From Spirulina sp. SIO3F2 (GTDB taxonomy: Bacteria; Cyanobacteriota; Cyanobacteriia; Cyanobacteriales; Spirulinaceae), in NCBI GenBank assembly GCA_010672165.1, contig JAAHHN010000031.1:1-41802 (forward strand): a DNA stretch of 41,802 bases. Reading direction: 5' to 3'. Within the stretch, counting starts at the first letter, position 1, and the number at the start of each line of letters is the position of its first letter. Position numbers and translations under genes: made by a program. The notes below the pieces were generated by a model. It did not search any database. It was not told the DNA's origin and worked only from the letters and a program-made list of their open reading frames with translations. Shown piece after piece: positions 1 through 41,802 of this stretch.

Positions 1-80
1 ACTGGGTCTTTACTCTGCTTATATTGCTTTTCTATTTCTTCGCTTGACAGATGCGGTTCTAACGTTACTGTTCTTCCCAT
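1..80 (-). mobile_element. IS630-family transposase, N-terminal fragment cut by window edge
   Basis: An ATG at 78-80 on the minus strand opens a frame that runs off the left edge after 26 codons. It begins MGRTVTLEPHLSSEEIEKQY and continues KQSKDPV. This resembles the helix-turn-helix N-terminus of cyanobacterial IS630-type transposases (pattern M-G-R-x-V-x-L-x-P-H-L-S-x-E-E). The start lies about 35 bases inside a short inverted-repeat motif at 116-127, as expected for the left end of an IS630 element. The catalytic DDE region lies outside the window, so activity cannot be judged. Family assignment is by recalled pattern. Confidence 0.65.
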
Positions 81-115
81 TTTTCTCTAACTATATCAAG
101 ACTCCCTATACTATC

Positions 116-127
116 CGGATTTGGTAT
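116..127. repeat. Terminal inverted-repeat motif of the IS630-like element
   Basis: The 12-mer cggatttggtat lies just outside the transposase start. The same 12-mer and its complement form the two ends of the small element at 2831-2952. An IS630 end is expected to abut a TA target, and TA is present at the outer end here. The matching distal end of this IS is outside the window. Confidence 0.55.
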
Positions 128-340
128 AATATCCACTGATGACGGCTAATAGACGGCTTCCGCTTGGCTCTTTTTTGATCAATATGTAATTGACCAAGAC
201 AAGGCGGTCTGTGTTGGGTGTGGGACTGACAGTGAAAAGGTTGTGTGTTAATGAGGATAAGTACAGGTCAGTGAACTCACTGCTGAGGAACACCACTCAA
301 TATAAAAATGCCCTCATCTACCAGGTTCAGAATTTAGATT

Positions 341-589
341 ATGACAAGAACTATTGCTGCGTTGTGCTTTGCTGGTCTAGGTTTGTTAGTTGGAATGAGT
401 ACTGGGTTAGTGTTTGAGAAAGCCGATCTGGAGCAATTTCGAACAACACGCGACTGTGTAGAGTGCGACCTAGTGGGGGCTGACCTGATGGAGGCTAACT
501 TGGAGAGGGCTAAACTGGAAGAGGCTGACCTGCGGGGGGCTTATCTGAAAAGGGCTAACCTGGGGTGGACTATTTTGATTGAGAGCTAA
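341..589 (+). CDS. Small exported pentapeptide-repeat protein
   Basis: An 82-residue protein. Residues 1-24 form a signal-peptide-like hydrophobic segment ([20 protein letters not shown]). From about residue 40 there is a short run of pentapeptide repeats of the A(D/N)Lxx type ([20 protein letters not shown], then AYLKRANL). Such repeats fold as a right-handed quadrilateral beta-helix, but about eight repeats make only two coils, so this may be a remnant or a small accessory protein. Two cysteines (DCVEC) precede the repeats. The gene is isolated between the IS630 end and the C-terminus of the convergent carotenoid oxygenase gene, whose true end (598) lies only 8 bases away. Function unknown. 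Confidence 0.6.
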
Positions 590-597
590 GTTGAACT

Positions 598-2686
598 TCA
601 AAAATATTTATAGATATAGTTGTCAAAAAAGTCTTGAATATCTTTAGTATTTTTATTAACTATATGGTCGTAATCTTCTTTGACATCGATACAATACTTT
701 GATTTTGACTTTTGGATTTTCTTGAGCCAAGTCGTATGCAATGTAAAACCTATTTTCATGTCAGGATGTTCTAGCTTACATAGTGGACCAGATGATATAT
801 TAGATGCATCAAAAATTCATATTTGACTACTTTTCCCAATAAAAACAACACAAGTAATATAACCATCAGTTGGATCGTCCATCTCTCCTTTCGGAATAAA
901 TTGAGGAGATAGCATCATATGGTCATGTGGAAAGAGATAATGGTCTTTAATTGACATAGATTCTGTTTCTAGATGGAATAGACTACATGGCTGTCCTTTT
1001 TTTGCTAACTCAATGACATCATTTAATGCAAGGAGTCGATATTTGTATTCCTCATAAGACTTACAAATATAACGAGTCATTAGGTCGCTCCAAAGACCAA
1101 ATGAGCCCCAGTAGAGGTTGCTTATTTTTCCAATGGGTGTACCATCATCATATCTTTCCAGATATGTGTATAGATCCGCAGCCCATGTGCAATTATTATC
1201 GGTAATCACCTTTGACGCAGTAATTATTCCTGTTTTGGCATCAATTTCATAACGTCCCAATCGACCAATATCAGTTATATTATGTTGCATTCCAGCCAAA
1301 TAATCAGGAATCGTATTTTTGCTGAATCCAGAAACCTCTTTTCTCCTTATCCACTCTGCAACTTGCATACCACACAGGTGAGAAACATGAAGTGTAATAG
1401 TCTGGTTTGGATTTTCATAATCCACAAGGAAATGAGCCGCTTCCAACGGAATTGAAACTTTTTTTGCAATAACATTAGTGCAATCATCTTTTAGATCAGC
1501 CCGTTGAACAATATAGATAATTGATTCAGGCGAAGCATTCTTCCCCAAGATACTTCTAAGCCATCCAGATAATTGATTGATTAATTGGGTTACACCAGCC
1601 ACAAAAGCTGTGTCCATCAAGATTACATAGTCTTTTGTTACTCCTATTTGATGAATTGTTTGGCGGATGGAAACTGGCTTGATGACTTTGGATTTTTCTT
1701 GAATTAGTAGCTGCCAACGTCTTAACTTGTTCACTCCATCCCAAGATAATAAATAAGTAAAGTCATCTAGTTTTTTGTCAGCCGATAAAAAAGATTTTAT
1801 ATTGATTCCATAAATAGTGATCAATGTCATTATCAGTAGAATTGATTGAAAAATGCTCGAAGAACTAAATCTGTAGATAATGCCAAATGTTATAAACAAA
1901 GAGACTGTCAAAATAAAACGAATAGACAAAGGTATTTTTATAAGCGAATCTACCAAAGGAATTGTGCTCATCAGATTAACCAAGGATCGTCCATAATTAA
2001 CTGTGAACATTTCACCCTTCCCTGAATAGTCAAATGCAAGATGTGCTGTACTCAAAATACTTCTAAAGGGTTGTTTGCTGAATAAATCGATAGAATCAAG
2101 CTCTCCTTTCCACTCACTATTTCTACCGACAGGATTAATCGTATCCAATGTTTCTAGATCAATTTCATAAGGACGACTGGTATCATACGTAACAAGCATA
2201 CGATCAGAATCATCATTTCCAAACTTCATTGCCAAAAAAGCAGTATTAAGTTGAGATCGTAACCCCAAGCTTATTGAGAAGCGAGAAATTCCCTGACTTC
2301 TAAACTCATAAAGAAAGCTTTTGTACCTATTGAAGTCGGGATCGATTTGAGTTGCAATATCTGCGTAATAATCAGGTGTTTTTACTAAACGTGTTTTCAA
2401 AAAGGCTTCATTATTGACATGAAAATCAAGTCGATATATCATGCCATCTCCATTCAAGAGTGAATCTCCCGTCTTTATTTTTGAAGCGATCAACGACTCT
2501 TCTCTTAAGACATCGTCATAAAAACCAACAGGAGCAATAATAAAAACAATGTCCACAAATATCTGGTGGAATCTCCCCTTCGACAACTGTGAGATGTAGA
2601 TCTACTTCTTTCCGACTTAGTTGCATTATGGAAGAAGGCACATGGTTTCCATTCTTTTTGGCATAAAAATCGATTTGCTTGACCAT
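598..2686 (-). pseudogene. Carotenoid oxygenase (RPE65/CCD family), interrupted by a frameshift and an in-frame TGA
   Basis: The longest open frame (817-2586, 589 aa) shows carotenoid cleavage dioxygenase blocks: LLNGDGMIYRLDF, RPYEIDLETLDT, STAHLAFDYSGKGEMF, IHQIGVTKDYVILMD, LEAAHF and LSPQFIPKGEMDDPTDGYI. These enzymes use a non-haem iron held by four histidines. Likely ligands are H182, H312 and H385 of this frame. The domain's start lies in another frame: from ATG 2686 it reads MVKQIDF..., ending VEGEIPPDICGH, and joins the main frame only if one base is skipped near 2542-2549, beside a T5 run. At the other end, TGA (817-819) sits exactly where Trp is expected (SSQI-[TGA]-IFDASN). Translation past it gives 73 more residues including FTLHTTW, the expected fourth ligand. 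Residues about 205-265 form two membrane spans inserted into the propeller. Sequencing error, recoding or decay are all possible; as written the product lacks its fourth ligand. Confidence 0.75.
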
Positions 2687-2830
2687 TGTTCTCAAAGCCT
2701 TATTGAATTAGAAAAAATGTAGCAAGTAGCAAGAGGGACATCCCAGTTTGGCAATAGTTATAAACACTCGAAAACACAAACTCTAATGAAGGTGGTGTTT
2801 CAGAGCGGTTGAATATCTGAATCTGATGTC

Positions 2831-2952
2831 ATACCAAATCCGCATAGCAAAGGCTAAACTCTTGCGTAGGGTGGGCATTGCCCACCAGATATGGATTTTG
2901 AGCGATCACAAGGCGAGCATCATTCTTACTCCATACAAAACGGATTTGGTAT
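2831..2952. mobile_element. MITE-like element sharing ends with the IS630 at the left edge
   Basis: The segment begins ataccaaatccg (2831-2842) and ends with its exact complement cggatttggtat (2941-2952). The TA at each outer end fits an IS630/Tc1-type TA target duplication. The interior holds a perfect 8-bp palindrome with a 1-base centre at 2870-2886 (ggtgggca-t-tgcccacc) and no convincing gene. The 68-codon frame crossing it is not supported. The inference is a non-autonomous element mobilised by the IS630 family seen at 1-127. Confidence 0.6.
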
Positions 2953-3081
2953 CATATCGTGTTCAAAACACTTTTATAGATCTTATGAACTATTTTTGTG
3001 CACGAGATTATAAGATTTCGACTGCAAAATAGAGTTCTTATGTATTGATGAAGGAAATGGAATATTCCCACACTCCACCAA

Positions 3082-3110
3082 AAAAGGGAGGAATGATTCC
3101 CTCCCCTTTT
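3082..3110 (-). terminator. Hairpin terminator after the M48 protease gene
   Basis: A GGGAGG/CCTCCC stem around an aatgatt core, flanked by A and T runs, lies about 25-50 bases beyond the protease stop codon. It reads as an intrinsic terminator on the minus strand. Confidence 0.55.
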
Positions 3111-3133
3111 CTTGATCGAATCGCTACGACTCA

Positions 3134-4078
3134 CTAACTTGTTGGGCAAGTAATTGCATCTCTAAAGAAGCTCTTGATCTGGTTGCAATAGGCCACTGGA
3201 TCATTACCATCAATTTCCGTGGCAGTGGGTGGATTGGCGGCGATGATATCACGCAGGTGCTGGGCACGCGCATTGGGGTTGGGGTGGGTACTTAAGATCG
3301 CGGGTTGGCCACCCCGACTTTGCTGACCCAGCTTTGACATAAACTGTGGCATTCCTTCGGGATAGTAACCCCCTCGACGCAGCACATCGAGGCCCACCTC
3401 ATCTGCTTCTGTTTCTGCACGACGGCTGTTGGGTAGCGTCAACGCAACAGTTGTACCAATATTGAGCAGTTGATCCCGACCGAGTCCAGCCGCAGTTAAC
3501 ACTCCTCGTCGGATGGCTTCGTTTTTAACCTGCTTAATCGCATGGCGCTCCATAATATGGCCCATCTCATGGCCAATCACACTGGTGAGCTGGGATTCGG
3601 TTTCTGCAAAGGCAATCAAACCGGAATTGATGTAGACAAAGCCTCCCATCGTTGCAAAGGCGTTGATCCCAGGATCGTTCACGACTTGGAAGGTGTATTG
3701 AATCCCTTGGCCAGTTTTATCTTTGTGAACCCGTCGCTCCTCATTTGTAAGCTGAGCGACGAGTCTTTCGCCTAGGTTGTTGATATAGATGGAGGCTTCA
3801 TGATTAGGATTGACAACAGGTGTCCCGTTATTCGCCAATTGTTGTTTGATTTGATTGTCAATCCCAGCTCCAAATTCCATTTCTTTCGGAGGCGACATGC
3901 CTTCAAGTTGGATGCCTTGGAGCACTTCTGCCCCCCCACGCAGAATGTCAAAAATGCTAATAGCTTGGCTGGCGGCAACCGGCCCGAGCACAATGCCGGC
4001 CATGACAATAAAACTCACGAGTCCGTAGAGCCAACGGGGTTTGGTGCGCGATCGCAAACGCAGAAATTTGGGCAACAT
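3134..4078 (-). CDS. M48-family zinc metalloprotease, exported or membrane-anchored
   Basis: A 314-residue protein with a basic N-terminus followed by a hydrophobic segment (about 17-40) acting as signal peptide or anchor. The zinc-binding HExxH motif is H170-E171-M-G-H174. The third ligand comes from the downstream E222-T-E224-A-D226 block (SRRAETEADEVG). This is the standard M48 layout seen in BepA/YfgC-, LoiP- and Oma1-type proteases, which take part in envelope protein quality control. The motif FATMGGFVYINSGLI before the catalytic helix is also typical. Length is normal for a protease domain without the TPR tail of BepA, so a BepA role in outer-membrane assembly should not be assumed. 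It is transcribed alone, with a hairpin terminator after it. Confidence 0.88.
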   Translation of the reverse strand: MLPKFLRLRSRTKPRWLYGLVSFIVMAGIVLGPVAASQAISIFDILRGGAEVLQGIQLEGMSPPKEMEFGAGIDNQIKQQLANNGTPVVNPNHEASIYINNLGERLVAQLTNEERRVHKDKTGQGIQYTFQVVNDPGINAFATMGGFVYINSGLIAFAETESQLTSVIGHEMGHIMERHAIKQVKNEAIRRGVLTAAGLGRDQLLNIGTTVALTLPNSRRAETEADEVGLDVLRRGGYYPEGMPQFMSKLGQQSRGGQPAILSTHPNPNARAQHLRDIIAANPPTATEIDGNDPVAYCNQIKSFFRDAITCPTS

Positions 4079-4181
4079 GGATTTGATTTAGGGTGAAGAG
4101 TCCGATAGGCACGTTGTTGTTATTCTGACGAACCTTGACGAAATCCGCACGGGTTTTGTTGCGATGGTTTACGCATCTAAC

Positions 4182-5915
4182 TCAGCGGCCACGCCACCAA
4201 AGCCACCCTGCTGAAAGAAAACCAATCAAAGGAAAGACCACGATCGCGAGCCAAGTCAACAACGCCGCTTGGGCAGGGGCAAGATTAATACGACGATCCG
4301 TTAGAGCTTTGGGTCGAATCGAAAGTAAATCTTCTGATTCATTCGCTAGCCATTTGACGGAATTGAGAAACACATCACCATTAAGCTGCTGCTCAAACCA
4401 GCCATTGCTAGCAAAGGTTGCATTGCCAAAAACAATCAGGCGCGCTTCGGGGCCAGAAAATTCAGCGACCGAATCGTTATCCTCTTCAATGGCGTCTGCT
4501 TCATCAGCATTATGCTCCGTTTCACTTACCTCATCATCATCGCTCTCTGACGATTCAAGCTCATCTGGACTGGCTGTCTCATCATCTGTTTCCAGCACTT
4601 GCTCTTCAGCATCTGACTTATCTAATTCTTCATCAGCATCAAGCGATCGCGTCGCTGCCACTGCGATCGTTAAGGGGCCTTCCAGGTCTTCATCAGGGTC
4701 AAATTCCAATGTATCGGAAGACAGATTACTCTCTGCCCAACTGGCGGTAGGTGTCAGCACGAGCGGGGTAACCGTAATCGTTTCATCCTTAATGTCTTCA
4801 TCCACAACAATCGCTTGTGCCAGCGGGTAAAACGAAATTCGGTTTTGGAAATCGAGGGTAATCGGATGGGTTCCATAGTCTGTCACCACGGGCGTCGCGG
4901 GGCCGAGATCGGCATTTGCCCCCACCCCCGAAGCGTCGATCGCCAAACGACCATCTAGGGCAATGCCCCAATCTGCTAGCAAGGGTTCGAGTCCCGAAAA
5001 AGTTTCCGGATCAAGTAAGGCCATTACACTGCCCTCGCGATCAAGATAGTCTGCGATCGTCTCTACCTCGCCTGGTAGGAGTGATTGTTGTGGGCTGGCA
5101 ATAATCACAACGCTGGCATCACTGGGGACATCGCCTGCTTCAGTTAAATCTAGGGGAAAGACCCCATAGCCCTTCTCTTCAAGGCCAGTGATCGCCTGAT
5201 AGAGACCCCCTTCAATGGGCTCCAGCGGTAACTCGCCATGACCTTGCAGAAAATAAATCTGGGGCTGACGATCACGCAAAATTTTCTCAATGCCGTTGGT
5301 GAGTTGAACTTCGGAGAGCACTTCTCCCTCGCGCAGCGTTTGAATCAGTTGCTGTTTACCCCCATATTCAAGATAAACTTCTCCCACGACTTGCACATCA
5401 AAGCGATCGGCCAAGCCAATCTCGATCTGTGGATCAACATAGCTGTAGGTAAATTCATCACTCAAACGACGGTAGTTATTGAGCAATTCTCGATCAGTAG
5501 GGTTTTGATTGGCTTCAAAAATCCAGATCTTCATCGGTTGAGTTAGACCTTTAACCAACTTTTGGGTCTGGGGGGCTAGAGTAAACAGCCGCGTTTCCGT
5601 CAAATCCCACCGCACTGGATATTTCAGCGCCATGCTGTTAAGCAGACCCAGAATCACCAAGAGCGAGAGAATCGCAATCACTGCATCCGTGCCAGCTTGG
5701 GTTGAACGGTGTTGAAATAAGCTCTGCAACAGTCCGCCCCACACGCTCACACCCACAATCGTTAAAACCAAACCCAGGCTCACGAGAGCGATCGCTAAAG
5801 GGGAGGTGTCCTGTTGAATGCCCCCAATCACTAAACCTGCTGTGATCAAGCCTGGGCCTGCCCAAAGAATGGACTTCCATAGATACTGTCGGCGGGAAGG
5901 AGGCATGTTCATCAA
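4182..5915 (-). CDS. GldG-like membrane protein (ABC-transporter auxiliary family)
   Basis: A 577-residue protein of the family linked to gliding-type ABC systems (ABC_transp_aux/GldG). It has two or three N-terminal membrane spans (about 12-35, 38-65, 78-96), then the signature RWDLTETRLFTLAPQTQKLVKGL. A long extracytoplasmic domain follows (IYFLQGHGELPL, VVIIASPQ, VMALLDPETFSGLEPLLADW), then a C-terminal span (LLTWLAIVVFPLIGFLSAGW) and a basic tail. In family members a neighbouring permease and ATPase complete the complex; neither is adjacent here, so partners must be elsewhere. Residues about 424-481 are an extremely acidic insert. The 5915 start is a TTG; ATGs at 5912 and 5906 follow in frame and look more likely. 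Substrate unknown. Confidence 0.8.
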   Translation of the reverse strand: MMNMPPSRRQYLWKSILWAGPGLITAGLVIGGIQQDTSPLAIALVSLGLVLTIVGVSVWGGLLQSLFQHRSTQAGTDAVIAILSLLVILGLLNSMALKYPVRWDLTETRLFTLAPQTQKLVKGLTQPMKIWIFEANQNPTDRELLNNYRRLSDEFTYSYVDPQIEIGLADRFDVQVVGEVYLEYGGKQQLIQTLREGEVLSEVQLTNGIEKILRDRQPQIYFLQGHGELPLEPIEGGLYQAITGLEEKGYGVFPLDLTEAGDVPSDASVVIIASPQQSLLPGEVETIADYLDREGSVMALLDPETFSGLEPLLADWGIALDGRLAIDASGVGANADLGPATPVVTDYGTHPITLDFQNRISFYPLAQAIVVDEDIKDETITVTPLVLTPTASWAESNLSSDTLEFDPDEDLEGPLTIAVAATRSLDADEELDKSDAEEQVLETDDETASPDELESSESDDDEVSETEHNADEADAIEEDNDSVAEFSGPEARLIVFGNATFASNGWFEQQLNGDVFLNSVKWLANESEDLLSIRPKALTDRRINLAPAQAALLTWLAIVVFPLIGFLSAGWLWWRGR

Positions 5916-5947
5916 ACTGCAAGCATTAGGGACAATGTCATAAAGAC

Positions 5948-5953
5948 AGGAGG
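5948..5953 (+). promoter_or_regulatory. Shine-Dalgarno caggagg supporting a TTG start
   Basis: The sequence caggagg ends 8 bases before TTG 5962. No ATG occurs in a better position, so this site is the reason for choosing the non-ATG start of the CobT-like gene. Confidence 0.7.
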
Positions 5954-5961
5954 CTCAAGCA

Positions 5962-7086
5962 TTGACGCTAGTCAAACTTTACACCCAACCGGAAGTTGGT
6001 CAGCGCTGGCTTCAAGACCAGTGTGGCAAACGTCCCCATTTTGCCTGCATCTTGGGCTTTACGGCAACCGGCTTAATCCCTGGCATTTCAGCAGCGGGTG
6101 CAACGCCAGCCGATCGCCGTACCACCGCGATCGCTGATGCTGAATTCTTATATGCTGGCCCCACGGCGCAACCCCAATACCCATTGCCTCCCCTCCAGCA
6201 AGGCGCATCCCCGGTGTTAATTACCCAGGCAATTATTGAAAGCCTCACTATTCCCGTCACAATTTTCAACGCGGGCTTGCCCACACCGCCACCAATTCCA
6301 ACGGTCGATTTACAGGGCCAAGCCGCAGCCTGTGTTAGCACGGGTCGAGCGTTGCCCCTTAACGTTGTGTATCATCTTTTCGCCGAAGGTTTAGCCTGGG
6401 GCAAAAAACTCTCAGCCGACCCCACCACTGATTATTTGGTTATTGGTGAATGCGTCGTCGGTGGGACAACCACCGCGCTGGGGATTTTGCTGGGTTTGGG
6501 GATCGACGCCCAAGGCTGTGTGAATAGCTCTCATTCCCAATGCAACCATCGCCAAAAGCAAGCCATTGTTGAGCAAGGGTTAGCTCAGATAGCATTGAGC
6601 AATCCTGCTGAGCCAATGGTAATCGTCGCCGCTGTGGGTGATCCGATGCAAATTGTGGCCGCAGGGATGACCCTGTCGGCCAGTCGTTACCAAGGGGTCA
6701 TATTGGCGGGAGGAACCCAGATGCTCGCTGTCTATGCTCTCGCCCAAGCCTTGGCTCAAGCTGAGCAGATCGCTTGGCAACCGGAGCAAGTGGTAGTGGG
6801 AACAACAGGTTGGGTAATGAGTGATCCCACAGGCAAAACTGTAGAGCTGGCAGAACGGATTGGTTCGGTTCCCCTGATGGCTGCCCAACTCGATTTTGGC
6901 CCATCCCACTTTGGGGCGTTACGTGCGTATGAGCAAGGCTACGTCAAAGAGGGCGTTGGGGCAGGGGGGATAGCGATCGCAGCTCATCTTTATCAAGGTT
7001 GGGGGCAGGAAAAGGTACTTGAACAGGTAGAAGCGATCGCGGTACGGATGGCAGAGGCAAGAGGAGAAGGAAAAGAGATGCACTAG
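5962..7086 (+). CDS. CobT-like nicotinate-nucleotide phosphoribosyltransferase family (UPF0284)
   Basis: A 374-residue protein of the UPF0284 group, related to CobT. CobT transfers phosphoribose from nicotinate mononucleotide to dimethylbenzimidazole in cobamide synthesis. Recognisable blocks are LGFTATGLIPGISAAGATPADR near the start, YLVIGECVVGGTTTALGILLGLG in the middle, and HFGALRAYEQGYVKEGVGAGG near the end. The glycine-rich GGTTTALG loop and the final GVGAGG are characteristic. The base accepted by this subgroup is uncertain, and many cyanobacteria make pseudocobalamin rather than B12, so a classic DMB role should not be assumed. The start is TTG with a good ribosome site. It is divergent from the GldG-like gene with only 46 bases between starts, so promoters must overlap. 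Confidence 0.85.
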   Translation: MTLVKLYTQPEVGQRWLQDQCGKRPHFACILGFTATGLIPGISAAGATPADRRTTAIADAEFLYAGPTAQPQYPLPPLQQGASPVLITQAIIESLTIPVTIFNAGLPTPPPIPTVDLQGQAAACVSTGRALPLNVVYHLFAEGLAWGKKLSADPTTDYLVIGECVVGGTTTALGILLGLGIDAQGCVNSSHSQCNHRQKQAIVEQGLAQIALSNPAEPMVIVAAVGDPMQIVAAGMTLSASRYQGVILAGGTQMLAVYALAQALAQAEQIAWQPEQVVVGTTGWVMSDPTGKTVELAERIGSVPLMAAQLDFGPSHFGALRAYEQGYVKEGVGAGGIAIAAHLYQGWGQEKVLEQVEAIAVRMAEARGEGKEMH

Positions 7087-7171
7087 AACCCAACATTTGC
7101 AGCAATCCTAGCTGCTTCACTAATCCCCCCACTGTTACTCGCTACTTGTTACTTAATTATTCCAGACCCCA

Positions 7172-7354
7172 TCACCTTGGCCGTACCGCCATTCCTGCCA
7201 CATAGGTTTCCAGAACTGCACCCGTACGGGCACAGCTAGAGAGGAAGTAATCACAAGCGGGGCACTGGGTTTGGATAATCTCGTGTTGGACAAGATAGAG
7301 GCGTTGGGCATTACGTCCACAATTGGGACAGTAGATGGTTTCAATTTTGTGCAT
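7172..7354 (-). CDS. Small zinc-ribbon protein
   Basis: A 60-residue protein with two CxxC knuckles: IYCPNCG at residues 8-14 and TQCPACDYF at about 29-37, plus a further Cys (SSCARTG). It matches a short cyanobacterial protein family (pattern xxIETIxCPNCG...TQCPxCDYxxxxC) that I recall being mislabelled as a PriA helicase fragment. It is far too short to be PriA and has no helicase motifs. A role in nucleic-acid or metal binding is likely, but no function can be given. It stands alone, convergent with the CobT-like gene. Confidence 0.7.
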   Translation of the reverse strand: MHKIETIYCPNCGRNAQRLYLVQHEIIQTQCPACDYFLSSCARTGAVLETYVAGMAVRPR

Positions 7355-7392
7355 AGCTTCCCCGCTCTAGCATTGATCACGATATGCAACAT

Positions 7393-7811
7393 TCCTCAAC
7401 AAAAGCGATCACTCGTTAAGGAAGCGTCACAAACCGACATAGTCCAATTATCGAAAGCAATTGTGATAACCCGGTGAAAATTAAGGAAATCTATATAGTT
7501 GTGCTTGATCCCCGACCTGTTTTTATCAATGGGAGTAGCGATCGCTACGAGTCTGCACAGCCTCTTTTACCGCGAGGATTGTACCGACCTTTGTGCAAAG
7601 GATAGCCTCTTGGGAGGGGGGGTCAGGCGTAGCACTGGCCGGGGTGGGTGTTTGCTGTAGCTAAGACTCTCTCATTCAACGGGTTTTCCGCTTGAGTTCA
7701 CACCGATGGTTATCCTCGCCCCTACACAAAATCCAATTATCTTCTCCATAAACCTGGCTACACTACATAAGCAAACCCCTGGCCGACCACTGTTTTTAAG
7801 ATTTAGCTTTT
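7393..7811. other. Intergenic region upstream of the aldehyde dehydrogenase gene
   Basis: About 420 bases without a supportable gene. It contains a HIP1-type agcgatcgct palindrome near 7537, a G-rich run around 7612-7650, and must hold the promoters for the zinc-ribbon gene (minus) and the dehydrogenase gene (plus). The short open frames here lack ribosome sites and recognisable sequence. Confidence 0.5.
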
Positions 7812-9218
7812 ATGGTTATTGCTCCGTCCCCTACAACTCCAGTTCAAGTTTCCAGTACTCAATCCCTAATCGCTACTCAACGTCAGTTTTTTAACAGTCA
7901 CGCTACCCAAAGCTATGACTTTCGCATTGCTCAGCTTCAGAAACTCCAGGCGGCAATTAAAACCGATGAAGACAAAATTCTGGAGGCGTTGTATCTCGAT
8001 CTCCATAAACCCAAATTTGAGGCAGTTGCAGCAGAGTTGATTTTCAACCTGGAAGAGATTACAGATGCGATTAAGCATCTTAAGCAATGGATGCGACCCA
8101 AACGAGTCAATGCGCCACTCAGTCAACTCCCGGCTAGTGCCAAAATTATGCCTGAACCGCTGGGCGTTGTGTTGATTATTGGCCCTTGGAACTATCCATT
8201 TCAGCTCATGATTGGGCCCTTGGTTGGTGCGATCGCAGCTGGGAATTGTGCCATTCTCAAGCCCTCGGAACTAGCGCCTCACACCTCAGCCGTCATTCAA
8301 GAACTGATTGCCGCGACCTTTGACCCTGAATTTATTACGGTGGTTGAGGGGGATAAAACTGCAACTCAGGATCTTTTACAGCATCGCTTTGACCATATCT
8401 TCTTCACAGGCGGTACTGCAGTGGGCAAAATCATTATGCGGGCTGCGGCTGAGCACCTCACCCCCGTAACGCTGGAACTAGGGGGTAAAAGCCCCTGCAT
8501 TGTTGAACCTGATACCCATCTCGACTACACGGCGCGTCGTATTGCTTGGGGTAAGTTTATGAATGCGGGGCAGACCTGTATTGCTCCTGATTATTTGTTG
8601 GTGCATGAGACGCTCAAAACTGAGCTACTGGAAAAAATTCAGGAGTATGTGCGGGAGTTCTATGGGGATGACCCCGCTCAGAGTGAAGACTATTGCCGGA
8701 TTATTAGCGATCGTCACTTTGAGCGCCTGAGTCAACTGATTAAGACTGGGCAAGTGCTTCTAGGAGGACAAACTATCGCAGCCGAGCGTTATATTGCCCC
8801 TACAGTTCTGGATAATGTCTCCTGGGACGATCCAGTAATGGCTGACGAGATTTTTGGGCCGATTCTGCCTGTTCTAACCTATCGTCATCTGGATGAGGCG
8901 ATTGCCGCCATCAATGCCCGTCCTAAACCCCTAGCCCTCTATCTTTTCTCCCAAAATAAAGCCACCCAAACCCAAGTGCTAGAATCCACTTCCTCAGGTG
9001 GCGTTTGTCTGAACGACACCATAATGCATGGAGGGGTGACAACCTTACCCTTTGGCGGTGTGGGTGAGAGTGGCATCGGCGTCTATCACGGCAAAGCTAG
9101 TTTTGAGACTTTCTCCCATTACAAGAGTGTCCTTAATCGCTCCTTTCTCTTTGATCTTAAGCTACGATATCCTCCCTACGCAGACAAACTAAAGTGGGTC
9201 AAGTTGCTGTTGTCGTAA
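7812..9218 (+). CDS. Aldehyde dehydrogenase, family-3 type (fatty aldehyde or apocarotenal dehydrogenase)
   Basis: A 468-residue NAD(P)-dependent aldehyde dehydrogenase that oxidises aldehydes to carboxylic acids. Key features are IIGPWNYPFQL (about 122-132), LKPSE (149-153), the coenzyme loop FFTGGTAVGK (197-206), the general base E222 in LELGGKSP and the nucleophile C256 in NAGQTCIAPDY. The late blocks EIFGPILPV and LPFGGVGESGIG are also present. Cyanobacterial enzymes of this subfamily (Synechocystis Slr0091, AldE of Synechococcus) oxidise long-chain fatty aldehydes and apocarotenals. That is interesting beside the carotenoid oxygenase about 5 kb away, but the two are not in one operon. 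Its stop lies 2 bases from the stop of the convergent phosphopantetheinyl transferase gene, with no terminator between. Confidence 0.92.
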   Translation: MVIAPSPTTPVQVSSTQSLIATQRQFFNSHATQSYDFRIAQLQKLQAAIKTDEDKILEALYLDLHKPKFEAVAAELIFNLEEITDAIKHLKQWMRPKRVNAPLSQLPASAKIMPEPLGVVLIIGPWNYPFQLMIGPLVGAIAAGNCAILKPSELAPHTSAVIQELIAATFDPEFITVVEGDKTATQDLLQHRFDHIFFTGGTAVGKIIMRAAAEHLTPVTLELGGKSPCIVEPDTHLDYTARRIAWGKFMNAGQTCIAPDYLLVHETLKTELLEKIQEYVREFYGDDPAQSEDYCRIISDRHFERLSQLIKTGQVLLGGQTIAAERYIAPTVLDNVSWDDPVMADEIFGPILPVLTYRHLDEAIAAINARPKPLALYLFSQNKATQTQVLESTSSGGVCLNDTIMHGGVTTLPFGGVGESGIGVYHGKASFETFSHYKSVLNRSFLFDLKLRYPPYADKLKWVKLLLS

Positions 9219-9220
9219 GG

Positions 9221-9937
9221 CTAAGGCTGACATTGCTTTTGAATCACTGTGGGTAATTGCCGCAAGATGATTTGGGTTGGGGGGGGAATAGTCTTCCTCT
9301 GGCCAGGTATTTGTAAGGACACCGCACCAGCGTAGTTCGGAATATGGTCAAGGTCACGAATTTCCCATTGTCCTTGACCATTGGTAACACTTTGATGGGA
9401 CTGATGAACTGCCAATTCTAGATTAGGTAAACCTTGCAGGCCTTGGCCAGTTGCTTTCAGGAAAGCTTCTTTGCGTGTCCAGAGTTTGAAGAACGCGGTT
9501 GTTTGTTCATGGGGCGGTAAGGCCTTGAGCGCTTGAGACTCAGATTGACGAAAAAAACGTTCTGCCAGTGCAAGCCAGCTTTTGGTGGCCTGGATTTGTT
9601 CAATATCAACACCGATCGCGCGATCGCGTACGACTGCGATGACCAACCAATCCCCACTATGAGAAATATTAAACTGCACTGGATGCTCAGCAAGATAGGG
9701 TTTACCCCGCGTTTCGTATTGAAACTGCACGGCAGCAGCGGCTTCTCCCACATATGCTGCAAGTAAATAACGTAGTTTGCCCCGTGCCCAGATGTAGCGG
9801 AGGCGATCGCGGACTTTAATAAACCGTTGCATCCGTGCTTGTTCGGCTGGATTTAGCACAGATAAATAACCAGATTCCGCACCAGGGACGAATTGATCTG
9901 TCCAAAGGTGAACAGTATCAGCGTCAATAGACATCAT
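9221..9937 (-). CDS. 4'-phosphopantetheinyl transferase (Sfp/HetI type)
   Basis: A 238-residue Sfp-class transferase that moves phosphopantetheine from coenzyme A onto acyl- or peptidyl-carrier proteins. The substrate and magnesium motifs are visible: NISHSGDW (90-97), GVDIEQ with D111 and E113, and WTRKEAFLKATG (153-164) with E157. Length is normal for the class, about double the AcpS type. In cyanobacteria the single broad-range Sfp/HetI-like enzyme activates fatty-acid, polyketide and heterocyst-glycolipid carrier proteins. No synthase genes are nearby, so it is probably the general enzyme. MMSID gives two adjacent ATG start options. It is convergent with the dehydrogenase gene. Confidence 0.93.
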   Translation of the reverse strand: MMSIDADTVHLWTDQFVPGAESGYLSVLNPAEQARMQRFIKVRDRLRYIWARGKLRYLLAAYVGEAAAAVQFQYETRGKPYLAEHPVQFNISHSGDWLVIAVVRDRAIGVDIEQIQATKSWLALAERFFRQSESQALKALPPHEQTTAFFKLWTRKEAFLKATGQGLQGLPNLELAVHQSHQSVTNGQGQWEIRDLDHIPNYAGAVSLQIPGQRKTIPPPTQIILRQLPTVIQKQCQP

Positions 9938-10012
9938 GATTGCTCAGGGTCACGCACCAATTATATACCGAGCATCATGATGATATGGATAGGGGCCAAA
10001 CACAAATCGGCC

Positions 10013-10044
10013 AAAAAAATGACAGGGGGGAGAGCTCCCTGCCA
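10013..10044 (-). terminator. Intrinsic terminator downstream of the GT41 gene
   Basis: On the minus strand TGGCAGGG pairs with CCCTGTCA around an AGCTCTCCC loop and is followed by TTTTTTT. It sits about 180 bases past the GT41 stop and before the phosphopantetheinyl transferase start. A second small palindrome, ttccgt-aaaaac-acggaa, lies nearer the gene at about 10200-10217 but has no T tail. Confidence 0.65.
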
Positions 10045-10225
10045 TTACTTTGCTGACTGTCACTCATATAGTGTAATCATGAAAGCTGCGATTGAGCACC
10101 CCTAAATCTCTCAAAAATGATTAAGTATCTTAAAATTTTTTGCGCTGGGCTTGATCTAAGTAAAAATACGGATAAAAATCGAGAAGGCTAAATGCGAATT
10201 TCCGTAAAAACACGGAAGTCCAGAT

Positions 10226-12466
10226 TTACTCTATTGTTTGCTCTGCCTGCAACCGCTCAACATAGTCTGCCCACATTTGCTCATAAGCCTGTTCCATATC
10301 TCGCGCAAACTGCCGTCCATTCCACAGGGGTGCATGGCGGCGTGATTGCTGGAGTTGCCGGGCTACCTGTTGCCGCAGTTGGTGATCAGTTCCCAAGCGA
10401 ACGCCCCATTCCACATATTCCTCGGCGCTATAGGCGATCCCGGCCTCAACCCCAACATTTTTGAGCATGGTGTAGCTGTTACGCGCAGAAAACTGTTCCC
10501 CGACTCGGGTAACGAGGGGAATGCCGAGCCAAAGAGTTTCCATCGTGGTGGTTGCACCATTGTAGGGGTAGGTATCTAGCACAATATCAGCGAGGACTTG
10601 CATGTTGGCCCGGTGGGTGATTTCGAGGGCATCATCTGCAATAAATTTGAGGCGATCGTGGTCTACACCCACTTCATCAGCTAACTGCAAAACAGCCAGT
10701 TGTAAATCTTGGTTAACTGAAGCCCCCTTAATACAGAAATAGCTGTCTGAGACTTGAGCGATAATCTGTAATTGCAATCGCATGATATCGGGATTTCGCT
10801 TATAACCTTTCTGCACGCTGTAAAAAACGACTGCATCAGGAGGGATATTAAGCAATGAGCGACGTAAGCTTGGAATACCAACCTCGAACCCATCCATTGC
10901 AATATAACTGTTAGGCAAACGCACAATACGTTCCTGATAATAGCTTTGTGCATCCTGTGGTAGGACATACGCATCGGCAACAAAGTAATCAATTGTAGGT
11001 AGCCCTGAGGCATCCCAGCCCAACCAAGTAGCTTGCACTGGGGCAGGTTTTAGCATGATGACATCATTGATCGTATCAGTCGTCAGGCTATCGAGTTCAA
11101 TTAGCACATCAATTTCGTCTTCAAATATTGCTTTGGCTAGGGCTACAGCTTTATTTGACCTAACAGCCTTTTTGACACGGGAACAATACCAATCTTGAAG
11201 TTTATCCGCCGATGTATTCCCTTGGACAAGATAGGCATAAAAATCAAATTTTTCCCAGTTTTGGTGTTCAAATAGAGATCGAGCCAACCATCCTACAGAA
11301 TGTCTTCTCAGACAAAACGATAAAAAACCGATACGAAGCTTCCGCGTTTTTGTTCTATGTCGAAGTCGATCGAAATGTCCCGCTTGGTAACGGTTGATTT
11401 TCTCTCTGAGATGCATTTCAAATTGATTCTGACAAAGTTTGGCTATACTATTTTGTAATGCACGGTTTTCCTTTGGGGAATCCCTATAGTATGGGTTGAA
11501 GAAACAGGCGTTAACCAAGCGGGAATTCTGAACAGGATTCAAGTCTAAGTCCTGTATTGTCTGCACACGAGCTAAAAGTTGATAATGCTCATTAAGCGAT
11601 TCGAGCACATTGCTCCAATGTCCACCCGTAATTGAGTAGCCTTTCAACAGAATCTTATTGGCATGGATACGGTCGATAAGGTTATCCACACAGTTAAGAT
11701 ACTCTTTTGCGGCTTGAATTCCTTTCTCATACTGATTAGAATCTTGGTAGAAAGCCGCTAAACGACCAGTAAACTCCACTTCACTCGGATCAAGCGCCCT
11801 GGCAATTTCGCACAAACAGGCTGCATAGTCAGGATGTCCTCCGAAATAAGCAAGATTCATTGAACTGACGAAAATTGCTTTGGCTAACTTGTTTCTTAAC
11901 TCAAAATCACCAAGGCTTGAGATACTGGAGCGGAGTAGATCGAGAGTAATATCTGCTTTGGGTTCTTCCGCGACTAAAATCTCCAGCACATTCACCAATT
12001 GCTCTTGATCCAGTAGAGTAGGGGCTTTTTGGACAACATCAATAAATTCTTGATGATTAAGATCAGCTAACTGATATTGCTTTGAGTGGCAGTTCAACTG
12101 GAGAAGACTTAGAAAGTTGGATATATTAAAATCGATCTCTTGAATTTGTTTTCGCAGCACTGTTGCCTGAGTAAAATTCGAGCTACCTTCTTGATAAGAT
12201 GCTTCTTTCTCCAAGATCTCCAAGAGTTTTCTTTGATTAGACTCTGCTGTTGAATCCCCCTCTGATAGCAACAGATATAACCAAGTTGATGTTGCAGCTT
12301 CTTCTTGACCGTCTAAAAGAAGAATTAACCCAAGATATAGATAGTTGGATTCTTCTTCTGAACCAAGTTCAATCGCTTTCTCATAACATTGAATTGCCAA
12401 GCCGTAGTTATTATTTTGATAAGCTTCTTGCGCTTGATAAATATATGTTGCAGTGTATTGACTCAA
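10226..12466 (-). CDS. TPR-containing GT41 (SPINDLY/O-GlcNAc transferase-like) glycosyltransferase
   Basis: A 746-residue protein. The N-terminal half (about 1-360) is helical with TPR-like units, first AQEAYQNNNYGLAIQCYEKAIELG. The C-terminal half is a GT-B catalytic domain of the SPINDLY/OGT family: RKLRIGFLSFCLRRHSVGWL, DVLIELDSLTTDTI, PAPVQATWLGWDASGLPTIDYFVAD, YSVQKGYKRNPDIM, VLADIVLDTYPYNGATTTMETLWLGIPLVT and RVGEQFSARNSYTML. These are the sugar-nucleotide-binding and HAT-like segments of family 41, which glycosylates Ser/Thr of proteins. It lies 117 bases downstream of pilA on the same strand, behind a terminator, which suggests pilin or surface-protein glycosylation (inference). Composition is more AT-rich than its right-hand neighbours. 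Confidence 0.88.
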   Translation of the reverse strand: MSQYTATYIYQAQEAYQNNNYGLAIQCYEKAIELGSEEESNYLYLGLILLLDGQEEAATSTWLYLLLSEGDSTAESNQRKLLEILEKEASYQEGSSNFTQATVLRKQIQEIDFNISNFLSLLQLNCHSKQYQLADLNHQEFIDVVQKAPTLLDQEQLVNVLEILVAEEPKADITLDLLRSSISSLGDFELRNKLAKAIFVSSMNLAYFGGHPDYAACLCEIARALDPSEVEFTGRLAAFYQDSNQYEKGIQAAKEYLNCVDNLIDRIHANKILLKGYSITGGHWSNVLESLNEHYQLLARVQTIQDLDLNPVQNSRLVNACFFNPYYRDSPKENRALQNSIAKLCQNQFEMHLREKINRYQAGHFDRLRHRTKTRKLRIGFLSFCLRRHSVGWLARSLFEHQNWEKFDFYAYLVQGNTSADKLQDWYCSRVKKAVRSNKAVALAKAIFEDEIDVLIELDSLTTDTINDVIMLKPAPVQATWLGWDASGLPTIDYFVADAYVLPQDAQSYYQERIVRLPNSYIAMDGFEVGIPSLRRSLLNIPPDAVVFYSVQKGYKRNPDIMRLQLQIIAQVSDSYFCIKGASVNQDLQLAVLQLADEVGVDHDRLKFIADDALEITHRANMQVLADIVLDTYPYNGATTTMETLWLGIPLVTRVGEQFSARNSYTMLKNVGVEAGIAYSAEEYVEWGVRLGTDHQLRQQVARQLQQSRRHAPLWNGRQFARDMEQAYEQMWADYVERLQAEQTIE

Positions 12467-12511
12467 TTGCTCAACTCCATAACAAATTCATCACAGTTTG
12501 ATTTCATAGAA

Positions 12512-12546
12512 AACAAAAAAGAGAGTCATAATACATAGACTCTCCT
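12512..12546 (-). terminator. Terminator/attenuator between pilA and the GT41 gene
   Basis: GAGAGTC (12521-12527) pairs with GACTCTC (12538-12544) and, on the minus strand, is followed by a TTTTTTG run. It follows pilA but precedes the co-directional GT41 gene by only about 45 bases. It probably gives abundant pilA transcript and reduced read-through into the glycosyltransferase. Confidence 0.7.
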
Positions 12547-12583
12547 AAAAATATATATAAATTCGGCTCAAACAGTGCCGAAC

Positions 12584-13216
12584 CTATTGTCCAAGCGCTT
12601 TCCAGCCGTCAGCTTGAATAAGGTTAGCAACACCAGTACAAGTTGTGGAGGCTGCTGCATTCCCAAGCGCTGTTGGTGGAGCAGTAGCATTAAGCAAAGC
12701 ATTGGCATCACCAGGATTATCAGACCACGGCTGATTCGATTCGCAGACCACTGTTACAGTCGTCACTTCGCTAGCCGCAGGGTTGTTGGGATCTGAAAAA
12801 CCAGTTGCCGCAACACCTACATAACCTTTGAGCGCTACGTTCTTGGGTACACCGTACACAGCAACAGCATCATAGCGATCAGCTGCAGCATCACCTGTGC
12901 CAACATTCCCTCTCATGATGTAGTTATAGTTGGTTGTTGAAGTTTGGATACCTAAGCCTAAGGTTACGATGTCGGTTGTGAAGCGGCTAGCTTCCAGAGC
13001 AAAGGACTGTTGTCCCCGAACCAAGGCTCCCACATTGTTGCGAGCTTCAGACTGCTTTGCTTTGTTGGCTTGACCTAGAAGAGAAGGCAGCGCAATAGCA
13101 GCCAGAATACCGATAATGATGATTACGACGAGGAGTTCGATGAGGGTGAAACCTTCGTCAGCCTGCTTGCGGCTGTTGAGGAAGTTCAAAAACTTCACTT
13201 GTAATGCTTTTTGCAT
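12584..13216 (-). CDS. pilA: Type IV major pilin-like protein (PilA)
   Basis: A 210-residue prepilin. A charged leader (1-22) ends in E-G, then the mature N-terminus FTLIELLVVIIIIGILAAIALP. PilD would cleave between G22 and F23, and glutamate 5 of the mature protein is present. The hydrophobic helix is followed by NKAKQSEARNNVGALVRGQQSFALE, the usual cyanobacterial PilA sequence. The C-terminal part is Ala/Thr/Asn-rich with two well-spaced cysteines (VVCESNQPW and STTCTG) that could close the D-loop. Type IV pili drive twitching/gliding and DNA uptake. A strong ribosome site precedes the ATG. It is followed by a terminator and then the GT41 glycosyltransferase gene. Confidence 0.93.
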   Translation of the reverse strand: MQKALQVKFLNFLNSRKQADEGFTLIELLVVIIIIGILAAIALPSLLGQANKAKQSEARNNVGALVRGQQSFALEASRFTTDIVTLGLGIQTSTTNYNYIMRGNVGTGDAAADRYDAVAVYGVPKNVALKGYVGVAATGFSDPNNPAASEVTTVTVVCESNQPWSDNPGDANALLNATAPPTALGNAAASTTCTGVANLIQADGWKALGQ

Positions 13217-13225
13217 GGGGGGATG

Positions 13226-13233
13226 CTCTCCTT
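13226..13233 (-). promoter_or_regulatory. Strong Shine-Dalgarno of pilA
   Basis: AAGGAGAG on the minus strand lies 9 bases before the ATG at 13216. It is one of the best ribosome sites in the window, consistent with high pilin expression. Confidence 0.75.
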
Positions 13234-13515
13234 AATAGAAATTGATGTTTAGCGTCTTTCTACAGAAAAGGATACCCAGATGTGGGCTGTAACCTATCAC
13301 TAGGGCAAAAGTTTTTTTGACAGGGTAGATTGTGTTCATGCGTACGCACACCGTCTACGCTGGCTAAGTCGTGCTCACACGCTTTTTAGTCATGCTTTGC
13401 ATAAGGAAATTGCTTCATCATTAAGATGTGCAACAGTTCAACTGCTTCACTCATCCCATCGGCCTCCCCCTCTACAATGAAGAGTGATTCTTTAAAAACG
13501 TGAATTTCAAAATCC

Positions 13516-14037
13516 ATGCCTCGGACTCAGCGCAACGACAACTTTATTGACAAAAGCTTTACGGTGATGGCAGACCTTATCTTGAAGCTGCTGCCCACCA
13601 ACCCCAAAGCCAAAGAAGCCTTTGCTTACTATCGAGATGGCATGTCTGCTCAGGCCGATGGCGAATATGCAGAGGCGATGGAGAACTATGCCGAAGCCCT
13701 GAAACTGGAAGAGAATACTACCGATCGCAGTTATATTCTCTATAACATGGCGCTGATCCATGCCAGCAACGGTGAGCATGAAGAAGCCCTCGAGCATTAT
13801 CACCAAGCTATTGAACTCAATCCCCGGATGCCCCAAGCCCTCAATAATGTGGCGGTTATTTATCACTACCAAGGAGAACGGGCTAAAGAAGCAGGTGAGG
13901 CTGATGTTGCGGAAGGCCTCTTTGATCGCGCCGCCGAATATTGGAAGCAAGCGATCCGCATTGCCCCCAATAACTATATTGAGGCTCAAAATTGGCTGAA
14001 GACGACTGGACGGTCTGAAATCGATGTGCTGATTTAG
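13516..14037 (+). CDS. ycf3: Photosystem I assembly protein Ycf3
   Basis: A 173-residue TPR protein required for assembly or stability of photosystem I at the thylakoid membrane. The start [20 protein letters not shown] is diagnostic. Three TPR units follow: [56 protein letters not shown], and [16 protein letters not shown] with [20 protein letters not shown]. The C-terminal [10 protein letters not shown] is also near-invariant. Length equals that of plastid and cyanobacterial Ycf3. It is transcribed alone on the plus strand, divergent from pilA, with the control regions of both in 13217-13515. Confidence 0.97.
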
Positions 14038-14104
14038 GATGTGTCATTAGTTAACCCCAGAAGTCTGATGGGACAAGGGATAGAGGATCCGACTCAAAAA
14101 AAGT

Positions 14105-14162
14105 AAAAAAGGGGCTGTAAGTCAGTCACAGCAAGAGTTTAAAGTCTAACTAATACAGCCCC
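14105..14162 (-). terminator. Long-loop hairpin terminator after the 72-aa gene
   Basis: ggggctgta (14111-14119) pairs perfectly with tacagcccc (14154-14162). Reading on the minus strand the stem is followed by TTTTTT. The loop is about 34 bases. It starts at the stop codon of the small minus-strand gene and may also block convergent transcription from ycf3. Confidence 0.6.
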
Positions 14163-14380
14163 TAGTGGCTATTGCGGGGGAGGGAGAGTCGACCCGACCC
14201 TATCGTGCCTAAAATTTGATCGACAGCCTGGCACTCAGCAGAATTAAGATCGCGGTCAAGATCAAGTAAGGCGGCCATAAAATTGTAGCGATCGGCTTCA
14301 GTCACCACTTGGTTGGCGATCGCCCTGGTAAACATTAGAGCGATGGGCTGAGGAATTGGCAATATAGAGGCAGTCATCAT
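14162..14380 (-). CDS. Conserved small cyanobacterial protein of unknown function
   Basis: A 72-residue protein beginning MMTASILPIPQPIALMF; the second Met is an equally good start. The core ANQVVTEADRYNFMAALLDL, then SAECQAVDQILGTIGSGRL, resembles a family of small helical cyanobacterial proteins with the pattern ITxADxxxLMxALL...L(S/N)xxExxxIDxIxxxLxxGxLxL. No catalytic residues, membrane span or signal peptide are seen. It is a single gene, convergent with ycf3 and sharing the hairpin at 14105-14162. Function unknown. Confidence 0.6.
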   Translation of the reverse strand: MMTASILPIPQPIALMFTRAIANQVVTEADRYNFMAALLDLDRDLNSAECQAVDQILGTIGSGRLSLPRNSH

Positions 14381-14572
14381 CGTCGGTCAAAGCCACAACA
14401 TCACGGTTAACATAACTCTAGTTTCAAAGAATTTGCCGCCTTCCTCTGTGATACCTTGCGATGGAAGATTGTGAAGTTTATTGGCTATTGAGGTGAGGGG
14501 GGATGCCCCTCATCTGTGATGGGGCGACCTCAATCAAGTGATATGCCTCACATCGTATAATTGGCTCAAAAA

Positions 14573-14605
14573 CAAAAAAACCCATCAAACTAACTTGATG
14601 GGTTT
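14573..14605 (-). terminator. Terminator of the tRNA-fMet gene
   Basis: On the minus strand AACCCATCAA pairs with TTGATGGGTT around a 6-base loop and is followed by a T7 run. It lies directly downstream of the tRNA 3' end. Confidence 0.85.
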
Positions 14606-14618
14606 TCTTGTTTTAACT

Positions 14619-14695
<77 letters not shown>

Positions 14696-14708
14696 TCGCT
14701 TGTTCATT

Positions 14709-14714
14709 AGTATA
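14709..14714 (-). promoter_or_regulatory. Probable -10 element of the tRNA-fMet gene
   Basis: TATACT on the minus strand lies 14 bases before the mature 5' end of the tRNA, a suitable position for a -10 box with a short leader. No clear TTGACA was found at the right spacing. Confidence 0.4.
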
Positions 14715-15028
14715 GCGCAAAAATCACACACTTACCGATTCTATCAAAAAAACTGCCGTCAAAAGTTTAGCGAGACGCTTTGACAACAAAAAGAACCCGT
14801 GTAGAAAGAAACGTAGTGCCTAGACACCATCCAACCAATAACCTTAGCTGGATGCAGATCGATTTAAAGAACGAAACCCAAAAATAGCAAGTACTGAATA
14901 CTCTTTATCCGTCGTTCAATAAACCTATCGAGGCGTGTCATGGCACTATAATACGCTTAAGAGATTTTATGGGTTGATACTCTTTAGCTGGGACTAGACT
15001 CAGCCTATGATGCGTACAAAATCATTGA
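14715..15028. other. Intergenic region between tRNA-fMet and the lipoprotein gene
   Basis: About 310 bases with no supportable gene. A TATAAT hexamer at 14947-14952 on the plus strand has no good -35 partner and no downstream gene in that direction. Nothing else stands out. Confidence 0.4.
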
Positions 15029-15532
15029 TTACTGACCAGCATTTGCCTTGGCGTAGTCTAAATACCCTGTATATTCAGTGACTTTTGCTTGGGCTGTCGC
15101 ATGATTGGTATCCCCCGCAGGGACTTGCTGCATTAGGGCGATCGCCTCTTGCCAACCCGTCACAACCGCTTGCCACTCCTCTACGCTTTTGGCAGTTTGA
15201 ACTGCTTCAGCCGTACTCATTGCCTTATTCACAGCATCTCGAAAGGGCGTTTGAGATTGCGGCACATTGGGCACAGACGCAGGCGCTTGGGCTGGAGCTG
15301 CATTAGGACCTGCCGGAGGAGCATTGGGATCAGCCGGAGCACCCGCTGCATTAGGATCTGCTGGAGGAGCATTGGGGTTAGCCGGAGCACCCGCGACAGG
15401 TTGAGGCGGGGGCGTTTCTTCAGCCGCAAACGGATTGATTGAGTTGATGAACTGACAACCAGCCAACAGGGAAATCCAGATAACAGCTAAGACTGGTGTC
15501 ACAGAAGAGCGGTTCATGGGCAATAATCTCAA
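15029..15532 (-). CDS. Putative lipoprotein with a Pro/Ala-rich linker
   Basis: A 167-residue protein. A hydrophobic signal peptide ends in the lipobox SLLAGC, so C26 is the predicted acylated residue and the protein should be membrane-anchored on the outer face. Residues about 37-92 are a flexible Pro/Ala/Asn linker containing a 16-residue repeat. The C-terminal domain (about 95-167) is helical: FRDAVNKAMSTAEAVQTAKS, WQEAIALMQQVPAGD, then AQAKVTEYTGYLDYAKANAGQ. That last pattern (WxxAIxLMxxVPxxxxxxxxAxxKVxEYxxxLxYA) recurs in cyanobacterial proteins of unknown function and resembles a TPR half. The start may be the second Met (15517). Function unknown. Confidence 0.75.
   Translation of the reverse strand: MRLLPMNRSSVTPVLAVIWISLLAGCQFINSINPFAAEETPPPQPVAGAPANPNAPPADPNAAGAPADPNAPPAGPNAAPAQAPASVPNVPQSQTPFRDAVNKAMSTAEAVQTAKSVEEWQAVVTGWQEAIALMQQVPAGDTNHATAQAKVTEYTGYLDYAKANAGQ
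15301..15396. repeat. Two tandem 48-bp repeats inside the lipoprotein linker
   Basis: The units starting cattagga at 15301 and 15349 differ at about six of 48 positions. They encode 16-residue blocks of the type APADPNAPPAGPNA. A partial further unit flanks them. This is a coding minisatellite that can vary linker length. Confidence 0.7.
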
Positions 15533-15606
15533 GCGTAAACGTAGTGCAATGGATGCGTAGGGTTATTTTAGCGGAAGCCAGAGGGTAATGTTGAGTGCAT
15601 TATAAA

Positions 15607-15772
15607 GTTCAGGGTTCAGAGTTCAAAGTTCAAAGTTTCTTGCTTCAAATGCTGTGTTCTCACGTTCGAGACTCAGTATTTATAGGACTCGTGAACTGAT
15701 GTCTTGGGTCGGATTGCCAAACTCTAGAGTTGGAATTGTTCAACCTTGAACCTTGAACTCTGCACTCTGAAC
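15607..15772. repeat. Imperfect 27-bp inverted repeat at the 3' end of the serine hydrolase gene
   Basis: The left arm 15607-15633 (gttcagggttcagagttc...) is complementary to the right arm 15746-15772 at 24 of 27 positions. The arms themselves are built from agttcaa/ttgaact heptamers. About 112 bases lie between them, including a 12-bp palindrome aactctagagtt near 15719-15730. It could be a small dispersed element or a long hairpin in the 3' untranslated region; the right arm ends 4 bases from the stop codon. Confidence 0.6.
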
Positions 15773-15775
15773 TCC

Positions 15776-16732
15776 TCAGCTGAGTTTCATCTTAGCCAGC
15801 AAGGTTTGCATCACAAATGGCAGCAGCTTACGATTCTGGCTGTTGTCTCGGCCTTCGGTACAGACCACTAGAATAAACGGTGGATAATCTGGAACTTCAA
15901 CATAGGCGGCATCATGTCGTACCCGGCTTGTCCAGCCTGCTTTTGACCAAAGTTTAGCGTGATGAGGCAAGCCAGCTCCGAGAAAACCCATCACTTGGTT
16001 CTCTTCATCTGGCGGGAGTTCAACAGGAGTGAGATCGCGGCGCAATAGCTGCATCATGGCTTGGGAGCGATCGCTAGAGACCGCGACCCCTCCAATGATG
16101 CTGTGGAGCAGACGAGCGATCGCATGGGTCGAGAGCCGATTGCGATTATCTAAGTTTTCGCCCACAAACTGACGCTCCCGACCGTAGGGGCCATCCCCCC
16201 AGGTTTTTTGGTTGATATTTACACCCTGGAGTTCTGGCCAGCCAAGGGCTTCGTAATAACGGTTGACGATATTGCGCTGCTGACACCAGGTTTGAAAGAT
16301 TTCGGGGGTGAGCGCGGGGCCGCTGGTTGTGCCCGTGAGCCAATCCACAACCAGGCTGGTGGCATCGTTGCTCGAATCAATGATCATGTCTCGGATGGCG
16401 CGATCGAGTTCCGCTGAGCCGGTGATCATTTCCTTATCCAACCATTCGTGAATTGCTACTAAATAAAAGAGCTTGACTACACTGGCGGGATAAAGACATT
16501 CCACACCCCGATAGCTAAAGCCCCGTACCGGATATTGCCAGAAGGCCTCCGGCTTAATTGCACCACCTGTGTTGACAATCACCGGATCGTCATACACGAT
16601 CCAAGTGCAAGCAATTTGGTTGCGGGCCAAGCTCGGAAATTCCTGCCAGGTTGCCGCCAAGAGGTCATTGCCGACTTGCTCAAGGGTTGGGTCGTTTTGA
16701 AAAAACAGCATGGATGGTGTAAATGATGCCAA
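15776..16732 (-). CDS. SxxK serine hydrolase (class A beta-lactamase-like)
   Basis: A 318-residue protein with the penicillin-recognising serine hydrolase plan. The nucleophile motif is S84-V-V-K87 (YPASVVKLFYL), the SxN motif S120-S-N122 (IIDSSNDATSLVV), and a KAG triad (LWSKAGWTS) stands in for KTG. No signal peptide is evident, so it may be cytoplasmic or leave by another route. The family includes beta-lactamases and envelope-modifying peptidases; antibiotic resistance cannot be inferred. The second Met (16711, MLFFQNDPTLEQ) is the more probable start, because the 16732 start overlaps the divergent NlpC/P60 gene by 10 bases. A 27-bp inverted repeat abuts the stop. Confidence 0.82.
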   Translation of the reverse strand: MASFTPSMLFFQNDPTLEQVGNDLLAATWQEFPSLARNQIACTWIVYDDPVIVNTGGAIKPEAFWQYPVRGFSYRGVECLYPASVVKLFYLVAIHEWLDKEMITGSAELDRAIRDMIIDSSNDATSLVVDWLTGTTSGPALTPEIFQTWCQQRNIVNRYYEALGWPELQGVNINQKTWGDGPYGRERQFVGENLDNRNRLSTHAIARLLHSIIGGVAVSSDRSQAMMQLLRRDLTPVELPPDEENQVMGFLGAGLPHHAKLWSKAGWTSRVRHDAAYVEVPDYPPFILVVCTEGRDNSQNRKLLPFVMQTLLAKMKLS

Positions 16733-17424
16733 CTGATGTTCATTTTGCCCCCTCGCCCACGGGGGACTATATCTGTGGGGAAAATCTTAATCTCTACAAT
16801 TCGGCTGATTGTACGGGGTTGGCAACCCAGGCGGCGATCGGCCGCCAACTGCGTATTGTGGAGACTCAAACTAAAGCGGCGCAGGTGCAGCTCTGTGAAG
16901 ATGACTATTTAGCTTGGTTGCCCCTCTCTCAGGCTGAGCATCTAGAGCCTGCACCCCAAGCCTATCAAGCGCCGGCTTTGGCCCGTGAAGCGATCGCCCC
17001 TCTCATTCCCCAGGTTATCGCATTTGCCCAAACCGCCATGAAGCAACCCCATGAATATCTCTGGGGTGGCACTGTTGCCCCCAACTACGACTGCTCGGGT
17101 CTGATCCAGGCGGCGTTTGCGTCGGTGGGGGTGTGGCTACCCCGAGATTCTTATCAACAAGCGAGTTTTACCCGTACGGTCGGAGTAGGAGCGCTGCAAC
17201 CGGGGGATCTGCTCTTTTTCCAAGAGACCACCCGAGTCTCTCATGTGGCGTTGTATTTGGGTCAGGATCAATATCTTCATAGCTCTGGCCAAGAGCGGGG
17301 GCGCAATGGCATTGGCATTGATCCCCTGTCCCCTCGGGGTTCGGAGGTGGGGCAGCGCTATTATCCGCTGTTTCACAGTGCAGGGCGGGTAATGAAGAGT
17401 TATCAGCCGGGGGATGGGTGGTAG
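16723..17424 (+). CDS. NlpC/P60 gamma-D-glutamyl-diamino acid endopeptidase with SH3b domain
   Basis: A 233-residue peptidoglycan hydrolase matching the plan of the structurally known Nostoc/Anabaena cell-wall cysteine peptidases. An N-terminal bacterial SH3 domain (about 14-75: YICGENLNLYNSADCTGLAT) is followed by the NlpC/P60 domain (about 95-220). The catalytic triad is visible: C124 in YDCSGLIQAAF, H174 in RVSHVALYLG and H186 in QYLHSSG. These enzymes cut the gamma-D-Glu-diaminopimelate bond of stem peptides in turnover or recycling. No signal peptide is seen, as in the Nostoc homologues, which suits recycling of muropeptides. It is head-to-head with the serine hydrolase gene, with start codons overlapping or nearly so. 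Confidence 0.9.
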   Translation: MMPTDVHFAPSPTGDYICGENLNLYNSADCTGLATQAAIGRQLRIVETQTKAAQVQLCEDDYLAWLPLSQAEHLEPAPQAYQAPALAREAIAPLIPQVIAFAQTAMKQPHEYLWGGTVAPNYDCSGLIQAAFASVGVWLPRDSYQQASFTRTVGVGALQPGDLLFFQETTRVSHVALYLGQDQYLHSSGQERGRNGIGIDPLSPRGSEVGQRYYPLFHSAGRVMKSYQPGDGW

Positions 17425-17595
17425 AGGCATCACTCAATGCGATCGGGAATAATCGATTGGGCAGCTTGATAATGGAATGCCGTGTGTAATAAACTGGCGC
17501 GGGGCAGAGAAATCCAGCCCCTACTCTCCTCAGAAAATCATCTCTACTTTATTAAAGGGAGCAAGAGACGCTCGTTGTGTCTGAATCACGTTGGT

Positions 17596-18627
17596 TTAAG
17601 ACAACAGTTTGACCAACCCCAAGAGTTTTTCCTTAACCGGCCGACGATGGGCGGAGCCTGCTTTTTCTGCGACCAAACGACTATAATTCTCTTGAAACCA
17701 ATCGTAGCTTTCTTGGAACATTTCATCATTGGAATATTTGGGCTTCCAACCGAGTTCTAAAAGCGGCGTGACATCAAAGTGAAATGCCTTGTGATACGTC
17801 AGATAATGCCAGGGTGCAAGGGGACTTAAACCCAGCAAGTCCAAAATTCTCAGCCCACCAATTGTTAACCAAGGGGGCAAGCTATTGACTTTAGAAGAAC
17901 TCTTGGCATAGGTCACTAGATGCTCTAAACCTTGTCGGAGCGTGCCGAAGCGATCGGTTCCCACATTATAAATCCCGGGTTTGCCGCGATCGAGCGCCAA
18001 CATATAGGCATCCATCAAATCCAGCGCATGGACGAATTGAAAGTCAATATCACCATTGCCGATGGTATAGACATTACGACCCTCTTGAATCCATTCAAAC
18101 AGAATTTGGAAAATGCCCAGTCTGCCTTCCCCCAAAATGGTACGGGGACGAATAACGATCAAGGGCAATTCACCCCGCTGGCAAATATCCCGTACAGCTA
18201 GTTCACCAGCAAGCTTACCCCGACCATAAATCTCGACAGGCTGGGTGGGGGTTGATTCATTAATTGGGCAATACTTTGGAACACCAAAGATGGCACTCGA
18301 ACTCATATGAATAAAGCTCTTTACCCCAGCTTTAACAGATTCTTCGGCAGCAATTTTGCTCCCTTCCACATTCACTTCCCAGAATTTTTTTCCAGATTTA
18401 GTGAGGGGAACTAAAGCGACATTGTGATGCACCACATCAACACCTTGGACGGCTTGGGTGACACGGGCGCGATCACGGATATCACAGTGAATATATTCAA
18501 TTTCCGGAGGACGGGTGGGATCTTCCCAAATGTCAAGGATTTTAACAGTTTCTCCCCGTGCTGCTAAACGTCGAGCAATGAGATTACCCAAGAAGCCAGA
18601 ACCGCCAGTTACAAGATGTGTTGCCAT
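17596..18627 (-). CDS. NAD-dependent epimerase/dehydratase (extended SDR)
   Basis: A 343-residue extended short-chain dehydrogenase. The N-terminal Rossmann motif GGSGFLG (8-14) binds NAD. D36-type acidic specificity follows (KILDIWED). Catalytic Ser and YxxxK are in MSSSAIFG and YGRGK. IRPRTILGEGRLG and GTDRFGTLRQGLEHL are typical of sugar-nucleotide or 3-beta-HSD-like members. The C-terminal segment (SLPPWLTIGGLRILDLLGLSPLAPWHYLTYHKAFHFD) is hydrophobic and resembles the membrane-associated tail of HSD-type SDRs. The substrate is probably a nucleotide sugar or lipid-linked glycan (inference). It is the last gene of the minus-strand cluster with a membrane protein, a second SDR and a GMC oxidoreductase. 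Confidence 0.85.
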   Translation of the reverse strand: MATHLVTGGSGFLGNLIARRLAARGETVKILDIWEDPTRPPEIEYIHCDIRDRARVTQAVQGVDVVHHNVALVPLTKSGKKFWEVNVEGSKIAAEESVKAGVKSFIHMSSSAIFGVPKYCPINESTPTQPVEIYGRGKLAGELAVRDICQRGELPLIVIRPRTILGEGRLGIFQILFEWIQEGRNVYTIGNGDIDFQFVHALDLMDAYMLALDRGKPGIYNVGTDRFGTLRQGLEHLVTYAKSSSKVNSLPPWLTIGGLRILDLLGLSPLAPWHYLTYHKAFHFDVTPLLELGWKPKYSNDEMFQESYDWFQENYSRLVAEKAGSAHRRPVKEKLLGLVKLLS

Positions 18628-18703
18628 AAGTTTTTTGAGCTATGTCTTTTAAGTAATATCCTGAGTTATATTGCGTTTTATTAGAGACTTTAGCATTCTC
18701 TTT

Positions 18704-20107
18704 CTAAGCAAAAATGCCAATCAAGTGATGAATTAGACCTGTATACAGGTGTTCAAGCTTCATCTCATAAAATGGAACCGATGTAAATAGTACTACATAG
18801 ACTAGGGATAACGTATAAATGCGAGGATATTGCTGGAGAAGTAGGGTGAGACTAGTGACACTTTTCTCCCATTGAGAACAAAAAGCTGAAAGCCGATTGC
18901 TTGACAGGGCGCGATCGCTGCTCTGCTGATTGCGATTGACCCTAGCCCATTCAAGCTGGGCAAGCTGGGGACTCAAGGCGCAGAATGCATAATTGAGTAA
19001 GACCGCCGAGAGCCATCTTCCCCAATCCCAACCCAAAAGATAGAGTGGAATAGACACAATCAATGGTAGCCACAGGTATCGAGCCAGAAATCCATTGAGA
19101 TACTTCTGTTTCACAGTAGCGCTAACACCTAAAATTCCAGGATGGCTGAGGAGAGTTTTTAATGAAGTACAGATGACAAAAAAAAGATTAATAATACCTG
19201 CGATAAAGTAGAATAAATAACTGCGATGTTCAAGAATATGTTTATTGAAATGGAAGGTATGAGATGCCCAGGAATGACCAATAAACAGCCAAGATCCAGA
19301 GCTAGCATCACAATCCATCAACTCTAAACTTTTCCACGATTCACAAATTGCGGCTGTTGTTGCTGAATCTCCTTTGCCGATAAAACAGAGCAAAAAAATC
19401 AAGTAGGTTGGGATATAGAGCAAAAGCGCTTTAAAGGCAGCCACTTGTCGCCCATTACGCATAGATAGGAACACATAGCTGATTGCAATGTTGACCGGTA
19501 GACTCAAAAAAAAGATCGCTTCATGACTCAAGATCAAAGGAATTGCCAGGGCATTGAAAATGAAGAGGATCTGAAGCGAATATTTTCTTTCTACTGTCTG
19601 CCAATCTGAGTCATTTAATTCAGATAATTGCTGAGCTTTAAGCTGCACAATGCGATCGCCCACCAATTTCAAATTCAAGGCGACTAACAAGAAACCAAAA
19701 ATCTCTTTTTTACCTGGTATAGTTAGTAAGAATAATGGTAGTACGGGCAGAAAAAGTAAGGCGATCAGGCTCAAAACTGTCTGACGGCGCATATTGCGGA
19801 TCAGTTGCCAAAGATAAAGGGCAGTAACCAGCAGAATACCGAAATAACCCAGGGCAAACGCAGCGCGGAAAGGTGTAATAATGCCATTCTGGGCCAATAT
19901 GAGCAAGGCTTGTCCCGGTAGCCCCCGACGAATAAAGCCACCGCTATAATTGACGAACCATTCGGTGTAGTTGTACCAACCAAAATTTTGGGCTTGGATA
20001 TTATCAAATAAAAAGAGGCAATAGATCGCGGTAAACAGCAATAGAACCACGTATTTTATAGTACAGTTTTGATTGAGGGAGAACATCGCTTGGCACTCTA
20101 CCTTCAA
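18704..20107 (-). CDS. Polytopic membrane protein of unknown function in a glycan-type cluster
   Basis: A 467-residue protein with roughly ten hydrophobic spans, beginning IKYVVLLLFTAIYCLFLF. After the first span lies a conserved-looking loop NYTEWFVNYSGGFIRRGLPG. A span-loop pattern like this is seen in uncharacterised proteins of polysaccharide loci and in polymerase or GT-C-like proteins, but no catalytic DxD is evident, so no function is assigned. The 20107 start is TTG overlapping the upstream SDR stop by 4 bases (TTGA); ATG at 20086 is an alternative. The overlap implies translational coupling. It is more AT-rich than the genes on either side, which may reflect separate ancestry. Confidence 0.75.
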   Translation of the reverse strand: MKVECQAMFSLNQNCTIKYVVLLLFTAIYCLFLFDNIQAQNFGWYNYTEWFVNYSGGFIRRGLPGQALLILAQNGIITPFRAAFALGYFGILLVTALYLWQLIRNMRRQTVLSLIALLFLPVLPLFLLTIPGKKEIFGFLLVALNLKLVGDRIVQLKAQQLSELNDSDWQTVERKYSLQILFIFNALAIPLILSHEAIFFLSLPVNIAISYVFLSMRNGRQVAAFKALLLYIPTYLIFLLCFIGKGDSATTAAICESWKSLELMDCDASSGSWLFIGHSWASHTFHFNKHILEHRSYLFYFIAGIINLFFVICTSLKTLLSHPGILGVSATVKQKYLNGFLARYLWLPLIVSIPLYLLGWDWGRWLSAVLLNYAFCALSPQLAQLEWARVNRNQQSSDRALSSNRLSAFCSQWEKSVTSLTLLLQQYPRIYTLSLVYVVLFTSVPFYEMKLEHLYTGLIHHLIGIFA

Positions 20108-21168
20108 TCCAAACGTTGACCGTTATCAGCCATCCAAATTAAGCTCCGTCGCATTCCTTCTTCGAGGGCGATCGCAGGCACATAACCCAAATCCCGTTGG
20201 GCCTTAGCGGTTGAGCAGGCGATCGACTTGTTCATCTCTGAGAGGACATGGATTTTCTGATGATAGAACCCAAGGCGTTGAATGATCGCATCTACTAAAA
20301 GCGCGATTTCGCTGACCAACCCTGGCAGACGCAACCGCTTGTGGGCACAGGTTTGGCCAAATTCCGTTTCCAGCAGTCGTTCAATCGTGTCCAAGATTTC
20401 AGTCATGGGGTAAGGGCGTTCATCAGCGATCCAATAGATTTCACCATTGGCTTGTTTTACCAAAGCAGCCAAGAGTAAACCCTGACAGAGATTGCCGATA
20501 TAAGCCATTGAGCGGCGATTTTGACCGCTGCCTACGAGTGGGCCTTTGCCATCTCGAATCATTGTGAAAAACAGCGTCTGGCGAGGCGGTTGATTTGGGC
20601 CGTAGAACCAGGGAGCACGAATCAGCACCGTCTCAATTTGCCCAGTTTTCTGAAATTCCTGCACTGCCTGCTCCATCAGCATTTTGGAGCGGCCATAGCC
20701 CATGTAAGGGTTGTAGGGCGATTGCTCATCGAAGCAATGATCAGGATGGGGGTTGCAACCGCAAGGGGAATTGGACGAAACCACGACAGCACGGCGCACC
20801 TCGGCGATCGCAGCCGCCCGCAACAGATTTTTTGTGCCGTTCACATTCACGTCATAAAATTCTGCTACCCGTTTAGGGTGAATGATCCCGGCGGTGTGGA
20901 AGACGATCGCCCCTTCAGCCCCCTGGCAAAACCGCTCACAATCAGCTGGACTGCGCAGATCGCCTGTGACCACTTCAATCCGTTCGGATAGGTTCACCAA
21001 GGGGGTGGCATCTTGACCCGGCAAGATCAAACAGCGAATATGCAGATCGGGCTGGGGCTGCTGGAGTTGCTCATGTTCAGGTAGCCCCTCAATCAAAGCC
21101 TGCACCAGGCTAATGCCCAGCCAGCCTAGGGAGCCTGTGACTAGCACTAAATTGGTCTCAAATTGCAC
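20104..21168 (-). CDS. NAD-dependent epimerase/dehydratase (extended SDR)
   Basis: A 354-residue extended SDR with an atypical glycine motif GSLGWLG (residues 12-18), the catalytic serine block VVVSSNSPCG and YGRSK as YxxxK. FHTAGIIHPKR and DVNVNGTKNLLRAA are normal SDR blocks, and PWFYGPNQPPRQTLFF suggests a 3-beta-HSD or sugar-epimerase subclass. The Cys-rich patch NSPCGCNPHPDHCFDE next to the active site is unusual. It starts 3 bases after the GMC oxidoreductase stop and overlaps the membrane-protein start by 4 bases. It therefore belongs to a coupled operon and probably acts on the same pathway as the other SDR (inference). Confidence 0.85.
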   Translation of the reverse strand: MQFETNLVLVTGSLGWLGISLVQALIEGLPEHEQLQQPQPDLHIRCLILPGQDATPLVNLSERIEVVTGDLRSPADCERFCQGAEGAIVFHTAGIIHPKRVAEFYDVNVNGTKNLLRAAAIAEVRRAVVVSSNSPCGCNPHPDHCFDEQSPYNPYMGYGRSKMLMEQAVQEFQKTGQIETVLIRAPWFYGPNQPPRQTLFFTMIRDGKGPLVGSGQNRRSMAYIGNLCQGLLLAALVKQANGEIYWIADERPYPMTEILDTIERLLETEFGQTCAHKRLRLPGLVSEIALLVDAIIQRLGFYHQKIHVLSEMNKSIACSTAKAQRDLGYVPAIALEEGMRRSLIWMADNGQRLD

Positions 21169-21171
21169 GGT

Positions 21172-22653
21172 CTAGAGCCTCCCTAAAAATTTCAAGGCAT
21201 TCCGTCGAGCGATCGCCATAATCGACCCCTGAGGATTCACACCGGGCGCAGTGCAAAGCAAGCTGGCGTCGGCAATGTAGAGGTTATCAAATCCTCGCAC
21301 CTGACCGAAAGAATCCGTGGCACAACGTTTAGGGTTTTCGCCCATCGGGCAGGAAGAAAAGAGATGAATCGTCATCAAGTTGCTATGTTGGCGAGAGATC
21401 TGCTCGGGCCATTGGGCCAGATCCGTCAAACTCCGTAACGGTTGACGCTGCATCACCGAAGGATAGAGGGTTGTGGCTCCGGCTGCAAAGAGCAACTCAC
21501 AGAGCTTGTGCAAACTCTCCGTTAATGTACGCATATCTCCATCGGTGAGGTGATAGCGCACCAGGGGATCGCGGTAGCCGGGTAAACAGCGCACTGTGCC
21601 GTGACCCTCACCTGTCACCATGGCGTAGTAAATCGCCATCTGCTGCCAGTGCTGCTCCACTTCTGGCAGGTATCGGGGGTGGTCGTTGATGCCCAACGCC
21701 AGGTAGGGGAGGGAACTAATGGAACACCCAAAACTGTAGCGCGGCGAGAACTCCTTGACTTGATGCACCGGAACCCCCATTTCTGCGGCATTGACCTGCT
21801 CAGGGAATTGGGTAATCACCTTAATCGTGGGGTGCAGTTGGAGGGCATTCCCGATATTGTGGCGGATGCCGCTGCGTCGCAGCAGGGCGGGAGTTTGCAC
21901 CGCACCACCCGCGACAAATACGGTCTCAGCTTGGATTTGAATTGAGCGCAATCGCTGCTCTCTCTGGTTCTGAGCCTTAAGCTGCCATTGCCGCCCCGTT
22001 TGCCGAATCCGAGTCACCCGAGTGCGGGGCAGCAGTTTCCCACCCGCTTGCAAAAAGCGGGGGATAAAGGTCTCGGTCATGGATTGCCGCTTACCTTTGG
22101 GCGGAGCAGTGGAGGAATCTGGAGTGTCGTATTTAAACCAGCGGGGGACTTCGTGGGATTCCCAACCCAGCTGGGTTGCCCCTTCATGCAATTTCAACGA
22201 GGCGGCTGGGAGCTGACCCGGCATTAAACAAACGTTGACGTCCCGTTCACAGGCTTCAAAGTAGGGCAGTAAATCCGCTTCGGTGAGGGCATCCACCCCA
22301 AATTCATCCCGCCATTGGGCCAGGACATGGGGCGGCGTTCGATAATATAACCCACTGTTGACCTCACTGCCGCCGCCCACACAGCGCCCTTCGGCATATT
22401 GCACCTTGGGGTTGCCCATCGTTGGTGTCAGACCACCGTTACGATATTTTTGGGTCATTTCCGCGATCGAAAAGGGCGCACAGGAGTCCAGCGGTAGATA
22501 GTCGCCGTCTTCAATTAGCAATACATCCCGCCCCGCTTCTGCTAGTAGGCAAGCGGTGATCGCGCCCCCTGGCCCAGAACCGATGACCGCGATCGCGCAG
22601 CGCATCTGAGGCGTTGGCTCGGTGATCACGTGGGCATTGTGCTGTTTCGACAT
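21172..22653 (-). CDS. GMC-family FAD-dependent oxidoreductase
   Basis: A 493-residue glucose-methanol-choline family flavoprotein. The FAD-binding motif is VIGSGPGGAITACLLAEAG (about 23-41), followed by the acidic end VLLIEDGD. The second GMC signature is seen in YAEGRCVGGGSEVNSGLYYR. FVAGGAVQTPALLRRSG is the conserved adenine-side strand. The C-terminal active-site region is IHLFSSCPMGENPKRCATDSFG with NLYIADASLLCTAPGVNPQGSIMAIA. Substrates of the family are alcohols, sugars or sterol-like compounds; nothing here identifies one. The upstream small gene ends in TAA directly before this ATG (TAAATG), so the two are coupled and the small protein may be its partner. Confidence 0.9.
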   Translation of the reverse strand: MSKQHNAHVITEPTPQMRCAIAVIGSGPGGAITACLLAEAGRDVLLIEDGDYLPLDSCAPFSIAEMTQKYRNGGLTPTMGNPKVQYAEGRCVGGGSEVNSGLYYRTPPHVLAQWRDEFGVDALTEADLLPYFEACERDVNVCLMPGQLPAASLKLHEGATQLGWESHEVPRWFKYDTPDSSTAPPKGKRQSMTETFIPRFLQAGGKLLPRTRVTRIRQTGRQWQLKAQNQREQRLRSIQIQAETVFVAGGAVQTPALLRRSGIRHNIGNALQLHPTIKVITQFPEQVNAAEMGVPVHQVKEFSPRYSFGCSISSLPYLALGINDHPRYLPEVEQHWQQMAIYYAMVTGEGHGTVRCLPGYRDPLVRYHLTDGDMRTLTESLHKLCELLFAAGATTLYPSVMQRQPLRSLTDLAQWPEQISRQHSNLMTIHLFSSCPMGENPKRCATDSFGQVRGFDNLYIADASLLCTAPGVNPQGSIMAIARRNALKFLGRL

Positions 22654-23025
22654 TTAGCGTTCTAAGCAGTCTGCATTCTCGGCCATAGCATACCAACAAA
22701 AGATTGTTAGGCTTTCATAAAGGCGGATCAGATCGCGGCAGGGACTGAGGGGGGAGTTACGCCAAGACTGGATTTGGCGATCGCGCCGCTGGTGGGGCAA
22801 ACAATGGAACGGTGCGCCCCCCTGGACAATGCCCCAGAGGTCAAAGCTCAGGGTCAGCAGCGCGATCGGCAGCCGGAAAAAGTCAGGCATTTGGCCAGTT
22901 TGGGCGATCACAAAGCGGACAACCTCGTTGTGGGGGAAGGGGTTGCTGGAATCAGGAGCGGGACAGCGATCGGCGATGATTGAGTAGCAGAGGGCGGAAA
23001 TGGTGGGGTGGGTTTTGGATAACAC
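22654..23025 (-). CDS. Small protein coupled to the GMC oxidoreductase
   Basis: A 123-residue protein, MLSKTHPTISALCYSIIADR at the start, with a hydrophobic central stretch FFRLPIALLTLSFDLWGIVQGG and Cys residues at several points. The pattern FDLWG...F(H)xLPHxxRxxQIxSWRxSPLxxxRDLIRLYESL is typical of small proteins that accompany GMC oxidoreductases, some of which act as subunits. No signal peptide or metal motif is clear. Its stop codon abuts the GMC start, and it is the first gene of the five-gene minus-strand cluster. Function unknown; partner-subunit role is inference. Confidence 0.7.
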   Translation of the reverse strand: MLSKTHPTISALCYSIIADRCPAPDSSNPFPHNEVVRFVIAQTGQMPDFFRLPIALLTLSFDLWGIVQGGAPFHCLPHQRRDRQIQSWRNSPLSPCRDLIRLYESLTIFCWYAMAENADCLER

Positions 23026-23396
23026 GGTTGATTATTCCTTTCTCGGCAAGCTGGTGATTTAGGAGAGCAACCAGTGCTCTGTCAACTTTAAAAATCAGGT
23101 TTGTGCGTAGGTTGCGGTTGAGGTACGAAACCCAACAGCGACAATGGTTGTGTTGGGTTACTCTTGGAGAAGCAAGCTACGCTCCACTCAACACCAAACT
23201 ACAATTAAACCTTGACGCTGTACTAGAAATATCGCCAAATATCCGACCCTCACCTTAGCAGATGTTTATCTTACTCGATGGGGCTTGACATTGATAAAAT
23301 AGTCAAATCTTGGCTTTGGGGTTCAGAGGCAATGGAAGAAAATAACTGTCCCCCGATTCATGACGTTGGATAGCTTTTGTCTGAATTCATCAGGGG
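23026..23396. other. Intergenic region with a dispersed cyanobacterial-type repeat
   Basis: About 370 bases with no gene. It separates the five-gene cluster from the glycosyltransferase operon and must hold the promoter of the former. At 23104-23200 is a sequence of the type ggttgaggtacgaaaccc that I recognise as frequent between cyanobacterial genes. Within it aacccaaca (23129-23137) pairs with tgttgggtt (23151-23159). No T run follows, so this is better called a repeat than a terminator. Confidence 0.5.
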
Positions 23397-24572
23397 TTAT
23401 TGATTGCTATTTAAACGGTCTTGGATAAACTCTAGAATATGCTGTGCTCGGGTATCCCAGGTACGTGATTGGACGTCGATATAGGCTTGTTGGGCTAAAT
23501 TTTTTGCTAGTGTTGGATTGGCTAGTAACTCCGCGATCGCGCTCTCGAATGCACCAACATCATCAGGTTTAACCAGCCGTCCATTGACATGATCCTGAAG
23601 TATTGTTGCGATGTTGGGCAAGTCAGATGCCACGATCGGTCGTTGCGCCGCCATATAGTCAAATAGTTTTAAGGGAGATGTCGTGCTTGCAAGTTTCCAT
23701 TGGGGGCTTGTAGGGAGTAAGAGAATGTCTGCCGCATAAAGATAGGTGGGCAAAAGCTGTTGGGAAACATGACCTGTTAGTTGGATGTTGGTGAGACCTT
23801 GGGCTTGAAGTCGTGCCCGTATGGCTGCTACATCTTCAACCGCTCCACCAACGAGCAAGAAATGATAATCAGGGAATCGGGTTGCAAGTTCCAGAATGAG
23901 GGGGATGCCTTTATAGTCGTAAAGCTGACCTGCATAAGCAAGCAGGGGACGATCTTGCGGTAGCTGAAGGGTTTGGCGAGCGTGTTGGGTGTCTTGAGCT
24001 GGGACAAAATCACTAATTTCAGCCGCGCTCGGTGCAAGACAGATCTTCTGAGCAGCGAGTCCTTGGGACTGGTAGCCTTGAGCCAGCTCATCCGCAAGGG
24101 TTACAATACCGAGGAGATTGGGATCGTGCCAGAGGGATGGATTAAACATTCGGGCATCCAGGGGTTCATGAAATTCCAAGACGACTTTTTGTCTTTGCTG
24201 GAGTAATAACGGCACAAAAAATGGGGTGCGGGTAAAGACAACTTGAGAATGACGCCAACGGCAATAGATGAGAGCGGCTTTGACATAACCCCGAGGCGCA
24301 TAGGCAGCAGGGTCAAAGACCAACGGTTTGCGCCCCAGGATTGGTAAGCGGGTTAGTTGGAAAGGCTGTGTGATGCCATACCAGGTTAAAAAATGCTCAT
24401 CGATCCCCCGTTTGAGTAGCGATCGCCAGTCGCCACTGGTGACTAATTCAAATCGCTTGAGCTGACGACCGAATGCCTGAGACATTTTGGCAATCTGAAT
24501 CGAGTCGGCCATGGGCGAGGGCATTTTGCCATCCGAGAGATAAAGCAGTGAGTCGAGCGTGATCATTGTCAA
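23397..24572 (-). CDS. Glycosyltransferase, GT4-like (GT-B fold)
   Basis: A 391-residue glycosyltransferase. The N-terminal half has YLSDGKMPSPMADSIQIAKM, a start seen in sugar-transfer proteins that act on surface glycans. The C-terminal nucleotide-sugar half shows LAYAGQLYDYKGIPLIL, ADILLLPTSPQWKLASTTSPLKLFDYMAAQRPIVASD, with E/D-rich binding replaced by the PLKLFDYMA helix typical of family 4. It transfers a sugar from an activated donor onto a growing glycan at the cytoplasmic membrane face. It is the last gene of a four-gene operon, 3 bases after the preceding glycosyltransferase. Confidence 0.85.
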   Translation of the reverse strand: MTMITLDSLLYLSDGKMPSPMADSIQIAKMSQAFGRQLKRFELVTSGDWRSLLKRGIDEHFLTWYGITQPFQLTRLPILGRKPLVFDPAAYAPRGYVKAALIYCRWRHSQVVFTRTPFFVPLLLQQRQKVVLEFHEPLDARMFNPSLWHDPNLLGIVTLADELAQGYQSQGLAAQKICLAPSAAEISDFVPAQDTQHARQTLQLPQDRPLLAYAGQLYDYKGIPLILELATRFPDYHFLLVGGAVEDVAAIRARLQAQGLTNIQLTGHVSQQLLPTYLYAADILLLPTSPQWKLASTTSPLKLFDYMAAQRPIVASDLPNIATILQDHVNGRLVKPDDVGAFESAIAELLANPTLAKNLAQQAYIDVQSRTWDTRAQHILEFIQDRLNSNQ

Positions 24573-24575
24573 CGA

Positions 24576-25823
24576 CTAACGGCGGAGCAAGTTAGCGTAA
24601 ATTTTTTTGTACGCTGCCGCTTGGTGCTGGGGTGCAAACGTGGTTTCAATGGTTTGGCGAGCAGCGGTTTTAAGTTGTTGAGTCTGGTCATGGTCTAAGT
24701 CTAAAATCCATTGAATGCCGTGGGCTAAATCGTCGGAATCAAAGGGACGGGCTCGATACCCATTGATTTGATGACGCACAATATCCTTTAAGCCGGTGCA
24801 GTCAAAGGAAACCACAGGAACGCCACAGGCGAGGGCTTCGAGGGAGACAAGGGGGCAGGCATCTTCTTCCGAGGGAACAATCACCACATCAGCAGCGCTG
24901 TAAGCGAGCGACAAAGCAAGATCATCGGAGAGCTTGCCCAGGCAGGTGATGGGAAAGCCTAAATCAATGGTGCTGGAATAGTGAGCAGTGCCGAGTAGAA
25001 GGACTTCTGTGTTGGGGAGACCTCGCAGTTTTTGTAAGGCGGGTTGGAGATGCTGAAACCCTTTGCGACGATCGCGGGTGGGATTGAGCGCACCAAAGAG
25101 AATGTAGCGACGCTCTGGGTTGAGGTTCAATAGTTGCCGGGCCAGCGCCTGAGGACGGGGGCAGAATACTTCTGGATTGAGCGTTTCACCAATCACATCT
25201 ACCGGATAATTGCCAAGCAAACTACTGCGCTGGACACAGTCTGCGATCCAACGACTCACCCCAACAATATGCAAATTCAAATGGTTTCCCCACGCCTTGG
25301 CCTTGCGCCGCCACAATTTGCGGGAAAGATCCTGACTCTGATTTGAGCCGAGCTGTGGACAACGCCCACATTGGCTCGTATAGCGATCGCACCCTTCTGG
25401 ATAGTGACAGCCTCCTGTCACCGCCCAAATATCATGCATCGTCCAGACAAGAGGTTTGCCGAGTTTGGGTAGACTTTCCGGGCGCAAAAAGCCCTTGTTG
25501 ATCCAATGCAGATTAATCACGTCGGGGTTGAGCGCCTGGATTCGTTTAAGCTCCCGGGCTGGAAAAATCGCAGGCGAAAATACATGGGTGGTTTTCTGGG
25601 GATAGTGGCGCAGGGGCAGCCGATCGATAATCAGCCGAGCGGTATTTGCCAGCATTTCTTGGGCCTGCTCTGTGGGGCCAATGACGGTGGGCGCAGTACT
25701 GAGCTTGTTAATCACCAGCATTTGAGAATTGATGCCGATGCTTTGCAGCGCTTGATGGTTACGATAGGCAGCCCGAGCTGCACCCCCACCAAGGTCAGAA
25801 TAGCTGAGGTGCAAGACTTTCAT
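24576..25823 (-). CDS. Glycosyltransferase, GT4 family (WcaC/PimB-like)
   Basis: A 415-residue GT-B enzyme. It begins MKVLHLSYSDLGGGAARAAY, the usual start of this GT4 subgroup. A Cys-rich patch GGCHYPEGCDRYTSQCGRC (about residues 139-157) follows the VWTMHDIWAVT block and is a known feature of the subgroup, perhaps metal-binding. The donor-binding motif is VVIVPSEEDACPLVSLEALACGVPVV (ExxxxxxxE). It overlaps the upstream GT2 gene by 4 bases (25820-25823, ATGA), showing translational coupling. It probably adds one sugar in the repeat unit of the polysaccharide started by the other enzymes here (inference). Confidence 0.88.
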   Translation of the reverse strand: MKVLHLSYSDLGGGAARAAYRNHQALQSIGINSQMLVINKLSTAPTVIGPTEQAQEMLANTARLIIDRLPLRHYPQKTTHVFSPAIFPARELKRIQALNPDVINLHWINKGFLRPESLPKLGKPLVWTMHDIWAVTGGCHYPEGCDRYTSQCGRCPQLGSNQSQDLSRKLWRRKAKAWGNHLNLHIVGVSRWIADCVQRSSLLGNYPVDVIGETLNPEVFCPRPQALARQLLNLNPERRYILFGALNPTRDRRKGFQHLQPALQKLRGLPNTEVLLLGTAHYSSTIDLGFPITCLGKLSDDLALSLAYSAADVVIVPSEEDACPLVSLEALACGVPVVSFDCTGLKDIVRHQINGYRARPFDSDDLAHGIQWILDLDHDQTQQLKTAARQTIETTFAPQHQAAAYKKIYANLLRR

Positions 25824-26803
25824 AGGTGCGGCTCAATCTGGTGACGAAGATGGGGCGGAATTTGGTTCTGCTCAAAGTAACGCTGAAACTGGGAGTGGAG
25901 TCTTGGCCGAGAAAATTTTAAGCTGTTTAGACATTGCATCACCTTCTTAATATAAAAGACCCAATAGCGCCACCGAGGAACTTGAGATTGCTCAATATAC
26001 ATCCGGTTCACAATATGCCAAACGTTGTGATGGAACTTCAGGCTCCAAAGATTTTGCAATATCTGCCACCGAGCCGCCCAAGATGATGTTAACCGCCACT
26101 GCATCCAAACTGGCATATAGCGAACCACGTCAGCGGCAGTGTAGTCTGCTTGGGCTTGAAGGGATTGGCTCAGATACAGCGGAATCCCCGATCGCCTAGC
26201 GCGTTCAGTATATTCATAGTCGCCACCATAATGGGGAAAGCGACGCACATCCGGTAAGCCTAGTTGTTCCGCGATCGGGCGAGGAATTACCACCATATTG
26301 CCATTGAGTGTTTCGGCAGGCAGGTAGGGGGTTAAGAATTGACTGATTTGGCGGATCGGCTGGCCATTGGCCAAGCCGCTAAACATGATCCAGTCCGGGC
26401 GAGTGCGATCGCGCACAATCCCCCCCACAATCGCCTGTTGATACTGTGGCTCAGCACAGATCGCTCGGAGCTGTTGGATAAAATCCGGCGCAAGTTCCAG
26501 GTCGTCATTAAGCCAAACCAGGGTTTTCGCTTCCGTCTGAGTGAGGGCATAATCCATCCCCGCTGCGATCGCGCCCGTCCACCACCAGTCGCCTGTGCCC
26601 TGAATCAGAATCACCTGGGGAAATTGAGCCTGAATAGATTCAGGCGTGCCATCACTAGAACCATCATCCGCCACAATGATCTGATAGATTCCACCCAAAT
26701 TAGCGGCGCTGATTTGTTGCTGTAGAGCATTAAGGATAGCTTGGGTGTAGTGCCAGCGATCGCGCACCGGCAAGATCAATGCCACTTTGCTTGCTGCCCT
26801 CAT
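25820..26803 (-). CDS. Glycosyltransferase family 2
   Basis: A 327-residue inverting GT-A transferase. The N-terminal strand VALILPVRDRWHYTQAILNAL leads to IIVADDGSSDGTPESI, where the DD/DGSxDGT motif binds nucleotide sugar and metal. VWLNDDLELAPDFI holds the DxD-like second acidic site, and HYGGDYEYTERARRSG contains the acceptor-side ED-type motif. It resembles rhamnosyltransferase-like GT2 members. It overlaps hpsE upstream (26800-26803) and the GT4 gene downstream (25820-25823) by 4 bases each, so three consecutive genes are translationally coupled. Confidence 0.88.
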   Translation of the reverse strand: MRAASKVALILPVRDRWHYTQAILNALQQQISAANLGGIYQIIVADDGSSDGTPESIQAQFPQVILIQGTGDWWWTGAIAAGMDYALTQTEAKTLVWLNDDLELAPDFIQQLRAICAEPQYQQAIVGGIVRDRTRPDWIMFSGLANGQPIRQISQFLTPYLPAETLNGNMVVIPRPIAEQLGLPDVRRFPHYGGDYEYTERARRSGIPLYLSQSLQAQADYTAADVVRYMPVWMQWRLTSSWAARWQILQNLWSLKFHHNVWHIVNRMYIEQSQVPRWRYWVFYIKKVMQCLNSLKFSRPRLHSQFQRYFEQNQIPPHLRHQIEPHL

Positions 26804-27756
26804 CGTCGCCAGACCTCACACCAGACATAGAAAGGGCTAACGATGCTACAGCGCAGAAATTCCATTTCGCAGGCGGTGACCACATCTGTGGCGAGGCGAT
26901 CGCGGTTCGCCCAAAAAAAGCGTGCCGCTTTGTAGCAGTCCTGAACCAAACCCACAAGGAAGACACCTGGCCGTTGCCAGGGCGTAAAGCGCAACATACG
27001 GATGCGGTGTCGCGCCAGGCCAGTGCTACGTACGATAAACAGCAAACCCTCACGGCTAACACGATGGGCAGGAATTTGATGGAATAGCACCATCGTCGGG
27101 TTGTACCAAATCTCCCAGCCTGCATTTTGGAGCTGAATAATCGCTTCGAGATCTTCGCTGTTGAGGATTGACTTTGGCGATCGTCCCGTCAGCAAAGGTC
27201 GAGGTGGTACAGCATCCAGCCAAGCTTGCCGTCGCACCACCAAACCTGCTGAGGGGGGCAGCACTTTGCTCTCAGGTGTATAGAGGAGGGGATCTGGCCC
27301 CCGCTCGGTAATCGCTAAAAAGCCAGCAATCTGCTCAAATCGCTCGGGTGGCGGCACTTCAAACTCACCATGAATTTGACTCCCATACGCACCGATTTTG
27401 GGATACGCTTGGGCAAACTTCCAGGCCTCTGCCACCCAATAGACATTCGGCAACGTATCATCATCCAAGAAACCGACTAATTCGCCTTGGGCCTCACTGA
27501 TCGCTCGAATTCGGGCAAAAGCGGCCCCCTGTTGAGATTCATTGACGAGGCGTAGGGGAATAGCATCCGGCCAATTAACTCGTGCTTGTTCAACAACTTC
27601 GACGGTGTCATCAGTACTGTTGTTGTTGACAATCAACACCTCCCAAGCGATCGCTGCAACCTGAGTTTGATATTTCAGGCAACTGAGCACTCTCAATAGG
27701 CGATTGGCACCGTTGTAGGTGGGAATGGCAACAGTGAGATGAAAAGCAGCAGCCAT
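26800..27756 (-). CDS. hpsE: Hormogonium polysaccharide biosynthesis glycosyltransferase HpsE-like (GT2)
   Basis: A 318-residue GT2 enzyme. It has LTVAIPTYNGANRLLRVLSCL, the nucleotide-binding VNNNSTDDTVEVV, then QGAAFARIRAISEAQGELVG and FLDDDTLPNVYWVAEA. The blocks IGAYGSQIHGEFEVPPPERF, LPPSAGLVVRRQAWL and LNSEDLEAIIQLQNAGWEIWYNP match my memory of HpsE, one of the glycosyltransferases of the hormogonium polysaccharide locus of filamentous cyanobacteria, needed for gliding filaments. It opens the four-gene operon and lies divergently from cpcG, with promoters for both in 27757-28173. In single-celled or non-gliding hosts it would be an ordinary exopolysaccharide transferase. Confidence 0.85.
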   Translation of the reverse strand: MAAAFHLTVAIPTYNGANRLLRVLSCLKYQTQVAAIAWEVLIVNNNSTDDTVEVVEQARVNWPDAIPLRLVNESQQGAAFARIRAISEAQGELVGFLDDDTLPNVYWVAEAWKFAQAYPKIGAYGSQIHGEFEVPPPERFEQIAGFLAITERGPDPLLYTPESKVLPPSAGLVVRRQAWLDAVPPRPLLTGRSPKSILNSEDLEAIIQLQNAGWEIWYNPTMVLFHQIPAHRVSREGLLFIVRSTGLARHRIRMLRFTPWQRPGVFLVGLVQDCYKAARFFWANRDRLATDVVTACEMEFLRCSIVSPFYVWCEVWRR

Positions 27757-28098
27757 ACAGGTGAGCGGGTCAATTATTATGAGTGAGTGGCTTTAAAAAT
27801 GAGAGGAGCTGGATTGCTCTTGAAATCAATCCTCTAAATCTTACTCATTTTGCCCGCGATCTGTGGGCAATGTTAGGATCACGCCAGTAGATGGAACAGT
27901 TAACCAAACCAACTTTGACGTCTGCCAGAGTTCCTTAGACGAGAACCCGATACAAAAATTAATGCCGAAAGTAACATTTCTGTTACATTTTCCCCTCATA
28001 GTCCCGGATTCAGGCAATTTATTAAGGTAATGCCTGCAAATATATAGAGCCACTTGGCGGTGAGCGCAACATTTTGTAAGGATTTCTCATCAAAAGGA

Positions 28099-28126
28099 TT
28101 GCTGTTCTGCCAGGCTCCCGTATGAT
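28099..28126 (+). promoter_or_regulatory. Probable cpcG promoter
   Basis: TTGCTG (28099-28104) and TATGAT (28121-28126) are separated by 16 bases, about 50 bases before the GTG start. This is a fair match to a sigma-70 promoter. Confidence 0.45.
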
Positions 28127-28161
28127 GGGGATTAAACTTTGTAAAAAAACGTAAGATAAAC

Positions 28162-28166
28162 GGAGG
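28162..28166 (+). promoter_or_regulatory. Shine-Dalgarno ggagg deciding the GTG start of cpcG
   Basis: GGAGG lies 7 bases before GTG 28174. The following [10 protein letters not shown] is the standard CpcG N-terminus, so the non-ATG start is well supported. Confidence 0.8.
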
Positions 28167-28173
28167 CTTTAAA

Positions 28174-28974
28174 GTGGCTATACCTCTACTGAGCTACGCG
28201 CCGACTTGCCAAAATGCCCGAGTAGAAGGCTATGAGGTTGGGGGCGATCAGCAATTTTTGAGTCACTCACTAGATAACGTGACTGATGATACCGATTTGG
28301 ATAACCTCATTGAGGCTGCCTATCGCCAGATTTTCTTCCACGCATTTAAGAGCGATCGTGAGCCGTCACTAGAAAGCCAATTGCGCAACGGTCAAATCTC
28401 TGTTCGCCAGTTTATTCGGGGTTTGTTGCTCTCTGATACCTACACTCGTGCTTTCTATGGTCTCAATAGCAACTACCGCTGTGTTGAACAGACTGTACAG
28501 CGGGTTCTCGGCCGAGATGTGTATAGCGAAGCTGAAAAAATTTCTTGGTCGATTATTATCGCTTCTAAAGGACTACAAGGCTTTGTCGATGCATTGCTCG
28601 AGAGCGACGATTACCTGGATGCATTTGGGGAAAATACAGTACCTTATCAGCGCCGCCGCGTTATCGACGGTCGTGATCAAGGCGAGACGCCCTTTAATAT
28701 CCAGTCTCCTCGCTACGATGCTTACTATCGTTCGATCTTCGGTTTCCCTCAGACTGTTTATCAAAACGCTATTCGTCGTTTTATTCCCCAAGAGAAGCAA
28801 GTCAAAGCTGGCGATCCTGCCGAATTCTTGACCGCTGCTCGCAGCTTGCCCAGCGCCCGTGGTGTTGCCTCCCCCAGGGTCGCAACTGCAAACATCAACA
28901 TGTCCTCGGTGCCTTACCGCAAGCTTGGCACCAGCATTGGCCCTAGCGTTAATGTTGATACTGATGAGGAGTAA
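28174..28974 (+). CDS. cpcG: Phycobilisome rod-core linker polypeptide CpcG
   Basis: A 266-residue linker that joins phycocyanin rods to the allophycocyanin core of the phycobilisome on the thylakoid surface. The N-terminus [22 protein letters not shown] and the single Pfam00427-type linker domain (about 25-180) are diagnostic: [68 protein letters not shown] and [23 protein letters not shown]. The C-terminal tail (about 200-266) lacks the hydrophobic segment of the CpcG2/CpcL type, so it is the core-binding CpcG1 type. GTG start. It is monocistronic in the window; a short CGGGA/TCCCG hairpin at about 28992-29013 may end the transcript. Confidence 0.95.
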
Positions 28975-29188
28975 AGCTTAGTGAATACAGTACGGGACGA
29001 GAGTTTGTATCCCGCTTGTGTTTGAACATAGCTTCATGGTAGCAGTGAATTAATTCACCGCTGTATACTTCCGATTAGCTAAAGCCTAAGGAGAGATAAA
29101 CTCCAAACCGCTTGAAGTTAATCGGGAGTATTCTGTTTTCTATCACTAGATTTACATTCTGGGTCGCAGCGTGAACACGCTTACTAAA

Positions 29189-29473
29189 TCATGACTCCAG
29201 GTGTTTCTTCTGTGTCTGATTCCCCTGGTGCTGCCCATGTAAACTCACACCAAAGGGCACACAATAGGTCAACATTGCTGAAATCCAGCGATCGCGGCTC
29301 ATTTGCCCAGAAATTAATGCCGAACCGTGATTAATCACAAACAACACCGACCCCACACAAAGCGCCACCCGAAGCGCGGTTGAACGACAACCAGGATTCA
29401 TCACAATCGCAGTCACCTTTTGTAAACTTACCTGTTCCATTTTTCGATTTTCCACCAATACTGCTTGAAGCAT
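29189..29473 (-). CDS. nrtS: NrtS-type nitrate/nitrite transporter
   Basis: A 94-residue membrane protein with two spans. The core TALRVALCVGSVLFVINHGSA, then SGQMSRDRWISAMLTYCVPFGVSLHG, follows the NrtS pattern ALRVALxVGxxLFxINHGxxLxxGxxxxxRWxxxxLTYxVPYxVS. NrtS proteins are short membrane transporters for nitrate and nitrite described in some cyanobacteria and proteobacteria, distinct from the NrtABCD and NrtP systems. The true start may be Met 12 (29440) or a Met nearer the first span. No second nrtS-like gene lies beside it, so it would act as a homomer if active (inference). Assimilation genes are not in the window. Confidence 0.75.
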   Translation of the reverse strand: MLQAVLVENRKMEQVSLQKVTAIVMNPGCRSTALRVALCVGSVLFVINHGSALISGQMSRDRWISAMLTYCVPFGVSLHGQHQGNQTQKKHLES

Positions 29474-29969
29474 TTACTTTAAGCTCTGTAACATATTGTA
29501 AAGGTGATTGCGGCTGAGCAGCAGAAAAAACACGTCCGAGTTCTTGGATTTTGAGGCATCCTCTCCTCTCATTTTTACTGAGCAGATGCAGTAATTCAGT
29601 AGACTCAGCAAAAATAAGCTGTGTTTGTCTCTGAGCGATTCTGTCTATTAGGGACAAGCTGTGCAGTAGCAGTTGGACGCAAAATTTGAGTAATCAGTTG
29701 TATAGTTTTGGGCGAGCCGGATTCGACGCCATCCGTTTGAGTTGAGATAGAAGTTAAGTTCAATAAGCTCTTGAGGAATGTTCGGAGTTGAAATCGGAGG
29801 AGCCAGTGCGCAGTTACGGCTGACATTATATGAGTTGACAGCACGGACGTTGCGCTTGGGGTTAGGGTTGTTGGAGATTCCAGTTTTAGAGCGGATGTAG
29901 GTGGAAAAAGAACATTCCAGCTCTATAACCTTGATCTTCAGTCTCTCGGCTAATTTGGGAGAGGGATTT
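29474..29969. other. About 500 bases without a convincing gene
   Basis: Three overlapping minus-strand frames (29331-29657, 29605-29844, 29648-29983) cover this stretch in three different frames. None has recognisable motifs, and the 111-codon one overlaps the end of the PIN toxin gene by a GTG start. The succession of frames in one direction would fit a decayed gene, but I cannot name an ancestor. Confidence 0.4.
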
Positions 29970-30401
29970 TTATCCTTGTTCACTCACTGACCAATCTTCA
30001 AAAGTTAATCCCGGAATTCGCTCAAAATCCCGCCGATTCCGAGTGAGCAATGTTGCGGATTGGCTAAGGACGATCGCAGCGATTTTAAGATCTTGACTAC
30101 CGATCCGGATCTTCTGATTAACCAAAGATTGAAATTGGTGCTCTGCTTGAATGTTGTAATCTAAAATCCCAAAGTCACCTAAAAAGTCGAGGGTTTTAGC
30201 AAACCAGTGATATGCACTGACCCGCGCCAGTGGGTTGCTTGCTTTGCGAATTTGTGCGAGACGACCCCGAATAAGTTCTTCAGCACTGATGACAGTGATT
30301 ACAAGTTGGTTGGGTGAAACAGTAAGCAAGCGTTGACCAAGGGGTGGATGGCCACGTTGATACAGGCTCAAGTGGTCGCTATCTAGAATATACAGAGTCA
30401 T
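29970..30401 (-). CDS. PIN-domain toxin (VapC-like)
   Basis: A PIN-domain ribonuclease-type toxin of about 143 residues from the ATG at 30401 (MTLYILDSDHLSLYQRG); an upstream ATG at 30413 is less likely because it comes almost directly after the preceding stop. The acidic active site is visible: LDSDHLS at the N-terminus (first Asp), SAEELIRG in the middle (Glu), and GSQDLKIAAIVL (Asp) with TLLTRNRRDFERIPGLTFEDW, the ordinary VapC C-terminus. These enzymes cleave specific RNAs and are held inactive by a cognate antitoxin. The gene directly upstream (30415-30732) encodes the likely antitoxin. Confidence 0.85.
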   Translation of the reverse strand: MTLYILDSDHLSLYQRGHPPLGQRLLTVSPNQLVITVISAEELIRGRLAQIRKASNPLARVSAYHWFAKTLDFLGDFGILDYNIQAEHQFQSLVNQKIRIGSQDLKIAAIVLSQSATLLTRNRRDFERIPGLTFEDWSVSEQG

Positions 30402-30414
30402 TGCGATGAACACA

Positions 30415-30732
30415 TCACTCCAATTGCTGTTCTATATCTTGGTCAAGTTCCCGCCGATAGGTGGCAATTTCTGCTTGCAAATCATCAAAGGTCGGATCAT
30501 CCCGAAACCAGCCAAACTTCTCAAGCCAAGGATTCAAGGTCTGGGTTGTCAGAGGAATTTCGACTTGAAGTACTTCAACCTGATTATTTAGATAGTCTAA
30601 CAGTTGAGATTTAAGCTGATTGATCGCAGCATCTCGGCTTTTTTCAATGACAGTAACTTCAGGCCAGTCTTTGGCACGAGCGATGTAGCTGTCGTTATCT
30701 CGGCGGAGGATAACATCGTAAAGCATGACCAT
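30415..30732 (-). CDS. HicB-like antitoxin partner of the PIN toxin
   Basis: A 105-residue acidic protein. The N-terminal 55 residues (YDVILRRDNDSYIARAKDWPEV, then VIEKSRDAAINQLKSQLLDYL) form the partial RNase-H-like HicB fold, with a glycine/tyrosine pattern of beta-strands then a helix. The C-terminal tail WLEKFGWFRDDPTFDDLQAE, then YRRELD, is a common toxin-wrapping tail of cyanobacterial antitoxins. No ribbon-helix-helix DNA-binding domain is seen. It ends 13 bases before the toxin ATG, in the order antitoxin-toxin. Pairing of a HicB-like fold with a PIN toxin is less usual than VapB-VapC. Confidence 0.75.
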   Translation of the reverse strand: MVMLYDVILRRDNDSYIARAKDWPEVTVIEKSRDAAINQLKSQLLDYLNNQVEVLQVEIPLTTQTLNPWLEKFGWFRDDPTFDDLQAEIATYRRELDQDIEQQLE

Positions 30733-30767
30733 GTCTCCTGTTTTTTAGGGTCATCTCCAATTGTATG

Positions 30768-30817
30768 GGGTCGCATAACAAACCAATCAAGCACGAGATT
30801 GGTTTGTTATGCGACCC
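30768..30817. repeat. Perfect 21-bp hairpin between the antitoxin and Slr1339-family genes
   Basis: The arms 30768-30788 and 30797-30817 are exactly complementary over 21 bases, with an 8-base loop aagcacga. The arm begins gggtcgcataacaaaccaat. No T run follows on either strand, so it is not a standard terminator. It lies just upstream of the antitoxin start and 3 bases from the stop of the Slr1339-family gene. It may be a mobile palindrome, an RNA-processing or protective 3' structure, or an operator. Confidence 0.8.
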
Positions 30818-30820
30818 AGC

Positions 30821-31249
30821 TCACTCCAACGATCGTAAATATTCGATCGCAGCATCCAAAGCCGACGGATAGTCCTCCGCAAACTCCGTAAACCACAGTC
30901 CCTCATCTGAATAAGGATCAAGCTCATCCAACCAAACCTGTGCCCGTTGCTCAATCACCTTCTGCTTTTGCTCTGCTCCCCAAGCCCGATGCTGCTGCTG
31001 ACGCATTTGGAGTGCTTGGTCATCTAGGGCGCGATCGAGATTGGGGTTAGGTGGGATTTGGGTTGGGAATTGGGCAGTGATCGCTGCCAATTCTGCATCT
31101 AATGAATTCTCAGTGAGGTTTGGAGAGGGTTGGGTAGAAGCGTCACGCACAGGTGTATCCTGAACTGACTGATTTTTCGCTGCCTCAAACTGCTGCTCTA
31201 GATCTGCTAAAGCATTATCCAGGGGATCAGGTTGTGCCGCTGTGCTCAT
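30821..31249 (-). CDS. Salt-stress protein, Slr1339 family
   Basis: About 142 residues from the in-frame ATG at 31249 (MSTAAQPDPLDNALADLEQQF); an upstream start at 31273 would add eight hydrophobic residues and is less likely. The N-terminal half is a disordered Asp/Gln/Pro-rich region. The C-terminal block EQRAQVWLDELDPYSDEGLW, then FAEDYPSALDAAIEYL, is the conserved part of a cyanobacterial family named after Synechocystis Slr1339. Its molecular function is unknown to me; the name reflects induction rather than mechanism. It is acidic, probably soluble, and followed by the 21-bp hairpin. Confidence 0.75.
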   Translation of the reverse strand: MSTAAQPDPLDNALADLEQQFEAAKNQSVQDTPVRDASTQPSPNLTENSLDAELAAITAQFPTQIPPNPNLDRALDDQALQMRQQQHRAWGAEQKQKVIEQRAQVWLDELDPYSDEGLWFTEFAEDYPSALDAAIEYLRSLE

Positions 31250-31395
31250 CACCGCTATCAGGATTACCACCACACTTCTAGCCTAGCCTGTCCCGCTTAT
31301 CTTTGTTTCCGCTCTATCTGAATGAAGAGGTGGGACTGGCTATAAATGATTTTTCTGAAAACAGTCAAACTAATGCTTTATCAACTTCTCTTGGT

Positions 31396-32223
31396 TTAGG
31401 CCTCATGAAGAATGCCCAAGTGTAATCGCAGCACAAACTCGCCCAGTTCAAAGATGCAGTTTGAGTCTCGGGGACGACGGTTCACCTTTTTGCGATCTGC
31501 AAGGTAACAGTAATCACAGACCACGTCATCAAAATTAGTCTCTGCGTTAATTCGAAGCAGGGGTAAATTAATGACCACACCTGTCATATCTGTACCTCTG
31601 AAATTCGTACCAAGCATATTACAGGGCAATTCTCTCATCGTGAAATTGACATATTTTAAATTGGCATTTTGAAAATTTGCTCGACTTAGATTAACACCAT
31701 CAAAAGCAGCATTCTCTAAATTTGAATTTATAAATGTAGATTGATGCAAAGAGACACGCCTAAACCATGCACTATTTAGCTTGGCAGAATTGAAGTTGGA
31801 TGCACTCATATCCGTATCGGATATCTCCAAGCCAACAGTTTCAACATCCTTAAAGCTCACAGCTCTCATGCTACTATCTTTCACGGTGAGACATCTACAA
31901 CGAGATTGAGAAAATTCCGAATTATCTAGGATTGTCTCAATGAAGCCATTGAATTCGATGTTTGAGTTTGTGAAGTTCGCTTTCTTGAGATTGCTTGCTC
32001 TTGAAAAAAAATTGAATATATTAGCATAAGAGAAATCAATACCTTCTAAATCTGATCCTCGAAAATCTCCGTGAGAAATCTTCGTATAGCTCGGATTTGC
32101 ATTTCTAAGATTGGCATTTTTGAAGTTGCAGCCTGACAAATTCTCATAGCTCAAATCAATCTGTTCCAGATTCCAGATCTCTTCCTGATCTCGGAGCTCT
32201 GAGAGTGCTTTTAAGACAATCAT
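31396..32223 (-). CDS. Pentapeptide-repeat protein, 3' part of a frameshifted gene
   Basis: 275 residues of imperfect pentapeptide repeats (LSYENLSGCNFKNANLRNAN), ending in the module GTNFRGTDMTGVVINLPLL, then NFDDVVCDYCYLADRKKVNRRP and a final ELGEFVLRLHLGILHEA. The same C-terminal module ends the neighbouring 698-aa protein. Reading upstream of this ATG in frame gives TYYWQDIKIDHETKASPKKM, which aligns with NWSNLRIDNGTKADDTKM in the 698-aa protein. So this is the second half of a homologous gene whose first half (32258-33379) is in another frame. Whether it is translated by itself is unclear; no good ribosome site precedes the ATG. AT-rich composition. Confidence 0.75.
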   Translation of the reverse strand: MIVLKALSELRDQEEIWNLEQIDLSYENLSGCNFKNANLRNANPSYTKISHGDFRGSDLEGIDFSYANIFNFFSRASNLKKANFTNSNIEFNGFIETILDNSEFSQSRCRCLTVKDSSMRAVSFKDVETVGLEISDTDMSASNFNSAKLNSAWFRRVSLHQSTFINSNLENAAFDGVNLSRANFQNANLKYVNFTMRELPCNMLGTNFRGTDMTGVVINLPLLRINAETNFDDVVCDYCYLADRKKVNRRPRDSNCIFELGEFVLRLHLGILHEA

Positions 32224-32257
32224 CTTTTTGGGGCTTGCCTTAGTCTCGTGATCTATT

Positions 32258-33379
32258 TTAATATCTTGCCAATAGTAGGTTTACGATTTGCACATCTCGT
32301 AGATCTGCCCCTCTTAAATCGACATTTTTGAAACAAATATTTCTGAGTTTTGCTCCTCGCAATACTGTGCCTCGGAAGCTTGAGTTAGAACAGTCGCTAC
32401 CGGATAAATCAGTATTAGACAGATCAGCATAATCAAAGCAAGCTCCCTTGAGCTGTAAATTTTGGAGATCTTGAGCCTGCAGTTTAAGATACGAAAAATT
32501 GAAGTAATTTAGAAATCTTTTCTTATTCTTAACATGTCCTAGAAAACTATAGATACAATTCTCTCCAGATTGTAGTCTAAACAAAAAGCGTAAAGTCGAA
32601 CTAATTCCCTGTGTAGACTTAGAGCCGTACTCAAGCCTTACTTTTATATTCTTTAGCTTAGTTGCTCGGAGATTCTTAATGTCATTTTTAAGGATCGCAT
32701 CCTGTAAATCTGCATCTCTTAAATCAGCGTTGTGGAGCTTTACATAGGAAAGATCGCTATTTTTTAGATTCACACCGCGGAGATTAGCTTCCCGAAGATC
32801 ACAGCGATGGAAGTTAAGTCCTGACAAGTCTACGCCACGAAAGTCCACTTCACGACAGCACTGACGCCTGAAATCAATTGCCTTGATATCAACTCCCTCA
32901 ACACCTCGATTAAGAATGCGCCAAATTGACCGGGCATTCTCATCAATCTGAGTTGTTTCATCAATGACAGCTCCAGAGAAGTTGACGCCAGTTAGCTCCG
33001 CCCCTGTAAAATCTGCTCTCCGTAAATCGGCTCCGGATAAATCTGTTTTCCGCAAATTAGCACAGCTAAAATCAGCGTTATACAAGACTGCCCCAGTCAA
33101 GTTCACATAGCTGATATTAGCCCCTCGAAACTGTCCCGCTGTCAAGTTGGCGTTTTTAAAATTCACCCCTTGTAGTAAACTGCCCTGACCCTTGACTTGG
33201 GTCAGATTAGCCGCTTCAAGCACAGCTGATGAGAAGTCCGCATCAGTGATGTCTGCTCCTGTCAGATCAGCTCTGGTGGGGAAACAAGTTCTTGTATAAC
33301 TTCCAGTGAATTTATGGTGACGAAAATCTGTGTGAGTGATGTCTTTCGCGTTGTGAGCTGCTCTCGGTTGCTGAGCCAT
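32258..33379 (-). CDS. Pentapeptide-repeat protein, 5' part of a frameshifted gene
   Basis: 373 residues. Pentapeptide repeats occupy about 30-150 and 175-240 (LSGADLRRADFTGAELTGVN). An interruption IDETTQIDENARSIWRILNRG, and a helical insert LRFLFRLQSGENCIYSFLGH, then KKRFLNYFNFSYLKLQAQDL, are shared with the 698-aa neighbour. It ends DLRDVQIVNLLLARY, but skipping one base in the AAA run at 32280-32282 gives DLRDVQIVTYYWQDIKID, which matches the neighbour's DLRSAHFKIKNWSNLRID without gaps and continues into the 275-aa frame. The intact gene would encode about 660 residues. Pentapeptide beta-helices generally act in protein or DNA-gyrase binding; the target is unknown. Confidence 0.75.
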   Translation of the reverse strand: MAQQPRAAHNAKDITHTDFRHHKFTGSYTRTCFPTRADLTGADITDADFSSAVLEAANLTQVKGQGSLLQGVNFKNANLTAGQFRGANISYVNLTGAVLYNADFSCANLRKTDLSGADLRRADFTGAELTGVNFSGAVIDETTQIDENARSIWRILNRGVEGVDIKAIDFRRQCCREVDFRGVDLSGLNFHRCDLREANLRGVNLKNSDLSYVKLHNADLRDADLQDAILKNDIKNLRATKLKNIKVRLEYGSKSTQGISSTLRFLFRLQSGENCIYSFLGHVKNKKRFLNYFNFSYLKLQAQDLQNLQLKGACFDYADLSNTDLSGSDCSNSSFRGTVLRGAKLRNICFKNVDLRGADLRDVQIVNLLLARY

Positions 33380-33505
33380 ACTGCTGCCTATCTGTACAAT
33401 ACAAAAAAATTAATCGGTTTATGACTGGCTACTTTTCAGTAACACTCCAGACAGACAAATAGATATAACTACGATGTTAAGTGCAACAGTTTAGTTTCTC
33501 TCAGT

Positions 33506-35602
33506 TTAGGCTTCATTGAGGATGCCCAAGCGTAGGCGCATTGCAAACTCACCCGGCTCAAAGTTGCAGTCTGAATCGCTGGGGCGACGACTTTTTCCAG
33601 AGGAAGACTCAATATAGCAATAGTCACAAATTACATCATCAAAGCTCGTTTTTGCATCCATCTGCCATTTTTCCAAGTTGATAACTACACCTGTCATATC
33701 AGCATCATTAAAGTTTGTTCCTTGCACATTACAGCATGAATTATTCTCAGTGAATTGAACAAATTTAAGGTTCGCTTTTCGCAAATTTGCCTGACTTAAA
33801 TCGACATTGCTTAACTTTGCTTCTGTTAAAACTGCACTTTCCAAGATCGCTTTATGGAAGTTGGTAGAGTCTAATATCACACGTGATAGGTCAGCAAAGG
33901 TGAATATCGATTCACTGAAATCCACTCTTGAGATTTTGGAAGCATTGAATTTGGAAGTAACTAATAATTTTGCATCTCTGAAATTTGCACTTTTAATGCT
34001 GTTGTCCTCGAATAAAGGAGAATCAAATCTAGGCGCTAGCTTGGAATTAGAAAAATCCACTTTGTCTAGAACTGCTCCTGAAAAGTTATTGAAACTAATA
34101 TGAGTTGAGCTGAGATTTGCAGCTTGCATATCAGCTCTTGAAAAGTTATTTTCCTGGATATGAGTTGAGCTGAAATTTGCAGCTTGCATATTAGCTCTTG
34201 AAAAGTTATTTTCCTGAATATGAGTCGAGCTGAGATTTGCAGCTTGTATATCAGCTCCTGAAAAGTTACTGGTCTGAATATGAGTCGAGCTGAGATTTAC
34301 ATCTTTCATATCAGTATTACTGAAGTCACAGTCCCACAACTCCTCACCACTCAGATCAATACCTCTGAGATCCCCAAAATCTTCTGGGTTGCGAGATTTA
34401 GCAACTGATCTTAATAGAACCATCTTTGTATCGTCAGCCTTTGTTCCATTATCAATCCTGAGATTTGACCAATTCTTGATTTTGAAGTGAGCGCTACGTA
34501 AATCTGCACCCCTCAAATCTGCATTATTGAAGCTGGTCTCTTTGAGAGATGTACTCTTAAATGTCACTCCCTGGAAACTAGAGTTATTACATTTACTTCT
34601 TGATAAATTGGCAGTATTTAAATTGGCATAGTTAAAGAATGCCGATCTTAAATCAAGATTGCTTAAGTCTTGATCACGTAGATTAAGATATGAGAAATTG
34701 AAATATCGGATATCTTGTTTTCTAGTGCGCACATACTTAATGAACTCTTTGACGCACTTTCCTCCAGACTGAAGCCTGAGCAAATAGGACAGTAACCGAG
34801 TGACTTTGGGAACTTTTCTGGATTCAAGAGTGATTTTGATTTTCCCCATCTTTGCCCCCCAGAAATTCTTGATCTCATTTTTTAGGATGGCATTCCGTAA
34901 ATCTGCGCCCCGGAGATCTGCCTGCTGAAAATTGGTGTAAGTTAGATTACTGCTGCTCAAGTTTGCATTTCGTAAGTTCGCACCCCGTAGATCACAGTGT
35001 TGAAAGTTTAATCCGGATAAATCCTTGCCACTAAAGTCTGCATCACAGAAGGATTGGTGCTCAAAGCTTACGGCTGTTAAATCGATCCCCTCAGTACCTT
35101 GATTGACAATTGTCCAGAGTAGCCTTGCGTTTGCATCGAATTGAGTTGTTTCATCAATAATCGACTTGGAGAAAACTGTACCTGCTAGATCGGCTCCGAT
35201 AAAATTTGCACCTCGCAGGTCAGCAGCACGTAAATTTGCTTTACGTAAATCAGCTTCTTGGAAATTTGCATCCCTAAGTACAGAGCCAGAAAGGTCAGCC
35301 TCATTGAGGTTCGCTGCTTGGAATTTCCCACATGTTAAATTTGAGTTCCGAATCTTTGCTCCTGCTAACTGACTCTTCACACCATTGATTTGGGTGAGAT
35401 TAACTTCATTTAAAGTTGCCAATGAGAAGTCGGCAGCGGTGATGTCTGATCCTTCTAGATCACAACCCTTGACGAAGATTGCTTTCCTATAACTGACAGT
35501 AAATCTTGTTTTACGCCACTCTTTCTTGGTGATTCTTTTGGGTTTAGGCGGAAGTGAAGGTGAAATTACACGCCATTCCTTTTCATCGATATCTCTCCAC
35601 AT
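33506..35602 (-). CDS. Large pentapeptide-repeat protein (intact paralogue)
   Basis: 698 residues. Order: N-terminal cap (1-45), repeats (about 46-160), break IDETTQFDANARLLWTIVNQ, repeats (about 185-250), a helical insert LLSYLLRLQSGGKCVKEFIK, then repeats to about 640, and the C-terminal module FDDVICDYCYIESSSGKSRR ending EPGEFAMRLRLGILNEA. Repeats of the A(D/N)LxX class build a right-handed square beta-helix of 20 residues per coil. Residues about 428-507 consist of four nearly identical 20-residue units (SSTHIQENNFSRANMQAANF type) encoded by 60-bp repeats. No signal peptide or catalytic domain is seen. The neighbouring pair of frames is a broken paralogue, so this locus is a tandem duplication. 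Function unknown. Confidence 0.82.
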   Translation of the reverse strand: MWRDIDEKEWRVISPSLPPKPKRITKKEWRKTRFTVSYRKAIFVKGCDLEGSDITAADFSLATLNEVNLTQINGVKSQLAGAKIRNSNLTCGKFQAANLNEADLSGSVLRDANFQEADLRKANLRAADLRGANFIGADLAGTVFSKSIIDETTQFDANARLLWTIVNQGTEGIDLTAVSFEHQSFCDADFSGKDLSGLNFQHCDLRGANLRNANLSSSNLTYTNFQQADLRGADLRNAILKNEIKNFWGAKMGKIKITLESRKVPKVTRLLSYLLRLQSGGKCVKEFIKYVRTRKQDIRYFNFSYLNLRDQDLSNLDLRSAFFNYANLNTANLSRSKCNNSSFQGVTFKSTSLKETSFNNADLRGADLRSAHFKIKNWSNLRIDNGTKADDTKMVLLRSVAKSRNPEDFGDLRGIDLSGEELWDCDFSNTDMKDVNLSSTHIQTSNFSGADIQAANLSSTHIQENNFSRANMQAANFSSTHIQENNFSRADMQAANLSSTHISFNNFSGAVLDKVDFSNSKLAPRFDSPLFEDNSIKSANFRDAKLLVTSKFNASKISRVDFSESIFTFADLSRVILDSTNFHKAILESAVLTEAKLSNVDLSQANLRKANLKFVQFTENNSCCNVQGTNFNDADMTGVVINLEKWQMDAKTSFDDVICDYCYIESSSGKSRRPSDSDCNFEPGEFAMRLRLGILNEA
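34081..34320. repeat. Four tandem 60-bp repeats in the pentapeptide gene
   Basis: Units start at 34081, 34141, 34201 and 34261, each beginning aaaagtta and carrying tgagt(t/c)gagctgaratttgc. The middle copies differ at only a few positions and the last one more. Sixty bases encode 20 residues, exactly four pentapeptides or one beta-helix coil, so unequal recombination would lengthen the helix coil by coil. Confidence 0.9.
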
Positions 35603-35717
35603 GCTCTGACATCCTCAATCAGTGAATATTCAATAACAGCAACACATCCTGCCAAAACCAAGCCAGGATTGTCCTACACCCTTGCATCATTATCGCTCAA
35701 ACCAACACCGAGAGAAA

Positions 35718-36092
35718 CTAGCTCTCCTGCCAAGGCGAACAAATATCAATCAGACACCCATTCGGATCTTGCGTCAGAAAACGACGCTGACCATAAAACT
35801 CATTGCGTGGCTCCTGCAAAATCGGCAGCTCCATCGCCAGTGCCTTTTGATAGGTTTTATCCACATCAACCACCACAAACGTGATGTACATGCCCGTCGG
35901 TGCTTGCTGATATTGCTCTGGAATCAGCTCATGATCGCGCTGGATAATGCCATACTCAACCTCGGGTTTATCTGGTGTACAGAGCTGTACATACCAGTCA
36001 CTGTCATATTTAACCTTCAGGCCCAACAACTCAACATAAAACTGTTTGCTAGCAGGCAAGTCATCAGAGCAGATATTAGTCAGGATGCGCAT
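35718..36092 (-). CDS. VOC-family (glyoxalase/bleomycin-resistance-like) protein
   Basis: About 124 residues from ATG 36092 (MRILTNICSDDLPASKQFYVELLG). An upstream start at 36179 would add 29 residues and overlap the amidohydrolase gene, so it was not used. The paired beta-alpha-beta-beta-beta units of the vicinal oxygen chelate fold are recognisable: SKQFYVELLGLKVKYDSDWY, then a TGMYITFVVVDVDKTYQKAL second half, and the close RRFLTQDPNGCLIDICSP. VOC proteins include glyoxalases, dioxygenases and antibiotic-binding proteins, and metal residues alone do not tell which. It starts 10 bases after the stop of the amidohydrolase gene, so it is probably the second gene of that operon. Confidence 0.8.
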   Translation of the reverse strand: MRILTNICSDDLPASKQFYVELLGLKVKYDSDWYVQLCTPDKPEVEYGIIQRDHELIPEQYQQAPTGMYITFVVVDVDKTYQKALAMELPILQEPRNEFYGQRRFLTQDPNGCLIDICSPWQES

Positions 36093-36102
36093 GGTCGTTG
36101 CT

Positions 36103-37323
36103 TTACATCGAAGTTGCAGCAAACCGCTCAATACACCGAGCAAACAATTCCACCCCCACACAGAGAGCACTCTCATCAAAATTAAACCGAGGATGATGGT
36201 GCGGATAATCCAAACCCAACTCCGGATTCGCCGTCCCTAGGAAGAAATAACATCCTGGCACTGCCTGCAAGAAGTAAGACATATCCTCCGCGCCCATCGT
36301 TTGGCATTCTGGCACCACTCCCGCAGGCGTTTCTACTACTGCAAACGCACAATCACGCACGATCGCCGCCATCTGCTTATCATTCACCACCGACGGATAG
36401 AGCGGCACATATTCCAGGTCATAGGTTGCCCCATGCATCTGGCAAATGCCTGCAATAATCGCCTCAATCCGCGTAGCGAGCTTGCCTTCCAAGGCAGGGT
36501 TGAAATAGCGCACTGTTCCGCTCAACCGCGCCGTATCCGCAATCACATTGTGACGACTCCCAGCATGAAATTCCCCCACCGTCACCACTGCCGCATCCAG
36601 GGGATTGACATTACGAGCAACAACCGTTTGGAGCGCATTCACAATCTGTGCGCCTAAAACCACTGCATCCACAGTCTGATGGGGTAATGCTCCATGCCCG
36701 CCTTTGCCCAGCAAGGTACACCAAAAAGACTCCACCGCCGCCATCAGCGCCCCAGCCCGGACACCCACCGTACCCAGCGGTAAGTTGTTCCAAAGATGCA
36801 AACCAAAAATCCCCGCCACATCTGGATTCTTGAGCGCACCCGCTTCAATCATCGGTTTGGCCCCACCGGGCCCCTCCTCCGCTGGCTGGAAAATGATTTT
36901 GACTGTGCCCCGCCATTGATCTCGATTTTGGGACAAATAGGCAGCTAAACCCAGCGCGATCGCAACATGACCATCATGACCACAGGCATGCATCACCCCG
37001 TCGTGACGGGAACGATAGGGCACCTCATTTTTTTCTTGAATGGGCAAGGCATCAATATCCGCTCGAATCGCCACCACCGGGCCAGGGTTTGGGCTCTCAA
37101 TCGTGGCAACAATCCCCGTCTGAGCGACATGCATTTGGTGAGCAATGCCCCAAGCCCTCAGCTTAGCTGCCACAAATTCAGCCGTTTGATGTTCTCTAAA
37201 ACCAAGTTCTGGATACTGATGAAGATGCCGTCGCCAATCGACAAGTTGAGGTTGGAGCTGGTGAATTTCGGGACGAACGTGTGAAAAGTTGAAAGTACGG
37301 GGCTGTTTGAGTGTGAAGACCAT
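36103..37323 (-). CDS. M20-family amidohydrolase (N-acyl-amino-acid/IAA-amino-acid hydrolase type)
   Basis: About 406 residues from ATG 37323 (MVFTLKQPRTFNFSHVRPEI); an upstream in-frame start at 37437 adds 38 atypical basic residues. M20D features: RRHLHQYPELGFREHQTAEF, AIRADIDALPIQEKNEVPYR, the metal motifs MHACGHDGHVA and IFQPAEEGPGGA, HLWNNLPLGTVGVRAG, the dimerisation-domain GKGGHGALPHQTVDAV and TMGAEDMSYFLQAVPG. These two-metal enzymes cleave N-acylated amino acids (hippurate, indoleacetyl-amino acids or acetylated amino acids); the natural substrate is unknown. The VOC gene follows by 10 bases. It is divergent from the DUF697 GTPase gene. Confidence 0.9.
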   Translation of the reverse strand: MVFTLKQPRTFNFSHVRPEIHQLQPQLVDWRRHLHQYPELGFREHQTAEFVAAKLRAWGIAHQMHVAQTGIVATIESPNPGPVVAIRADIDALPIQEKNEVPYRSRHDGVMHACGHDGHVAIALGLAAYLSQNRDQWRGTVKIIFQPAEEGPGGAKPMIEAGALKNPDVAGIFGLHLWNNLPLGTVGVRAGALMAAVESFWCTLLGKGGHGALPHQTVDAVVLGAQIVNALQTVVARNVNPLDAAVVTVGEFHAGSRHNVIADTARLSGTVRYFNPALEGKLATRIEAIIAGICQMHGATYDLEYVPLYPSVVNDKQMAAIVRDCAFAVVETPAGVVPECQTMGAEDMSYFLQAVPGCYFFLGTANPELGLDYPHHHPRFNFDESALCVGVELFARCIERFAATSM

Positions 37324-37472
37324 AGGAGGGTTGCGGCGAGACGATCGCTTATATAAAGAGTTTTTTATCAATACCCCTACTGTAGCCTTATTAAATTTGC
37401 GCTGGACACCTCTGAGACAATTGGTAAGGATCGGCAAAATCCGCCCAACGAAGCAGCAGCCAACCCTGTAGC

Positions 37473-38924
37473 ATGGAAGAAAGAAACAAGCCTTCAGCAG
37501 CGCTTATGAGCAAGGGTCAACACGTCACCAGCAAACCCATTTCTAACAAACCCATCTTAATCGGGGGACTGAGTTTATCGATGCTGCTCTGGCTGGGGGG
37601 CAGCCTATACGGTGTGGCGGCTGAATGGAGTCAAGACATCTTGCTCACTCTGATGCTCCTGGGTGGAGGGGTTTGGTGGCTCAAAGGGAAAAAGTCTAAA
37701 GATTCACTCGCTGCCCCCCTACTCGAAACCATTGAACCTGAGGCGATCGCCCAAGCCCTTGAGCAAGCTGAGCAGACCCTGGCCGTTGTAACGGAAGAAG
37801 CCCCCCAAGCAGTGGACACCTTCAAAACCCAGCTTGAGCAACAGCGCGAACTTAATGTATCCCAGCCGCTTCAAGGCGCAGTCCTGGGTGCATCGGGTGT
37901 GGGCAAAACTAGCTTACTGAACCATCTCGATACTTCTCCGCTCACCTGGCAAGTTGCCTCACCGGAAAACGTCCCCCTCGATACCAATCTCATCCTTTGG
38001 CTAATCTCAAGCGATCTAACAGAGTCGCAATGGCAGCAGTTGAAACATCTACGTCAGACTGCCCATACCGTTGCCCTGGTACTCACCAAGCAAGATCAAC
38101 GCCCGGCTGAGGAGAATCAATCGCTACTGGCCATCCTGCGTCAACGCAGTCAGGGTTTGCTGCCCCTTGAGAATATTGTGGCGATCGCGGCGAATCCCCA
38201 ACCGATCCTAGTGCGACAACATCAGGCGAATGGGCAAATGACGGAAACTCGAACGACACCCCCGCCTGATGTTCAGGCGCTGAGCGCTCGATTGGCACAA
38301 CTCACCACTGAAGCGGCTTGCCCGAATCTCCATCGCGCCACCCAATGGCGCAAGCTCCGCCATCTCACCCAACAGATGTACCAAACTCTCAATCAGGTGC
38401 GCCGGGAGTCTGCCTTACCTATTATTGAACGGTATCAATGGCTCTCAGCAGGTACGGCGATCGCCAATCCAGTGGCCGCCCTTGATCTATTGGCAACCGT
38501 AGCGATCAACACCCAAATGATTATTGATCTGGGTGCAATCTATCGTTGTCGTTTTTCCCTCGACCAAGCCCAAACTGCTACCCGTGAATTGGGTGAGCTG
38601 CTGGTGAAACTGGGCGCAATGGAACTCTCGACCCAAACCTTGAGCCATCTCTACAAAAGCAACCCCGTGACTTATCTAGCAGGCGGGGCGCTTCAGGGGG
38701 TGAGCGCTGCTTATCTAACCCGAATTGTAGGTTTAAGCTTGGTGGACTATTTTGCGGAGCAAGACCCCCTCACACCGCCTCAGCCAATGTTGGATGGGTC
38801 TCAGTTGAGCGCGATCGTGGGGCAATGGCTGGGCCAAACCCGGCGACTGGATCTACTCAAATCTTTGGGCAATCAGCTCTCGGCTCGTTTGCAAGGGCGA
38901 TCGCTGACGGTGGGTGAGGCTTAG
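37473..38924 (+). CDS. Membrane-associated GTPase with DUF697 (YcjF-like) domain
   Basis: A 483-residue protein. Two membrane spans (about 27-48 and 54-71) come first, then a coiled-coil-like helix (EAIAQALEQAEQTLAVVTEE). A P-loop G139-A-S-G-V-G-K145-T146 follows and the G4-type motif is LVLTKQD. The C-terminal DUF697 helical domain (WLSAGTAIANPVAALDLLAT, then GGALQGVSAAYLTRIVGLSLVDYF) may insert in the membrane. G2/G3 motifs are weak (ILWLISSDLTE in place of DTPG), so nucleotide hydrolysis may be limited. Homologues are widespread in cyanobacteria and uncharacterised. It is divergent from the M20 amidohydrolase gene; 38925-39151 downstream has no gene. Confidence 0.82.
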   Translation: MEERNKPSAALMSKGQHVTSKPISNKPILIGGLSLSMLLWLGGSLYGVAAEWSQDILLTLMLLGGGVWWLKGKKSKDSLAAPLLETIEPEAIAQALEQAEQTLAVVTEEAPQAVDTFKTQLEQQRELNVSQPLQGAVLGASGVGKTSLLNHLDTSPLTWQVASPENVPLDTNLILWLISSDLTESQWQQLKHLRQTAHTVALVLTKQDQRPAEENQSLLAILRQRSQGLLPLENIVAIAANPQPILVRQHQANGQMTETRTTPPPDVQALSARLAQLTTEAACPNLHRATQWRKLRHLTQQMYQTLNQVRRESALPIIERYQWLSAGTAIANPVAALDLLATVAINTQMIIDLGAIYRCRFSLDQAQTATRELGELLVKLGAMELSTQTLSHLYKSNPVTYLAGGALQGVSAAYLTRIVGLSLVDYFAEQDPLTPPQPMLDGSQLSAIVGQWLGQTRRLDLLKSLGNQLSARLQGRSLTVGEA

Positions 38925-39151
38925 GGAACGTCATCGATTCATCATCAAATGTGTTCAATGAAGCGCGATCGCCCAACTGGCATCAATGAAGTAAAAGGAC
39001 AGAACGCTATATTGTATGAGCATTTTGACCTCTACCCTAATGGACAGGGACTGACGTTTCTTAAACAACTCTCCCTGCCCCCTCGACGTAGATTCTTTGC
39101 TAAAGTTGAGTCATTTCGGATTTAATTCCCCTAACGTTTACTGTCCTGTGA

Positions 39152-40021
39152 TTGGAGATGTTTAACGCAACTGAGATTTTAATTGCTGAATTTGTCCAAC
39201 AACTCCGTAACGGCTATCGCCGCACCTACGGCGGTCTAAAGCAGGATTATGAAGAAATCATTGCTTGGGCTGGCAGCATGGCGATGGAGAATATTGCCAA
39301 TGGTGATGCTCTCTACCATAATGTCGAACACTCGATCTTAGTGACGCTGGTGGGTCAAGAGATTCTCCGGGGTAAGCATATCCGCGAAGGCGGTGTATCT
39401 TGCGAAGATTGGCTGCATTTCATTATTGCCCTGGTTTGCCATGATATTGGCTATGTCAAAGGCGTCTGTCGCCAAGATAATGACCGCGAACGCCTCTACG
39501 CTACGGGGAAAAACGGTGAAATGGTTCATTTGCCGATGGGGTGCTCCGATGCGTCTCTGACGCCCTACCATGTCGATCGCGGCAAGTTATTCATTGAAGA
39601 ACGGTTCGGTGGCCATCGCCTGATTGACGCAGAATTAATCAAGAGCAGCATCGAGTTAACCCGCTTTCCTGTTCCTGACGAGAGCGATCGCAAAAATACC
39701 CTTAATCACGCCGGACTCGTCCGCTCATCTGACCTAATTGGGCAGTTGAGTGATCCCCGCTACCTCAAGAAGATTAATGCTCTGTTTTATGAATTCGAGG
39801 AAACCGGTTCAAATGAAGGGATGGGTTTCAAGAACCCCGGTGATCTCCGTCGGAACTACGCTCAATTCTTCTGGAATGCGGTTTATCCGTTTATCGAAGA
39901 TGCGCTGCACTATCTCTCCCTGACCCAGCAAGGGCAGCAGGTGATGGCGAATTTATATGCCAATGTCTTTAAAGTGGAGCATGATAAGGGTAATGTGGAC
40001 GGTGCGAAACAAGCAGCGTAG
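39152..40021 (+). CDS. HD-domain metal-dependent phosphohydrolase
   Basis: A 289-residue protein conserved in cyanobacteria. The metal-binding HD motif set is H56 and H60 (YHNVEHSILVTLVGQEIL), then H97-D98 (IIALVCHDIGYVKG), and a late His in NHAGLVRSSDLIGQLSD. HD proteins are typically phosphohydrolases or cyclic-nucleotide phosphodiesterases, but no GGDEF, EAL or HYP/GYP motif is present. The 39152 start is TTG followed shortly by ATG 39158 (MFNATEILIAEF); the ATG is equally likely. A conserved insertion GKNGEMVHLPMGCSDASLT separates the early and late motifs. Stop is 31 bases before the permease gene, so they may be cotranscribed. Confidence 0.82.
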   Translation: MEMFNATEILIAEFVQQLRNGYRRTYGGLKQDYEEIIAWAGSMAMENIANGDALYHNVEHSILVTLVGQEILRGKHIREGGVSCEDWLHFIIALVCHDIGYVKGVCRQDNDRERLYATGKNGEMVHLPMGCSDASLTPYHVDRGKLFIEERFGGHRLIDAELIKSSIELTRFPVPDESDRKNTLNHAGLVRSSDLIGQLSDPRYLKKINALFYEFEETGSNEGMGFKNPGDLRRNYAQFFWNAVYPFIEDALHYLSLTQQGQQVMANLYANVFKVEHDKGNVDGAKQAA

Positions 40022-40052
40022 ATATTAATCAATTAAATAGACAACTTGGACT

Positions 40053-41168
40053 ATGGACTGGTGGCGGAAATTACGCAAGAACCCTCTCGCACGAGTCGGG
40101 GCAATTGTTCTTTTGGTGTTTTATCTGAGCGCTGTGTTTGCGGATTTTCTCGCGCCCTATGATCCCTATGAGGCACAGGATGGGGCATCTTTGCTCCCGC
40201 CAACCCAGGTCTATTGGCGCAACGATGCGGGGGAATGGCTCGGCCCCCATGTTTATCCCACTATCCAAGGCCCCACAGATTTAGATACAGGCGATCGCGC
40301 CCTAATCGAAGATCGCAGTGAACCCTCAGGACTGCGACTTTTTGCTCCAGGTGCGTCTTACAAATTGTTTGCCCTGCGTCTGCCACTCCCCCCCAAATTT
40401 GAAGAAGTCACCCTCTTTCCAGGGATTCCCCTTAAACACCATTTGTTTGGCACCAATGGCCCAGGTCGCCTGCATCTATTAGGCACAGACGAACAAGGGC
40501 GCGATCAATTGAGTCGCTTGCTCTTTGGCGGTCGGATTAGCCTCAGCATTGGTTTGGTGGGCATTGCGATTTCTTTCCCAATTGGCATGATTGTGGGGGG
40601 AATCTCAGGCTATTTCGGGGGCTGGATTGATGCCACGATTATGCGATTAGTCGAGGTGTTGATGACCGTGCCGACGCTCTACTTGCTGGTGGCTCTCGCT
40701 GCGATTCTGCCACCGGGCTTGACCAGTGCCCAACGCTTTCTGTTGATTATTGTGATCACCTCGTTTGTGAGTTGGTCGGGGCTGTCGCGGGTGATTCGGG
40801 GTCAGGTGCTCTCGCTTAAGGAGCGGGAGTTTGTGAGTGCTGCCCAGGCAATTGGTGCTCATCCCCTCTACATCATCGTGCGTCATGTGCTGCCCCAGAC
40901 GGCAACCTATGTAATTATCTCGGCGACGTTGGCTGTTCCCGGTTTTATCGTGGCGGAATCGGTGCTGAGCCTGATTGGTTTGGGGATTCAACAACCCGAC
41001 CCCTCTTGGGGGAACCTCCTCTCCGTTGCCACAAATGCCTCGATCTTGGTTTTGCAACCCTGGCTAATTTGGTCGCCAGCATTGCTGATTGTGCTGACAG
41101 TGCTCTCGTTTAATCTATTGGGTGATGGATTGCGGGATGCTCTCGATCCACGTAATTTGCGATCTTAG
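40053..41168 (+). CDS. ABC transporter permease, OppC/DppC family
   Basis: A 371-residue inner-membrane permease of the peptide/nickel transporter class. The N-terminal span is ARVGAIVLLVFYLSAVFADF, followed by the family's periplasmic APYDPYE. A longer than usual periplasmic loop (about 45-135) precedes LLGTDEQGRDQLSRLLFGGR and five further spans. The ATPase-contacting EAA loop is FVSAAQAIGAHPLYIIVRHVLP, and the end is LLGDGLRDALDPRNLR. OppC works with OppB, one or two ATPases and a binding protein; none is adjacent, so its partners are encoded elsewhere, as is common in cyanobacteria. Substrate unknown, probably oligopeptide or nickel/sugar-type. Confidence 0.92.
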   Translation: MDWWRKLRKNPLARVGAIVLLVFYLSAVFADFLAPYDPYEAQDGASLLPPTQVYWRNDAGEWLGPHVYPTIQGPTDLDTGDRALIEDRSEPSGLRLFAPGASYKLFALRLPLPPKFEEVTLFPGIPLKHHLFGTNGPGRLHLLGTDEQGRDQLSRLLFGGRISLSIGLVGIAISFPIGMIVGGISGYFGGWIDATIMRLVEVLMTVPTLYLLVALAAILPPGLTSAQRFLLIIVITSFVSWSGLSRVIRGQVLSLKEREFVSAAQAIGAHPLYIIVRHVLPQTATYVIISATLAVPGFIVAESVLSLIGLGIQQPDPSWGNLLSVATNASILVLQPWLIWSPALLIVLTVLSFNLLGDGLRDALDPRNLRS

Positions 41169-41173
41169 AGTAG

Positions 41174-41209
41174 AAAAAAAGGGTTCCGGTCTTCTAACCC
41201 AAAACCCTT
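41174..41209 (-). terminator. Intrinsic terminator after the CBS/CP12 gene
   Basis: On the minus strand GGGTT, a 10-base loop and AACCC are followed by TTTTTTT. An extended AAGGGTT/AACCCTT pairing is also possible. It lies about 45 bases past the CBS gene stop and may also stop convergent read-through from the permease gene. Confidence 0.7.
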
Positions 41210-41255
41210 AGAGAATCAATGGCACTCAAATTTTATTTATCGGTCTCCAACAGCA

Positions 41256-41675
41256 TTAATCGTCATACATCCGAGCTTCTGGTGCGTTGGGATACTCATC
41301 GCAGTACAGCTCAAAATTCGACTTCGGCTTTTCCACGAAATCACTTTTGTTGAGAATATCTGATATAGAAATTACACCCAGTAGCTTGCCTTCTACAACG
41401 GGAGCACGGCGAATCTTGGCATTGGCAAATAAGCGGGCAACATATTCAACGCCCAAATCAGGACTGACCACAATGCAAGGTTTGGTCATGATTTCGTAAA
41501 CCTTCATTTCTTTTGGGTCGTGACCGTGGGCTGCCACCTTATAAACCACATCGGTTTCGGTAATTGTCCCGTAGGGATCGCCGCTATAACGAGGTTCAAC
41601 AATCAGCGATCGCAACCTCTTATCTTTCATTAGCTTAACGGCTTCAGCAACGGTTGCCGAACCTTTAATCATCAC
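41256..41675 (-). CDS. Tandem CBS-domain protein with a CP12-like tail, 5' end probably truncated
   Basis: A 139-residue protein. Two CBS domains are present: ATVAEAVKLMKDKRLRSLIVEPR with DPYGTITETDVVYKVAAHG, then MTKPCIVVSPDLGVEYVARL with RRAPVVEGKLLGVISISDIL. The tail FELYCDEYPNAPEARMYDD resembles the C-terminus of CP12, which regulates Calvin-cycle GAPDH/PRK; CBS-CP12 fusions exist in cyanobacteria. The second Cys of the CP12 pair is Ala here and the first pair is missing, so redox locking is not expected. Homologues I recall begin some 12 residues earlier (TVADVM-x-x-x-V-x-TIRGSATV). Here a stop codon occurs just upstream and foreign-looking sequence begins, so the start seems lost. Confidence 0.75.
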   Translation of the reverse strand: MMIKGSATVAEAVKLMKDKRLRSLIVEPRYSGDPYGTITETDVVYKVAAHGHDPKEMKVYEIMTKPCIVVSPDLGVEYVARLFANAKIRRAPVVEGKLLGVISISDILNKSDFVEKPKSNFELYCDEYPNAPEARMYDD

Positions 41676-41696
41676 CTGGCAGGGTGACAGAAGGGG

Positions 41697-41801
41697 TCAG
41701 AAAGTAGAGAGGGCAAGCGATATAGCTCGCCGACCTTTATTGTAAAAGGTGCTCCAACGACGGTTGATTTGCAAAAGTTGCTGAACAGTTTTGTTGCACA
41801 A
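41697..41801 (-). mobile_element. Probable transposase C-terminus running off the right edge
   Basis: An open minus-strand frame enters from the right edge and ends with TGA at 41697-41699. It reads CNKTVQQLLQINRRWSTFYN followed by KGRRAISLALSTF. This Arg/Trp-rich pattern is like the C-terminus of cyanobacterial DDE transposases, but the family cannot be named. The end of the element appears to lie in about 41676-41690 (ctggcagggtgacagaagg), next to the CBS gene. Confidence 0.4.
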
Positions 41802-41802
41802 T

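Follow-up and report, generated by a model that had tools for sequence, protein, structure and literature searches.

A probable recent pseudogene in Spirulina sp. SIO3F2 from an insert-bearing carotenoid oxygenase subfamily that is often encoded directly upstream of a giant kinase gene

The window analyzed here, a stretch of 41,802 nucleotides from Spirulina sp. SIO3F2 (contig JAAHHN010000031.1), carries on its minus strand, between positions 598 and 2686, a carotenoid-oxygenase gene that, when all frames are read, is split by a frame change and an in-frame TGA. An N-terminal piece (2549-2686; MVKQ...GEIPPDICGH), delimited by frame translation and by matches to relatives, begins at ATG 2686, and its frame continues as MVKQ...VVEGEIPPDICGH before reaching a stop at 2516-2518. 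The second frame, one base away, carries VFIIAPVGFYDD from position 2547 and is open for 1.7 kb, and the reading frames together with comparison with relatives place the one-base change within a T-rich stretch at 2541-2549. This main frame (820-2547) encodes the body of the beta-propeller, including three of the four conserved histidines, as judged from frames, Pfam and alignment, and ends at the in-frame TGA (817-819). Beyond it lies a C-terminal piece (598-816) that reads IFDASN...GFTLHTTWL...YKYF, contains the fourth conserved histidine and has its own stop, TGA 598-600. Numbered along the read-through frame, the four histidine codons occupy positions 2041-2043 (STAHLAFD; residue 182), 1651-1653 (QTIHQIGVT; residue 312), 1432-1434 (AAHFLVDY; residue 385, invariant, with an ambiguous match to the canonical third iron ligand) and 736-738 (FTLHTTW; residue 617), all on the minus strand.

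A sequence-only reading of this DNA had proposed that the MVKQ frame is split by one base near 2542-2549, that the TGA at 817-819 stands where tryptophan is expected, that the last iron-ligand block (FTLHTTW) lies beyond that TGA, and that the remaining 1.7 kb of frame is clean, and the analysis bore out all four points. Among 96 intact relatives aligned with the window copy (97 copies labelled intact minus one with Ns; a plasmid copy from Bernardetia, L087, is not included), the TGA column contains W in 95 and H in one, the first three histidine columns contain H in all 96, and the fourth contains H in 95, the single gap belonging to a copy cut by a contig end. These relatives were chosen for their open frames, so the absence of breaks among them is partly by construction. 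Against the nearest relatives, the main frame and the C-terminal piece can be aligned from end to end, with 44-52% identity. For the 46-residue N-terminal piece, 12 of 98 intact relatives give a match at E values up to 0.01 (the best at 8e-5, with 47% identity over 30 residues), which suggests, modestly, that this piece is homologous. A homologue size of about 690 aa had also been anticipated, and several near relatives (L046, L047, L026 and L027) fall at 684-709 aa. Homologues that end naturally at the TGA site would have undercut the nonsense call, and there are none among the 96 intact or the 13 other broken copies.

The Pfam RPE65 model (PF03055; cut-off 27 bits) scores 82.1 bits on the frame as far as the TGA, and 112.9 bits with the TGA read through, placing the gene in the RPE65 family by sequence; in the same scan neither the C-terminal piece alone nor the N-terminal piece alone scores. 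Four histidines serve as iron ligands in the ACO and RPE65 structures, and no one product of the window gene would contain all four. With three histidines before the TGA and the fourth behind it, the window carries a broken gene of the family and not a working member. The one-base frame change cuts off the start of the protein and the stop codon removes the C-terminal segment carrying the fourth histidine, whose loss means that the product of ordinary translation should not hold metal. A shortened but working protein, for example with a carotenoid-binding or regulatory role, could instead be made from the 589-codon frame between TTG 2586 and position 817, which is open and retains most of the highly conserved columns. 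Such a protein would lack the N-terminal piece and the fourth histidine, the latter present in 95 of 96 intact relatives, and the frame shows a strong AT shift and an insert unlike that of relatives; we regard this explanation as very unlikely.

We conclude, with a probability of about 0.84, that the window gene is a recently inactivated pseudogene and belongs to a subfamily of carotenoid-cleaving oxygenases from cyanobacteria. Recent decay, assembly error and recoding had been left to be told apart by the sequence-only reading, and recent decay is the best supported of the three. In the main frame, one nonsense codon in 649 codons, set against 287 one-step routes to a stop, corresponds to approximately 0.01 neutral substitutions per site. 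The window copy keeps 23 of the 25 columns that are conserved in at least 97% of the other copies, even though it sits on a long terminal branch (0.91, rank 6 of 97), and selection therefore seems to have held until recently. Its two departures in the 25 conserved columns rank 3 of 97, and these departures, together with the long branch, could reflect either a relaxation of constraint that preceded the breaks or the lack of close relatives. The genome itself (7.3 Mb in 453 contigs, 96.5% complete) contains two intact canonical carotenoid oxygenases and the window copy, which is the only one of its kind.

If the breaks were consensus or assembly errors at a contig end, the gene would be intact in the organism. 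Both lesions are single-base changes, one of them in a T-rich stretch, and the gene ends only 597 bases from the contig start, but such an artefact would need two independent errors in one gene, while the two canonical oxygenases of the same genome are intact and several relatives are broken by deletions or insertions too big to be base-call errors. As a control for the assembly, we used a 1,290-residue kinase query: it matches this genome 27 times, across 24 ORFs and ~27,400 matched codons (~82 kb), and none of the matches has an internal stop. With zero lesions in ~82 kb, the 95% upper-bound rate corresponds to 0.08 lesions per 2,089 nt, and the probability of two or more is ~0.003, a value that assumes evenly spread errors and leaves the contig end uncovered. 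The stop-free kinase matches make a generally error-prone assembly unlikely; a local sequence error at the window gene is possible, and overall we consider it improbable that the two breaks are artefacts.

Recoding would rescue a full-length enzyme by programmed +1 frameshifting plus readthrough of the TGA as tryptophan, and the otherwise clean frame and the tryptophan of relatives at the TGA position are what it would predict. It would, however, require two unrelated events in one gene, and the same breaks are absent from the 96 intact relatives (which were chosen to be open) and from the 13 other broken relatives, none of which is shifted by one base at the first site or carries a stop at the tryptophan column (L135, which lacks the first-break region, is uninformative there). 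The closest cases are an insertion ~8 residues before the first site in the second copy of L092, a large deletion starting near the first site in L167, and a TAA ~5 codons ahead of the tryptophan column in L138. A conserved recoding site, by which a gene with programmed frameshifting or readthrough would be recognized, was thus found in none of the relatives examined. The sequence-only reading had suggested looking for in-frame TGA codons in other genes of this genome; the 27 kinase matches have no internal stop and TGA is the ordinary stop of 5 of the 25 ORFs of the window, which together rule out genome-wide recoding of TGA. The window contains one tRNA gene, a tRNA-Met. Taken with the evidence above, recoding of this gene is extremely improbable.

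The base composition of the gene stands apart from that of the window. Its G+C content is 34.9% (28.5% at third codon positions), while 23 of the 25 window ORFs lie at 42-57% and the remaining two at 39-40%, and among the 116 subfamily copies that we collected it is the one most AT-shifted against its surroundings. A shift of this size exceeds what so short a neutral time would produce, which points to an AT-rich donor from which the gene was probably imported. Our search for a donor among plasmids (PLSDB) and 388 genomes of the order yielded no close one, the best identity being 52%. Plasmids were rejected as the source, as the four matching PLSDB records reach only 43% at best and none is close, and a scan of viral contigs with an alignment of the relatives found no relative that would indicate carriage by phage. 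A chimeric contig end is possible as well; against it, the low-G+C gene is flanked by a pentapeptide ORF of higher G+C and by a repeat that has multiple copies in this genome. The pentapeptide-repeat ORF (341-589, plus strand; 82 aa), identified from the ORF list and Pfam, is convergent with the oxygenase gene and occupies the place where relatives often have a kinase gene. The repeat, a MITE-like element at 2829-2954 upstream of the gene, has near-full copies (97-99%) at no fewer than 10 other places in the genome, and a partial copy lies on the other side of the gene at 105-133, as a 29-nt arm that is 83% complementary to 2825-2853. The element has inverted ends (2818-2842 and 2941-2965), and many fragments of it occur elsewhere in the genome besides the near-full copies. 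Further along the window, three ORFs of low G+C (39-42%) lie at 31396-35602, and the two that were scanned encode pentapeptide-repeat proteins, the middle one belonging to the same cluster; a row of small ORFs at 29334-30732, one weakly PIN-like (below the Pfam cut-off), possibly represents toxin-antitoxin genes.

A search with the read-through protein gave matches at E values up to 1e-3 in 32 of 59 genomes, a count that includes canonical oxygenases and the source genome itself. At E values up to 1e-40 the subfamily is present in 86 of 388 genomes of the order (again including the source genome), with a best identity of 52%. Of the 13 genomes in the family, 8 give matches at E up to 1e-3; for 5 of them, the source genome included, the E value is below 1e-40. 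Named relatives in genome contigs come from a UBA MAG, two Microcystis and a Snowella MAG, and four plasmid records in PLSDB also match. Our working set comprised 104 loci with 116 copies, namely the window and 103 of 107 fetched regions (L043-L045 and L090 were not counted). The open frames of the subfamily are long, with a median of 743 codons and 91 of the 98 intact copies at 600-830 codons; for canonical oxygenases most rows, among the matches listed, have 467-564 codons. Two carotenoid-oxygenase units share one long frame in L061 (7378-11769; 1,463 aa) and in L110 (contig G350:C7; 1,411 codons), and tandem oxygenase pairs occur in several other genomes. One relative, 31% identical to the window copy, lies on a plasmid of Bernardetia, a member of the Bacteroidota from red algae (L087, 7821-10028), and has no adjoining kinase.

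The subfamily also carries an insert between the first and second histidine blocks, which in the window gene spans 1771-1980 (minus strand) by hydropathy and alignment and which, in a profile alignment, has no counterpart in canonical oxygenases. In the same alignment the first, second and fourth histidines correspond to canonical ones, and the third is ambiguous. The insert is 13-143 residues long in 23 relatives and ~65 residues in the nearest. In the window copy it resembles a membrane helix, with a maximum 19-residue hydropathy of 1.96 and two acidic residues; hydropathy exceeds 1.6 in only 4 of the 23 relatives, and for that reason we do not claim that the subfamily is membrane-anchored. 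A transmembrane hairpin, which the window insert would suggest, was likewise rejected as a trait of the subfamily, the window insert being atypical (4 of 23 relatives).

An AlphaFold2 model of an intact relative, L047, has a pLDDT of 87.5 and a pTM of 0.87, and its insert is helical (residues 222-285), with a pLDDT of only ~62-77 over much of its length. The best Foldseek match of the model is ACO (E 2.1e-21). With VIA-align it superimposes on NOV1 (7qr6_A) with Z 26.3 over 441 residues (target 471; rmsd 3.5) and on ACO (2biw_A) with Z 25.3 over 440 residues (target 479; rmsd 3.7), the Z scores ranging from 23.4 to 26.3 among the 50 matches listed. The model has the seven-bladed beta-propeller fold of ACO and RPE65, an observation that pertains to an intact relative and not to the product of the window gene. 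On this basis we expect the intact protein to be an iron dioxygenase built as a seven-bladed beta-propeller, with four histidines as ligands and an activity predicted from the family. The subfamily therefore shares with RPE65 (PF03055) family members such as Synechocystis ACO, NOV1, LsdA and VP14 a common Pfam match, the fold (as modeled for L047) and the four conserved histidines, and differs from them in being longer, in bearing the insert between the first and second histidine blocks and in its low identity to them (14-20%); the window copy differs further in being broken. The CCD7, APCO, CCD1 and CCD8 clades described by Cui et al. 2012 (PMC3299332) belong to the same superfamily and come from the same hosts. 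No clade that is long, bears an insert or is linked to a kinase is named in the Results section of that paper, with which the comparison is by description only, nor are any pseudogenes, and its 'CCD8' clade, drawn from a few Cyanothece, could be the present subfamily.

The window copy is one of many that are broken. The 116 copies comprise 98 that are intact, 14 that are broken, one that is partial (L146), one interrupted by Ns (L145, in which the shift falls at assembly Ns) and two cut by contig ends (L128 and L147). L087, in which the stop lies at the natural end, was counted as intact, and L049, which ends at a contig end, was kept among the 98. The broken copies are those of the window, L062, L065, L097, L130, L135, L137, L138, L141, L154, L166 and L167 and the second copies of L092 and L122, and among their lesions are shifts, stops, deletions and 1-1.7 kb insertions; L065 is broken by an IS630-type insertion with IS630-type transposase genes inside. 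Breakage thus affects 14 of 112 classified subfamily copies. For canonical oxygenases, in 60 of the 86 genomes, we counted by hand at least 130 rows with E below 1e-40, of which 126 are full length, in one frame and free of stops, and four are partial (two at contig starts, G181:C275 and G218:C192, and two ambiguous, G258:C934 and G181:C290); weak canonical fragments may be missing from these listed matches. Fisher's exact test of 14/112 against 0/126 gives p = 1.7e-5, or 3.5e-5 without the window, and p rises to 1.1e-3 if the two ambiguous canonical rows are scored as broken and to 6.4e-3 if all four are, with canonical oxygenases represented by the matches listed. Because the copies are phylogenetically non-independent and the two groups come from different searches, these values are only a guide. 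In the same cells, subfamily copies become inactivated more readily than canonical oxygenases do.

Many of the relatives stand directly in front of a kinase gene. In 47 of the 104 loci, a giant Pkinase-AAA_16 gene starts less than 400 bp downstream on the same strand; the median gap is 115 bp for the 45 loci in which the start was measured, and the other two (L096 and L125) were assigned by projection. Two of the 47 loci are on plasmids, and the 45 others span 15 family labels, including that of the window. Five of the kinase genes lie behind broken oxygenases (L097, L135, L137, L138 and L141) and one behind the contig-cut copy L128. L110, with its two copies, was counted once as a locus, and L046, which retains only a kinase remnant, is outside the 47. 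The kinase of L052 is counted but is only a piece: behind an intact oxygenase, the gene is interrupted (G044:C1, 5687773-5692999), with a 271-codon piece followed by a frame with a TAA, indicating that the partner can decay too. When all ORFs of the kinase cluster within 5 kb of an oxygenase are considered, 53 oxygenase-neighbor pairs are downstream on the same strand and five are elsewhere, a bias with a binomial p of 1.4e-26 against one slot in four, in a calculation that ignores relatedness and tandem copies. In 11 genomes, the number of background kinase matches runs from 2 to 34 per genome, and two genomes (G261 and G126) have only two matches each, one of which in both cases is directly behind the oxygenase. 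A named example of the pair is on plasmid2 of Fischerella sp. NIES-4106, where BAZ71151.1 is followed by the kinase BAZ71152.1. Against a general association, 57 of the 104 loci have no adjoining kinase, the Bernardetia plasmid copy included, although seven of these have less than 1.5 kb of downstream sequence; it also counts against the association that AAA_35 or TPS-secretion genes are the neighbors at some loci.

Pfam analysis of three partners (L025, L026 and L053) identified Pkinase, AAA_16, GAF and either SpoIIE or AAA_35 domains. The partners resemble HstK, a giant cyanobacterial kinase that is described (PMC2176072) as a single, very long protein with a Ser/Thr kinase domain and GAF domains. 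By that description HstK joins its Ser/Thr kinase to a His kinase domain, whereas the three scanned partners end in SpoIIE or AAA_35 and none of them contains a His kinase domain. A role for the kinases in defense was considered and set aside: the 25 PADLOC matches listed for each of two kinases fall on the kinase domain and so provide no evidence of defense.

We tentatively propose, with somewhat less than even confidence, that the intact relatives supply the enzyme of an as yet undescribed cyanobacterial signaling module of two genes. In this proposal, the insert-bearing oxygenase would produce an apocarotenoid or remove a damaged carotenoid, the giant Pkinase-AAA_16-GAF protein from the gene directly downstream would sense and relay that event, the pair would be gained and lost as an exchangeable unit, and the window copy would have lost its partner and died. 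Our main explanation of the window gene likewise supposes that an orphan enzyme of little selected value, without a kinase neighbor, would decay. No kinase gene is present beside the window copy in the 597 bp between the gene and the contig start, and it is because this downstream stretch is so short that we infer, and do not observe, the loss of the partner at this locus. The best kinase match in the source genome is 46% identical to the query, while each of ten other genomes has one of at least 49%, which fits with absence of the partner without proving it.

The decay of the window gene is ordinary in itself; what stands out is the linkage to a kinase and the high death rate of an insert-bearing subfamily that is often encoded directly upstream of a giant signaling kinase gene. 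In plants, the apocarotenoid beta-cyclocitral is a stress signal according to a review (PMC12878257); with an oxygenase and a kinase that are genetically linked in cyanobacteria, apocarotenoid sensing in bacteria would become directly testable. By title or abstract opening, no paper on the oxygenase-kinase pairing was found in PMC, a collection that misses most subscription papers. Other neighbors also recur around the oxygenase genes: cluster 2 at 18 loci (two members scanned, with AAA_35), cluster 3 at 17 loci (two scanned, with a TPS secretion domain) and cluster 4 at 10 loci (one scanned, with WD40 repeats).
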